Part shown: positions 1-64,000 of the stretch, piece by piece | Position numbering within the stretch: position 1 is the stretch's first letter | Layout of the letters: every line of letters starts with the position of its first letter | Assembly (NCBI GenBank): GCA_001051155.2 | Contig: JYIP02000008.1 | Coordinates: 1,302,001-1,366,000 of the forward strand | Direction: 5' to 3' | Source: Chrysoporthe austroafricana | Taxonomy: Eukaryota; Ascomycota; Sordariomycetes; Diaporthales; Cryphonectriaceae | Length of the DNA stretch: 64,000 nucleotides | Translations under genes and position numbers: made by a program | Notes under the pieces: generated by a model | Database searches by the model: none | What the model saw: only the letters and a program-made list of their open reading frames with translations | What the model was told of the DNA's origin: nothing

Positions 1-1378
1 CTGGGTAAGTCTGGCCGCTCCCGCTTCTCGTCCTCAAAGCCCTTCCAGTCCGTTATCTCGGCTCGCAGCATATCGATATCCTCCAACTCCTCGTGGATGG
101 TATTCGCCGCCTGGTACGGGAGGTGCCCGAAGCACATGAAATACAGAATCATGCCGAGAGAAAAGATGTCCGACTTAGTGGTGAAGTTGCCATACCTGCC
201 CGTAGCGTCCTGCCGTAGAACTTCTGGTGCACAGTATGAGATTGTGCCCGTAGATCCCGTCGACTTGCGTACGACGTTCTCAGCCTGCACCTCGCCAAAG
301 TCGCTGATGAGGCAGGTCTCTTTCCCTCTCTCCTCATGCAGGAGGCAGTTGCTCGGCTTCAGGTCGCGGTGGATATAGTTCGCAGCGTGTAGGTAGGCCA
401 GGCCGGCAGTGATATCGCGGAAGTACGAGTAGATCTCCTCACGCTGAAGCTGAGACTGAGCAGACCACGCATTGGCTGGCGGTTCCATCTGTCCCTTGGA
501 CCGCCGCCGTATCTGGGCCTTGAGCTCCTCCTTCGTAGCCTCCCCAGGAACCCTGCCGATAACCTTCTTCCACAAATCGCCTCCATTGCAATATTGTTGT
601 AGGATGAAGGCGCAAGCGACGGTAGGACTGAACCGGCTGAGCTGAACATCTTCCAGCCAGACGTGCCGGTACGAAACCAAGTTTGGGTGTGATAGCTTGG
701 CAAGCAGCTCGACTTCCAGCAGCACCTTCTCCAGCCAGGCATGATCGTCGCCCACAGGAACGCGCTTGCATGCGAAGTAGCCCAGGTGACAGCCGTCAAT
801 CTCATGCCTCACAAGCAGCACCACGCCCTTCCCGCCCCTGCCGAGCTCACTCTCCTCCACGAAGAAGGTCTTGAAGTAATTCGGCTGGAACGCCGTCCTC
901 CGGATGCGGCTGCCGTCTCGCACGGTAGGGGTGCTCGACACGAACTCGGCATCTTGGACCTCGTCAGGCAGGCTCTCGTCGCCGTCGTGGAAGGGCTGTA
1001 CCAGCCTGCGGATGGGGCTCGAAGGGGGCAGGTCGGAGCGGAAGAAGTCGTTGCCGCGGAGCATACGGAAGTAGTCTGGGTCGACGTACGAGTCGCTGTC
1101 GGAGGAGGCATCGTACGCCCTGTCAGGAGAGGAGGGCCGCAGGGGTTGGTGGCACGCCGGGCACTCCATCAGGGCGCGGTCAACCTGGAGGCGCCGCGAG
1201 GAGGGATCGCGGACGACGACTGCATTGTGGTGACGTCTGTGAGAGGGAGTCAATAGAAGAAACAGCCCCAAGAGGTAGCTGCGCGCGTATAGGTAGACAC
1301 CCGCGCGGGACCTTGTCTGACGAGAATGACGTACAGGACGATCTCGCGACCTCGCGTGTGGTATGGAACAATGGACAT
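1..1378 (-). CDS. IKS1: IKS1-type serine/threonine protein kinase (5' part, cut by window edge)
   Basis: About 426 N-terminal residues of a protein kinase running off the left edge. Exon 1 is 1378-1335 and exon 2 runs from 1236 to beyond base 1, joined by a 98-nt intron (donor GTACGT, acceptor ACAG). The first ATG gives MSIVPY and the splice restores RHHNAVVVRDPSSRRL, typical of fungal IKS1 proteins. A CPACH motif follows, then the kinase domain: glycine loop GRGGKG, hinge QQYCNGGDLW, catalytic loop HRDLKPSN (around 360-372), DFGEVQ (294-302) and an APEVLR activation end, then SDIFSLGMILYFMCFGHLPY. IKS1 is a poorly studied kinase named in yeast as a suppressor linked to Ira1/Ras; its substrates are not evident here. 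The C-terminal part, often with a membrane anchor in this family, lies outside. I see no frame break. Confidence 0.9.
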
Positions 1379-2453
1379 GGCTGCTTCGCCAGATCAGGAC
1401 GCATCAAGATGTAGGAGAAAACCTGGCATCGCAGGAGGGCCCGCCACTCGGAGGCATACGGACAGAGTTATAAGGTCGAATGGAGGAGGCAGTGGAGAGA
1501 GAGACTGCCGTTCTCTCGCTTTACTAGAGCTGCGGGCATCCGTCTTCGCGTTCAGCAGTCCGGCTTGTCACGAGCATTGCAGTGCAGTAGGCCAATTGCC
1601 ATGGGCAGGGCCTGTAGCAGGGATGTCGAGTCACGGTATTTCCGCTGCAGCGGCGGGGAGGGCATCACTACTTAGGCATTCGTTCCGGGGCAGTGGAACC
1701 ACTAGAAGCATCTCTCGGAAACTCCCGTCAGCACCACCACGACCCACCTGGCACCACGACCGGTGCTGTGACACTGAACGTTACCTCCTACTTTCCCAGG
1801 TATCAGCTCAGGCTTGTAAAGAGGGACCAGACTTGCATCACGGTGCTCAAAAATACACAAATTCTGCGTATCAGTCTAATAGCGTTTGCACCCGTCTCGG
1901 TCCAGACTCCGCTGCCCATAGGTTTCGGCGTGCTCCATGTGCTCATCGTTATCTGCTTGCCTGCTCCAGGCCCATACGGACTGCGCTTAGAGCCACTACT
2001 TCCCAACGTACCCGATCATGCTTTCTACCATGGAGGCGGCCAGTTTGACAATTTGAGTTCGAGCGGTTTGAACGGCCAGAACCGCGTTGCGAAGCTCATC
2101 CGGGGTCTAGGATGTGGAGACCATTGTGAGGTCTCTGGAGTGGCCGTCTACTCGTCGGTATCGGGGCACCGTTCGTCGCCAGAAAGACGCATTGTCACAT
2201 GCTTCCTGTGGCAGCATGTATCACGAGCTCATAGCAATCGGGACCCACCTTCCGCACATGTTGAAAGCCAAACTATGGCAGCATCTTAAAGATGACTGTC
2301 GTAGTTCCTGCTGACCTTCGTCTCAGGTTTCTTCGCGAGTGTCGACACTCGTCCCCGAAGGACTAAGTGCTTAATGGCAAGAACTATACGAATTGACGTT
2401 AGTAAAAGGCGAGAAAATGAACTTACAAGAGGTGGGCAGGGTGGGGTGCGTAC
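1379..2453. other. Intergenic, 5' flank of the kinase gene
   Basis: Several open frames of 60-240 codons cross this stretch on both strands, but they are rich in Ser, Arg, His and Cys, lack recognisable motifs and overlap each other. They look like chance frames. It should hold the promoter of the kinase gene and the 3' flank of the Zn2Cys6 gene. Confidence 0.6.
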
Positions 2454-3599
2454 TCATTTCTCAGGGAAATCCATCTTCAGCAGAAACTCCTCGATGAGGC
2501 CCACCTGCGTTGTCTTCATCGACTGCCTCTTCGTGAGCATCTCGTGCTGTAATCTCAAGATATTCCTCTCCATGCTATCTCGCGTGGTCTCAGACAGACA
2601 CGACGAGATTCCCTCGCCGAAGGACGTCAGTCGGTCCGTCAGCCTAGCCACGAGATGCTTCATCAGGGCGATCTGCATCAACACAGCCGCTGTCCGCTGT
2701 GGTACAAATGAGCCTACCCGCATCTCGGATACGTCAAAGTCCGGTTCCCGCCGGCTGGCGATTGTGATCTGGTAGCAGGAGATCATAAGCTGGAACATGC
2801 CGTCGAGGATGTCCAGGATACGTGTGTGACACGCGATGAGGAGGTTTGCCAGCGCCATGTCGAGCGTGCCCGGCCAGATCTTCTCTTCGAACTTGCTCAG
2901 GGCGGAGGGTAGTTCAATTGCGTGGGTGCAGTCCGGCTGACCACACACGGCACCGGGTTTGAGATCTGGTCTCACTGCGGCGCTCACGGCTGCTGGATAG
3001 ACATTGACGAGCTCCTGGGCGATGACGAAGAAGCCCTCCAGCATAGACTTGGTGGTCATCTTTTCAGATAATTTCTTCAGAAAGGGCTCGTTGGTATCAT
3101 TTCGAGAAATGTGCAAGCTTAGTCTGGGGGGTACTCTAGCGAAAAGCGTGTCTGCTTCCATGAGCACCTTCGTCAACTGGCGCATGTAGACAGATCCCGG
3201 GTTGGCGTGGTCGGCAGACGATGTGTCTGTCGAGTTAAAACTTATTGAAGAGGGACGAGATGCGGCTGGGCCTTGGGGGGGATTTGGGTCCTCTTGGGCC
3301 ACGCTTGGGGGGTTCATCGTTAAGAAGTTGTTGAAATCATAATTGCTGGCGGTGGCCCAGTCAAAAGCACCCACAAATGGAGAGGCGGCTCCCTCCCCTG
3401 CCTCACCCACAGTCTCCCACCCAGAGACGATATCATTAGCACCCTTCAAGGGGACGCTTGTGCCTGGCGGGCTGTAGGTGCATGGGACGCCAGCTTTGAG
3501 GCAGCGCGCGCAGACAGTACTCCCCTGTTGCTTCGGACATCGCAGCTTCTGGGAGTGACAGCGATCACAGGCCGATCGGTTTCTGAGTTGGAAAGGCAT
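2454..3599 (-). CDS. Zn(II)2Cys6 transcription factor, AflR-like class
   Basis: A single-exon gene of 381 residues. Residues 11-40 form a binuclear zinc cluster, C-x2-C-x6-C-x8-C-x2-C-x6-C (C11, C14, C21, C30, C33, C40), with basic residues between the first cysteines, as in GAL4-type DNA-binding domains. A Ser/Pro-rich linker follows. The C-terminal half (about 125-375) carries the conserved stretch of many secondary-metabolism regulators: a CGQPDCTHAIELPSAL-type segment, a helical region around ACHTRILDILDGMFQLM, a GSFVPQ motif and a final helix ending EEFLLKMDF. It should act in the nucleus as a pathway regulator. There is no biosynthetic cluster beside it, so the target is unknown. An extra 5' exon cannot be excluded, but the start sits where the family expects it, ten residues before the first Cys. 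Confidence 0.85.
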   Translation of the reverse strand: MPFQLRNRSACDRCHSQKLRCPKQQGSTVCARCLKAGVPCTYSPPGTSVPLKGANDIVSGWETVGEAGEGAASPFVGAFDWATASNYDFNNFLTMNPPSVAQEDPNPPQGPAASRPSSISFNSTDTSSADHANPGSVYMRQLTKVLMEADTLFARVPPRLSLHISRNDTNEPFLKKLSEKMTTKSMLEGFFVIAQELVNVYPAAVSAAVRPDLKPGAVCGQPDCTHAIELPSALSKFEEKIWPGTLDMALANLLIACHTRILDILDGMFQLMISCYQITIASRREPDFDVSEMRVGSFVPQRTAAVLMQIALMKHLVARLTDRLTSFGEGISSCLSETTRDSMERNILRLQHEMLTKRQSMKTTQVGLIEEFLLKMDFPEK

Positions 3600-4454
3600 G
3601 CTTCTGAGGACAGGCCGCCTCCCTACCCTGTTGAGTGGCCTTGCAGCTGATGATGGTGAAAAGACGTTGGCTGATGAGAGAAGGGGTAAATCAGAGCTGA
3701 CAAAGCACTCTCGGTTCGGCGTGTCTTCCGACCATTCCCATCTGTGGGTCTCAGGAATTCCCCCTGATTGCTAACAATATCTACTGCCTCAGGCTGAGCT
3801 CGCTCTGCCTGGCCGAGCTGCAAATCCACTCTACGTGCACATTTATTAAGAACATAGCTCTGCAAATTGGATACGATGTTCACCAATATATTCTCTGTAA
3901 TCTGTTAATTACTAAACCGGACGACATATACTACGGCCGTTACGGAAACCTACGAAGACGAATTGGCCGGACCGATCCACAACCTCCGGCTGCCAGCGAC
4001 GCTCACACCGGGGCAGTATGAAGAAGTGGAGGCAGTACAATATGCATGAGAACCTGTAGAGTTTTTGAATACCCCAAGCTTGGTCTTTTGAGTTATGAAA
4101 GTCAACAGCACACTCTACTAGATGGTCGAGATGCGTGCAAAGTTTACTCATAACTTCTTGACGCAGAACCCTTCAGGCGCAAGTCGGAGAATGCAAGCAT
4201 GAGAGCACCGCGGCAGATACGGATTTATCGCGAGCGACAACGTGAGCGTATACTCGATATTGCGCAATCGATAATTCAGCCGGGAACATTCCGATTGGAA
4301 GCATTCGAAGACGATAGAACCATTAGTATTTTGTGGTATCTATCGACATAGGTAAGTAGGAGGGGGAACAGTATCTGAATTATCACAATATATATACGTA
4401 GCTGAAAAGTAAAGTCTCTGCCATAATAATCTATACCCCCCACAGCTCGAACAG
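3600..4454. other. Intergenic
   Basis: Upstream of the Zn2Cys6 gene and downstream of the F-box-like gene. Only short frames (60-90 codons) without motifs. AT-rich towards 4300-4440. Nothing further seen. Confidence 0.5.
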
Positions 4455-6273
4455 CTAGTCGTACTGCTTCAGGCTCGATATAGGGTGATATGCTTTCACC
4501 TCGCTTTCGCAAAAGATCCGCGCGTCCATTTCCGCCTGAAGCAAGGATCTAGGGTCAAGCATTAACCCCCTCAACCTCAGTTGATTTATCACTGCCCCAT
4601 AATCGACGTATGTTCCTGGCAATGGTCTGTTTTCTGTAATGGGGGGCCGCCTTCGAGAAGGTATAACGTTCGAATTGTTGACCACCGTATTCCAGGCCCT
4701 CAGCACACGACCTTCAATTTTCACGTCGTCTGCCCCCCAGTTGCTTCGCCATATGATCTTAGAATCTCCTTGTAAGACCCCCGAAGCTACGGATGTCTCA
4801 TAGCGGAATATACAGGCCCGACCTGTTAGATCATGTCTCCAGTATTCCTGCCCACTGTGCTCCCAATTCCACAATTCCATTATCTCAAGCTTCGGCATCT
4901 TCGAAGCTGCCGCAGCAGCGGCTTGAAGGAGGTCATTTACGGCAAGTTGACGGGAAGGCCGGTCTTGACTCCATCTTAAGGACTCCTGCGCTGTGAGAGC
5001 TATCGATCTGAGATTTGGTAGGGAGGTTTCTGCAGAGTCAGCGACATCACCCTGGCCTAGATATTTCCGTAGGCCTAAGCAGTCGACAGCATCCGTAAGG
5101 AAAGAGATCGATAAATGCTCGAGGCTTGGTGTAGCGGCAGCTAAACTTGGTAGCACCTCGATTCTAGAAATCCTAGGTCGCAAAATGTCTTCCATGGCAT
5201 GGATAGAAGAGTTAAAGTTCTCGAAGATATGCAGACACTTGAGCGTAGCTGGTAAAGCAGAACGCAGCCAATAATTAGCTCGCAACTTGTTACCCTCTAA
5301 ACGAGGCGTATAACGGAGGTCGTCAACCCTCCGGTCTTTAGCCCTGGCGAGACGCCAGTTCTCCCGTCTCAGAGCCTCTAAATTTGTCAGACTTTCTGAT
5401 TGCAGCTTTATTAGCGTCGGTGTCGCTAGGTTTCGGTAGAATTGCCGACGTATATATAAGCTGCTAATCATCTTGACTTCGGGCAATTTGACGCAAGCCC
5501 CTGGCCGATAATTATGGGAAATATCCTGGAAGTTGAAGTTGATGGGTTGTACAAGTCTTCGTCCACTATAGTCTGGCCAATAATCACCGCGCTGGAAGCA
5601 TCGAATCCAGGAACGTCGGTCACTAACGAGACAATGCCGAGGGTCTTTTAACAAGTCGAGGCGGGTAATCTGAACTCTTATATAGTCCTTTTGAGTACCG
5701 ATGCCCTCGAGATGTGGGTAGTTCTCCTTAAGGCCGTATAAGCGTTGGTAAAAATGTTTCGAGTCGCTTGGTGAGCTGGCACTAAGCTCAAGAGTAATAC
5801 CAGACAACTCCTCACTTCTCCTAATAGATGACAGATAGCCAAGCAGTTTCCAGACAGCATTCGTGAAAGTGCGATCATTTCTATTTGACCATCCAGGTTA
5901 GCCAGTAGCTCCAATGCGTCATCGGGTAAAAGAAGATCGAAACTTGCCGGGATGCTTCATATTCATTTTCAAGGTCCCTACACTGCCAACAATCGTATTC
6001 CTCCAGATCTACATGAAGCCAAACATGTTTAGTGTGAGGCAAATATCCTTGGCGGCGAACGATTATTCTTCCGAAGTCGTCGAGACATGTTGTTCGCAGC
6101 CGTAGGCGTCGGAAGGTGATTTTCTCAAAGAAGATCTGCCAATCTTTGCATACTGATGTGTATCTGGAAAGAGCCTTGTTCTGTTTCATCTCTAAGACTT
6201 TATCTACCTCCTCTGCCAAGGCCTCCAAGACAAGGAGCATCGCATCCACATGGAGCCGAAGCTTAGACATCAT
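4455..6273 (-). CDS. F-box-like protein of an expanded fungal family, with a GC-AG intron
   Basis: Two exons, 6273-5948 and 5880-4455, give 583 residues. They are joined by a 67-nt intron with GC donor GCAAGT (5947-5942), branch site GCTAAC and acceptor AATAG. This is the splice that puts both parts in one frame: it yields EASRNDRTFTNAVWKLL, the segment expected between the tryptophan-rich YDCWQC part and the LTLELSA-like part in this family. The N-terminus resembles a degenerate F-box (VCKDWQIFFEKITFRRLRL). Later residues include leucine-rich helices and SASSPSDS. Such proteins are numerous and fast-evolving in Sordariomycetes and are thought to act as SCF ubiquitin-ligase adaptors, though substrates are unknown. 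Without the GC donor the gene would look frameshifted, so transcript evidence would matter. The F-box itself is weak. Confidence 0.7.
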
Positions 6274-7066
6274 GGATGGACGGAAGGGGTATGAACTTGT
6301 CTGGAGTGTTCGAAAGAATAAGGTAGTTTCACAGGTAGGGTCTAAAACGATGGCTGAGATACCAGAAAAAGTGAAGTAATCCGGATGTATCTTGGTGGTG
6401 TTGATGCTTGAGGTTGGGTTTTATTTCATTAAGGAAGGCCTGTGGCAAATCCTGATAGAAGTGTGTTTCGGAGGCAATTTCTCCGAAGCCCGTATTAGCC
6501 TGCTACAATTCAAAGAATTGTTGTGTGGTTTGGTTTGTTAATTACTTAGTGTCGGAATATGTAAACACGTGCACTGTGTGCTTGCGCAGCCGTTTTGTCA
6601 CGTCCGACACTTAGCAAAAAGGGCGCCATGGGCGCTACTTACTTAAGTAAGTTAAGAGTAAAGGCGTCTCGACTTTCGAGGCTCGGCCGCACTCTCAATC
6701 GTCAGTTGAAGTTGAGAAAACTTTAGCCAGGAGGCAGTCGTGAATCGGGGCTCTACAACAAGTGGTCTAGAGTGTCCATGCCTACCTAGGTACTTGATAA
6801 TTAGGTGCCTCAAATTGCATGGCGTCAATTCGCTTCCATACGTCTTGTCTGCATTCGTAAAAGGAATCCCTTCTGTAAATTATAGGAATGTATTTAAAAG
6901 CACGAAGATACTATAGGCGATACTGCCATATATTTTCCGAGAAGCAATGAGCAGACTCTCTTAATTGGTGTCTTCTAGGCTGCGCCCCTGTGCAGTCCTG
7001 AAATCTCAAAATACCCCACGACTTGAACCGCTAAGAGCTTGAGGGCATCATGGTTACCAAGGTAAT
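6274..7066. other. Intergenic, AT-richer
   Basis: 5' flank of the F-box-like gene and 3' flank of the GH79 gene. No frame with recognisable content. Base composition is visibly more AT-rich than in the genes, especially around 6840-6960. No repeat or transposon motif seen. Confidence 0.5.
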
Positions 7067-8651
7067 CTACTGCAAATAAACTACTAATGCCTCACTCGCC
7101 GCCAATGTGAACGTCGCCTGGCCGCCCGACACAGCTGTTGTCTCGAACGTCTCCGTCCCGTCGGCCACACACGTGCCATTTGCATAATACTGCCCGCCCC
7201 AGGATGGGTTGCTGCCCTCATCCTGCCTCGATAGCGCACTCGCAGCCGTCAGCCTCTTCGCCTCGACACTGCTCCCGCTCACGCTCAATCCCGTGAGCAC
7301 GAACGACGTGCTGCTCCGCGTCCCTGTCCCGTTGTAATAGTCTGAGTTGTAGAGCAGTACCCGCAGCGGTTTACCCGAGGAGTCGAACGTCGCGTATCCG
7401 GCATAGTCGGTGCTGCCCGTATCGAGCGCGGTCAGGTGCGAGCCGCCGGCGAGGAAGGCGACGGCGGCGGTGGCGCCGTAGTAAGGGGCACCCATGTCGT
7501 AACGGCCCCAGAAGCAGTAGTAGCAATTTCCGATCGTACCCTGGTGGAAATACGTGCGCGTGATGTTAAGGTAGGTCGCGCGGACGGTATAGTCGAGAGT
7601 CCAGAGGGCAGCGCCGAACGTTGGGGAGACGGTCGCTGCACCTCCTCCGGACACAGAGTTTGTCTCGCCCAGGACATAGAGCTTTCCGACGCCAACGGCA
7701 GCAGCAATGTCATCAGGAAATTGCTCGAGGTTGCTCACGATGTCTGAGTGGCTCATAAGTCTCTGAACCGTGCCGCCAGGGTAATTGTGGTGTGCGTACG
7801 TAGCAACATATTGCTTGACTGTCGCATTCTCCGTCGCGATGAGTTCCGCTGCTCCCCACGTCGGCGGCGCCGAGTTCGAGTTGCCGGCTTGGATGATGTT
7901 GGTCTTGCCTATGGCACTGCCTACCTCGATGTCCCAGTTGTCTTGCGAGGCGGCGTCCGTCGCTGGATCCCATGTGCCCGATGCGATGGGCTGGTCATCC
8001 GCGGCCCAATCTAACTCGGCCAATGATGGTAAGATTGCAGCCGTTATACGAAGAAGGCGGATACACACTCACACTCAGGTTCATTCCCCAACTCAATGGC
8101 CAGCAAATTATCCATCTCCGAGACAGCAACCTTAGCCGCAGCAATCGTATTGGTGATGTTGTCTTTGCCACGATCCAGACCGAGCACCACGCTTCCATCA
8201 TACTTTCCAGCTAGGGACATGAAGCTGGACCCGAAGGTCAAGCTATCCGGGGCATCGGCGGCATTCGCAACGGTGTAGACGACATACGCGGAGGTAGTAG
8301 GGTCATACAGTGCCCGATCCTGCGTCGTTCCTCCAATGCGTATCGGCGGCCATGTTCCAGTCAGAGCCTCCCAGTTGGCGAGGCATTGTGTCGTGGCAGT
8401 CACGTTAGTAAAGTACGAAGGGAATGTAAAGAACTCAAAGCTACCAAGGGTCAGTCTCTATGCGTAAGAATAATGGACTGCATCTTGTGCGATGCACTGG
8501 ACTGCACTCACGAGATGCCGAGTGGCGCCGGTGCAAGTGACGCATATGCGTATCCGCTGGCGCCGGTCTTCGTAGGCACTGCAAGGGTGACGGCGGACAC
8601 CATCTGGGCGCCTACCGCAAGGATAGCTATGAGATTGACCATGTGCGCCAT
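7067..8651 (-). CDS. Secreted glycoside hydrolase family 79 (beta-glucuronidase-like)
   Basis: Three exons, 8651-8512, 8440-8073 and 8010-7067, encode 483 residues. Introns of 71 and 62 nt have GTGAGT donors. The N-terminus is a signal peptide (hydrophobic LIAILAVGAQMVSA), so the enzyme is secreted. The catalytic (beta/alpha)8 region starts with IRIGGTTQDRA. Its acid/base is E167 in LGNEPEYW, rebuilt exactly across the second intron. The probable nucleophile is about E285 in LGETNSVSGG. The last ~100 residues form the beta-sandwich domain typical of GH79, with LLYNSDYYNGTG and ASEALVVYLQ. GH79 enzymes remove glucuronic acid or 4-O-methyl-glucuronic acid from glycans such as arabinogalactan proteins. 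The exact substrate cannot be read from sequence. Length and domain order are normal for fungal members. Confidence 0.9.
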
Positions 8652-11600
8652 CGTACAAACTTGTTTACCTGCATGAAACGTCTATGGTTACTGTTTATTG
8701 GGCGCACTTGTCTTCTTATCCCATCTATGGGCTATCACGCTGAGCGCCCTCGGCACTCGCAGCCCGAGCACGATCTGAGCAGGTATAAGCCCCATGTCGA
8801 CTCGTCCGGTTGTGATGCCGTCGCGAGCCAGTCAGGGAACCACGATGGAGATCGGGGTCAGCCTTGGCTGCCATCCGAGGCGCGCGAACCACTATATTAG
8901 GTTAAACTTCCCCATCTTTTGGGGGGGTTGGAGACGATAGGTGGGCTCGTGATCATTTATTGAAGCGCGTGCTCTATGATTGGTGCCTGGTATTATAGTA
9001 CACCAAGGCCCGAAGCGGGCCGACAGGTCACGAGCTTCCGTGTCCGTCAAGGGATTGGAGGAGGAATTGTAGCCGCCTGTGGACACGTTCAAAGAAAGAC
9101 TGTGATGGCAATTCCAAAAAAAAAAAAAAAATCAAAAAAGAAAATCAAAAAAAATCATATGCTTGATTTGCGCGCGAACCCCCTTCTGCGGTGCACATAG
9201 TCACTTCTTTCTGAACAGACTTCTACCCATGCTCCCATGCTTGCAGCTCCAGGCTATGGCCCGGCACATCTCTACACTCAGGCATCGTCCAAACGGATAT
9301 TTGCAATGCCAGAGGCTAGCTGAGCGGATGATTGGCTTCCGTCTCCTCCTGAATTCGCGATGGTCGCTGCTACGTCTTGAATTCATCAATAGTGCGCCAT
9401 CATTGTTCGTTGACTTCCATGTGCTTGCTTCGGTGGAGACAGCCTGAAACATCAACCGTCTATCTTTTGTCCGACCGCGAACCCATGACAAATTCGGAAA
9501 TGCGATTTTGTTGTGCTTTGGCGCTTGCCATGCTCCGGTCGTGGCTCCACGCCGGAGGACCGTCTACTTCATTCCTAAGTTGGCCTGATGAGAATTTGTT
9601 GCCTTTGTAATCGCAGTTAGTAAGCTATTGCCTGAAGCTCCATTAAGCTCCATTAAGATAGCGCTCACGATCGACCGTAGATGAGTTCTTATGACGATCT
9701 TCCTTCTGGATCGGCTGCGCTCGCTGATTCTGTGGGCTCATCGACATGTCTTATCTCTCTTGAGAGCCATAGACATTAGTCTAGTCTAGAAATACCAGTG
9801 CTAGACTTGGAAGCTGAAGGGTAACATAGTATAACAATCTACCTTCCCAGAGAGGTGCCAACATCTTTATTATTTCATCAAATCTGTGTTCACTCGTCAG
9901 CATGGTTTGATGAATGAAAGATGTCTAAGAAGGTGCTGTTGATAGGGAGGTCACTTGATTTTCGTGAGTACAAGTGCAGTCTATGCGAGAACTCCCGCAG
10001 TTACAACGCTATTTTTTTTGTCTTTCTCTTTTTTCCTTCTCTCCCAATTCAATTTAGCTGCGCCATCAGACGAATGCAGTGTCCCCGAATGATTGCTCCT
10101 GGTCCTTGCAGGTTCTTGGCGCAAGCAACAACCATTTTGCTTCGTCATGTTCGGAATTCTGTCCTGAGAGCCGACCATTGAAGCGAACACACCGGCGTAA
10201 GAAGCGATTATTACGTTCATGAGTTGAAGTCAGAGCTGCTGCTGATCTGAGCATCTCGCACCGTCTGTCTTCAGGGTCATCACGCAAAAATCAATGGCAA
10301 CAGCGCGGTAACAGCGTTCTCTCGGACATCGAGTCGGTGATGACAGCGAAAGCCACTGCTACGATGTCCATAGCAACAGATTCCACTATCATAGGCCTCA
10401 GCGCAGTGCCAGGTTTGGACTTCGATCATAGCCTGAAGCTCAACTTGGGCTCGATTTTCGGGATAGGCTTATTTTTGCTTTTCATCAGCGTCATGCCCTC
10501 GTGGATGGTTACTCAGAAAGGAAAGAGCTCTTCCAAATCTGATTGCTATAGACCGGTGCTCCTGAAAGGCCACTAACATAGTATGGAGCGATTTGATGAA
10601 TAATTATTTATGAAAAACGGGGCTAGACATTGCGCGGGTCCATAACATCGGAAACACGGACGAGGTCCTGGGCAAAACATATTCTCAAACGATTTTGGGG
10701 AGCTTCATAATGAAGCCATGCCTCATTCCTGATCGCGCTGTGCGACAAGAAGTTTAAAGGGGGAGTGTTGCAGTACTGTCAACTCCGGAAGGAGTGAGCT
10801 GACGACGTCGGGCGGATAGGTTTCAGAAATCGACCCTTGGCTGGATACTCTTCGAATAACGCCGCTCGGCGCGGACCGAAGTGCCAATTTAGGTTCAGCT
10901 CAGGGACGACGATACGCGGGAGGCATCGAATGAAAAGGTTGTCTTCCACGTCGTTGCCCAGCGGCCTTCGTCGTCGGCGCCAGCGGCCACAAGTTCCGGC
11001 GGAGGGAGCCTCGGCGTATGCAGGCCGCGCCACCCGCATTGGCGATATCAGGAGAACTGCCTTGATCGAGGCTGTCTCCGAAACAGCTGTGGGTGGGTTT
11101 GACTTTCGCCGGGTCTCTCGGCGCTGATCGACATGGTATGAATTGTTGAGGATTTGGAACCTTGAACGAGCCTGGGGCGATTGACCCAATATACTGGCAG
11201 GACGTCATCCCCGAACCATCAACTTGCCCCTTGGCGCAGCCTCGTGTCGGCAGCGAGCGCATCGGGAAGGCCGACCGCATGCAAAGACGGAGCTGGCAGC
11301 TCAGGATGACGGTAAGTCGGCCGAGCGCCACTGCAGCACGCCATGCGATGATCGAATCTGCCGCTAGGGGGATTTTTATTCATGACACGGCTTGACAGGC
11401 AGGGATAGGGCCCGCTCCCACTTGTGAGGCGAGTTGCGCAATGAGACGTTGGTCTGTCCTCCCCCTTTGTTCTGATACATATTGGACTCTACCTATCCAT
11501 GGGAATAACCACTCGTAATCGATATGTCAGAATTTGGCGTGAGGTATCACGGCTAAGTCTTCCTTTTTGAGGCTCTCGGCCGGTCGGGAGCGGTCTCGAA

Positions 11601-12002
11601 AATGCACAGCCGGTGCCCGACGCACCAAGCGCCCACCGATGTCGTGGAACCAAAGTCCGGTCCGGCCGGGATCGTTGCCGTTTCAGTCTGATTTTGCGCC
11701 CGGTGGACCGACTAACATACAGATGCCTCGGCTGTGGGGCCTTTGGGGTCCAGAATCCCATAGCCATTTGGCTTGGTCCGGAGGCTGGAGGCACTGAAAA
11801 TAATAACGCCGTGAAACGCCGTGAGAAGATGGGGCGGTCTGTGTTAGCTTGTTCGGCGCTGGATATATACCATGCTCTGCGTCGTCCGCTCATCTATCGT
11901 CCGGTCCGCGTCGTCCGTATTCGTCCGTAGACGTGATCATTAAGGACTTCATGTGACATCCTCCCGCCACTACTTGGCCCGACAGACGACTTGAATAGAA
12001 CT
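8652..12002. other. 3.3 kb gene-free stretch
   Basis: Between the divergently transcribed GH79 and reductase genes, so it holds both promoters. Many overlapping frames of 60-145 codons exist on both strands without motifs. A 79-codon frame at 10337-10576 has one hydrophobic segment but nothing else. The 9115-9155 part is an A-rich simple tract. No transposon ends, tRNA or conserved motif seen. Confidence 0.5.
9115..9155. repeat. A-rich low-complexity tract
   Basis: Long A runs interrupted by TC or G, read directly from the sequence. It could be a relic of a polyadenylated retro-insertion, but I see no coding remnant beside it. Confidence 0.7.
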
Positions 12003-12577
12003 ATGGCCAAGGACACGAGCCTATCGTATATCTTCGCGAAGAGGCCAACAGGCGAGGTCGTGCCTGGAGAGACCTTCCGCCCGGAGACCAAGCCTGCGCC
12101 CACCGAGGCAGACCTGCAGGATGGTGATGTTCTGCTCGAGACACACTACATCAGCCTCGACCCCTCGATGAGGGTGTGGCTGAAAGGCAAGCCGAGTGCA
12201 TCGAGCCAGAAGCGGACACTGCTGACGAAGAACAGACAAGCCGGGGTACCTACCACCACTGCAGATTGGTGAGACCATGCGGAGCGTCGGAGCCGGCATT
12301 GTTCTTGCATCCAAGAACCCAATGTTCAAGGTCGGCGACTGGGCGACCGGATTCACCGGCTGGAGGGAAATTGCGAAGGTCGGCTCACGAGAGGTCATGC
12401 CCGCACCGAGATTGCCCGGCATAGAGATGCCTGACCTGCTTGGCGCCATTGGAGCGACCGGCATGACGGCCTACCTGGGCCTGGAGAAGATCGGTCAGCC
12501 CAAGGCCGGTGAGCTGGTGGTCGTTTCCGGAGCGGCGGGTGCGACGGGCTCGATCGTGGGGCAGATCTGCAAGCTCA

Positions 12578-12609
<32 letters not shown>

Positions 12610-13424
12610 AAAGAGAAATGTGCCTGGCTGAAGGAGCTCGGGTTTGATGTGGCTCTGAACTACAAGGAACCCGATTTCCGCGAGCAGTTCATCGAGGCGA
12701 CGAAGGTAAGATCCTGCATTCGGAAGAGGCATATGTTGCTGCGTGCGCTGACCGGGTTTCTTAGGATAAAATCGACATGTACTGGGACAATGGTGGGTGT
12801 GGGGCAGACTCGGTGGAACGACCAAAGCTGATCTGATTACAGTTGGTGGTGAGATACTTGATCTTGCCTTAGGCCAAGCCAAGCTTCGAGGCCGTATAGT
12901 GGCGTGTGGATGTGAGTGGCAGCCAACGTCTGCGGCGAGACCACTTGACTGATGGGAGCAAAAGCTATCAGCGTTTACAACAACGATGGGGACGTAGCAG
13001 TGACCCTTAAGGTAGGATCACTCCGGAAGCAGGCAGTAGACGAGCAGATGCTGACCCAATAGCTCAGAACCTTGGAATGATCACATCATTCCGGCTGCGG
13101 TGAGAGAACCTTGTGCCAGCAATCTGCTGCGGAGCTGACAAAGAACAGTATGGAGGGCTTCATCGTCATGGACTATGTCGCAGACTGGCCCGCAGCGGCC
13201 AAGCAGTTGGCCGTGTGGGTGTCCGAGGGGAAGATTAAGTCGAAGAACACCATCGTCAAGGGCGGCCTGCAGCAGGCAGAAACTGCCTTGGTGAACCTCT
13301 TCAGGGGCGTCAACACAGGTATGAAAGCCAGAGCCCATGCTCTTCTATCGCCTGGTATCTTGAATGTATCTGAGCTGACACGCCCTTAGGAAAACTCGTG
13401 GTCGAGGTCAAGGAACTTAAGTAA
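12003..13424 (+). CDS. NADP-dependent medium-chain reductase (alkenal/one oxidoreductase type), eight exons
   Basis: Exons 12003-12186, 12236-12705, 12765-12792, 12843-12911, 12965-13011, 13068-13099, 13149-13318 and 13390-13424 give 344 residues, the usual family length. The zinc-free MDR signature is clear: ISLDPSMRVWLK near the N-terminus, LPPLQIGETMRSVG, GATGMTAYLGL, then the nucleotide-binding GAAGATGSIVGQ. The first intron (12187-12235, 49 nt) has GC donor GCAAGC. With it the protein reads WLKDKPGYLPPLQIGE, matching family spacing; a GT donor nine bases later would also keep frame but leaves only 40 nt. Members reduce alpha,beta-unsaturated carbonyls with NADPH, in detoxification or secondary metabolism. 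The last codons AAG-TAA overlap a perfect GTAAGT donor with an acceptor at 13469-13471, so an alternative C-terminus ending near 13511 is possible. Exon 3 is only 28 nt. Confidence 0.85.
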
Positions 13425-14232
13425 GTGAGCCGTGAGACGCTGCCAAGTTTGAATGCCGTGTACTTCTTTAGGCAGGAAGAAGCCGCGCGAGGCGCGCCAC
13501 GATATGCCGTATGACGTGAGCAACAGGGTTTGCAACAAGTTCAAAGCTTGAAGTATAGGGCATGGCTGCTCTGGTGCGCTGGAGGGAGGCCTGAGACACC
13601 CTCGAATCTATGGCCATGAGGGCACATCGACCCATGATCGAACATGATGCCCGGGAAATGGGCGAGAAAGACACAAATATACGCAGACTGCTATAAGTAA
13701 ATGACAAGAGAGATAGAAATAAAGAAATACGGGGGCAACAGGCTCCGCCACTCGTGCCTGTGATGAGCCTGTCTTGCTCCCACGGTCGTGTGTCGGTAGA
13801 TGAGGGGCAGACCCCGTCTTCTGCAGACCCCTCCCCTGCGAACCTTTCTACTATCCTCGATCCCGGGGTCTTGTCGCAACCACTTTCGCAGCGCATAAAC
13901 ATCCAATTTTGCGACGACGCGGCGCGTCCTCCCCAACGCAACCGCGACGGCCAGCCAATCTGCGGGCATCTGCATGTGATGCTCTCCGAACCGACCATAT
14001 CAGGCAGGGATTCGCGTCTTGCTCTCATGCGACCCAAGATGAACCTGAGCTGATCCTCGAGCTGATCCTAGAACCCCATCTTCGAACAATCGTTGCTCGC
14101 TTGTCTCCGCCTCCGCAGATCAACGTCGATAGCTTGATGACGACGTCGACGCCGGTGACTCAACCGGAGCTCGAACTTCCGATCGAAACGCCCACTACGA
14201 CGGGACGGTAAAATCTAGAGACACGGGCTAAG
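13425..14232. other. Intergenic
   Basis: 3' flank of the reductase, with the possible extra last exon at 13472-13511, and 5' flank of the next gene. Frames of 90-190 codons on the minus strand lack motifs. Nothing else seen. Confidence 0.5.
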
Positions 14233-15159
14233 ATGTCGCGGCTCGGATTGGGAACACAGATGCTGTCGAGGTGCGGGAGCGGCTGGATGAAGGCCGGACC
14301 AGTCGTGGCGCCCATGGGAACCCCCATTGGCGCTCCCCTCTGGCAGCGCGTACGGCAGGTCTCTACTACACGGCCTAAGAAGGCACAAGCCATGAAAGAG
14401 GCCACGAAAGAGACGACTACGCCATTGTCTAAAGGAAAGGTGCCTACTTCCAGTACCAAGACGACGAGGAATGCTCCTACCAAACCTACCACTCCGTCGG
14501 AGCAAGCCGTGGAGGAGACAAAGATAGCCACGAAGACACGAGCACCGAAAGCCAAGACGACAGCGAGCATGGCCACGAAAGCAAACTCGTCAACAACGGG
14601 GAAGAAGACGACGGCGTCCAAGACAAGCACACCGGCCGCTGCCGCTCCAGCCTCGACACCCAAAGAGATCACAGAGCCAATCATTACGACTCATCCACAG
14701 CAGCAACAAGGGAATGATATCCCCAGCTCGACACGTTTCGCTCCGTCGTCGCAGAATTTAGCGTCGAGGGCATCGAAAGCTCCCGCGGCATCCGCCTTCA
14801 ATCCAGCACCGTCGCCGTCCCCGAAATCCAGACGAGTTCCACCTCAGTCGTCAAGCGATTCGAAGCCGAAAGTCGATACCAACAGCCCTGAATACAAGCA
14901 AGCTGCGCGGAAGTGGATCTCCACGATGATAGCATTGCCCATTCTGCTGGTCACGTCCTACTTTCTCTTCGATAGATGTGAGTGTTACATCCTCACAGAA
15001 TCTCGCCGTTGTCTGTGCGGAATAGCTACTGACCTAGTCACTCCTTCAGTGGCCTTGGGCAATCATGCAAGTCTTGAGAAGATCCGAGAACAGATTCGAG
15101 GTGGTACATCAGGAGAAAGGAAGACGAACGATAAACATCACGAGGGTTCGAGGTTATGA
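14233..15159 (+). CDS. Predicted mitochondrial single-pass membrane protein, Lys/Thr/Ala-rich
   Basis: Two exons, 14233-14977 and 15050-15159, with a 72-nt intron (GTGAGT donor, CTTCAG acceptor), give 284 residues. The N-terminus has no acidic residues in its first 50 and holds several Arg, Trp and Ser (for example LWQRVRQVSTTRPKK), as in mitochondrial presequences. Residues about 45-225 are low-complexity, rich in Lys, Thr, Ala, Pro and Ser. A single hydrophobic segment follows (WISTMIALPILLVTSYFLF), then after the splice RLALGNHASLEKIREQI. I do not recognise a named family; the C-terminal transmembrane part is the only piece that looks conserved. The intron has a length divisible by three and no stop, so its retention would add 24 residues just after the membrane segment. 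Confidence 0.65.
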   Translation: MSRLGLGTQMLSRCGSGWMKAGPVVAPMGTPIGAPLWQRVRQVSTTRPKKAQAMKEATKETTTPLSKGKVPTSSTKTTRNAPTKPTTPSEQAVEETKIATKTRAPKAKTTASMATKANSSTTGKKTTASKTSTPAAAAPASTPKEITEPIITTHPQQQQGNDIPSSTRFAPSSQNLASRASKAPAASAFNPAPSPSPKSRRVPPQSSSDSKPKVDTNSPEYKQAARKWISTMIALPILLVTSYFLFDRCECYILTESRRCLCGIATDLVTPSVALGNHASLEKIREQIRGGTSGERKTNDKHHEGSRL

Positions 15160-15249
15160 GATATCAAACCCGACTCTTGCATTCTACACTCCCAACATGC
15201 TGGGCACAACCCTGTGCCATGGGATTAATTGACTATGCTTGCCTTGATA

Positions 15250-15663
15250 CTACTTCGACATTGCGAGGTCTTCGGTTTCCGCTGCAATCCGCGCATAGTC
15301 CAATAACCATCCCCACCGAGACCAACCAGCTCGCCGTCTCGCAGTACCTTTAAGGTTCACTTGTATAATACGACAGGCTGCGTAAAATTCTAGCATGACA
15401 ACGAAAAGGACCATGTAGATTATCACAACCCGTGGTAAATACCGAATTGTAGACACAATCTGCCGAAGCGTGATATTAGGGATGTCCCTCCAGTCGCGGA
15501 ACAAGGTTACAAAGGCCAGAAGATAGAGGGTAGCACTGATAATGATGCACATGTTACCTATCAATATGGTCTCGAACAGGGTCGTGTGCACTGCGTACAT
15601 CCGGAGGGAATGTAAGATGCCGTCCTTCCGCACGTACGGGTCTGGGGCAGATCCGTTGGCCAT
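15250..15663 (-). CDS. Small two-pass membrane protein of unknown function
   Basis: A 137-residue frame starting at ATG 15663 (MANGSAPDPYV); the frame continues further upstream, but this is the first start with a coherent protein. Two hydrophobic segments are visible, about residues 30-55 (TILIGNMCIIISATLYLLAF) and 78-100 (VVIIYMVLFVVMLEFYAA). A basic stretch GTARRRAG follows the second. It converges tail to tail with the mitochondrial-type gene, leaving 90 bases between stops. I recognise no family. It may be a lineage-restricted membrane protein or part of a longer gene. Confidence 0.45.
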   Translation of the reverse strand: MANGSAPDPYVRKDGILHSLRMYAVHTTLFETILIGNMCIIISATLYLLAFVTLFRDWRDIPNITLRQIVSTIRYLPRVVIIYMVLFVVMLEFYAACRIIQVNLKGTARRRAGWSRWGWLLDYARIAAETEDLAMSK

Positions 15664-16921
15664 GATGGATGTGCTCTCAGTAATTACTTGTAGCAGAGAT
15701 GATGTTGACTCGAGATGAGATGTTTCTCGGTGAATGGCGTTCAACACTTGGAAATATAATTAAGCAACCGGCCGCCTCAAGTCGTCATGGCATGTATATT
15801 TCGAGACCTAGCCTTTATATTGTATGCATTAATCTTTCATGTCACTCGTGGTTGATGTCATATGCCGCGTCTTTTTTCTTGGTTTACGAGAAGACGGTTC
15901 ATCGCTTCAATGCTCTCTTGTCTCCGAAAGTCAGTCTCGCCACAATAGTCATTGTGCTGATCCATGGAAAGACACAAAGAGCCTTAGAATGTGCGCGTGT
16001 AGTGGTCAAGGAGGGTCGGGGCTCAGCGTTAGGCTCAGTGACGAAGTTCTAAGCCTAGCGCGACTTTTCATCAATACAGATTCTCCGATCGATTCATTAT
16101 GAGTAAGTGTTACAAGTCGTTGATCATTTGCAGAATATGTGTTCCGTGTGTAAATATATATGCTTACTCATCTGGGTGGTTCGCTATAGCAGCCACGATC
16201 GTTCGCATTTAGTTAAGATTTACTCTTACGTAATAGTTATATGAGGAGATACAATCAGCCTTCCGAGCAGGGAGGGAATTCAATAAGTGCTGAGAATTGG
16301 TGTATCTGGACAAAAGAGAATGAGAACGGCTGGAAGAAGCTCGTTCATAGTTGTAAGAGCCGCAAAGAGCCAGGGTTAGGGTGCTTGCTGCTCCACTTTT
16401 TATTCCCCGACTGCCCGAGTATATATTTCCGGCCTAGCCCCCTCTTTGTTTCTTGCTGCCGTGTAGACTTTTTTTTAGCCTTAGCTACCACCGCGGACCA
16501 AACCAAACTTGGACACGACGATTCCCAATCGTGGTGTAAGTCGTATTTGTTAATTATGTCAAACCACTTCTACGGAGTTCGCGATGCGTACATATCGCAT
16601 CTATTGCCTCTGTTCATCTTGCCTCAAACTTTAATTCCAGTGTATTACACCATTGTTGCATTGCATCCGGCCAACGCATACCCTCACGAGTAAAAAAAAC
16701 CGGATTGTGGTCATTATCTAATTTGAGTGGTTACAGCCAGCTTGTAGAATTTTGATACATAATCGAGGCGCATCATTGCCAGATGTGAAGACCATGAGTA
16801 TTGAATACTAAGTCTGGTGGCTCAGCTGTCGCGTGATGGAAGACGTTTCACAGAATAATACACTACCTCCAAGCAAAAGTTCTGGTGCAAAGCAGCGTCT
16901 TGACGGACAACTTCGCTTATA
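15664..16921. other. Intergenic
   Basis: Divergent promoter region between the small membrane protein and the SRA-YDG gene. Frames of 87-150 codons (for example 16241-16693) have no motif and a composition like non-coding DNA. AT-rich around 16120-16240. Confidence 0.5.
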
Positions 16922-18010
16922 ATGCTGCCGGCTCACGCCCGGGTGTCTTCCTTCCGGTTGGCGGATAGACGGAAACAGAGTCAAAAGCTCAACCCAAGGC
17001 CGGGAAGCTCTGTCGGTCGCATGCTGAAGAACTTTTATCGCGAGGATATCCAAAGACTGGTGGCAGCATACAAAGATTACAATGGCCGCCCGCCCCCAGG
17101 ACCAGCCGACCGCAGGCTCGATCGTGTCAAGAATGTATACTTGCCATACCTGGAATTTGACTTCTACGAGAAAATGAGGCCGGAGGAGGTCAGATATGGC
17201 AAGGTCAAAGAAGCCCTCGCGGACTTGAAAGACGCGGGTAACAAGTTGCCACAGAGCGTGGCATTAAAAGCGGCTCAGCTCTACGAGGAGTTCAACAATG
17301 CCGGCTGGGCCGCGCCGGTGGCCAAGAGCCCGACAACTCGGGCGCCGCAGCACATAAGCAACACATATCCCGCAAGCAATCATCCAATTTACGGCGATCA
17401 TGGCATTATGCACGGTGTCATTATGCGGCGCAACGAGGGGGGAAGACCATCGTACTGCCTGGACGACCGTCTCACACGACGGAATGCCAAAGTCTACGGT
17501 CACAACAATTTTCAGCCAGGGTTTTGGGTCCCTAGACAGGAGTGTCTCATTTTTCACGGCCAACACGCACAGCCTCAGCGAGGCATTTCAGGGGATCCTG
17601 ACCATGGGGCCTACTCGATTGTCGTTTCTGGCGAATACGATGACATCGACAGAGACGAGGGCGACACAATCTACTACGGTGGCGAGGGTGCACATGGGAG
17701 GGACTCCCCACGGAAGCTGAACTCGACGGCGAATAAATCAATGCAGGCCTCCTACCTCAGAGGCCAACCTATCCGGGTGTATCGGAATGCGAAAGGTTCC
17801 AAGCCTTTTGCCCCGCCATGCGGTATTAGGTACGATGGGCTGTATCGAATTGTGGATTGCAAGCGGAGAGTAAACAAAGATGGAGGTCTGTACGATCAAT
17901 ACAAGCTTGTCCGTGAACCAAATCAGCCCAGCCTAGAGGAGATTATGCACAGCAGTCCAACGTCGCAGCAGCGAGAGGATCATGGAAAGGTCAGCCTTGG
18001 CTATGATTAA
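16922..18010 (+). CDS. SRA-YDG domain protein (modified-DNA reader type)
   Basis: Single exon, 362 residues. Residues about 205-335 match the SAD/SRA fold of UHRF1-like proteins: GISGDPDHGAYSIVVSGEYD, then D-x3-GD-x3-YYGG-x-G, a QASYLRGQPIRVYR segment and RYDGLYRIVD. The SRA fold is known for reading hemimethylated or 5-methyl/hydroxymethylcytosine by base flipping. Here it has no RING, PHD, SET or HNH domain. The N-terminal 130 residues are helical (FYREDIQRLVAAYKDY, YGKVKEALADLKDAG), resembling a small fungal N-terminal helical module; I cannot name it. Residues 140-200 are His/Asn/Arg-rich. Binding to methylated DNA is inferred from the fold, not shown. The start is the first ATG of the frame, and MLKNFYREDIQ at residue 34 is an alternative. 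Confidence 0.85.
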   Translation: MLPAHARVSSFRLADRRKQSQKLNPRPGSSVGRMLKNFYREDIQRLVAAYKDYNGRPPPGPADRRLDRVKNVYLPYLEFDFYEKMRPEEVRYGKVKEALADLKDAGNKLPQSVALKAAQLYEEFNNAGWAAPVAKSPTTRAPQHISNTYPASNHPIYGDHGIMHGVIMRRNEGGRPSYCLDDRLTRRNAKVYGHNNFQPGFWVPRQECLIFHGQHAQPQRGISGDPDHGAYSIVVSGEYDDIDRDEGDTIYYGGEGAHGRDSPRKLNSTANKSMQASYLRGQPIRVYRNAKGSKPFAPPCGIRYDGLYRIVDCKRRVNKDGGLYDQYKLVREPNQPSLEEIMHSSPTSQQREDHGKVSLGYD

Positions 18011-19004
18011 CTTCGAAAATCGACATCGCCCGCATCCAATGGCTTTCAAGGGATCAGGAGCTCTGTTGAGAGCCCGAGAATGCACTGGAAACACAAGAGC
18101 ATGGGAACACTCTGTAGCTTGAATAGAGAATATCATGTCCGGGACAAGAGGTGTCAAGCTAGTCACGGCCAAGTATGTAATGTACAGCCCTCACTCTCGA
18201 GGGAGGGAAGGGGGCCACAGGCCGAGCAATGCTTACTGACGAAGCACCTGCTGCCACATGATGTGTTGCTTTGAAAGGTGAGCAGGTGAAAGCCATCACG
18301 AGATTCGCGACTGCCGTTGCGTGCAGCTTATGGACCCTAATTACCGCCAGTATGCGTGTAGCTGACGGCCGTTCTGCGGCATAGAGAGACGTTCTGTCTC
18401 AGGCCTTTGCGGCGCGGATACCTTACTCATTCATCTGCTCGGGTTATGCCCCTTGCTTGCTGGTACGTTGAACTGGCAGAGCCCCCTGGCTGACAGTTGA
18501 GTGAGCTGTCCAGGACTTCAATCTGCAAGGCTGTGACGGGGTACTATGCGGACGTACGTACTTCATTCATCATCAAACTGCATTTGGGAACACCTTCAGA
18601 TACAGATCACTTAACTTGATGCATCATTTGGTCCTGTCGAAATGTATCGTTTTCCAGAAAAACTCGGTCCCGGCCCAGGCTCGCAACCGTGCTACGTTGT
18701 CGCTGTCAAATACGCTCCAGCGGTGATCGGCACCGAATCGGCCAAGTTTTCAGCGCCTACGGTCTTCGAAAAGATCGACTTGCCTCAGAAGGGAAGGCAA
18801 GCATGGGCGTCGGCGGCTAATCGGCACGATGTCGGCAAACGTCATTTTCAGATTGCAACACGAAAAAGCCCAAGGGGTTTTACTCAGTGGTCTTTCTTCA
18901 GGAAGGCGAATTTCTAACGGTGGCCTGCCTGAGTCCTGTCTTCTGTTCAGGCGTGACCGATCTCCACTTTTCCGCGCAAACTGCCTTCTCGTCTTGCTTG
19001 ATGT
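18011..19004. other. Intergenic
   Basis: Between two plus-strand genes, so it contains the MFS promoter. Only motif-free frames under 95 codons. Nothing else seen. Confidence 0.5.
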
Positions 19005-20729
19005 ATGGAAGCCATGGAGAAGATGAATCCAGAACAGCGGCTGGCTGCCGGAACGCAGAGTGTTTGGGGACGGACATCTGCCGAGCGTTCAAGCGAAGAA
19101 CTCCCTACCAATGCCGACGATCTTGCCGCCGAAGTGGTCGAAGATACGGAGATGCCCGACAATAAGGATGGAGACGACAGTGAACTGGCGACTGCTAGGA
19201 ACTCGGTGCAAGACCCATCAGAAACCGGAGAGCTGGATCGGCCAGCAACTCAACAAGAAGCTGTCTACTCGGTCATCCCGAAGGCTCAAAGGATCCAGAT
19301 TATCCTACTTGTGGCCTTTGCAGGCGTACTCTCGCCTCTTACCGGCTCTATCTACCTACCTGCGCTCAACAAAATTGCCGAGGACCTGAAAGTCAAGACA
19401 TCATTCATCAATCTAAGCATTACTACTTACCAGATCGTGCAGGGAATCGCACCGTCATTTATCGGTACGCTTTCCGACGTTAAGGGCCGCCGCCCGGCGT
19501 ACGTCGTCACTTTCTCGATATATCTAGTTGCCAACCTCGCGCTCGCCCTACAGAACAGCTATCCAGCGCTGATGGTCTTGCGTTGCCTACAGTCAGCAGG
19601 TAGCTCCGCCACGATAGCCCTGGGCTCAGCAACAGTGTCCGACATGGTCACAAGGGCCGAGAGGGGATCATGGCTCGGCTACACTACTTTGGGGATCTCG
19701 CTTGGTCCTGCACTTGGTCCGGTTATTGGCGGGCTGCTGAACGAATATCTGGATTGGCACTGGATCTTTTGGTTCCTCCTCATTTTCAGCGCTGTTGTCA
19801 CGATCCTAATGATTACCATTCTCCCGGAGACAGGTCGGGCTGTCGTGGGAAATAATACCGTACAGCCACCGAAATGGAACCTCAGCGTATTGCAGTGGTG
19901 GCGGCTCAGGCAAGGCAAGCCACTCAACGGTGGTCACGACTATGCAGAAGACAGGTCTACAATAATGAAACCGAAGAAGCGACCGAACCCGCTGTCGTCA
20001 CTACTAATCCTCACCGAGCGAGAGGGTGGTATCACTTTAGGATTCGGTGCGGTCTTCTTCGCCGGGTATTTCATGGTGCTGACGACATTGTCCGAGCAAC
20101 TGACCGATCGCTTTGGCTTTTCGTCGGCCATCACCGGTCTCTGTTATCTTCCACTGGGAACAGGATCCCTCTTGTCTCGATTTTTGGCGGGACGCCTATT
20201 TGACTACAATTTTAGACGTCATTCACGACGCCTTGGCCTGTCACTCGATTTGTCGCGGCAGCAAAAGATCGAAGTCTTTCCGATTGAGAGGATCAGGTTA
20301 GAGGTCTGCATACCTTTGGTCTACATCTCTTGTGGCACTGTGCTGGCTTATGCCTGGACGATGGAGTCGAGATCAAGTCTCGCGGGGATCGAGGTCTCTC
20401 TCTTCTTCTTGGGCCTATTCTTCAGTGGAGCGCAACAGGGCTTCAACACACTGGTGGTGGATACGCACGCAGACATTCCAGCTACAGCCACAGCAGCCAA
20501 CAACCTGTTTCGGTGCCTGTTGAGTGCAGGTGCTGTGGCTGTGGCGCCTTTTATGATCGAGAAGATCGGGATTGGCTTCACTGGTGTCTTTATCAGTGGT
20601 GTCTGGTTGTGTTTCAGCCCGTTACTCTGGCTCGTGCTACTATCAGGAAAGAAGTGGAGGGAGGAGAAGAGGACAAGGCAGGAGAAGAAAGAGGCGGAAA
20701 AAGAGGAGACAGCAGGACAAGAAGTATAA
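19005..20729 (+). CDS. MFS transporter, DHA1 drug:H+ antiporter (Qdr-like)
   Basis: Single exon, 574 residues; ATG 19023 is an alternative start. An acidic cytosolic N-terminus of about 100 residues precedes twelve predicted membrane segments in two groups of six, split by a basic loop near residues 285-330. TM1 is LLVAFAGVLSPLTGSIYLPA. The motif A region reads GTLSDVKGRRPAYV, and the antiporter motif C is in LGISLGPALGPVIGG. The loop after TM6 ends LPETGR, and QGFNTLVVDTH lies near TM10/11, as in fungal Qdr/quinidine-resistance and polyamine-type DHA1 carriers. The C-terminus is highly charged (Lys/Glu). It probably sits in the plasma membrane and exports small molecules; the substrate is unknown. 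No regulator or enzyme beside it points to a metabolite. Confidence 0.9.
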   Translation: MEAMEKMNPEQRLAAGTQSVWGRTSAERSSEELPTNADDLAAEVVEDTEMPDNKDGDDSELATARNSVQDPSETGELDRPATQQEAVYSVIPKAQRIQIILLVAFAGVLSPLTGSIYLPALNKIAEDLKVKTSFINLSITTYQIVQGIAPSFIGTLSDVKGRRPAYVVTFSIYLVANLALALQNSYPALMVLRCLQSAGSSATIALGSATVSDMVTRAERGSWLGYTTLGISLGPALGPVIGGLLNEYLDWHWIFWFLLIFSAVVTILMITILPETGRAVVGNNTVQPPKWNLSVLQWWRLRQGKPLNGGHDYAEDRSTIMKPKKRPNPLSSLLILTEREGGITLGFGAVFFAGYFMVLTTLSEQLTDRFGFSSAITGLCYLPLGTGSLLSRFLAGRLFDYNFRRHSRRLGLSLDLSRQQKIEVFPIERIRLEVCIPLVYISCGTVLAYAWTMESRSSLAGIEVSLFFLGLFFSGAQQGFNTLVVDTHADIPATATAANNLFRCLLSAGAVAVAPFMIEKIGIGFTGVFISGVWLCFSPLLWLVLLSGKKWREEKRTRQEKKEAEKEETAGQEV

Positions 20730-21632
20730 ATGTAGACCATATATGGCACTGCGCCTTGCGGTGACGCCATTGCACAAGTATAGAAATTTGAAACCCGCGA
20801 ATTCAACTGTACCGCGGCCTTCCAGTATTCCGCTCACTGTCAACCCCGATTAGCGTCGAGCACCTCCACACAGGATTGTCTATTTAAACGGGCATTGCTC
20901 ATACTCTCTATTCTCAACCTCAGTTCTTTTCAATTTTCAGGTAATGAATTAGTAACCAGTCAAGAAGCCCTCCAGCCTCCTCAAGAACCCTATCTACGAG
21001 CATTACCACTGTCTTTGCCTGGTTGAGGTACGTACTGGAGTATTGGTCGATCTGAGGGGAGCTAACACCGGTTCAACGACCTGGAACTTAAATCAACGCC
21101 TTGCTTACAGCTCACAGCAAAATTCGACTCAATGAAGAGGGAGTGGGAAATAATATGGCGCGCTAGGTTGTAGGTGGGAAGTGGCAGTGCAATGATGTTG
21201 GGCCAGGCATCAGCCTGGGCTTGTACAACTACCCCGCACATTCGAGTCTCGGTGTGGCAGCGTGAAATGTCACATACATAATATGGACTTCACCTGGTCA
21301 TTCACTGTGGCCAGGCAATGGACCGTGCGGTAACGCAAACTACAAATAACTAGCCGTTTGCTTAGCTAGATTGCACAAATTCTTCTTTGATCCTACCTAC
21401 ACTTCCACGCCCAGCCTCTACTCTTCAACCCTCACATACATGAGTACCCGTAGCTAGGGGCTACACTATCTGCTGGTTACGCCTTCAAACTCGATCTCAG
21501 TACCATACCTCAGATCAAATGTCTCGCCGTATGGAGCACCGGACCTTTATGGCACGTTTCTGCCTGTTTTGGGAGCTGTGAAGGGCTGAAACTTAGACAG
21601 GTTCCTCTCTGTCGTCAATCGACAGCACCATC
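20730..21632. other. Intergenic
   Basis: 3' flank of the transporter and promoter of the small beta-trefoil-like gene. No coding content or repeat seen. Confidence 0.5.
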
Positions 21633-22085
21633 ATGACGCCGAGGTCTAACAGCGAAGACAAGTATGTGAAGCACGGTTATCTTGCAGCGATCCCCCAGCC
21701 AGGCAAGATTTACAAGATTCATCACCGCGATACAAACCAGTTAGTCACGCTCGTGGGAGGGAAAGTACGGCTTGAACTGGAGGATGCGAAGAAAGGTGGA
21801 GGATGGTTCTGGGCATGCGTCGAGAAGGATGGATGGCTCGGATTTCGTAACTCCGTGTCCGGAACACATTTAGGTGGCGATGCAAGAGGTGGCTTCCGTG
21901 CGGAGGTCACTCATCACAAATCCCATGAGTATTTTTGCGTGCGCAAAGACCCACGCGGGGGCTATCTCATTCTCGTCAGACACTATTGGGGGGACGAATT
22001 GTGGATGATGTCCCGCAGCGCAGATGGAAAGATGTTGGTTGAGGTAAAAACCGATGGTGATCAGTGGGAGTTTGAAGAGGTATAG
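21633..22085 (+). CDS. Small beta-trefoil/fascin-like protein
   Basis: Single exon, 150 residues, no signal peptide and no membrane segment. The chain alternates short beta strands with aromatic residues: KIYKIHHRDTNQLVTLV, GGGWFWACVEKDGWLGFRNS, FCVRKDPRGGYLILVRHYWG and WMMSRSADGKMLVEVK. The pattern of L-x-F-x-N-x3-G-x-x-L-G and G-x-Y-L resembles beta-trefoil or fascin-like folds seen in many small fungal proteins of unknown role. The final DQWEFEEV is typical of that group. It is probably cytosolic. Ligand or actin binding cannot be claimed from sequence. Confidence 0.65.
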   Translation: MTPRSNSEDKYVKHGYLAAIPQPGKIYKIHHRDTNQLVTLVGGKVRLELEDAKKGGGWFWACVEKDGWLGFRNSVSGTHLGGDARGGFRAEVTHHKSHEYFCVRKDPRGGYLILVRHYWGDELWMMSRSADGKMLVEVKTDGDQWEFEEV

Positions 22086-22528
22086 GTAAACAGCGAGTTT
22101 CCCTCAACTATATTTGAGATGGTCATAAATCAACTCCTTGCTGCACTAGTTATACTTCTATACGTTTGCTTCCCCCTGCTTCTAAGATTGTAGAGATCTT
22201 CGCAGGTACTCTCGTATGTCTAGCTCTCCAGCCGCTCTCTTAATATGTGTGTCTGCTAAGAGCAGCGCTCATCAGAATGAAGTTTCTCGTCATCCAAGGA
22301 ATCAGGTTCCTGATAGTCAGGGCCTCAGCCCAGATCTATCCGCCTTCCATAAGGCCGAGAAGCTGCCTAGACCGAGAAAGCAGACGAGGGAAGCGGCTAC
22401 TCGGCGAGGAAGACAATAAAGGGTGAGACCGTATCCGACTAGTTCATTTAAACTTTGTGCGTCTTATTTCATTAAGCTTTCTGCAGCGCTGATTAAGTAT
22501 CCTTTAAATACATGAAGTGGTATCAGTA
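22086..22528. other. Intergenic between convergent genes
   Basis: Short region between two convergent stops, presumably holding both polyadenylation regions. Nothing recognisable. Confidence 0.5.
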
Positions 22529-23928
22529 TCAGGCTTTGGGGGCCCGAACTTTCATCATGGGCAAGTTCTGCGTTCCCTTCCAGCCCTGCAGACCTCTCTT
22601 CCTCTTTAGCTCTGCCGCCCGCTTCACCTTGACTTCCTTAGGAGCATCTACGTCCCGCTTCTCCAGGTCACCCGTCTCTCCATCAGGCAGAACGCCCTGG
22701 CCGTCCGTGATGCTCCCGGGACCGAAGTCAGGCTCGCCGCCGAGAGAGCCAAAGACGTCACCAATGTAGTTCGAGGCCGCAACGCCGTCCCTGAAAGTGC
22801 AATTCCACTCGCCTAAAACTCCCTTAATGATCTCGACACCCGCGTTATAGATGTTATCAATCGCAATCTCGAACCCGTTCTGGTCCATGATGAGCAGGTG
22901 GTCGTACGCCGAGACGCCTGGAGGGGGACGATCGAAGTCGGATCCTGTCCGCATGAGAATAATGCGAGCGAAGTCGACCAGACCATCGATTGCCATGCGC
23001 ACCATGACCTCGAGCGTGGCGTTGTCCTCCTGGGCGGTCATGCAGTAACTGCCCGAGCCGTTCGTCCACAACGTGGTGGTGTTATCGAACGCGTTCGAGA
23101 GCATCTCTCCAGAGTAGTAGACGTCGCTGGTCGCCGTGTCGCAGAGCACGACACTGGGTGCCACCGTGCCGGCAGTGTAGTTCTCGGTGCTCGCGGCGTA
23201 CCGCTCGCGGTACGCCGCGGCGATGGAGTTGTCGCTTAGGTTGGCCTGGGAGGCGAAATTGTAGGCCAGCTGGCGCAGGTCCTCGTTCAGCTCGAAGACT
23301 TCCGATCCGTACCACTCGCCTGGGAAGGTGTTGGGCATGTATGTATCGAAGCCGAAGTAGCCGGTGGTGAAGTTCTCCGGCATTTCTCTGGCATCAAACT
23401 CATACTGAAGAGCAACCTGCACGGCATACCGCGAAAGGGCAACGCCGCCGAGGGTGCTCCATTTGGGGTTCACACCTGCAATACCCGCGATCATGAAATA
23501 CGTTGAGGTCAGGTCAAACTTCCCGGACAATACGACCGAGGAGATAGTCGTGGCGGCGTTGATCTCCGACTCGCCAGTTGTAACCTGGCAAATCTCGTAG
23601 TCTGCAGTGCAGTGGACGTGAGGGAACAGCATTGACAGGCCCGGAGCTGAGATGTTGACGGCCAAGAGGTCACCGAGACCACTGCTGGGAAGATTCTCAT
23701 ACCAGATGTCTGCCTCCGGGCTAAACTATTCAAGGAATTAGAGCGAGGTTCCAGGGACGTGTTGATCGCATGCTTGTGGCACGGCCTTACCATACTGATG
23801 ATGAAGAACTTGGGAGTAATCTTCTGATCGCGAACGACCACAGGCGTTTTGGGGGTCTGCACTGTGGCAGCACCCGCCACTTGGCCAGCGGCCAGCAGTG
23901 CTGACGCTGCGAGGGATAGGAAACGCAT
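22529..23928 (-). CDS. Purine nucleoside permease (NUP family), secreted or anchored
   Basis: Exons 23928-23791 and 23725-22529, joined by a 65-nt intron (donor GTAAGG, acceptor AATAG), give 444 residues. The first 20 residues form a signal peptide (LAASALLAAGQVAGA). Across the splice the protein reads FFIISM-FSPEADIWY, the conserved opening of the fungal NUP family (PF06516). Further conserved segments are LFPHVHCTADYEICQVTTGE, SGKFDLTSTYFMIAGIAGVN, DYRF-equivalent QYEFDAREMP, and near the end NCTFRDGVAASNYIG. Members related to Candida NUP are linked to nucleoside uptake and show purine nucleoside phosphorylase-like folds. Here it may act at the cell surface in purine salvage. The C-terminus is unusually basic (KVKRAAELKRKRG). 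No frame defect seen. Confidence 0.88.
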
Positions 23929-25820
23929 TTTGATTCCTGGTCCGGACAGAGACTGCAAGGAAGAGGACTCCAACCCGCTGAACTCAAGGTCTCAACAGCT
24001 GAGGATGAGACAAGAAGCTGCTGTCAGCTGGTGAATAAAGGTTGGGACACGAAAGAGACATGTCTCGTCATAATATAGGAACAAATCTATAGAGTACTGT
24101 GCAGGATTCATGGGGCTAGCAGTGGGCGGTGGGCGGGCCGACATGGGCGTCTACTCTGGTAGACGATGGGGACGCGTCGTATTGGTGGGGGGGCGCCATC
24201 ATGAATCCACTTAGACTGCAGCTACATGCAAGATATCGGCCCCAAGCTCTGGGGTGTGGATGATCTTGTCAATAATGGGGAGTAGGCCAAAAGTAGGGCT
24301 AAAGCTCGGAGAACAAGGAGCAACTGCTTAAGGTGGATACATGCGCAGCTTGCTGCTAAGGCTTAGCATCGGAACGATAGTAGAAGCCTGAGATAGCTGA
24401 ACACCAAGGCCTTCAGATCCGGAATAACGTCGAAGTTGGTGACGTGCCCTGCGACGCTAGCTATAGGGCTCGCCGAGAAATCAGCATGAATGGAAAAACG
24501 TCCGCTGGAAGATAAGAATACACCCCCATACTATGATTGGTGAGAAACAAATATTTGTCAGCGTAGTTTAGCAGAAGGACGTGGGAACAATTCTGTGTGT
24601 TCCACCTTGGCCCGAGACGCTTACACAGTATATCAACTCGACAAAGTTCAGTGTGGCACCTTATACCTATTGAATATTGACTCAGCTTGGCTCTCACCTG
24701 TCGCGACATATTCGGCCCTGGCAGAGGTCTAGCGTCCATCAGCGAGCACATTGTGAGTATTACATGTTCCTTTGTTGGGAAGGTCCCTGTTGTCGATCCC
24801 GCGCTATAACCGGCACAGCAGATATCAAAAGCAAGGGCTGAGATAAGAAAAATTCCTCAACTAGAGTTCCCCTGGACGGACTCAGGGCCCCAGATACGGA
24901 CGTACACTGTGTGACTGAACTTTGGGTGCCACTCGTGAGTCAGCGAATGATGCCCAGGGCAGGGTCCGACCCTCCGCGCCACCATTGGCCCTACACCACC
25001 AAGGCGCTCAGGGAGGTGCGGTGAACCACGATGGTGCTCTTAAACTTCTCGAAACCATCCGATCCTACTCGTAAGGCTGTAGATCCTCCAAGAACTGGTT
25101 CCGACGTCGTCTGCATATCCCCACACATATGCAAGGTACACGAGGCCATTCTCCACCTGCGCGCAAGCCTCGTCACACGTGAGCTCACGCGTCCGACCTT
25201 TATCGAGGTTGCAGAAGGATGTCTCTGGCCTGCTCTCAAAGTTGACACACGCCATCAGCTGCTTTCCATAGAGCTGTCGTGACCTTGAAGACCATTGTAT
25301 GAGGTGCATCGTTCCTGGGACCGCACCGAGGATCTTCACACGACATTGCTCTCGTTTCAGCACACCGAAATCTCGGGTCATGAGCTGATAGGCCAAGGCG
25401 GTATTGACAGCTTCACGAGGGTTTCGGGAAGAGACCGCCATGTTTGGGTTCTATTGACAGCCTGTAAGCCACGTGCAACGCGCCATCCTGACAATGGTAT
25501 GTGGGTCGAGAACATGATTTCTTGCAAGTTCGACCTTCTCGAGCAAAGGCGCATGTTTGTACGCCACTGCCTAGGTAAGTATGTATTGTATTGAACATCT
25601 CGCGACTGGGCGTTCCAAATACGAGCCGAGGTTCCGTCGACTGCCATGCTGCAGCAGACTCGGGCAACAACGAACCCCCCCTCCTCCTTTTTCCTCCTCT
25701 TTTCACCTTTTCGAACCTGAGCTTTATCGGGCTTGATTGTTCAGCACGGAGTGTCTGCAGGCTGCTATTGACGACTATCTGCCTAGCGGCGTGGGTAAGG
25801 CCATGAAGCCGGGCCTTCGA
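23929..25820. other. 1.9 kb intergenic
   Basis: Promoter of the nucleoside permease at its left end and the 3' flank of the MRJP-like gene at the right. Frames up to 133 codons around 25040-25700 lack motifs. No repeat or tRNA seen. Confidence 0.5.
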
Positions 25821-27080
25821 CTATACGGCCGGCCCCGCCCCTATCTTGACCCGGTACGATCTGAATGGGCCTTTCCTGGCGTCCACGTTATTGTATTGCC
25901 TCGCGGGGGCCAAACTCAGCTGGTTGGTACAGAAGTACAGATAACCATCCAGGATTGCCGCGCTGTCCGCATGCTGGATAAGTCCACTCCTTATCAACGT
26001 TTTGACATAATAGTTCCTCGCTGCTACCGGCCCCGAACCACCAGGAGGCACCCCATTCACCTCCTCCGTGACTCTCGCCTGCTGCGTCTGAACATAAAAG
26101 ATGGCATTCTGCTCGCTCGCCAACATGAAGAGCCGGCCCTGGTCGTCCGCCGTGAAGCCAGCCTGTTCGGAGCCGAGCTCGCCCGGGTCCTGGACGGCCG
26201 CCAGGACTTGGGCGTCGGTGGCGCCAAAGTCCTGCATGATGGCTTGGGAGACGTAGTAGAAGCGCCGAGACGCCAGGTTTCCCCAATAAACGTTACCGCT
26301 CTGGAGCGCGATCCCGTCCGAGGCGGTGTTGCAGAAACTCTTTGTCGTCCCGTTCCAACAGTAGATTGGCTGTCCGTCGTAGATGCCTACGAATGTCGGA
26401 TCTGCCATCACCACAGACGTGCCGTTCAGCCGCTTCGCTACACCCCCTGTCGCAAGATCCATGGCGACCACGCCGCCACCCGGAGACTCATCGGTCAGGA
26501 AGGCAAATCCTCCGGCGCCGGCCGTATTGTTGATACGCACATCGTTCAGGTTGGTCTTGTTGAACAGGATGTCGTCCGGGAACAGATAAGTCCTGATCAA
26601 GGACCGTGTCGTCACGTTGAATGACATGATCTTCGCTCCACCCGAGACGGCCTGGCCATTGGACCCATACGCAATACCGCTGTCGACGACCCACATCTGC
26701 CCTATCGAATCCAGCACGACATTTTGGACATTGATAAAGCAGGTCGAGGCGTTTTGTCCGGGCTCGCACCGCTGGATCTCGGCAGATGGCCAGGGCTCTT
26801 CATCTTCGAAGCTGGTACAAATGACCACGTTGTTGGTTGAGTTTTCAGCGTTGCGGGGATAAGTCAAATACACGTTCAGGTCATGGTCCACGGCCAGGCC
26901 AGTCGGTGCATCGGTGCTCTGATGGACAGCCTCGAGTGGATCGCCGATGATCGTAAAGTCTTGTGGACAGACGCCGTTTGTGGAGTTTGAGCTAGAGAGC
27001 GCTGGGCTTGGACAGGTGTTTGGAAAGGTGGCTCCTGCGAAAGCAGCGAGACTGGCAAGACCGGCGAGCGGGGACCACAT
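25821..27080 (-). CDS. Secreted major royal jelly protein/yellow-like protein
   Basis: Single exon, 419 residues, starting with a signal peptide (PLAGLASLAAFAGATF). The chain matches the MRJP/yellow beta-propeller family (PF03022): PTGLAVDHDLNVYLTYPRN, NVVLDSIGQMWVVDSG, DIL-F-N-K-TNLNDVRINN, GGFAFLTDESPGGGVVAMDL, then SDGIALQSGNVYWGNLASRR-FYYVS, and finally LIQHADSAAILDGYLYFCTN. These blocks cover all expected blades. Many N-glycosylation sequons (NST, NGT, NKT, NNT) are present, consistent with secretion. In insects the family includes pigment-related yellow proteins; fungal members are sporadic and uncharacterised, so no enzymatic role should be assumed. A 295-codon open frame on the other strand is its mirror image and not a gene. 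Confidence 0.88.
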   Translation of the reverse strand: MWSPLAGLASLAAFAGATFPNTCPSPALSSSNSTNGVCPQDFTIIGDPLEAVHQSTDAPTGLAVDHDLNVYLTYPRNAENSTNNVVICTSFEDEEPWPSAEIQRCEPGQNASTCFINVQNVVLDSIGQMWVVDSGIAYGSNGQAVSGGAKIMSFNVTTRSLIRTYLFPDDILFNKTNLNDVRINNTAGAGGFAFLTDESPGGGVVAMDLATGGVAKRLNGTSVVMADPTFVGIYDGQPIYCWNGTTKSFCNTASDGIALQSGNVYWGNLASRRFYYVSQAIMQDFGATDAQVLAAVQDPGELGSEQAGFTADDQGRLFMLASEQNAIFYVQTQQARVTEEVNGVPPGGSGPVAARNYYVKTLIRSGLIQHADSAAILDGYLYFCTNQLSLAPARQYNNVDARKGPFRSYRVKIGAGPAV

Positions 27081-28907
27081 TATGAGTGTATCGAAGACGC
27101 GCTGGCATCAATGATTTTGGATTGCTGATATGTGTTCTGCGCCCTGATTCGCTCTTCCTGTGTCTCTCCTGTCAGCCAGGACGTCTGATGGCTGCAAGGG
27201 TGTGAATGATACACACTCTGCAATCTTTCCACTGGCACGCACTCGCAGAAGGCTAAAATTATAGGATCCTCTGAATATATCGAAGATGTCATTGGCATCA
27301 TGATTTCGCTGTGCAAAGGTAAGTTCGAGACCCCTAATTAAGTGGTAGCCCCGCACCCTCGTATGCACCATGGCGACGTTGTATCGGCAGTTCAACCAAG
27401 GCCCTGGCTCGGACAAATTCCTGACGAAGTCGATATTTCCGGACTTCATACATTGAAATCCCAGGGCAGTCTCCTAAATTTCATAGCCTTGGTGTCCTAG
27501 ACTCCAAGAATGTCAGGCCTCCGACCAAGTCGGAATCCATACACGGGATCATGTTCTCGTGCCTGGGAATACTGGAACTTCCCAGACCTCCCCGGACCGG
27601 ACTTCCATCAACGAACGATCTTCACTAAGACAGCACACCCGTCAAAAACCTTAGATCATAGTTCCCTTAGCCTCAGCTGCGGCATCCGTACTTGGTGGGG
27701 CATCTGCTAACTTCTAGCTCCTCAATAACAGGTGTCCGCATAAATATCCAGTACTAAATAGTGAAGACTTGGTTCAACATTGTGATCGTGTGCCGGTTGG
27801 TGGCTGGGAATAAATCTCGATAGCGGATCGACTTGAATGATGAGAATTTCATGAACGTCGCCTTCTGATAACCTTGGAAGTGAGAGGTTGTGGGATTCTC
27901 GTACAAGCCAGGGCTACGCGCCAACCCTGACATGGCCCACACACCCAGCACCGCGCTGCTCAGAAGAAGAAATGAGGTCTTGCTCGCGTATAGACTTCTG
28001 GAGATAGCCCGTTCTATACACTGCCGGTACCCAGATGCATTCATTATATTGATACCAATGGCGTATCTTTGTCAGATTCACTGTAATCAATTCCGGCCAG
28101 CACTAGGGTCGCCGACAGGTTGATCAATGATCGGCACACCCACCCAAAAGAATTACGCGCTCGGACCTCTTTTACACCGCGCGTAGACACGCGCCAACAC
28201 AGTTCAACCGCGCCTCCCAATCCGCTGCAACGGCCAGCTCTAATTTTTTTTACCAATACTGATCCACTGGCAGCACCCATGGTCTGTCGCACCTGGTGGC
28301 TGCTGCACATCTATGCAACCTCATTTGGACGTCCTAACATCATCCTTCGTAGGTTGAAAGCGCGCGTCTCACTACTCGCTTGCTTTGTCCCGTGCACAGT
28401 CAATGAGTCTGAGACGCGCAGTCACGGCCTCGACATAACTATTACCTCACGACTTCCTACGTCCCTGGATGAATCGATGACTCCACCCCAGACCGGACCG
28501 TCCCTCTCCAGACCCCCTCCAGTCGCTCTTTACTTGCTATCCACGGAAAAAAGAAGCTTAGTCCACGCTCCATTCGTCCGCAACCCGCACACCAACTTCG
28601 ACCATCCTCCAGTTCCTACACACAGACACACACACACACACACACACACACACAACTTGCTAAACTGCTTGATCGAACTGAATCGGCTGAATTCCTATGG
28701 TAGTCTCGTTTCCTGGTTCTCTGAGCCCTAACAAGTGAATCTTACTATCGTACGACGCTACACTCTCCAGCTGCCTGCGAATATGAAAAAGGCCAGCTCT
28801 GGAGCTAAGTCTAACGAGCCGGCCGCAAGCAGGAAGTTCCACGGGGGGGACTTCAGAAGCACCCTCCTGGGCGCAGTCGCAGCATACCCAAGACTGCCCG
28901 CTTCGTA
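27081..28907. other. 1.8 kb divergent promoter region with CA repeat and upstream ORF
   Basis: Lies between the divergent MRJP-like and multidomain genes. A 203-codon frame at 28120-28731 is compositionally odd (Pro, Ser, Thr, His) and crosses a CA repeat, so I treat it as 5' leader or promoter. An upstream ORF of 41 codons lies at 28783-28908. Confidence 0.5.
28626..28654. repeat. (CA)n dinucleotide repeat
   Basis: About 14 uninterrupted CA units, with further degenerate CA units upstream, in the presumed 5' leader or promoter of the 28908 gene. Confidence 0.9.
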
Positions 28908-28908
28908 A
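28783..28908 (+). promoter_or_regulatory. 41-codon upstream ORF overlapping the main start as TAATG
   Basis: ATG at 28783 opens 41 codons that end in TAA at 28906-28908; its last A is the first base of the main ATG (28908). Such overlap permits termination-reinitiation. Alternatively the run of seven G in this stretch hides a sequencing slip or a missed 5' exon, because the main frame stays open upstream of ATG 28908 (it reads KHPPGRSRSIPKTARFV). Confidence 0.45.
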
Positions 28909-31900
28909 TGGGACCAGTGCCCATGATGGCACAGCCTCCCGCGCCTTCACCGGTCTCCGATGCTCAACCTGGTGCGGTCGAGCCTTCGATAGCCTCAGTT
29001 GCGACTGCGCCGCCGAGTCAAATCTGGAGCCGCCCCCAAGATGTATCCTCTGTGACCACACAGACTTCGGGGCTATATTCGCAAAGTTTGATGCCGGTCT
29101 TGGCTGGCTCTATTTTGTCGAGTGCTGGCGCTCGGCGAACGGATTTCACGTCTACTCACGGTAAAAGGGCTGCGAGCAGCGGCAATATCTCAAGAAAGAG
29201 GCAGAAAGTGTCGGAAAGTGATGATCTTGCTAACCCTGGGCTTGCAGCCGCTTCCCCTCCTGGACGTCTAGACCGCGGAGACGCAGACCAGCCGATCTCA
29301 TCTGGGCCCCTTGAGGTGCTTGAATACGCTAGCAATCCCGATACCCACATACATTGCTTGGCGTCTCCTGATGAATCTGGGGAGATCAATAAAGAGAGGC
29401 GTCCCGAGATTGTGATCAAGGGAAGGTCGATTGTACGCTGGTATGAGGAAGAGGCGCGGCGACTGGTTCAGTTGAGAGGTGAGGGTATGACGTGGGACGA
29501 GATACATAAGGTGAGTCCATCCCGATCTCCTGCGGATGGAACTTGCATGTATTCTGGAATTTATTCCCTGACGACGGTGTTGCTCCCACCCAGGCTCTTC
29601 CGAGGCACACCCGTGCTTCAATCCAGACGAAATACTCTCAGCTGTCAAAGGTTGAGCGGGAGGCATGGGTGAAGAGCGGTATCCGCCCGATCGGAAGTGA
29701 TGACCGATCGTCGACAGCCCTGGTATCATTTGGAGATGGCAACGATGGTCTATACAGCTTGAGAAGTTCTGAACGGACCAAAGACGATGAGTCATACCTC
29801 AGAGCTCGTGACGAAGAGAAAGATTGGGATGAGACCGAAACAGTGAGGTGCTTCATTCCGCGAGGAGGGTTCACAGTTAATCAATTCCTAATGACGTCGA
29901 CGTATTGCAGGCCTCTCCACAACAGAGCCGGGACAGCGTCCCAAGAGAATATGAATATCTCGTGGAGGAGAAGGAGAATTCAGAAACTTCCAAGGGAAAC
30001 AACTCGCCAGAAAAAGCTGTAGTGTCACAGACCGATGGGGGATCGCTTGGGCTCACTGCGAGACCCTTGCTTGGTGCGAAACACCAACGGCCACGGAAGT
30101 CAGAGCGAAAAGGCTTCTCCGAGGACCTAGATGGGAGATCATACCAAGAGCATGAAGGTGAGATAACATGAATATGTTGGCTGAGAAGATGTCTTGTGCT
30201 CTGTTATCCTTGTTGTTCTGATGCGCTGACCGGTACTTGCAGGCAAATTGGGAATGAGAGAGACATATCATGGCCTCATGCTCCCCAGGAACTACGACAT
30301 GGCCAAGGCTGTGGGCACTGGCTTGCCTTGGGTCTGCCCCATCCGGTCGTGTCGCTATCAATTCAAGAGGATGTCCGCCCTGGGCAAGCATTGGAAGGTT
30401 TGCGCAAAAAAATGACTATTTGCAGAACATGTGTTATTTTGCTGACACCTTTGTAGAAGAGCCATCGAAGGTGTCTCCTAAACGATAATAACGATGGCAC
30501 CTTTTCCATCAAAGGGGAATACAAGCCAAAGAAGATGAGAACGGCCAATGCCCTCGTCGTTGGCCGGGAACCATTGGATCCGACTGAACCACCCATGGCC
30601 CCTCTTCGAAGCTTCCGCGAAATGCAGCTAGCCAAAGCTGATGCGAAACAAGATACCCCTAGTTCAAAAGAGGGCGAGTCTTGCGGTGATTTAGTTGTTG
30701 ATGAAGAAGAATCTGAAGGCTCTGCGGACGCAGATGCCGATTCTATTGTGAATGTCACCCCGGCGCTCGTCACGATTCCTGCTGAGCCGCACATGGCCAC
30801 AAGCCTTCGAGCATACGACGAATGGCCAGGTAACTAACCCCATCTTGTATTTTCGATTCTTGATACGGCGCTGTATCGGTCTAACAGTCTCATCTGCCAG
30901 ATGACATGGGAAATCTGGTCAAGACTTTTGGAGCGCTCCTGCCCGCCAACTATAGACTCTTCGAGTGTCCTGGATTCGAATGGATCTGTCCAGTGCGATC
31001 CTGCCGGCGCATCTCACAGTCTCTCTTGGATCTTGGGGAACATTTTAAGGCATGTTCATTCTTCGTCTCGCCTCTGCCTGTCTACATAGGCTAATATCTC
31101 TCAGGTTGTACACACTTGCGGCCTCTTTAACGACAACAGAGATGGCACATTGACACAACTCGAATCTCACATGGACTATCCGGCCGATAGAGGAGGCCAG
31201 TCACCCACCATCAAGTCCAAGAACCCACTCGCACCAGATGCTCCGCCAATGGCGGAACCAACATGGACGGACTCTTGGAGTGCGAAGACCCGAGATGCCT
31301 TCGCGAATAGTCGAACGCACTGGCAGCCAGATGAGTTGGAGCGAATACGCAAAAAACAACCTCGAAAGAAGGAAAAAACGGTCGACGAAGTTATGGCTGA
31401 GGGCGATAGCGCTTCAGGTCTCAAAGCTCTCAAAGCCGTGGCCAATAAAACAAAATCCTCGCACTCGTCCGATTTGGTTTCCATTCCTGAACTCGAGCCC
31501 GCCCCGTCCGATTCTAATACTTCTTCGGAAGCCAGCTCGGAGAAGACGAATGCGGTGAAAGCTTTGGTGCCTGCAGAAGAGGAAAGCGCGGTGCCAGCTT
31601 TGACAGCGTCAGCGGCGAAGGATAATTGGGCGACGATTGAGGCTCTCTTCACCGAAAAAATACTTTTGCCACAGTCGGGTCCCCTTCGGACGCTCCTTTC
31701 TATGCCCCGCGTCCCTGAAATACAACTCGCTTCGACTAACCGAAAGTTCTCCGTGGTCTGGCCCAAGGATGTCTCTCTCCTCATCGTCCAGCTTGTCGGT
31801 CGCGAATCTCCGAAGCCATGCAGCAGATGCGAAAAGGGCTCCGGGACGTTCACAGACTGTGTGATGCTGAGCCAGGAGATTGCCGATGCAATACAGCAGG

Positions 31901-32547
31901 GCATATGCTCGTGCGTTAATTGTGGATGGAAGAGCTCGTATCACCATGCGTGTGACCTTAACCAGAAATTGCGGGAGGCCGAGGGAGAAGTGGATGCGCA
32001 GATTTTCCCGCTCCTCCCACAAGCTAAGGATCAGCCTGACGTTGTAGGAAACAGCTTAGACGACCACCTTCGTCCACTGCGCGCTCGTCGATCTGAGAGG
32101 CTTCTGGCTGATAATCTGGCTAAAGATAGCGAATCAAGGCCGAAGCTCTCGCCTCATGGGACTACTCCACCCGTAGCGGCTCCGCCTCAGGCACCGTCGG
32201 TTGCCATTTCCAACAGCGTATGGATCCGGGACGCCAATACGGAAACATCAGCAACTGTGGCCGGGACGAAAGACGAGCCGCGGGCCATCCGGGTCGACGA
32301 ACGCTTCACCTTCGGAGTCCACATCATACCACCAAATACATCTCTTCGGCTGGAGCTCGATGCTGAAGGCCTGCGCATCTGTACTCTGGCTGTGGGCAAG
32401 GTGACCCTTAGAATGCAGGACGAACCGGCCTTCACAATAGGCAGGCAGGGCATGTTCAAAATCGTGGCCGGAGCAGCAGGGGAGGTTGTCAATACATCTA
32501 GTATCGATGCCGTTTTGCATGTATCTAATTTGAAAAGGCGCAGATGA
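28908..32547 (+). CDS. Large nuclear multidomain protein: Myb-like, two C2H2 fingers, Cys cluster, cupin-like C-terminus
   Basis: Exons 28908-29510, 29594-29842, 29911-30157, 30243-30397, 30457-30829, 30901-31049 and 31105-32547 give 1072 residues. Residues about 172-222 resemble a Myb/SANT helix set (MTWDEIHKALP, then ASIQTKYSQL). Two similar finger units follow: C398-x4-C403-x12-H416-x4-H421 and C572-x4-C577-x12-H590-x4-H595. Each is preceded by W-V/I-CP and followed by a C-x-L-x-ND-N-x-DGT motif, so they are an internal duplication. Residues 815-876 are a cysteine cluster like the fungal DUF3716 (PCSRCEKGSGTF, then CVNCGWKSS). The last 105 residues look like a jelly-roll cupin, with spacing like the CENP-C/Mif2 dimerisation cupin. 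Intron 6 has GC donor GCATGT. A chromatin or DNA-binding role is inferred. The N-terminus may extend upstream. Confidence 0.8.
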
Positions 32548-32969
32548 GGAATAGCTGTGGTGCCAATGCCACCATAAATGAATGCCCCTGCTGTACCATG
32601 TGCAAGCACGATTCGTCTATCGAGCTATTCAGAACGCCATAACTGAGTTGTCCGATGCAAATGTGCGGTCTAGCTTGATACGTTCTCAGATCCCCAATAC
32701 AGTTCCAACGTATCGGTGTATGGAGTCCAATTACTTCACCGTACCGTGAAAAGAAATCTATCAAGCAGGCCATGATGCTCTCGTTCATTGTAACCATAAA
32801 ATTTCATGCCCAGTCCACATACATGGGCCCCCCTATCGAAAAAGCAGCAAAAGACCAGGGAGAGCTCCTGTTTAGACGAGACCCAGCTGCAGGTAGCCTC
32901 ACGCTTCTGCAGGCAGCCCTCCCATCACCTTATTACCTTGCCCAAACCATTCAACAGAACAAATACTCG
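32548..32969. other. Intergenic
   Basis: 3' flank of the multidomain gene and 5' flank of the tRNA. No coding content seen. Confidence 0.5.
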
Positions 32970-33110
32970 ACCGGTATGGTGCAGTGGTGAGTTTCTCTGG
33001 TGCTTTCTCCCATCCTGCTTCTGAACTAACATGCAGTACCAGGTTTAGCATATTGGATTTTCAGGACCTGAAAACTTCCAAAGACCGGAGTTCGAACCTC
33101 CGTGCCGGTG
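32970..33110 (+). tRNA. tRNA with anticodon TTC (Glu-type), interrupted in the D-loop and at 37/38
   Basis: The 7-bp acceptor stem pairs ACCGGTA (32970-32976) with TGCCGGT (33103-33109), discriminator G. The T-arm is CGGAG-TTCGAAC-CTCCG (33086-33102). The anticodon stem is TTGGA (33053-33057) with TCCAA (33077-33081). The loop reads TTTTCA, then a 12-nt insert GGACCTGAAAAC (33064-33075), then T; the insert pairs with the anticodon as in canonical nuclear tRNA introns after position 37. The D-stem GTGC (32979-32982) pairs with GCAT (33048-33051) only if 56 nt (32987-33042) are removed; then the D-loop is AGTGGTTTA. Pol III A-box (TGGTGCAGTGG) and B-box (GTTCGAACC) are intact, and a T5 run follows. 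Mature length would be 73 nt. The body does not look like common fungal tRNA-Glu, so identity is tentative and a decaying copy is possible. Confidence 0.7.
32987..33042 (+). other. Spliceosomal-type intron-like insert in the tRNA D-loop
   Basis: The 56-nt insert starts GTGAGT, contains ACTAAC at 33025-33030 and ends ACCAG (a nearer CAG is at 33034-33036). These are the splice signals of protein-coding introns in this window. Its removal restores D-stem pairing and a nine-base D-loop with the GG pair. Confidence 0.6.
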
Positions 33111-34548
33111 GTTTCTTTTTGAGCCGTGCCACTCTCCAGAAGCAACTTTGTGTCACCCGGGCATCCATAGCAGCACACGAACCACAGTTCATTTCCAGCC
33201 AGCTGTGGGTGACCACCCCTTTTGAGAATTTCAAAAAAATTCTTGGCAGGAAGTGAGTATGTCAACATATTCAATAATACAGCGGATCTTGACAGACGTT
33301 TTCACACTACCTTTGCCTCGTCAAGACGCTTGAGCAAATTCGGACCCATGTCCGCGCTCTTTTGCATGGTCGTATTAACCGTTGGATCCACTATTTCGTC
33401 GTTAAAAAGGTTGATAGAGAGCCTCTCGTACGTAGGTTATGATTTGGCGGTTTGTGCTGAAGGCCAGGCCTAGAAACCTCCGCTTCAGGGAAGAAAATAA
33501 AGCAGGCCCAAAGATAGGTCCATGGTCAAGCATTTATCTTTTGCAAGATCCTCAAAAGAGAACGATCTCCACTATGTCAAGCCATACAATAAGATTTGCT
33601 TCAGTCTTTTTAGCGTCTACATGGTAAACCGATACGTCTCTCTAAGTGCCCAGCCCCGTTAACTGGTCAAATGATTAAGGATTCATGACTCACTCGTACC
33701 TGATAGGCCTCTTATTATCAGGTTCAGCGGCCCCTAACCTCCTCTTTTAGTGCCTCCAAGCTTAAGCTGTTCGTTGCTCCTCTCCAAGTTCAGCGACTGA
33801 TTTAACGTGAGGAATGATTGCTGTTGTCAAAATCGGCCACCAACAAACAAGTTCGAGAGAATACGCTGACTCCTTGGTCCAACGCCTAGTTAATAGGATT
33901 ATCAGCATCCTTTTTATCTTCAAATTGCAAGCTCAAATGTTTGTTTCGAGTAATGGGCCAGATCAAAGATTGTGTGGGAAGAGCAGCCGAGGGACCTGGA
34001 ACATCAATCGTGAATTAAAATAGCTACCAGCTCGCAACACGCTCATTGAAGATTTGTATATTGCAGGACTTTCACTTGAAGATCATCTGTCCACTGGAGT
34101 TCGAGGTGGCAAAGTGAGCCGCTGATTGCCCAGTCTGCACCCCGAGTCCAGAGGTGTGCGTGACATGCGGGCGAGGAGCGGCCGCAATGCCGCAGACGGA
34201 TATAGCCTGCGTCGAGTAACTCCCCAAAGTCAAGAGCAGGCAGAGAGACAGTATGTGGTGGAACCTTCATTAGCACGCAAATGGCACACCTACAGAGCTG
34301 AAGATGCGGCCCTATGGTGTAAGTCCGTACTTATCGCCGACGCTTGCGGTCACTTGAGAAGTTAGAGCACAGAGGTCGCCGTTTTTTAACAAAATCTATC
34401 CATCCCCTATTTCAACGTCGGTGTGAATAGTTGGCTGCGATTATGTCCAAAGCATTTCTCTAAAATATTGTGTCGGACGTGCATTGTTGAAACCATCATT
34501 TACACCACCATCGGCCACTTGCCAGACCTCACAACCCACACCTGCAAT
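33111..34548. other. 1.4 kb intergenic
   Basis: Downstream of the tRNA and upstream of the SDR gene. Frames under 85 codons, none with a motif. Confidence 0.5.
33116..33120 (+). terminator. Pol III T-run terminator of the tRNA
   Basis: TTTCTTTTT begins two bases after the discriminator base, ending in five T, as expected for Pol III termination. Confidence 0.65.
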
Positions 34549-35513
34549 ATGGTTTTCACCAACATAAACTTTAATCCCATCTTCACCACACCCTCACGAC
34601 CCCTGACCTGGCTCATCACAGGATGTTCCTCAGGACTCGGCCTCGCCATCGCCCGACAGGCACAAACATCTGGGCACACCGTGATTGCGACGTCGCGAAA
34701 CCCCTCCCGCACACCCCAGCTCGTGGAGGAAATTACAAGCAACCCAAAAGCCCCGGGGAGATGGATCGCTCTCGACGTTGACAAGCCCGACTCGGGCAAG
34801 GTCATCGCCGACCTCGAGGCCGAAGGCGTGGGCATAGATGTGCTGGTCAACAATGCCGGGTGGTCTATCCACCACACAGTGGAGCAGTTCACGGAGCAGG
34901 AAGTTCGAGCGCAGTTCGAGACGGTGTTCTTCGGGCCTTACAGGCTTACGCGGGCCATCCTGCCGGGCATGAGGAAGCGGCGGTTTGGAGTGGTGATAAC
35001 TGTTAGTAGTGGTGCGAGTCTCGAGGGGAGGGATAGTATGGGCGTGTACGCCGCTGCTAAAGCGGCTATGGATGGTTAGTAGATTGAACACAGATGATGG
35101 CCGCAAGATGCTGATCAATAATTACAGGTCTCATCAAAGTCCTAGCCAAGGAAGTCGCGGCGTTCAACATACGCACGCACACCATCCTGCTCGGCAGCTT
35201 CCGAACAGAGATGGGTAACAGGGCGCAAGTGGGTGAGGCGACGCTGGCTGAGGACTACAAGGGCAGTCTCGTGGATCAGACTATTCAGTTCATGGGTACC
35301 GGAAAATTTGTTGGCGACGGCGATCCTAGGAAGGCGGCCAAGGCGATCTACGAGATGGTCGTGGGCGACGGCGTGGGCGTCGGGAAGGAAGCTGAGCTGC
35401 TTATGCCCCTTGGTCGGGAGATGGAGGCGAGAGTCAAGCTATGCCGAGATCGCCTTGATCATTGTTGGGAGATATTTGGTGATGTCGCGATGAACGTGCG
35501 TTTTGATCAGTGA
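34549..35513 (+). CDS. Short-chain dehydrogenase/reductase
   Basis: Exons 34549-35074 and 35128-35513, joined by a 53-nt intron (donor GTTAGT, acceptor TTACAG), give 303 residues. The classical SDR set is complete: nucleotide-binding TGCSSGLG near residue 24, a DVD acidic/adenine-binding stretch, NNAG, catalytic Ser in VVITVSSGAS and the YAAAK catalytic pair just before the splice. Arg after the beta2 strand (ATSRNPSR) suggests NADP(H) preference. The C-terminal part (LGSFRTEMGN) matches the group of fungal SDRs whose product is often annotated as a retinol/oxidoreductase-like enzyme; substrate is unknown. I chose ATG 34549 because the dinucleotide-binding strand follows at the usual distance. 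Confidence 0.9.
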
Positions 35514-36010
35514 TGACCACCGTCATCATTTTCGAGGAGTTCCGTCGGTTTGGTCGTGATGTTTCGGATCAGATATGTCGGTAATACGGCTCTAGAGCTC
35601 CAAATTACTAAATGAAACCATGAGAGACGGCTTGACGTACTGTGACTCTGGAAGCTCAGTCGGTGGATGAATGCATTCTGGGTGTCACCGCTTGCAATGT
35701 GCACCATTGCGTTTGTGGTGGCGTACGGTAGAAAGTCAGCAAGTCTTCGTATTCGTTATTTTAGAAATAGGGAGAGGTGGTTGGTAGAGTCGCACGAAGG
35801 CATGGCTCCGATGAAGCAAGCAAGATCTTAGCTTTACCTAAATGAATAGGTAATTAAGTATTATGGTGTTAACTTCACACTAATCCCAAGAGCAAGCCTA
35901 ACTAAACCGTCCGCGCACACGTTTCAATACAGTTGCCAATACTAGGCTGTTCCAAACAAATGTTAGAGTCCATTGCCCGCGACCAAATAGTCAACCCCTC
36001 TCGAGTCCAA
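35514..36010. other. Intergenic between convergent genes
   Basis: Between two convergent stops; AT-rich around 35820-35890. Nothing recognisable. Confidence 0.5.
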
Positions 36011-38064
36011 TCAGCCCGCCAACGGCGAACGACAAGTAAACGCATTCACCTGTGGTGTCTTAAATGCCTCGATCAGGGACTCGATCGCAGAATATGCACC
36101 TAGACCACTGACAACTAGCGAACCCAGAGCGTAGATAGTAAGTAGGATACAAAGCCACCAGTACCGTCCCATGTAACCCCTGATAATCCTCTTAATCCCG
36201 TGATCCTGGCGGTGCACTTCACCGGTATACGGGTCGAACTGCGGTTCGCCTCTCATCGCCTCCCTCTGCACGAAGAAACCCAGACCGATGAGCGCGGGGA
36301 ACGTGTATGTGAACTGCACGAAGAAGAGCGCGGCCGTGAGGGCTATCAGGCCAAAGAAGTCGGGGATAGCTGCGGAGATGATGAAGGCGATGGACCAGAA
36401 GATGGGCACCACGACAGCCCAGATCCATTTGCCGCGTTTGGTGGTCAGGGGCGGAAAGTCGAAGAATTCGATCAATATGTTGTTGTAGACAACCTTGATG
36501 CCGATGTTCCCGTAAAGCGTGGCAGCGATGATACCCGTGATCACGGCCAGGATATTGCACACGGTCTGCCAAGAGTAGGGGGACAGACCTTGGTATGACA
36601 GCTGCGGGATAGAAAAATTAGCAATGCCTCGTATTCTTGTGGGACGAAAGGGCCTGACGAACCTGGTTGGAATATTGTCCCTGGAAATAGTACTGATAGG
36701 ACCCGTAGATCATGTATACGGAGTAGATGAAGAACTGCGCTCCCCACATGACCTTCAGAAAGTCGCGGGGCCTCTGCAACTCGGCCATGAATTCGATGAA
36801 GAGCTGAGCACCAGCATACGCATATACACCTTGCATGAGACCAACGACTGAACCAACAAACCCGTTGTCGGACGGCGGCACAGTCCCGTAGGTCATGACG
36901 GGAGGGTACGAGCCATCAGGAAGTTGTGCAACAGAAGACCCGCCCGTCGCAGCACCCGAGGACGCAGCTTGGGCAGCGGAGTAGTTAGGCGGGCTGTGGG
37001 CGAAGACGCCCATTGAGATGAACATGACCATCAGATTGATAAAGACGGACCAATTGGCCAACCACGTGAAGCGGGCCAGCGTTCGAATCTGGCCCATCGC
37101 GTATCCGACGATGGCCCAGATAAGGCAGCAGATACTATAGCAGAGACGGAACTTCGAAACCTGGGAAATGGATTGTCTACGGGAATCAGTATCATCAGCG
37201 ATGTGTCTAACGAGGTGTGAAGGGATGAGGGTGCATACCCATTGCTGATGATGATGTTTCCCACAGACAGCAATAGCTGGAGAGCCTGGGTCGAATTGAC
37301 CAACCAGCGAAAATATTTTCCATATGTGCGGTAGGCTAAGTCTCCGTAATTCTTTGCGGGGAATTCAAAGGAGTCCAGGTGCATAAAGGCCTTCCAGAGT
37401 AAGTAGCCGGAGCTGCAGCACAAAAGCCGTCAGTGAGCGCCAGTCACCAGCAGTGATCTCGCGCTTGTACTTACATTCCGGCCAGGATACCAAAGAGGGT
37501 GTAGAGACCGAATCCTTCTCCCCAACCCATGGTTCCCAAGGCGAAGCCAACGCCCTGTTATTATGACAGTCAGCACGGGACGATAGCCACCGACTGTTAC
37601 CTCAATGAGTAATGTTCACTCACAAATGGGCCCAAGATATCCGTGGTAATCAAGTAGAAGCAGGCCGCAGCCGACGCCGTGCGCAGCGCCCGACTGGCAT
37701 TCGTCCACTCCTCATCGCTAATTGTAGCACGTACGCTAGGATCCGACAAGTTGAGCTCCGTCGCTGCGGACCAGGCACCATCGGCACCGGCCCCGGGATT
37801 AGCCTTATTGCTTGCGGACGGGACGAAGATGGATTTGAGAGAGATCCCGGGCTTGTTGTTGAGCGCGTTTGCATCTTCCTCGGCGCGCGATCGCTCGGCG
37901 TAGAACATGTATTCCTCGAACGTCACAGCCGGGTCGTGGAGCCGGCGCATCTGCGGCTTGACGGCCACCGCGCGACTACGCAGCTCACCTACATCGTCAT
38001 CGGAGCGTTTCGGCTCGATCGAGCCACGGACGGCCGGATCATCGTGGTCGTACTTCTCATTCAT
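36011..38064 (-). CDS. AAAP-family amino-acid transporter
   Basis: Exons 38064-37624, 37554-37475, 37412-37239, 37176-36663 and 36601-36011 give 599 residues, with all splices in frame. A long hydrophilic N-terminus (about 125 residues, with acidic and Ser stretches) precedes roughly eleven hydrophobic segments. Conserved blocks include YLITTDILGPFGVGFALGTM near TM1, FFAPAKNYGDLAYRTYG-like EFPAKNYGDLAYRTYGKY, VGNIIISNGQSISQ, SVVGLMQGVYAYAGAQLFIE and IIAATLYGNIGIKVVYNN. These match fungal neutral/aromatic amino-acid permeases of the Aa_trans family (PF01490), which includes Neurospora MTR. It is probably plasma-membrane or vacuolar. The extracellular-loop segment of about 50 residues rich in Ala, Ser and Gly (AAQAASSGAATGGSS) is longer than usual. 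Start chosen at the first ATG, MNEKYDHDD. Confidence 0.88.
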
Positions 38065-39342
38065 TATCGATATCAGCTTCAGCCCGGGTGTTCGACGGAC
38101 TGACAAAATTCAAGAGAGCGCTGTGGTTCTTTGGAAAAAGAAAAGGAAATTGTCTCGAGTTACGATGGCGGTGACATAGCGTGTTGTATGAAACAGACCC
38201 GGGACACTGAACCGGAGAGGGATCAGCAAGAGATAAGAACAACGCCCCCAGAGTGACCCTGGACCTGCTACACCTGATCTTGCCGATCATATTCAGTCTC
38301 GTGGCACAAACCGGGATGTATGACGGTATGGGTGTGGCAGATTTCGACGCCCCTTTACCCCAACCTCACCCTGCCTACAGCCTGCTCGGACAAATTGCCA
38401 GTAGGCAGCAGTTTAGACGAGCCTCGCCGCCTTGCCCAATTGTTATCGCGTTGGCTCTAAGTGAAAAGAAGTACAAGCTGCGCGGGCCGAAGGTTGTGGT
38501 CGGGCCATTTAATCCGAGGTCTTGGTGGTGCAAACGTTTGCATCTGTTCGGGTTTCTATCTTTCTGCTCATCTGCGGACAAGTGAAGTGCCAGGCCCCGC
38601 TCCCCGGAACAATACTAAAAGCTTGTCAGAGTTAAGCTTTCGGCCTTGAGCGGCACAAATTCCCATAATCAGTAGCCACACTTGTTGATCTAAGCTGTAG
38701 CCAGGGTCGGTCCCTGGTAGTCGACTCGGAAGGCTGCCGCCCGTTGCGGACGAGACGCGGGAGACGGTCGCTGCTTACGCTGGCACTCTACCGGCCACAC
38801 AGCGTGAACATGGCAGCGGCTTAGTAGCGCCTCTGCTTGAGAACACGGCTAATGTTGTGTAACGTTTCAATGTGGCTTGACGAAGCAACCTTCAGTAATC
38901 TCAAAGTGGAGTGGTCGAGGGTAATTGGTTTTCTCGGAGCGAAGTGTGAGCATGCCCAAAACTATGCATTATTTGCATGGTCATCTGAGGTGAGAAAAAA
39001 ACATGTCTAGGACAATATGCTGTGTGAAATTAGGCAGCACAATAACCTGCGTCCAAGCGAGGGGCCAGATATCTCCCTGTACGTCAGTCAATTGAATGGA
39101 GACGGGCTATTGGCCGATTGCCAAACACAACCTTGATGGCAGAGATATGGATCAGAGCGGGATGTTCGGGGACATGACACCCCAAAAGTTGATTATCGAC
39201 ACCAACGCGAAGAACAAAGACAATGAGCTCGGACTAGGCTACCCCGACTCTATTAGGAACTCACAAGACATTGGCCATCCTCGTACAGCAAGTAAGAAAT
39301 GGAAACGTAACATAGTCCGCTGGTATTTTCCTTCTTCCACCG
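38065..39342. other. 1.3 kb intergenic
   Basis: Promoter of the amino-acid transporter at the left and 3' flank of the next regulator at the right. Frames up to 110 codons, no motifs. Confidence 0.5.
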
Positions 39343-42134
39343 TCATGAGAAGAGAGTGCCTGTTTCCTGGGTAGCTTCAGGGAGCAGCGACGTCCCCCAG
39401 TCATTGTCATCGACAAGCCACAGGCTCGGATCCAGCTGATCAAACGCATTGCCCATCCAGTTATCGCTGAACATGGCTCCATCATACATCGTCCCAGGTG
39501 GCATAGCCCATTGGGCAGCAGCCTCAAGCTCCAGCTGGAGAGCAGCATGGGTGTCTGCCTCCGGCTTCTTGGGCACAGAATGAGCTCTACTCGAATCCGC
39601 GAGAGGAGCTGCATCACCCATCTGCACGTCGCGGCGATTCTCGCTGTTCGCCTTCTGCTGCGTCTCAGAGACACCCCCAGCGGCGATGATCTCGGAAAAT
39701 CTTTCCAGCTTGGCACGCGCAATCAATATCTTCTTTGCGCAGATGTACCAGATGTCGTTCTGCCACTCGCCTTCGTTCACTCTTTCGATCTCTTTGTGCG
39801 CTTCTTCACAGCGCTGGGCTAGAGTCGTCAGAATTCCCACGATGTCGAGGCTGAGACCAGGCTGCGAGTGGAGCTTGGCCTTGAGTGCCGCGACAGCACG
39901 GGGGATATTGGGGTCGGAGGTCTCGCGAATGTGCGAGGCTGAAATCTGTGCCGGATCGGTGATTGGTGGTGGGACTTGCCGGAAACGGGATGCTAAAATA
40001 TTTGTAGCATCGGCGGGGGCGGCTGGAGCCAGGTCGCCGGTCGAAAGTGAGTCTACGCACGTGTGGGGTGTAGTTTGTTCTCCGGCGTTCGAGGCGCTGC
40101 ATGTGTCGTCCCTCTCGTCAAAGGACGGCAGCGCCGGGAAGCCCGCCCCGAACAGTGTAGTAGGATGTGGCACTTGCGCTGATGGATCCCAGATCACCTT
40201 CTGTGGAGTGAGAATGTCGGGCGGAGCTTTGGATGAACGAGCCCGCCCGGGTCCCATGACCTTTGCCCATCTGGCGAGCATCATAACACTCCAAAGTATA
40301 TGCAGCATCGTGTACATCGGCATTACTACGTAGAACTCTGTGGGAAGAGAAAGAAAGCTGTCGAAGAAATCTTGGAGGGTAGCTCTAGCGCGATAAAATA
40401 CGTCAAGGGTAGAGAGTCTGCCATTACTGATAGTAGTGAACGAGTCGGCCAGATCTTGGAGCAGAGAGAACTCGACCGGCGGCGGTTGGTAGACACGGAG
40501 GGTTGCCGATGCGTAGTATACTCGCAGTATTTCTAGGGTATATCACGCATTAATGACAATAGAAAGCGAAAGATCTCATTCGAGAAGACTCACTATTGTC
40601 TTTTAAACCCGAAGGCAGTGACTGCTTCAATCTTTGTATCTCTTCTTCAAATGCGCTTTGGTATGCTGAGGCTGGCGCGCGAGAGATATTCGGGATAGAA
40701 TCATCTTCGTCCTCTCCGGACATAAAGTTATGGATTTGCTCCGTCAGGCGTTGAATCTTGACGAGATGAACAAGCAGTTGGTCAGACGTGACTTCTGGCG
40801 AATCTTCCAATTCTTTTAAACACCTCTTCAGGTATTTGGTGAACTTCATCGGGAAGACTCTCTGCAGTGCAGTGGAGACGCTTTTAAATATTAGGGTCGA
40901 CCCTTCTGGAAGGAAGTATAATCTTGTTAGAGGACGGCAACTTACAATGAGGTGAGGAACCAGACTCCCATTGCTGCTCGTTTATCCTCGGGTTTTCTTG
41001 GTGGTGGCACATGCGGAGCCAGTACCATGACACTTGTCCGCTCATGAACCTCTGGCTCCTGATTCAATCCCATATCTGCCAGAAGAGCCTGAGCTAGGTG
41101 GAGAAGGCTAGAAAGCTGGCCGTGCATGACGCAGTGGTTATGGAACCAGGCAAGCATGACCAATATAGCTTGAAGTAGATCCATTGATCTTGTTGACGCG
41201 ATCAGCAGCTCTTTGGTCACACGGTCCACGAGTTGATACATCTGGGCACGTATCGACCGGACGTTGTACATGGACGCTGCCATTCTCATGGCTGCAAACA
41301 AGAACGGCCGATCAGCCTTGAGTTGGTCGGCCTTGGTCGCTGGCGGGACGATGACGAACGGAAACTGTGGCATAAATCGCATCTGGTACAATGCAAGGAT
41401 ATCTTCATCTGAGACTGGGGACATAATGACGTCGCCGTGTACAGCACAGCAGACACATCGCGGCGGACAAGAGGAATTCCACGCCGATGGGACGTGAATG
41501 GTGCTGTTGCCTTCGCCAGAATTGCTTATTGATGGGTCTGTTGGCGTGCCCGTGTCTTGAAGTTAGCTATTAGAAACTAACTCTATTGAGAACGATAATA
41601 TTAACGTACTACGGATATCTCCAGCTTGCGACGGCGTTCGTCTCAAAGTGGATTGCGTCGGAAGCTCCCCCGAGGCTCTGAGGAGATCAACGAGGCCATT
41701 CAGACGCTCTTCTAATTGGGCTGTCCGTCTATGATCAAGTCAGTCAGTAGCAATAGGTTGAAGTGATAAACAACTGTAAGATGTAGGAAATGAATACTCA
41801 CGTATTCTTCGTCGTCCGCTTCTTTCTTGGAAGATGTATCTGATCCGTGCATTCCTTCGACAAACGCTTGCACCTAGGGATGTTGACAATTAGTTCTCAA
41901 AATTGAGACAGTCGGTGTAGCTACTACTCACCTATCACAAGGGACACCAGGTGTATTGTCGCTTCGGATGCATTTGGCCTGTTACGTATGAGTGTAACAC
42001 GCTCATTGGAACTTGGATAGGAACATGTCAGGTTTGAGACTCACCTTAGCCGATGAGCATACAGCGCAGGCGCTTCCCCACTTCCCCTGTTCGTGCCTCG
42101 ACGCCCTTGAGCCAGTTCCGGAGCTTATATTCAT
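39343..42134 (-). CDS. Zn(II)2Cys6 fungal transcription factor, seven exons
   Basis: Exons 42134-42045, 41978-41932, 41873-41802, 41728-41610, 41555-40946, 40880-40594 and 40532-39343 give 804 residues. The zinc cluster is split over exons 1-3: C23, C26, C33, C44, C47 and C54, spacing C-x2-C-x6-C-x10-C-x2-C-x6-C, followed by the basic KKRTTKN linker and a coiled coil (QLEERLNGLVDLLRA). The middle region has the fungal-regulator pattern PQFPFVIVPP, RPFLFAAMRMAAS, SMDLLQAILVMLAWFHNHC, LHLAQALLADMGLN and KRAAMGVWFLTS. The C-terminus is acidic with W/F-rich patches (NDWGTSLL), a likely activation domain. Exon 5 has two possible in-frame acceptors 15 bases apart. It could control the adjacent transporter or the reductase genes, but nothing proves that. 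Confidence 0.88.
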
Positions 42135-42498
42135 TGGAAGAGTACGGTTCCAACTCGCTGTAGATAGACCTTTGTGAGCGGACTTTCAGAAGCTCCAACG
42201 CAGTGATAATGGGAGCATGACGTTTGGGAGAAAGAGGCGGAGTTTATGGGCTAGCCGAAATCTCCGCTCCAGCAATGAGTCCGGCTTACGGAATACGTAC
42301 CTTGTACTAGGTAACAGTCTAGCTGTCTTTGGTAAGGCGTTTTCGATGAGCCGGATTCAGTAATTACCTACCCTACGGAGCTTGCTAATCTGAACCACGG
42401 CACGCGAGGGTTTATTTTACCAAGTCTTCCTTCCAGAACGTCACAGTCCGACTCTATATATGCTATGCATGAGTCTTCTTACCTACACGTGTCATCTC
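42135..42498. other. Intergenic, promoter of the Zn2Cys6 gene
   Basis: Short region between two genes on the same strand. No element that I can name. Confidence 0.5.
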
Positions 42499-44714
42499 TC
42501 AAGGCTCACTCAGTAAGCTCAAGTCGTCCTCGAAACCTGTCAGCAATACGTAGGCAAATTGCGCCGCCTTCTTGAACTGGTCCTCCAGATCCTTTCGCCC
42601 CATAGATCCGTGGGCATTCGCGGCATCTCTCAGGGCGGTCACCACATGAATCGTCAGAACAGATGGCCGATTTCCATGCTTTTGAAAGAGATCCATAGAA
42701 TCTTTGCCATCCCCAACTTCGAAGCAAAAATTTCGCAGCACTCTGAGGGCTGATGCGACGCATTTTGTGCTATTCTTTCGCCCCTTGTACGCCTCAAACA
42801 GCCACTGGGTTGGATATATCAGCATCAGTCGCGGCAGCCCATCATATAACTCTGGTTCATGCGCCTCCTCAAGCTCCTTCGTCATGCGTTCCATCGAGCG
42901 AATCGCGGCGTCCGGGACAATTCCATTGGGCGGCTTTTTGTTGGCCAACTTCTCAATTTGTGCAAGGAGTTGTTCCTTTTTCAACCTATTTCCGTCTGTC
43001 GACTCAGATTCGCCCTGGCAGAGCTCACATGTGCACTGGAAACCCCAGGTTCTAAACTCTCCTTGCCTCCGGCCATAATGCGCTTTGATATCGGTGTAGT
43101 TCTGTAACAGTTCCTCGCCAGCTGCGATGTCCCGTTTCGCGCGTGAGATGAGCATGTCCCCAATGAAGCTACGGGCCGTGTTTGGGACGCAGGAGTGGTT
43201 CATGTGTGATGCATACGCCCAGATACCCTTGGTTTGAGAGACGCCCTTCGTGTCGGGCCTGGTCTCATCACGAGTGGTCCGCGGCGCGCTGAAGCAGTTC
43301 TGCCGTCGGATAGCCTCGACCAGCCAGACATCTACAACAGGTGTACCGTTGATGATTTTACCCTCCGATGCGGAGCGTACGTAGTCACCTCCATACAGCT
43401 GGAAGAACTCCTCGGCCAGCCGAGGATTGTCGCACAGCTGCCGAACCATGGTAGCGTAGAGCCCGGCGGATGCTAGGGGCAGCTCATATTGATTGAGCAT
43501 GGTCATTGCCTTCTCGCAGAACACAACCTCGCCAATTTTGATGTCCTCTGTTGCAAATATACCTCGGCCGTGCAACGGTGAGCGCGCGATCTTCGTTCGC
43601 TCGATAAAGGTGGCGTGATCCAGGTGGACGTTCTGGGCATTGACCGATTCGAATATCTGCCTGAAATCGAAAGATCCGCGATTGTCTTCTGAGAGACGTG
43701 CTAGACACCTCTCGAATTCGCGCTTCACACCGGCGCCGTCTGGGTTGAGCTCAAGAGCTCGCTGGAAATACTCATGACTGCTCTGGTAATCCCGAATGCC
43801 GTAGGCCGCGCGACCAGCAGTGAAATATGCCTTCTAATCAGTCCAAGCACTGTAAGCGATGCAAGCGCATCCTGTTTGGCATCGTCGTATCTCGTGAGAG
43901 CGAGATTGATGCCAGCTCTCTTAGCCAGGAGGTTATTCTCCAAAGTCGAGTCACCCGTGATGGCAATTCCTTCTGTGTAGCTGGGGCCGGTTGTCATCAG
44001 CGTGCGATCTCACCCGGTGGCATTGATCAGCGACAAGAATATTGAGTAGCAATTTCTGTCTGGCGGAACGTACCAAAATATCGCCAATGGGAAATCTTTC
44101 TCGAGAAAAGCATGATCGCCTGCCTTCTTCCATTCCTCTCCGGTTCTGTCAAGCCCTCCCCTCAAGGGCTCAGGAATGATCGGGTCGCTAAGTCTCAGCA
44201 GAAGTATATCGGATGGATGGTCCACGCAGATCATAAAATCATCCTTTCCGCCGCCGTCAAATTTATAGTACGGCTCCTTTACAGCAACTACACAGCTTTC
44301 GGGTAACCTGGATAGTATGGACGCGTCGCTTTGGTTGTAAATGGCTAGCTTGTCGACATTTCCATGCTCGTCCTCCACGAGAGACACTGAAGCCGCGCCT
44401 CGATAAGCAATGCTGATTGTCCTGATAACAATTGTTTCTCCGCAATGGTGAGATTCAATGTGAAGTTCACTCAGGGGAATCTGAAGGTCATCAGCTGGAT
44501 GCTTGTAAGAACGTTAGCACAGGAGACTTGCAATTTTGAGTTCTTCGAGGGTTTTAGTGCATGGTGGGTATGCCTCGGAGGCAACAGGCTGCTTGACAGC
44601 TCGTATTGCGCCGGGATTCTGACTCTGCTTCTTCAAATATGCATTGTGTGTTTTCAGGAGCTGTGCCTTTTCTTTTCGCCGCTCCAGCAACTGGCCCTTC
44701 AAACATTCGTCCAT
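42499..44714 (-). CDS. TPR-SET domain protein with a one-base frameshift
   Basis: Exons 44714-44532, 44480-44074 and 43980-42499 would give about 690 residues. Intron 1 (51 nt) has GC donor GCAAGT and acceptor TTCAG; with it the segment from LK to HH has exactly the family length. The N-terminal part holds the conserved LAIYNQSD and MICVDHPSD blocks of fungal TPR-SET proteins. TPR helices follow (NNLLAKRAGINLALTRYDDA; then KAYFTAGRAAYGIRDYQ). The SET domain has HGRGIFAT, NHSCVPNTARSF, AGEELLQNYTD and a post-SET CTCELC. Between the two TPR helices the frame slips by one base near 43834-43840: no acceptable intron fits and the repeat spacing is right if one base is missing. So this is a recently broken gene or a sequence error. 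Function is protein methylation by family; substrate unknown. Confidence 0.75.
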
Positions 44715-46892
44715 TTTGTATGCGTTGGAAGCGATTCAATAGTAGTGTCGATGGAGAAAATATTTCATGATGGAAACACAATTAACAGTGCCGATATCCT
44801 CTTGGTCTCAAAGGGCCAGCCTGGCCTCTTCCGGTGGCGTGGTTATCCGGAGTATAGAGAGCCGCGTCTAAATTGGGTGAAATTAGCCTGTAGCATTGCC
44901 AGACCTCGGGCCCGCCATTCGGGTTTCGCTCCCGTCCCATGGAGTCACACTGGAGGTTAAGAGGCATTTTATTGTTTAGTGATTCTTGGGCGAGATGTAC
45001 TGCTTTGGATGCTAGGCAACATAAAAGTCCAACATAGTCCAATGCTGTTCCATGCAGCAATTACCTTAGCACTTCTTCCCAACTAAGGGACAGCGTTCTC
45101 CCCATTTTTCATGCAACTGGGAGGAGCTTGACTACTTTGGAAATAGCTATCAGAAAGTTACTGATACAATGCGAAAACCATGTTCAAAAGGTCAGCAATC
45201 TATGCGTCTGCTCTGGTCTCCAAGTAAGTTAAGTCATAAAACTTGGGTGTCTTTGCATTTCATCGTTCGCTACTATAATAATTATGCACCAGATTGTGGC
45301 TCCTAACACATATGACAGGATCAGCTCGTGGTGTCGTCCTTTAACAGCCTAGTATATTGCCGCTTTTCACCAACCACTCTCAAAATATACAGTTTTATCA
45401 TCATGCACTGTTGTGTGTCAGCGCACCACCAAGATAGCTGAAACCGAATGTGGCAAAAACTCGCCTTACATTCCCTCATTTGCTCGCATTCCTCCTCTGA
45501 AGTAGGGGCGGATTCCTCAAGAGGGCGGATCACCATGTATTAATCGACCATCCCACTGCCCAGCATCACTATAGTCCTAAATGCCCCTTTTTACAAGCTG
45601 ATACGCGATGGTAGTAAGGACGCAGAAATAGAAGAGTGCATCTAGTGATAGCTTTGGCTTCATAGAAGAAAAGTAAACAATCCAGCTCTATCCGAGGACT
45701 AAGTCCAGTACCTGTACATATTTTCACTGTGTGATATGCTGTGAATGCATGCTCTTTTCCATATATTAACAATCCCTTCCCCCGTCTGGAATTTGAGGTC
45801 ATTTCGACGCATTTGTATGGTACAACCCCCTGGGAAGATCTTCAAAAAGTGAGACAGTCCGGGCCAGCATTAAGACATGGTGTCATCAAGGACCTCAACA
45901 ATTTAAGTTATCGCAAAGATCATTGGGCTGGCGCGCTGGGGACTGACACTGGAGGCACCATATTTATTCGGTGTGACCGGCCAATGTCAGTAATCCTACA
46001 TACACGCACGCGTGCGTGCCTCGCCCCTGACTCTCGATAACGGCTACTCGGATGAAACACAGCCAGGTAGGCATGGCAGACACCGAGGCTTCGGGCTGGA
46101 CCGAGAACCATGGTCAGGCTCTACTTACTCGTCTGGTGAATTGTCTATATGACAGCACCCACAACGGATCTCATGGCTGGTTCTTGCGTGGCTAATATTG
46201 ATAAGCAATTCATGCGCTTGAGCAGCATTTCCCGACCCCAGCTGTCGACTTACAGATGCATAGTGCCAACCCATCTACTGATGTCTTGCTGTGTGATACC
46301 TTCCTACAAAGACGTGGCTGAATTTGTCTTTTCACGAGATCTGTGGTTTCAGGTGCATCACCCCTCACTTCACATGGGATTTGACGTCGGGGAAAATCAT
46401 AAGCGAGGCTGCATATATTTGGTACAGATTTTCATTTCTATTAATCCATTCGCAGAAATTTCATGTGGCCCAAAAATCCGCTACCGACTCGCTACTGTCA
46501 CATGTCACCCGCAAACGGGAGCAGAAGGCCCGGGTAGGGAGGCGGACACTCGTCAAGGCTAGGTTAGCACGGTTAGCTAACCCCCAGCTCAGTCATGGAA
46601 TGCACCGTAGGACGAGATCGCCAGCAGTTTCGTATTTCAGTCCCCGCTTTTAAGCTAGAAGTGCTATGGTTCGTCCTGAGGAATGAGGGATGGAGAACCG
46701 ACTGAACACCACTGGCTGAAAACGGATAGTGAGTCCGGAAGCAAGGGGCGAAGGGAGTCGGTAGTATGCAAATGGGCCATTGCTGAAAAGTGCGACTTCG
46801 CTGAAATACCCAACTTCTTTCGATGTTTTTGCTGGATGAAATTCCTGCTCCTTTCCGCTACTCATGATTTTGTCCGAGCGTTTTGTGTCATC
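44715..46892. other. 2.2 kb intergenic between divergent genes
   Basis: Promoters of the TPR-SET and acyltransferase genes at the ends. Frames up to 170 codons are motif-free. The 45100-45800 part is AT-rich. No repeat or tRNA found. Confidence 0.5.
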
Positions 46893-48597
46893 ATGCTACC
46901 TCCCTGGGTATCAAAGCACGCCGACGAGTCCAACGATGATTCTCACAACACTCCATATGTCCCACTCGAAAGTGTGGAAGAGAAGGAGATTAACGATATA
47001 GACCTCGAGGATGTTGAGATATACTCAGAACCGACAGAGTTCAAAACCCCCGTAAAGGACCTGCTGCATCGCCTCAAGAGTGGCCTTGGGCATTTCCATA
47101 TCGGGCTCCTATATTTACTACTGCCAAGTTTTCTGGATTGGACGTCAGGCCGGCCAAAGAAATTACATTCAACAGCCTGGTTAGGTAATGAATCTCGAAT
47201 CAACTTAAGAGAGATATAATACAGACTCAGTAATGACTAACATGGCATTAGACGGTCTTCGCGGTATCGCTGCTTTCTTCGTCGTTCTCCACCACTCCAG
47301 CCTCCTCTGGTTCTCATGGAATATTCACGGCGGCTGGAACCCCACTGCGGACCAGACAGGATGGCTGATAAGGTTACCCATTATCCGATTGATCATCTCG
47401 GGCGCCCCCCAGGTTAGAATATTTTTCGTTGTGTCAGGATATGCGATCTCCCACAAGCCTATCAAGCTGGCTCGTCAAGGACGCTACGCCGAGGTCGGGT
47501 CCGCGTTATCCTCGTCCGTCTTTCGTCGACATTCACGACTGTTCCTTCCTGCAGCATTTGTCACGCTGATGAGCGCCCTGATAACGCAAATGGACCCGGA
47601 CTGGTTCGGTGCAGTTGGCCTGGAGGGCACCGCGGTACCGGTCAGATTGCCACCTCACGCCAGCAACCTCATGGACCAGTTGTGGAATTTCAAGGACACG
47701 GAAATACAAGCGACGAATCCTATATCCCAGGGGCTCGCCCAAGGGGGCGATCCCAGGGTCTTCAACAATCCCTACGATCCAAATCTGTGGACACTTCCGA
47801 TGGAGTTCAGCAGCTCATTCGTCATCTTCCTGTTCCTGACAGCATTTGCAAGAGTACGCAACAGGGTCAGGATGGCTTTTGCCTTGGGGATCATCGTCTA
47901 TTTCCAGTACTACTTTGTATACTGGGCCCTCTTCCCATTCCTCTGCGGCATGTTCATCTGCGACCTCCACTTCGAGATCGACGAGATAAAGGCGAGCTAC
48001 GCCGAAGAGCTCGACTCTAGTGGCACCTCTGTTCTGCCGATGTGGGCTCGTGTTCGACAAAGCTTCATGGCACAACTCGTTACCAAGACCGGACGGACCT
48101 GCACTGGTATCAGCGGACGTATACTCGGCCTCTTCGCATTCTTCTGCTCCCTCTGGCTTCTAAGTACACCAGATGCCTTTCTAGGGCCTCAACTGTCCTG
48201 GGGCTACGTGACACTCACATCGTGGGTGCCAGACAGGCTCCGGGACCAGGTGCTGGTTCCTACGGGAGCAGCCATCCTCGTACTTGTCGTCGACCAATGT
48301 TCTTTTCTGCAGGTTCTTTTCACCAACTCTTTCTCGCAGTACATGGGGCGAATCTCCTATGCTCTTTACTTGGTCCACGGACCTCTGCTGTGGTCAATTG
48401 GTCTGAGTTTCGGTCACACAATGCTTGGTCTCACCGGGCAGGGGACCAATACAGAATACACCTTTGGTATCTTCCTGGCCGCATGCTTGTGGTGGCCTAT
48501 TACTATTTATGTGGCGGATCTCACTGCCCGATTCGTGGATGAGAATTGTGTGCGCCTCGGAAAGTGGGTCTATGAGAAATTGTTGAAGGAGGAATAA
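46893..48597 (+). CDS. Acyltransferase-3 family integral membrane protein
   Basis: Exons 46893-47184 and 47252-48597, joined by a 67-nt intron (donor GTAATG, branch GACTAAC, acceptor TTAG), give 545 residues. The splice restores TAWLDGLRGIAAFFVVLHHS, the hallmark start of the acyltransferase-3 domain (PF01757) with its catalytic-type His pair. About ten hydrophobic segments follow, with the IFFVVSGYAIS and ISYALYLVHGP blocks. Family members O-acylate sugars, sterols or secondary metabolites using acyl-CoA on membranes. The 95-residue N-terminus is acidic and cytosolic-looking. ATG 46893 (MLPPWVSK) was chosen; the frame is open further upstream, with another ATG at residue -20 or so. Confidence 0.85.
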
Positions 48598-49718
48598 TAA
48601 TACGCTACGCAAAAAGAATATTAATAGATTGGAGAATAGACGATAAGATGACTCCGAAAGCCAATACGCCGTCACACTTAGTGGGTGTCTGTGAGTCCAA
48701 CTACCCAAGATTACACTGGCACATGTCTTCATAAATTTACTGGCGTAGTGACTGTCAATCCTTCTCTGCTCGAGGTCTCGAATGTTCCGGGTCTCTCCGT
48801 ATGAGAAGTGTCTAGTAATCTTGAATTAAACCCGAGTCTTTCGCGTGCCGATATTTGGGGCGGGGGGGCCCAGAAACCGCCTATGTAGCAAGCGTGCACA
48901 ATGTATAAGTACTTAGAGCCCAAAGCAAGAGAAATAAGATGAAGAAAGAAAAGAGGCCGTACAGCTGGACAGATGTGACAATCTGTGCTGAGGCTATTAG
49001 ACTGCACGAAGAAGCCTGGCGCGATTGAGATCGACTGGTCCACATGCATCATGTGGAGATGCGTGATACGGACGTAGCGCCAAGCAGATTGGCCTAGCTT
49101 CGTTTCGTGAAAGGTGTAGGCATTCTGTTCGAAAGAAAGAAGAAACGGCAGAATCAGCCGGTTATCCAGGATGACGAAAGTCTGCTAGAATATCCCGACT
49201 TGTTCTTGCTCAGAAAAACATCACCAATGCTGAAGCGAATTCTAATTTCCCTACCTGTTTTTGCAAGCGCTGCTTTAGCAAGGCAGCTCGCCTCTCTGCC
49301 TGGTATTTCGTAGCAGGCGCGGACATGGAAGGTAGAAGGTAAGTAAATGAAAATATACGGGAAGATGGTCTGGAATCTAAAAAGTACCCGGTAGAAAGAA
49401 ATGAATTCAGGTTATGGCTACCTACTTGAATACAAACCTGGGCCGTCTAAACAAGCAGCGGGTTTAAATACGCATGCCTGGCCGGGCAAATCATATTGCG
49501 TTTTGAAACACTGGACCAACATCTTCTTGCACGATACATTTCGAGCCGTCCGTATCTTAACATTCTGCATATCATTCCTAGGGATGGCCGAGAGATTTTT
49601 GTTGTTATCGTTTTGTTAAGTGGTACTTGAGTTGGGGGGGCCGGGGGGGGGGCGTTGTCAGCCGTGACCAGATGCATACATAAGATGGAATTTTCGAAAG
49701 GCCGTATAATGTGGTACA
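48598..49718. other. Intergenic, G-runs near its end
   Basis: No coding content. Two G runs of seven and ten bases separated by CC lie at 49634-49652, about 70 bases before the tRNA-Asp. Confidence 0.5.
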
Positions 49719-49806
49719 TCTCCTGTCGTATAGTGGCTAGTATGTGAGCTTGTCATGCCCAGCGCAAAACTCGCTCGAGACCCGGGTTCAATTCCCGGCG
49801 GGAGAG
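49719..49806 (+). tRNA. tRNA-Asp (GTC) with a 16-nt intron
   Basis: Acceptor TCTCCTG (49719-49725) pairs with CGGGAGA (49799-49805), discriminator G. The D-arm is GTAT-AGTGGCTA-GTAT. The anticodon stem is TGAGC with GCTCG, the loop TT-GTC-A then a 16-nt intron (49756-49771) and C. The T-arm is CCGGG-TTCAATT-CCCGG. The arms resemble tRNA-Asp, and the intron is in the canonical 37/38 place. A T7 run follows. Confidence 0.93.
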
Positions 49807-50161
49807 AATTTTTTTCTCATCTTCTGATTTTTATCTCTCATCTTCTAAATTTTATTTCATCCTTTCCATGCCTTTTACAAATTCTAATTCACGCGAAGGC
49901 GGGGCAGCAGGGGTTCAGCATGCGTATTACATCCGTGCTGATCCGGACAAAGTCAGGATGCTTATGTAATCATACGTCACAAGGTCTGATATCGGGCCAG
50001 CGGGTGACTGGTGTTCCCCAGATACTGCCTTCACCAATGGGACCAAGCCGTTCAGAAGTCCCGCCAGAAGTCCAACACTGTTTGACCGAAAGCTTCGACG
50101 GTTATGACATATGTTTCTGGGCTACCTGGCACATGGGTTCAATACACGACTTCCCCTGATA
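49807..50161. other. Intergenic
   Basis: Between tRNA-Asp and the esterase stop; no coding content seen. Confidence 0.5.
49809..49815 (+). terminator. Pol III terminator of tRNA-Asp
   Basis: Seven T directly downstream of the tRNA end. Confidence 0.8.
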
Positions 50162-51154
50162 CTACCAGTCCACGAAGTAGCTAATCCCGTCAGCCAAGGC
50201 GACAGCAGCCACGGAAGCATGATCACTGCCCACATATTCCTTCAGCTCCGCATTTCTCAACCTAGGACTTGAGTCTAGATACTGAAACAGGGTGTTGCAA
50301 TCGTCTCCCATTGTGTACGTGACGCCGTAACTCTCCAGCAGGGCTATGCGGGACAGGAACTCTTCGTAAGTCTCAGTACGTCGCCGCCGAGGATACTGCT
50401 CCAGGCTACCATACGACAGCTGGAAGGCCGGCTTCGTCGCGTTCTCAGGTAGGGTAGCCTCCTCCAACCAAGACATATGGCTCAGGATGTATCTGTCGTC
50501 CCAAGTAAGGTCTGGGCTCGCTGCGAGAAAGGTGTCGAACAGGTCAGGCCGCCGGAGCAGGGCGTAGACGACGAAGAGTCCCCCGAAGGAGTGGCCGTAC
50601 AGAGCCTCACGCTCGAATGTCACCTGGGGGAACTCAGATCGGACGAAAGGTCGCAGGATATGCTCGATGAAATCGATAAAGTCATCGGATCCTTCCCTCA
50701 CCCCCGGGTTGGCCGGCGGTACCTCCCCGGGTGTCACGGGCTGGAAGTCGATGCTCCGCTGTGAGCCATAGACGGAGTCCGTCAAAGGGTACCCAATGCT
50801 CACGGTGATGGTATCTGGCTGGTCCAACTCGACGGCGTCTCGGCGGCGCCATGCTTCTGTTCCTGTCATTCCTAAGGCGTTGCCGTCTAGGATAAACCTG
50901 CCCATGCGACAGCTTAGCTTCCGGCCCAAAAAACTTCCACGGCCACCCTCGTGAAGGAAGAAGGCTTACATGGTCAGAGCCGTGCTATCCGCTTCCTGTC
51001 GCGTGGCCGGCCATTCCAGAGGCCATGAAATCTGGATTTGGTATTGCAAATCGAGTCCATTTGTGACATTCCACAACGCGACATTAGGAAATACCGTCTC
51101 TAGAAACGCGGTTACCAATGGAGTAAACGTCCAGGTATAATTTGTCAGTGTCAT
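50162..51154 (-). CDS. Esterase-D/siderophore-esterase-like alpha/beta hydrolase
   Basis: Exons 51154-50970 and 50897-50162, joined by a 72-nt intron (donor GTAAGC, acceptor GGCAG), give 306 residues. The chain matches the putative esterase family (PF00756): YQIQISWPLEW, FILDGNALG rebuilt at the splice, DTITVSIGYP, RSIDFQPV, then the nucleophile GHSFGGLFVVYAL, SPDLTWDD and the catalytic His in GSDHASV. Acidic partner is probably in the FLSRIALLESYGV region. Bacterial IroE and fungal siderophore triacetylfusarinine esterases share this layout, as do formylglutathione hydrolases. No signal peptide, so probably cytosolic. No siderophore genes lie beside it, so the substrate is open. Confidence 0.87.
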
Positions 51155-51796
51155 CCTGATACGTATCGGCGTTATTCTCAGTAACAATGACAGATCCAAC
51201 ACAGGGCGTTGCTGTGGCGAATCATTCACCCGGAAATTACATCACGTATCACTGTTTTCATGTAATAATTTGGCGTCCTATATTAATTACTCGAAGAAGC
51301 GGGGTCGTCAGCTGTTGTCATTGGCTATCCCCGGAGCATGCCAAGTCTCCAAGTGTGCCAAGGTTACTTACCCAAACCTGGTTTTGCATGTCCCTCGAGA
51401 TTTCAATTCCCGCTGATCACTTCGACACTGTACATCCTGAATGTAATGTCATTTTTGCAGAGTCCTGGGCGTCTTAAACTTTATTCAGTTGGCGCTCCGC
51501 GACGAAGCAAGGATTGCGTCTCTTTTTGGGTGTGAGATTTTGCTATAATTATTTCAATGACACTACACTTTAGCACCACGCATATAATTACCCCGCTCAG
51601 CGCCAGCGATTCTTCCATGGCTCTGGATATGCAGGACACACTCTCAGACCAGGCATCGCCCGGTTAACCAGCTCAACGATAGGATATTCTTTAGCGGGCT
51701 TAGTGATCATTTAAGCCTTGAGAGATCCTTACACCAAGAAATCACCCCTCCGGGCCATCTCGCAGTGGTGAAATTCAGTAGACTTCGTTCCCAATT
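51155..51796. other. Intergenic
   Basis: Promoter of the esterase gene and 3' flank of the Clr5-domain gene. No motif seen. Confidence 0.5.
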
Positions 51797-53620
51797 TCAC
51801 ATAAATAGATGCCTCACTTCGTGCCATTCCTGCCCCCTATCGTCATCAAAGTACGTAGACCCACGAACAGCCTGCATCAGGCAGTTCTCCGCCTCAGTTG
51901 CCATCCCAGACTGCCGGTGTATGCAAGATAAGCAGTACCACGCCAGCCGAGTCAGCACTTTTCTCTGCGGAGAAATGACATCCTCGTAAGCAGTAACCAT
52001 TTGTAGCTTTGACTTGGCTGATGCAGTGTCGCCTGAGTTGTATGCCAACACAGCCACGTTGATTTCACGCGCCAGTTGATCGTTCATATTTTGACTGGGT
52101 TGAGCTGGTAGCGAAATCGTTTCTGGGGCTAGGGAATATGGCCAAGAGCCAAATGAATCAAAGGTCGGGGTTGCTGGCATCGATAACGAAGCCTCCGTCT
52201 CCGGTGTATAGGCATCGAGAAGTTCAGGAGCGATAAATTCTATTCCATCGTCCCCAACATCTTGGTGCTCCTGCATGTTATCAGAACTCCTTTCCGACTC
52301 GATAAGGTCTTGCGTGGATGGCGACAAGTTCAATGAGTATATTCCACGGTGAATGGCTTCCTCGAGATTCGCAATAGCCGGAGCGGATATGTTTTGTGTT
52401 CCTTGAGTGACCGTTGGGAGGACCTGCTCATGTATATATGAGGTTACTTGCGGATGATGCTCGAATGCAGCCGCGAAATTTTGAAGAAAGAGCTCCTTTG
52501 CTTTGTCTCTGTGCGCGAGAGCACGGTCTGACATTGCCAAGAGCCTGTTCCTGTGTTGAAATATCCTCATTTTCGCACCTGAATCCGTAGACGAGAGTAA
52601 ACCCCGTGTGGCATCTGATGCCAGCTTGCAGATCGCGATAACGTAGCAACGGTCGACCCTATCGACGCAAGACTCACGCGGCTGCTGGCTTTGAGACTCT
52701 TCCATGCTGTAGATTTCTGGAGGGTCAGCCGCTTGATGAAATATTTGCGATCGAAGCATGCTATTTATGGACTGATCGTTGAGGAGACCAGCATCAAAGG
52801 AGCAAGTCGGATCGAACGAGGGGACCTCATCTGCTGGGCGGTCCGCCTCTGGGGACGGGGTCCGAATCTCGATGCCCAGAGGTAGCGACCGTGCAGCATT
52901 GTCCGATCGTGTTGGCCTTGTTTCGTTATTTTCAGGCGATTCCTCCATCGAGAAGGCCCTGTGGCACTTGCTGCGACGAATGGTCTTTTGGATGCGGTGT
53001 AAGTCAAGTTCCTGACCCGATCGCCTGAAAGTTGAGGCTTTGCCCATCGAATCCCTGCTTTCCTTCATTTCAAGAAGCTCGTTGGCGAATTGAGAAGACA
53101 GGTTCTTCCATAAGCCCCATTCCTTGAAGCGTAGTTTGAATTGCTTCGGCCTGCGAAGTCGTAAACTTCAGTATATGACGGTGCACCCATGGCGCCGTCA
53201 GTCACGCCCGCAAACAACGAAGGGGAGCAAGAGACATTTGGCGCTCAAGTCGAAGGTACAGCCTGTCGCAGAAAGTGCGTCTTGTGGAACTTACGTGGCA
53301 ACAAAGTTATACCGAGTTTTGAGAATGTATGATACCCTGGCGAGAGTCTTGTTTTCTTCGATATACAGGTTTCGTATGAGTTCACGCATCGACTCCCACT
53401 TCTCAGTCGTGTGCATAGTTTCCTTGATTCGAGACCGCCTGGGCACCCGAGTCTGCGGGGATGGGCGCTCGAGCTCATCCGTCGGCGGAGACTTCGTTGG
53501 TGGTGTACGTGCCATCATGTCAGGACAATCTTCGATGCTTTGCATTACCTCTTGTGGGTCGCTGATATTCTGACAAAGTCTTTGGCCTGGTCGTTGCATT
53601 GCTATCGGTGAGTTGTCCAT
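51797..53620 (-). CDS. Clr5-domain protein
   Basis: Exons 53620-53295 and 53150-51797, joined by a 144-nt intron (donor GTAAGT, acceptor CGCAG), give 559 residues. The splice rebuilds the Clr5 domain (PF14420) at about residues 74-133: KWESMRELIRNLYIEENKTL, then YNFVATPKQFKLRFKEWGLW. The N-terminus is rich in Pro, Thr and Ser. Downstream the chain is largely hydrophilic, with a basic segment after the Clr5 domain (RIQKTIRRSKCHRAF, about residues 152-165) and a helical C-terminal region holding a TPR-like pair (AVLAYNSGDTASAKSKLQ). Clr5 proteins are known from fission yeast silencing and from many filamentous fungi as uncharacterised paralogues; nuclear function is inferred. The intron is the longest in the window. 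Confidence 0.83.
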
Positions 53621-56600
53621 ATATCAATAACTTCTGGGGCTGCGTTGTGTCGCGCGATGAGTTGCGGTGTGCTATGGTGATGTCTGGCATAGGTGCTGCG
53701 AAGTGAAGGAATGAGCAAGCTAAGAAATTTCAGAGGTAATTAATGGGCAAAGCCTGAGAAAGTGGCCTTACTAGGTTCCTCGTGCTGGGGGAGCCACTCC
53801 TAGCAGGAGCCAACCCGGCTTTTGCTCGATTGATTACCTAGTTCCAAGTCAAACCAAGGCTATCAAGGACGTACCCCTCCAGTCCGTGCTTCAGAGTCAC
53901 TAGCAGCGTGGCACCTTGAGCCTCCCTCCCTGGCTTGGCCCTCCTTGCATTTTGTTCCACTTGACATACCGCAGAGCGGGCGCTAGATAGCTTACTTTCC
54001 CACGACGCCCCGAGACTTTGAGGGCCGAGTGAGGCTAAGCAGATGCTGAGCAGATGCTGGGCAACTAGAAGTGTCAGATCGTATGATGACACAAATGAGC
54101 TTTAGACCGAGTGGGATGGCTACTCCGTGCTCCGTGCTACGCATTGCGCCGGGCTCAATACCTGGGCGCCCGTCTTGAATGGTCGGCTAGTCGGCAGGAT
54201 GGGCTGGAAAACAGCAACTTAGGTCATAGAAATATGGAGTCAGGATCCTGCATCGGGAATGCTAAATGCAGGAAGGATGACAAGGTTGCGTGAGAACCCA
54301 CCAGACTCAAATAAGATAGCCGGCAAGTCGCGCGCACCTCATTTACATACCTTAGTGGAAGGGGCGGAACCATGGCGGGCCACCCGATCTTCTTGATGAT
54401 GTGGAATCCAACAGACTAAGACGCGGCCTCCAGATCTGCACCAGATAAGTAATTACGTAGTAAGCACTTCGCTGGGGCACCTGTCCGAGGCGGAGGCTTA
54501 TCTGGCCGAGACAAGACGGATTCAAGGAGCTAGCTAGCACTTGGGCTTCGCTTGACTTCTCTCTAAGCGCGCACACAGAAGCCGGTGATTGGTGGTGTTA
54601 CAGCACAGCATTCATGCGTAGCTTGTATACAACCTTCCAATGTTGTTGTTTGCGCAACACCTGTTTCATCTTGCGTGGGCCGCTGCTAGGCACCCTTTGA
54701 GGCGAGGGTAATGAATGACTAATTAACAGCCGGAGTGCCTAGTTTTTGCCTTCTCTAGCAACTCATTATCGGCGCAAATCGCGAATCGGACGGATGATCC
54801 CTCCTGTCTTCTGCTCGACTCGGTTTCACAGCACATCAAGTAACCCTGAGTCATTGACTACGGTTAATTAATATACAGCGCAGGCGAAATCCAACCCGGC
54901 AGATATGCCTTTCCGGAAGCTCAAATTAAGGGCTCTCAAATATTGGTTCCATGTCACGTTCACGCCCTTCGCTGTCGTTTCGCGTCTCGCTGTTCTCCGT
55001 GCCTATTGACTTCTCAAAGCCAACGCTGCCTGGCCATTTCCAGGCTAGCTAGACCCGTAAGTCGGCTCAAGCAGATGTGCCCGCATTGTCCGCTCTTGTC
55101 CCAGTCAAGCCGGTCGCTACTGACACCTGCGACGGCAATCGGTGCCTCTTCAGGTACCGTGGATCCTACCACTCAGTTGACGCAATGAACAAGCCGGCCA
55201 ACAAAATGTGCCACGTTACCGAAAGCTTGTGCAAGTCCGTTCACTAGTCCGCAACAAGCTGCGCTAGCCCAAATGACGGCACATGTTTTTCGAGACCTAC
55301 CCCTCTTAGTATCTATCGACGACAGCGATGTCTCAGTGCCCAATTCCATCCACATATCCACATTGAAGGGACATAAGACACATGACAGGTAATACCTCGA
55401 AATTGATTGCCATTAAAGAGCCGAGGTAGCCTCTCGAACTTCCGCCAGGAGAGAATCAACTGGCGGATACAGGCCACTTCACGGAGTTGATTATTACTTC
55501 AGCCTACTTAGCAAGAAGCTTAAAGAAAGCCTTGGTCTCAGCTGGAGAACAACGAAGCAAGCACGAGACTGTAAGAAATAAGCGTGCTGGGTACAACTGC
55601 ATAGGAATGTGCCTTATAGACACGCGGCCTAAGTTTCTGATCGCTCACTCGCGCGTTCTTAGGGTCTGATACCGCATACAGAACGGAGCGGTATAAAATG
55701 ACAAGCTCTGACACCATGAGAACGATACGAAGAGGCAAATCATCGAACTCTAACTTGAAAATAAATTTGAAAATCGAAACGTGTCTTCCTTGAAATGAAT
55801 AACAGTGTCATCACAGGCTGAAAGGTAGTTATCGCCAAGGTTGATAGAAATAGGAAGTCCGCCGGACAAAATTAAACTCCACAAGGGCACTTCGAGAAAA
55901 CAATCCAAAAGTCTAATGGGCTTATGATCCCATAATCGCTATGACAATTGCTGCCGATTTCTTTCTATGATAAATTCTCATGCAATCCTGCGCTGTGCAC
56001 ATCTACCTAGGTGGTACCGCTGGTACGCTTCTGACTTTAGACCTTCACTTGCTAATTGTGGAATTGACCTCGCGCCGCGGATCAGAGATACCATTCTTCG
56101 AGAGGCAGTAATCCCGATCAATGACGACCTTAGCCCAGCGACCTCCGAGCTCAGACTGCCGTCAAGGCGCGCACGCTCACCCAAGTCCGGTGCGAGCCGC
56201 CACGAGCCACGACGCACTCACACTTGCATTCATCCAGAGAAGATCTTCACTCACAAGCAGCTAGTTCCACGAACTTCCAGACGGGCCAAATAGAATTTGC
56301 GCTACGACAATCATGAAGGAGCAGGCTGGCACGTGGCTGCGAGAAGGCGACCGCAGGGCTGCGAGCGCCACTGACCCTAACCCGGGGCTGCGGCAGCCTT
56401 TCCAGCTCTCGCGGGCCCCTCAAAGTCCGTCAATCCGCTTCCAAGAGGTGGTACTCAACTGAATTATGACTCACGAGTCCCCTCTTGCATATGTCGCACG
56501 CTTCTAGTGAGCACTAGGCGGGGGCAGCAACGTGGCACATGAACCAACTGCGGTTCTCATTCGAGAGGGACCAGCCTCAGCTCTGATGCGTGTGGCAGTG

Positions 56601-57468
56601 TAGGTATGTAATAATTACACCTAGTGTTCAAAGAACTTGCGGCCACCTTTCGGGCTCAGTCGTGCTGGGAGGCCTCGAAGAGCTAGCTGGATGCCTGGTA
56701 GCCTAACTAGGTACAGGGTAACACCGAGCTCTGTATTTCAGCCCCATTAGCCCAGCCGAGGGCTTGACCAGATTGGAAATCAACCAGTTGTAGATGACCA
56801 CGCCTGAAGGAAGTACTGGACATTTCGAAGTCTGCTGAGTAGGTGAGACACCGACAAATCGTTCCCAGGAACCTCCAGTTAGATACTGCTTCCGCGGGCC
56901 GCCCTGTCTTGTTGCTTCACGCTCTCTTGGATTCAACCCTTCACTTTATGAAAGCTGTGTATTCTTGAGGATCTTTCAATTTTCCAAAATGCTACTAATA
57001 GACATGCCAGGCCCTCTGGACATCCAATGTTTGAAGATCATCTTGACATACCATTCACACAGAACCTTAGCGAGTGGTCGAGTTGGACTTCGCGAAGACA
57101 CAGCTGATAGTTGCTCGGGTACCTAAGCGTTGAACGGAGTACGTAATTACTAAAAACAACTCTTCACTCAATATTGATACCAATGACGTTTGTGATACGA
57201 GCACAATGCAGTTGGTAGCGAGTAATCACGCGGACAGTCATGAATCGGCAGAAGTTGCTTATGAATGATGCATAATTCAGGCTGATTCTGGATCCCGTGT
57301 CACATTTCCAGCCTGTCTGCCATTTTGCGGACCCTCCGGAATCATGCCTATTCATGCTAGCTAAGACAAACCAAGGACGCCTTCGTAACGAGACATCTAC
57401 CCACTACGTTGCGACCCTGCGTGCTCTCAATCACCAAGTGCGCATCACATTCTGCCTCGACTCACACC
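53621..57468. other. 3.8 kb gene-free region
   Basis: The largest gap in the window. Many short frames on both strands (60-110 codons), none with family motifs. I find no transposon ends, tRNA or repeat by eye. It may hold non-coding RNA or decayed sequence. Confidence 0.5.
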
Positions 57469-60400
57469 TCAGTCATCATCTGTATACCTCGGGCCTGACG
57501 CAGCAGGCGTCTCAGCAGCCCCATATCCACCTGGAGTAGGTGCAGAGTAGTACCCGCCGCTCGCTCCTGGTGTGGGTGCCGTTGTCGGTCCAGGCGTTGG
57601 GGCGCTGTCCGCGCCCCAGCCACCTTGCCAGGCTCCAGGTGTCGGTGCATTGAGCGCGCCAGGCGTTGGTGCATTGTACGCACCAGGTGTCGGTGCGTTG
57701 AGAGCTGCCGGCGTTGGCGCACCAAGACCCACTCCAGGCGTCGGTGCATCGACGGCACCGGGTGTATAGCCTGAAGCCCATGGGTCTGATGCTCCGGGAG
57801 TTGGTGCCGAGACACCGTATCCGGGTGTCTTGGACCCCGCTCCCCAGGCTGATGAGTCGCCGGCGCCGCTTCCGCCGTACGCCGGGGTTTTGGATCCAAG
57901 AGAGAAGCCGTCCGGTGCTGGAGTCTTGGCACCCGACGACCAGGCGGGCGTGCGGGAGCCAGCGGATCCGTAGTTGCCGTATGCAGTGCGACTACCGTCA
58001 TAGGGATTAACAGTGCGCGAACCGTCGTTGCCACCCCAAGCTGGAGTACGTCCACCACTGCCTGCGCTCCATGCTGGTGTGCGGCCACCTATTATCAATG
58101 TTAGCGAAATCAGCAGGGTCATAATAGGGAAGAAAGTTCGGACCTCCAGTACCACCCCATGCTGGTGTCCGACCGCCCATGCCTGACGAGATTTGCGGTG
58201 TCCGACTGCCACCACCGAAGCCAGCATCGTACCCTCCACGTCCCGATCCAAAGCCGCCACCACGGCCGGTATGGCCACCACCTCTGCCGTTTATGTCGAT
58301 AACCCGACCAGTGATTTTGTCCTTGAAGAGCAAATCAGCCTTCGGCACTGTGACAATCTTGCCCTTGGTGTGCAGCTCAACACGAGCGTGCAAATCCGTG
58401 GTATCCTTAACGATTCCTAGCAGGCCCTTGTAGCCGCCCTTCCTTATTGTGACTGTCTGTCCAATGGAGCGGTCACGACCAAAATTCTGCTTGGGCGGAG
58501 GTGCCATACTGCCGTTGCCATTGCCTTTGCGCTGTATGTCGGGGTTCATCTTCGTCAAGTCGGGCCCAGAGGCGACACGACCACCCTTGGCAGCAACCGT
58601 AGTAATGTTGCTGGTCTTCGTGACAAAAACACCGGCGTTCTCGCGGGACTCATTGTTGTGTAGCCAGACCCAGGATCGATGAATGTGGATGATCTTGCCT
58701 TGCCGCTGTTGGCCACCGTACTCCTTGACTACATCGTCGTGTCGGATCTCCGAACCGTTGCGATCCGCGGCGACAAATAGCTTCCTCTTCGGGATAATGT
58801 TGGCAATCTGCGTTGGCCTGACTTGCTTCGTGTTGCCATCCTGATCGAGGACCGTGAGGGTCTCCCGGTCTACCTTCACAACGACACCCACGGCAGTCGC
58901 GTCAAGTTGAACGAGGTCCAACATTGAGTACTGGCCCAAGGTACCCGTACCACCAGTGTCGTCAGCTTCTCGAAGGTCTTTGCTGAAGACCGTGATATGC
59001 GACTTCTCCCCGTCTGTGACGAACGTAACCTTGTCCTCCTCAATGAACACGACAACACCAACCTCGTCCTGGTATCGGCTGCCACCGGTGACCTTGACGT
59101 GATCGCCGACCCTGAATCGCTTGCGGACAGTCCTCGCGGGGACCTCAATTGATTGACCAGACAGCTCGCCATCCACAGCTTGCAAGGTGACAATCTCGCC
59201 TTGGACGTTCGTGACTCTGCCAATGAGACCCTTCTGTTCGCCCTTGAAGACCTCAATAGTGTCGCCGGGCAGATACGCGATGCTCGCATTGGTCTCTTTC
59301 AAGCTGGTGGCCAAAGCTGCCATGTCGAGATTTTGAGTGCCCTCGTTCTTATCCGTGACACTGAATCGCTCGATTTCCTCCAATGTTGGGACGACGTTCT
59401 TCGTATCCAGGTTCTGCAGTTTGAATTCCTTGATGAGGAAGCCATTGTCAAACTGATCGTTCTTGAAGTACCAAGTACCCGTCTTTGTGCTGCCGCTGAG
59501 GTCCCTAGGAGCTCGTTTCCTGGCCTCAACCTCGTTGAACAATCTCGGAGGCGGTCGCGGCACATTGAAGCCACGCTTTCTCTTGTTGTCAAACCCTCGT
59601 GGCGCGGCATTATAGTCGATACGCGGCACCATTTTGACTCGGCAGTTCAAACCCGTCTCCTCGACCTCTATGATCTCGGCCAAGTCGCCCTCGTACAATT
59701 TGGGCCTCCTGATGCGGACGAACGCGCCGGGCTCGAGCTTAACAGGAGGCAGCACACGAAGGAGATCCGGCATCTCTTTGATTTCCACGAGGAACATCTT
59801 CGTTCGTGGGTAAACATCAAGTATGCCATCGAGCGCTTTCTCCACAGGCTCCCTCTTCAGAGCCTCGATGTAGACGTAGCCCTTGGCGATCGACTCGATT
59901 CCAGCGCCCACCTGAGTGCGCTCGAAAGCAGAGATGATCCCGAGCTCATTGTCCGTGCCAACAGTTTCGTCGATCTTCTTCATGATGTTCATGACAACCT
60001 CAAACTCCTTACCCTCTCTGCACTTGACGGCCCAGATGGACGGGTCATCGACGCTAGGCAGCAGAAGGCGCTTGGGGACAACGGTGGTATCGCCTAGCCC
60101 ACCTCTGGAGCCGTAGGCATTCTTCCGGCCGTAATCCCGTTTTAGTCGCTCTGCGACCTCCTCGGCACCAACTTCCTCTTCCATCTGCTTGCGACGGTCA
60201 AGCTCGCGGTGGTATCTGTCGTCGACATCGCCGGCCTCAGCGAGGTCGTCTGGGTGCGAGGGGTCAATAAAATCTCCTATCTCATTATTTTCCTCCTCGT
60301 CTTCGCCCTCCTCGTCTTCATCCTCGACCTCAGCTTCGATATCGAAGAAGGCGCTGCGCGCGTCCTTTTTTCTGCGCTTGCGGCTGCGGGACTGTAGACG

Positions 60401-60864
60401 ATGTACTTTTAGCATACTTTTTCAACAGTGTCATTCCGGACAGCAAGTCAAAATTGAAAGGGGCTCCGCGCAGCTCAGACAAAGCAAGCCGCTATCACCG
60501 CCGCCCTCCCCAAATTTGTATGCTCACGTACCGGCATGTCATCCTCGTCGTCCTCTTCCTCCTCCTCTTCTTCATCTTCCTCGTCCTCATCGTTATCATA
60601 CTTGCGACTCTTGGATCGAGAGTCACCGCCATGCTCCTCGTCTTCGGCCGCATCACCATCGTCCCGACCATTGGTCGAGCCAGCGTCGTCGTCATCACGG
60701 CTCACGCTACTCCGACGGTGTCCATCGGTACGTGACTCGACAGGTGACTCAAGCTCGTCGTCATCTCGGTGGCGTCGAGGCTCGCGCTCCTCATCCGAGG
60801 CAACCTCGGGCGCAGGGTGGAAGTTGTCGTCTTCCGACTCGGAGTCGTAGTGCTGGGAGGACAT
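57469..60864 (-). CDS. SPT5: Transcription elongation factor Spt5
   Basis: Exons 60864-60532, 60391-58144 and 58088-57469 give 1066 residues, normal for fungal Spt5. The first 215 residues are strongly acidic (long Asp/Glu runs) with a basic [10 protein letters not shown] patch. The NGN domain lies at about 229-318 ([28 protein letters not shown]). KOW motifs follow, e.g. [59 protein letters not shown] and [20 protein letters not shown]. The C-terminal region is a repeat array: [12 protein letters not shown] units, then APTPGA-type units (about 20 in all). With Spt4 it clamps RNA polymerase II, and the repeats are phosphorylated by Cdk9/Bur1-type kinases. The second intron has two possible donors nine bases apart (GTCCGA at 58143, GTACTG at 58152), both in frame. 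Confidence 0.96.
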
Positions 60865-61808
60865 CTCGCCTGTTTCCTGGCGTCGTGTCTCTCGGAGTTC
60901 GCGAAAATTGACAGGATTCGAAGGTTTTAATTCTTCTTTTCGAGTGTGTGGTGATGAAAGGAGGGGCAGGAGAATGGAAAGGAAGGCGGGTGGGTGTCGA
61001 GTTAGAAGATTAAAGAAAAGGAAAGCTGATGGTGAGGTGGTAACTGTTTATGTGAAGCTAGCGGCTGGCACGTTCCCAAGGTTGCGAGGTTCTTTGAGAG
61101 GTGGCAGGGGTGCCTGCGACGCTAAACTGATGACTAAGAGCACGCCGGCACTAACGGGGTTGGCTATGATCTTCCTCGCCTACTGCGATACAGCAGCGAA
61201 TTGGCTGCCGAAGACGGACCTTGGACTGGTACAATTCTCAGAGCGAGACGCCACAGTAAGGTTTATTTGCAACGGCCGGGGGCTTCTTTGACGGTGGTCT
61301 GAACGAGGTAGAAATGGAGCGTTGATGCGAAATATGTCTTGGGCAAGACGCCAGCCAACATTGTCTAATGGTATCTCTCGTACATTTTCATCGCGCAAGG
61401 CGGCCTTGCTTCTGTCTTTAGCCTCGCCGCAGTCGAAAATCGCAGTATTCTTCCAGAATGCCTGTCCACCCCCGCCCACCCAGCCTCGTTCCCAAGGTAA
61501 TCCTATTAATATCGTCATCGTGCGATCGTGATGCATCAAACGCCATGCTCCGCCATGCAAAACAAGAAGCGTGCAGAAATCTGGACGTGTGGTTCTTCCC
61601 GATCATGATGGATATGTTGGTGGTCACCACTCGACCAGCCAGATTCTATGCGCATTTGGAAATGCCAACTTTTGTGTGGTTTCTTGTGTCTTCCCTTCAA
61701 TCATGCCTCAGAACAAGGAGAAATGTGGTCGTGGCCAATTTACTCCGCCAAAACCGCTTTCCGCCCCAGCCGAATCGGATATCGATCGTTGTGCGAGTTT
61801 CCATCACT
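60865..61808. other. Intergenic
   Basis: 5' flank of SPT5 and 3' flank of the WD40 gene. Frames up to 140 codons have no motif. Confidence 0.5.
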
Positions 61809-63879
61809 TCACATCCTAACACCCCAAATCCCACGACCAGCACTCACGCCGAGCCACTCAGAAGCCTCGTCATTCGGTAGTCGGGGCACCCATCCGAGGT
61901 TACCCACCTCATAGTCGCACTGCCAGCTAGCAGCAGGGCTGCGAATGTTGTCACTTTGAGAGCTTCCGTTCGACTGTGGGTGGTTCATTAGGTCCCAGAT
62001 CAACACCTGGCAGTCGTCACCACCCGAGGCAAGCTGGCCTCGCCGCGTGTGCGACCACTCCACGCAGTTGACAGCACCTCCATGGCCGCGGAGCTCGAGC
62101 AGTGCCTGGCCCGGCTGCCTGGTATCGAGGATTCGGATGACGTTCGAGTCTTGAGCAAAGGTTGCGAGGAGTTGTGTATCGTGCGGGGACGTAGCCAGCC
62201 GCAACAGAGGAGGGGGATTGGACATGGTCTGCTGAGCCAAAGTTGGGCTGATCTTGCCGCCATTTGCATCGACTGGTCAAGTGTTAGCTACCATACCGGT
62301 CACGCCTTTGCTCCTAAGACAAGCACGTACCTCTGTCTTCCTTGCCGGTCGGTTCGTATATAATAGTGCTGTGCTCCAAGCTTCTCAGGTCGAACATACG
62401 GACGCTACCGTCTTGGCCGCAGCTGACGAACACGTCAACACTATTCGCACAGAACCGCACGTCGTACACTTCTTTATCGTGTGCGATGAGCTGGGTCTTA
62501 GCCGTCAGGGAAGGGATGTCCCAGATGGTACAGGTCGTATCGATGCTGGAGGTGATGATCAGGCTGGGAGAGACTGTGTTCCAATCGAGCGAGGTCAACG
62601 GCGCGGTATGGTCGGGAGTCTTCGAGTTGGACAAGAGTGCGAGGGGCGTAAGCTTAGTAGTGGCTACTTCTCGGCTGCGACCTGTTATCGAGTTGCCGGG
62701 CGTCGCCGGTGTCTCAGAAGGCAGAGACCACAACCTCAGATGGTCCCCTGACGTGGCGAGCAGATCGGTCGACTGTTTAGTGGTAGAGGGCGGTTCCCAA
62801 AGCAGTCGCGTCACGGGGTAGGAGTGTGTGGCCTCGGCAATCTTGGTGAAGTCCATAGTCCACTTCGAACCGCCATGGTTGTTGTACACATCGGAAGGGG
62901 TAGGAACGATTTGGGTATCAAGAATTTGGATCTGCAACCACCTTTGTCAGATCTTTGCTCAACCCGTAGTGCTCTTCGGAGGTCCAGGACTTACAAAATT
63001 GTGACCATCTTCCAAGTAGCTTCCAATCGCGACCTTGCCAGCACCATTACCCTGGGGGGCCCACTTGCACCAGTCGAACGCGTAGGAAGTCCATGGTGCC
63101 ATGTAGTTGCTAGTACCTGGCGGCGCATTCTGCGTGGGGAAGTCGAGGCCACTCGGCATGCCATCTGACAAGCTCGAGTCTGCGCGCGGCCTGATATCGG
63201 CCAAGCCGAGGGGCGTATGTGAGATGTTCCGCTGCGAGCCTGGGGCATTGTAGCTTCGCTCGGTCGGAGACATGAACTGCGACGAGCTGGGACCGGCACC
63301 GCTTGGTGTTGTCGGGGTGTACGGAGAGAAGCCGGGGTTGGGACCATCGAAAGCTGCAGCCGGGCTCGAGCGAGAGTAACTGTGCGACAGGCTCAGAGAG
63401 GGCCTGTTAGGGCTTTGATAATCCTGCTGCTGCGATGTTGATCCTGGCAACAGCGAAGGTGCGGTATTTGCCCCTACGGCGGCTGGCCTCGACAGAGGGC
63501 CGCCGGGCTGTAGGACGCTGGGCACAGCAGAATTGCTCGTGTACGAAGCAGGGGTGCTCTGGTATGACGAGGACCCGCTCGGCGCCTGGTCCAGCGTGAT
63601 GTGAGGGCCTCCGCTGGATGTTGGGTAGTCGCGCGGCGACAGAGGGCCATGCTGCTGGTACTGGCTCGAGCCCTGCATGTGCTGCTGCTGCTGCTCTTCG
63701 CCATAGCCGGCCGCCCGGCGCGGAGGAGCAGCAGCATACTGTTGCTGCTGTTGCGGTGGCTGGCTCATGGTTTCTTTCGGGGCAGCAGAGGAGACCGAGG
63801 TCGAGCTGGTATCGGGGTTGAGATAGGGGATCGAAGAGAAATCGTCGGTGGACGTGGGTATGGAGGGCAGATCGAACAT
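61809..63879 (-). CDS. WDR68/DCAF7-like WD40 protein
   Basis: Exons 63879-62995, 62931-62331 and 62272-61809 give 649 residues, with introns of 63 and 58 nt. The first 245 residues are a Gln/Pro/Ser/Gly-rich extension. The WD40 propeller starts with FDWCKWAP, then GKVAIGSYLEDGHNF-IQILDTQIV (spliced exactly), TRLLWEPPS, LLATSGDHLRLWSL, LTSLDWNTVSPSLIITSSID, AHDKEVYDVRFC, FVSCGQDGSVRMFDLRSLEHSTIIYE, then DSNVIRILDTRQPGQALLELRGH and CVEWSHTRRGQLASGGDDCQVLIWD. This matches the DCAF7/WDR68/TTG1 family, scaffold partners of DYRK-type kinases and Cul4-DDB1. The start is the first ATG (MFDLPS); the frame is open from there to the window edge, so a longer N-terminus is possible. The C-terminus ends in GRGIWGVRM, like yeast YPL247C-type proteins. 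Confidence 0.9.
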
Positions 63880-64000
63880 GGGCTTGCAGCGTGGAGCCGA
63901 GGCTAGACCTGTATCTAGGCTCGTCGTACCTGAGCCTGCGTGTGGCCTTGGTCCCGGCACGAGGGCATCAGGAGGTGCTAAGGCGCGGCGGTCTGGCTGA

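Follow-up and report, generated by a model that had tools for sequence, protein, structure and literature searches.

The window, a stretch of 64 kb of C. austroafricana DNA taken as a whole, contains on its + strand a tRNA gene (32970-33110) with the anticodon TTC (Glu), two intervening segments and a mature form of 73 nt. The original prediction held that all four stems require the removal of both segments, and this proved correct: with 32987-33042 and 33064-33075 left out, 21 of 21 standard pairs are present (acceptor 7, D 4, anticodon 5 and T 5), and ARAGORN identified the doubly spliced 73-nt product as tRNA-Glu(ttc).

The 5' strand of the acceptor stem, ACCGGTA (32970-32976), pairs at 7 of 7 positions with TGCCGGT (33103-33109), which is followed by the discriminator G at 33110. 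Between these strands, our cloverleaf scan placed the D-stem (GTGC at 32979-32982 with GCAT at 33048-33051), a D-loop split into AGTG (32983-32986) and GTTTA (33043-33047), the anticodon stem (TTGGA at 33053-33057 with TCCAA at 33077-33081), the anticodon itself (33060-33062, also given by ARAGORN) and the T-arm CGGAG TTCGAAC CTCCG (33086-33102). The A-box, TGGTGCAGTGG at 32977-32987, is, as had been anticipated, uninterrupted; this holds in the gene itself because the first base of the D-loop insert is G. The B-box, GTTCGAACC, lies inside the T-arm. The segment GGACCTGAAAAC (33064-33075) is a canonical 12-nt intron after position 37, and its predicted ability to pair with the anticodon is seen in CTGAAAA, the complement of TTTTCAG in the anticodon loop; the D-loop segment lies elsewhere than 37/38. 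TTTTT (33116-33120), 5 nt past the gene end, resembles a Pol III terminator. Among the 64 other tRNA rows parsed by our scanner (one locus counted twice, L078 repeating L050), 60 have TTTT within 40 nt downstream, at a median of 3 nt, and in 50 an intervening segment follows position 37. The locus has the parts of a functional nuclear tRNA gene, that is, A-box, B-box, T-run and a complete cloverleaf after both removals. When the Glu gene alone was folded, the lowest-energy structure of both the spliced and the mature sequence differed from the cloverleaf.

The D-loop insert and its detection

The 56-nt D-loop segment (32987-33042), with boundaries fixed by tRNA anatomy, has the form of a spliceosomal intron in its GT...AG register. 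It opens with the 5' splice site GTGAGT (32987-32992), a hexamer identical to that of the U6 intron in this genome, contains the branch-site motif ACTAAC (33025-33030) and ends with the 3' splice site CAG (33040-33042), 13 nt from the branch A, leaving the D-loop AGTGGTTTA. Four cut registers yield an identical product, one of them GT...AG, and the limits that the tRNA sets on the insert agree with GT...AG ends, with the branch motif and with a branch distance of 13 nt. The length, the GTGAGT start and the CAG end agree with the earlier description, but ACTAAC, said to lie twelve bases before the final CAG, is 9 nt from it; the 12 nt run to the end of the insert. Passages of PMC5832005 give GTRWGT, RCTRAY, YAG and a branch distance of 6-36 nt for fungal introns, and the insert fits every one of these U2-type features (GTGAGT, ACTAAC at 13 nt and CAG). 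In this it resembles fungal U3 snoRNA introns, from which it differs in host RNA and position. A nearer CAG (33034-33036), 7 nt from the branch A and inside the published range, counts against the spliceosomal reading; its use would yield a 15-nt D-loop. The insert can also form an 8-pair hairpin over its own 3' splice site, with a fold no stronger than those of shuffled sequences (z -0.04). Searches of the genome (48 Mb, 22 contigs) for further copies of the locus, the spliced gene or the insert, over limited candidates, matched only the locus itself.

To scan both strands of the window, we used our own scanner, which permits D-loop inserts and anticodon introns and was run at ≤1 mismatch; it matched the Glu gene and an ordinary tRNA-Asp at 49719 only. 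When the window was resampled 2,500 times under a first-order Markov model (160 Mb, both strands), there were 105 hits at ≤1 mismatch, including 4 with no mismatch (weight ≤46). All 105 had weights of 49 or less and none reached the 52 of the Glu gene, which speaks against the possibility, raised with the original prediction, that the stems arise by chance. In natural DNA, 6 of 127,870 overlapping 65-mers of the window (both strands) passed a GTRAGT...CTRAY...YAG test in D-loop register, 4 of them being the Glu site in shifted registers and 2 a single other site. Intron-like stretches of 40-120 nt with such signals numbered 20 in the window compared to 7 in the reversed sequence.

Rfam and ARAGORN did not recover the gene in its unspliced form. 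An Rfam scan of the window gave no match at gathering score, the Glu locus being merely a 16.5-bit partial match from 33039. ARAGORN missed the gene at default settings and, with anticodon introns allowed, called SeC(tca) at 32970-33110 with a fold differing from the Glu cloverleaf, a candidate we rejected. The tRNAscan-SE 2.0 paper (PMC8450103) states that a eukaryotic tRNA gene has one intron at most.

Related tRNA genes and U6 in the same genome

Other Glu genes retrieved from the genome were Glu(TTC) at L087 and L088 and Glu(CTC) at L089, L090, L190, L221 and L245, with D-loops of 7 or 8 nt. An intronless-Glu pattern gave 41 hits (control, 39), with no Glu tRNA among the 20 of 41 that were fetched, and a Glu tRNA sequence used as query had no match, which tells only that this query differs from the Glu genes present here; Glu genes were reached through another pattern (102 hits, 100 of them listed; control, 131). 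A sequence search for relatives returned two bacterial chance matches, which were not used, and none in viral contigs. Of the two Glu(TTC) genes, both insert-free, L088 is intact and L087 shows 2 broken pairs; intact members of the Glu(TTC) set may thus be few. The spliced D-loop of the Glu gene is 9 nt long, a length also found in 8 of the 64 other rows. By structural position, its identity was 42/62 to L087, 41/62 to L088 and L089 and 40/62 to Gln(CTG), Lys(TTT) and Ala(TGC) genes, and its pair 1-72 is A-U rather than U-A. The anticodon says Glu, and the tRNA body is divergent and not clearly Glu because the Gln, Lys and Ala genes score close to the Glu genes.

As for marks of a pseudogene, broken stems are absent (0 of 21 pairs) and other genes with the same anticodon are present. 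Compared to L088, 12 of the 21 pairs are the same, 1 is changed on one side, 8 are compensatory and 0 are broken. In a five-sequence alignment (A1), 98.1% of cells fit the cloverleaf pairing, and 11 pairs differed on both sides, versus 4.7 in shuffles that do not keep relatedness. The compensatory differences show selection on the cloverleaf during divergence, not its persistence after the insert was gained.

The U6 gene of this genome, the sole match over the cut-off (L107), reads ...AACGATAC / GTGAGT...CTCACTAACAGTTGTCACAG / AGAGAAGATTAGC... and carries an mRNA-type intron of 64 nt (L107:1473-1536) directly ahead of AGAGAAG. The intron has GTGAGT and ACTAAC, with the branch A 12 nt from its end, and a T-run lies 3' of the gene. 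U6 is described as a Pol III transcript in passages of PMC10484740, and because Pol III-made U6 carries such an intron, the spliceosome here presumably processes a Pol III product with GTGAGT and ACTAAC signals. TTTT is absent inside the U6 intron and inside the D-loop inserts of the Glu gene and of the Leu and Arg genes described below. The U6 intron also contains a B-box-like GTGTTCGAGTCTC, and two partial U6 copies under the family cut-off lie at about 1501 of L108 and L109, the latter copy without the 5' part.

D-loop inserts with GT...AG ends recur in further tRNA genes. Three patterns, TRGYNNARNGGTRAGT (15 hits; control, 17), ACTAACN{42,72}GTTCGANNC (12 hits; control, 40) and GTGAGTN{88,118}GTTCGANNC (27 hits; control, 36), each recovered the Glu gene and no other case among their hits. 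The pattern GTAAGTN{88,118}GTTCGANNC gave 19 hits (control, 54), 18 of which were fetched and scanned, yielding L171; the nineteenth, L065, is a partial tRNA match. For GGTTCGANTCC there were 130 places (control, 93), 100 of them listed; 19 near known tRNAs were dropped and 80 of the remaining 81 were fetched. At ≤3 mismatches, these 80 places gave 11 loci, including five ordinary tRNAs (L190, L195, L217, L221 and L245), L225, L200 and four weak loci at chance level (L220, L226, L228 and L249; weights 32-47). Two more weak loci, L140 and L147, came from the scan of hits to the earlier patterns. The three cases (Glu, Leu and Arg) are a lower bound because tRNAs with other B-boxes lay outside the patterns.

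The tRNA-Leu(CAG) gene (L171:49-209, equal to contig C9 109,028-109,188, + strand) has a 59-nt GTAAGT...CTAAC...TAG insert in its D-loop and a 37/38 intron of 20 nt, and is immediately followed by a T-run. The D-loop reads AGCGG / GTAAGT...TGTCTAACAAAGTCTCTAG / TCTA. GTAAGT and TAG agree with the fungal consensus, and TCTAAC, with a branch distance of 12 nt, is off consensus in its first base. Because the pattern that led to L171 demands GTAAGT, independent evidence comes only from the branch motif, the register and the 3' boundary of the insert. A Leu(TAG) gene (L049) has the D-loop AGTGGTCTA and a D-stem mismatch, 13-22, in common with L171.

The tRNA-Arg(CCT) gene (L225:82-237, equal to contig C16 442,970-443,125, + strand) came from the search that made no demand on splice signals and has a 77-nt GT...AG D-loop insert with weaker signals. 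All 21 of its 21 pairs are present, a single register is possible for the insert (GTCAGT...AAAAG) and the D-loop of the product, AATGGTA, is the same as in the Arg genes L034 and L036. GTCAGT departs from GTRWGT and AAG from YAG, and the GCTAAC branch is 30 nt away with AGs nearer. Removal of the Leu or the Arg insert restores a normal D-loop. With anticodon introns of up to 60 nt allowed, ARAGORN called Leu(cag) and Arg(cct) only after insert removal; neither ARAGORN nor Rfam gave a tRNA in the unspliced L171 and L225 loci. Similarity among the three inserts, or between them and the U6 intron, did not go past 7-nt matches.

Two further kinds of locus were seen. L200 (- strand) is a decayed Leu(AAG)-like tRNA with 2 broken acceptor pairs; its D-loop also carries an insert, one that has no GT close to the start. 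L204, L220, L235 and L246 have a T-arm and a 3' acceptor end with no convincing 5' half in the fetched stretch, and may represent long introns or fragments; by eye, L220, L235 and L246 are Ala- or Gly-like, with no such call for L204.

Processing and origin of the D-loop inserts

We consider it probable that the Glu gene is a Pol III tRNA gene with a U2-type spliceosomal intron in its D-loop, and that TSEN takes out its 37/38 intron. The nuclear gene would be transcribed by Pol III with the use of its A-box, B-box and T-run; the spliceosome would recognise GTGAGT, ACTAAC and CAG in the pre-tRNA and join AGTG to GTTTA, giving the 9-nt D-loop. The cloverleaf could then form and TSEN would remove the 12-nt intron after position 37, with the ends trimmed as for other tRNAs. 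The same route would apply to the tRNA-Leu(CAG) gene and perhaps to tRNA-Arg(CCT), and U6 of C. austroafricana would likewise be processed by the spliceosome. The sequence itself shows the tRNA anatomy, the intron signals and the further cases; that Pol III transcribes the gene, that the spliceosome acts before TSEN and that the product works is what we infer. The original prediction had left the spliceosome open beside TSEN and a dead copy, and the spliceosome gained most from the present analysis, through the fit to the fungal consensus, the U6 intron and the Leu and Arg inserts. Fungal U6 snRNA introns offer the parallel of a spliceosomal intron within a Pol III small-RNA gene, with the difference that U6 is a spliceosomal RNA whereas the host here is a tRNA that also bears a TSEN-type intron. 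U3 and U6 were, in 2017, the only small structured RNAs known as often interrupted by introns, according to passages of PMC5832005, which also cites the intron in U6 of Schizosaccharomyces pombe.

Several observations weigh against the spliceosomal reading. The first exon is 17 nt and the pre-tRNA is short and presumably uncapped, and the splicing of such an RNA is not established. The Arg insert has weak signals, the 9-nt D-loop compares with 7-8 nt in seven Glu genes and the lowest-energy fold is not the cloverleaf. The 8-pair hairpin, though no stronger than in shuffles, could cover the 3' splice site. Moreover, L087 and L088 are insert-free, so the gene is not the sole Glu(TTC).

These two insert-free genes are also one reason why a dead copy keeps some weight. 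On this account, which we regard as rather unlikely, an intron-like insert came into a working tRNA gene, for example through reverse splicing, and the transcript is never spliced; its stems would be kept because the insertion is recent. Excerpts of PMC4090602 state that eukaryotic D- or T-arm insertions mostly occur in a single gene out of many synonymous ones and are supposed pseudogene marks, and L200 shows that the genome does hold a decayed tRNA with a D-loop insert. However, L200 differs from the Glu gene in its broken acceptor pairs and in the lack of a GT near the insert start, whereas the Glu gene keeps 21 of 21 pairs, 8 of them compensatory and 0 broken relative to L088, against 2 broken pairs in L087, which lacks the insert. 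A dead copy is further disfavored by the splice grammar of the insert and the U6 precedent, by the Leu(CAG) and Arg(CCT) genes with the same arrangement and intact stems, and by the failure to find similar sequence elsewhere among the limited candidates of the genome search. Removal of the D-loop segment by TSEN, as in Cyanidioschyzon or nucleomorph tRNAs, seems improbable. Excerpts of PMC4090602 report D-arm introns from the red alga and from nucleomorphs, and these resemble the present case in having an extra D-arm segment beside an anticodon-loop intron. The Guillardia nucleomorph insertions in the same excerpts are 3-24 nt long, compared to 56-77 nt with GT...AG here, and the bulge-helix-bulge motifs that seem critical for the splicing endonuclease in Cyanidioschyzon are weak at best in our genes. 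One of the four equivalent registers permits a central helix of 4 pairs (TGAG/TTTA) next to the D-stem, but 2 of the 4 pairs are G.U, strict spacing gives none of the 3 outer pairs and 1 of the 3 inner ones, and the central pairs number 3 of 4 in Leu L171 and 1 of 4 in Arg L225. Under a strict bulge-helix-bulge test, the best register of the D-loop segment had 4 pairs and the gene's own 37/38 intron, an ordinary one, scored 0/4, so the test does not discriminate and a poor score says little; parts of PMC4090602 describe the eukaryotic enzyme as using a ruler mechanism without clear local motifs. The fold of the insert is not unusual, and cleavage by TSEN would account neither for GTGAGT, ACTAAC and CAG nor for the resemblance to the U6 intron.

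The direct repeat TGCAGT (32980-32985 and 33032-33037) encloses the greater part of the insert without lining up with the splice sites, and could be read as the 6-nt target duplication of a short mobile insert unrelated to splicing. We find this very improbable: taking out the element and one repeat gives a 13-nt D-loop, compared to 7-8 nt in the other Glu genes, the genome search over limited candidates matched neither the locus nor the insert a second time, and the intron signals and the Leu and Arg cases would be unaccounted for. A chance origin of stems and signals can be almost wholly discounted, given that 160 Mb of shuffled sequence held no equally strong hit and that the only other scanner match in the window is a normal tRNA-Asp.

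Implications and window context

At somewhat better than even odds, the spliceosomal reading extends to a broader one, in which several tRNA genes (Glu-TTC-like, Leu-CAG and perhaps Arg-CCT) acquired spliceosomal introns in the D-loop, just behind the A-box, with some tRNAs needing the spliceosome and then TSEN, and with common finders missing them. The A-box and B-box survive insertion into the D-loop, which may be why introns can enter there. If true, these would be the first tRNA genes with mRNA-type introns that we could find; the part of the open-licence literature that we searched yielded no report of such introns in tRNA genes. Two different splicing machines would be needed for one tRNA, tRNA supply would be tied to pre-mRNA splicing and the spliceosome would be able to act on a very short pre-tRNA. 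The inserts would also document intron gain cleanly, in genes whose structure is known, and the tRNA inventories of such genomes would be incomplete because ARAGORN and Rfam give no tRNA at the unspliced Leu and Arg loci.

Proteins encoded in the window include those with DUF3716, SPT5, SET and acyltransferase matches, which, like the style of the introns, suggest a filamentous fungus. On the - strand, 25821-27080 of the window codes for a protein in which a Pfam search matched the major royal jelly protein domain (MRJP, E = 1.6e-20), here in a fungus.
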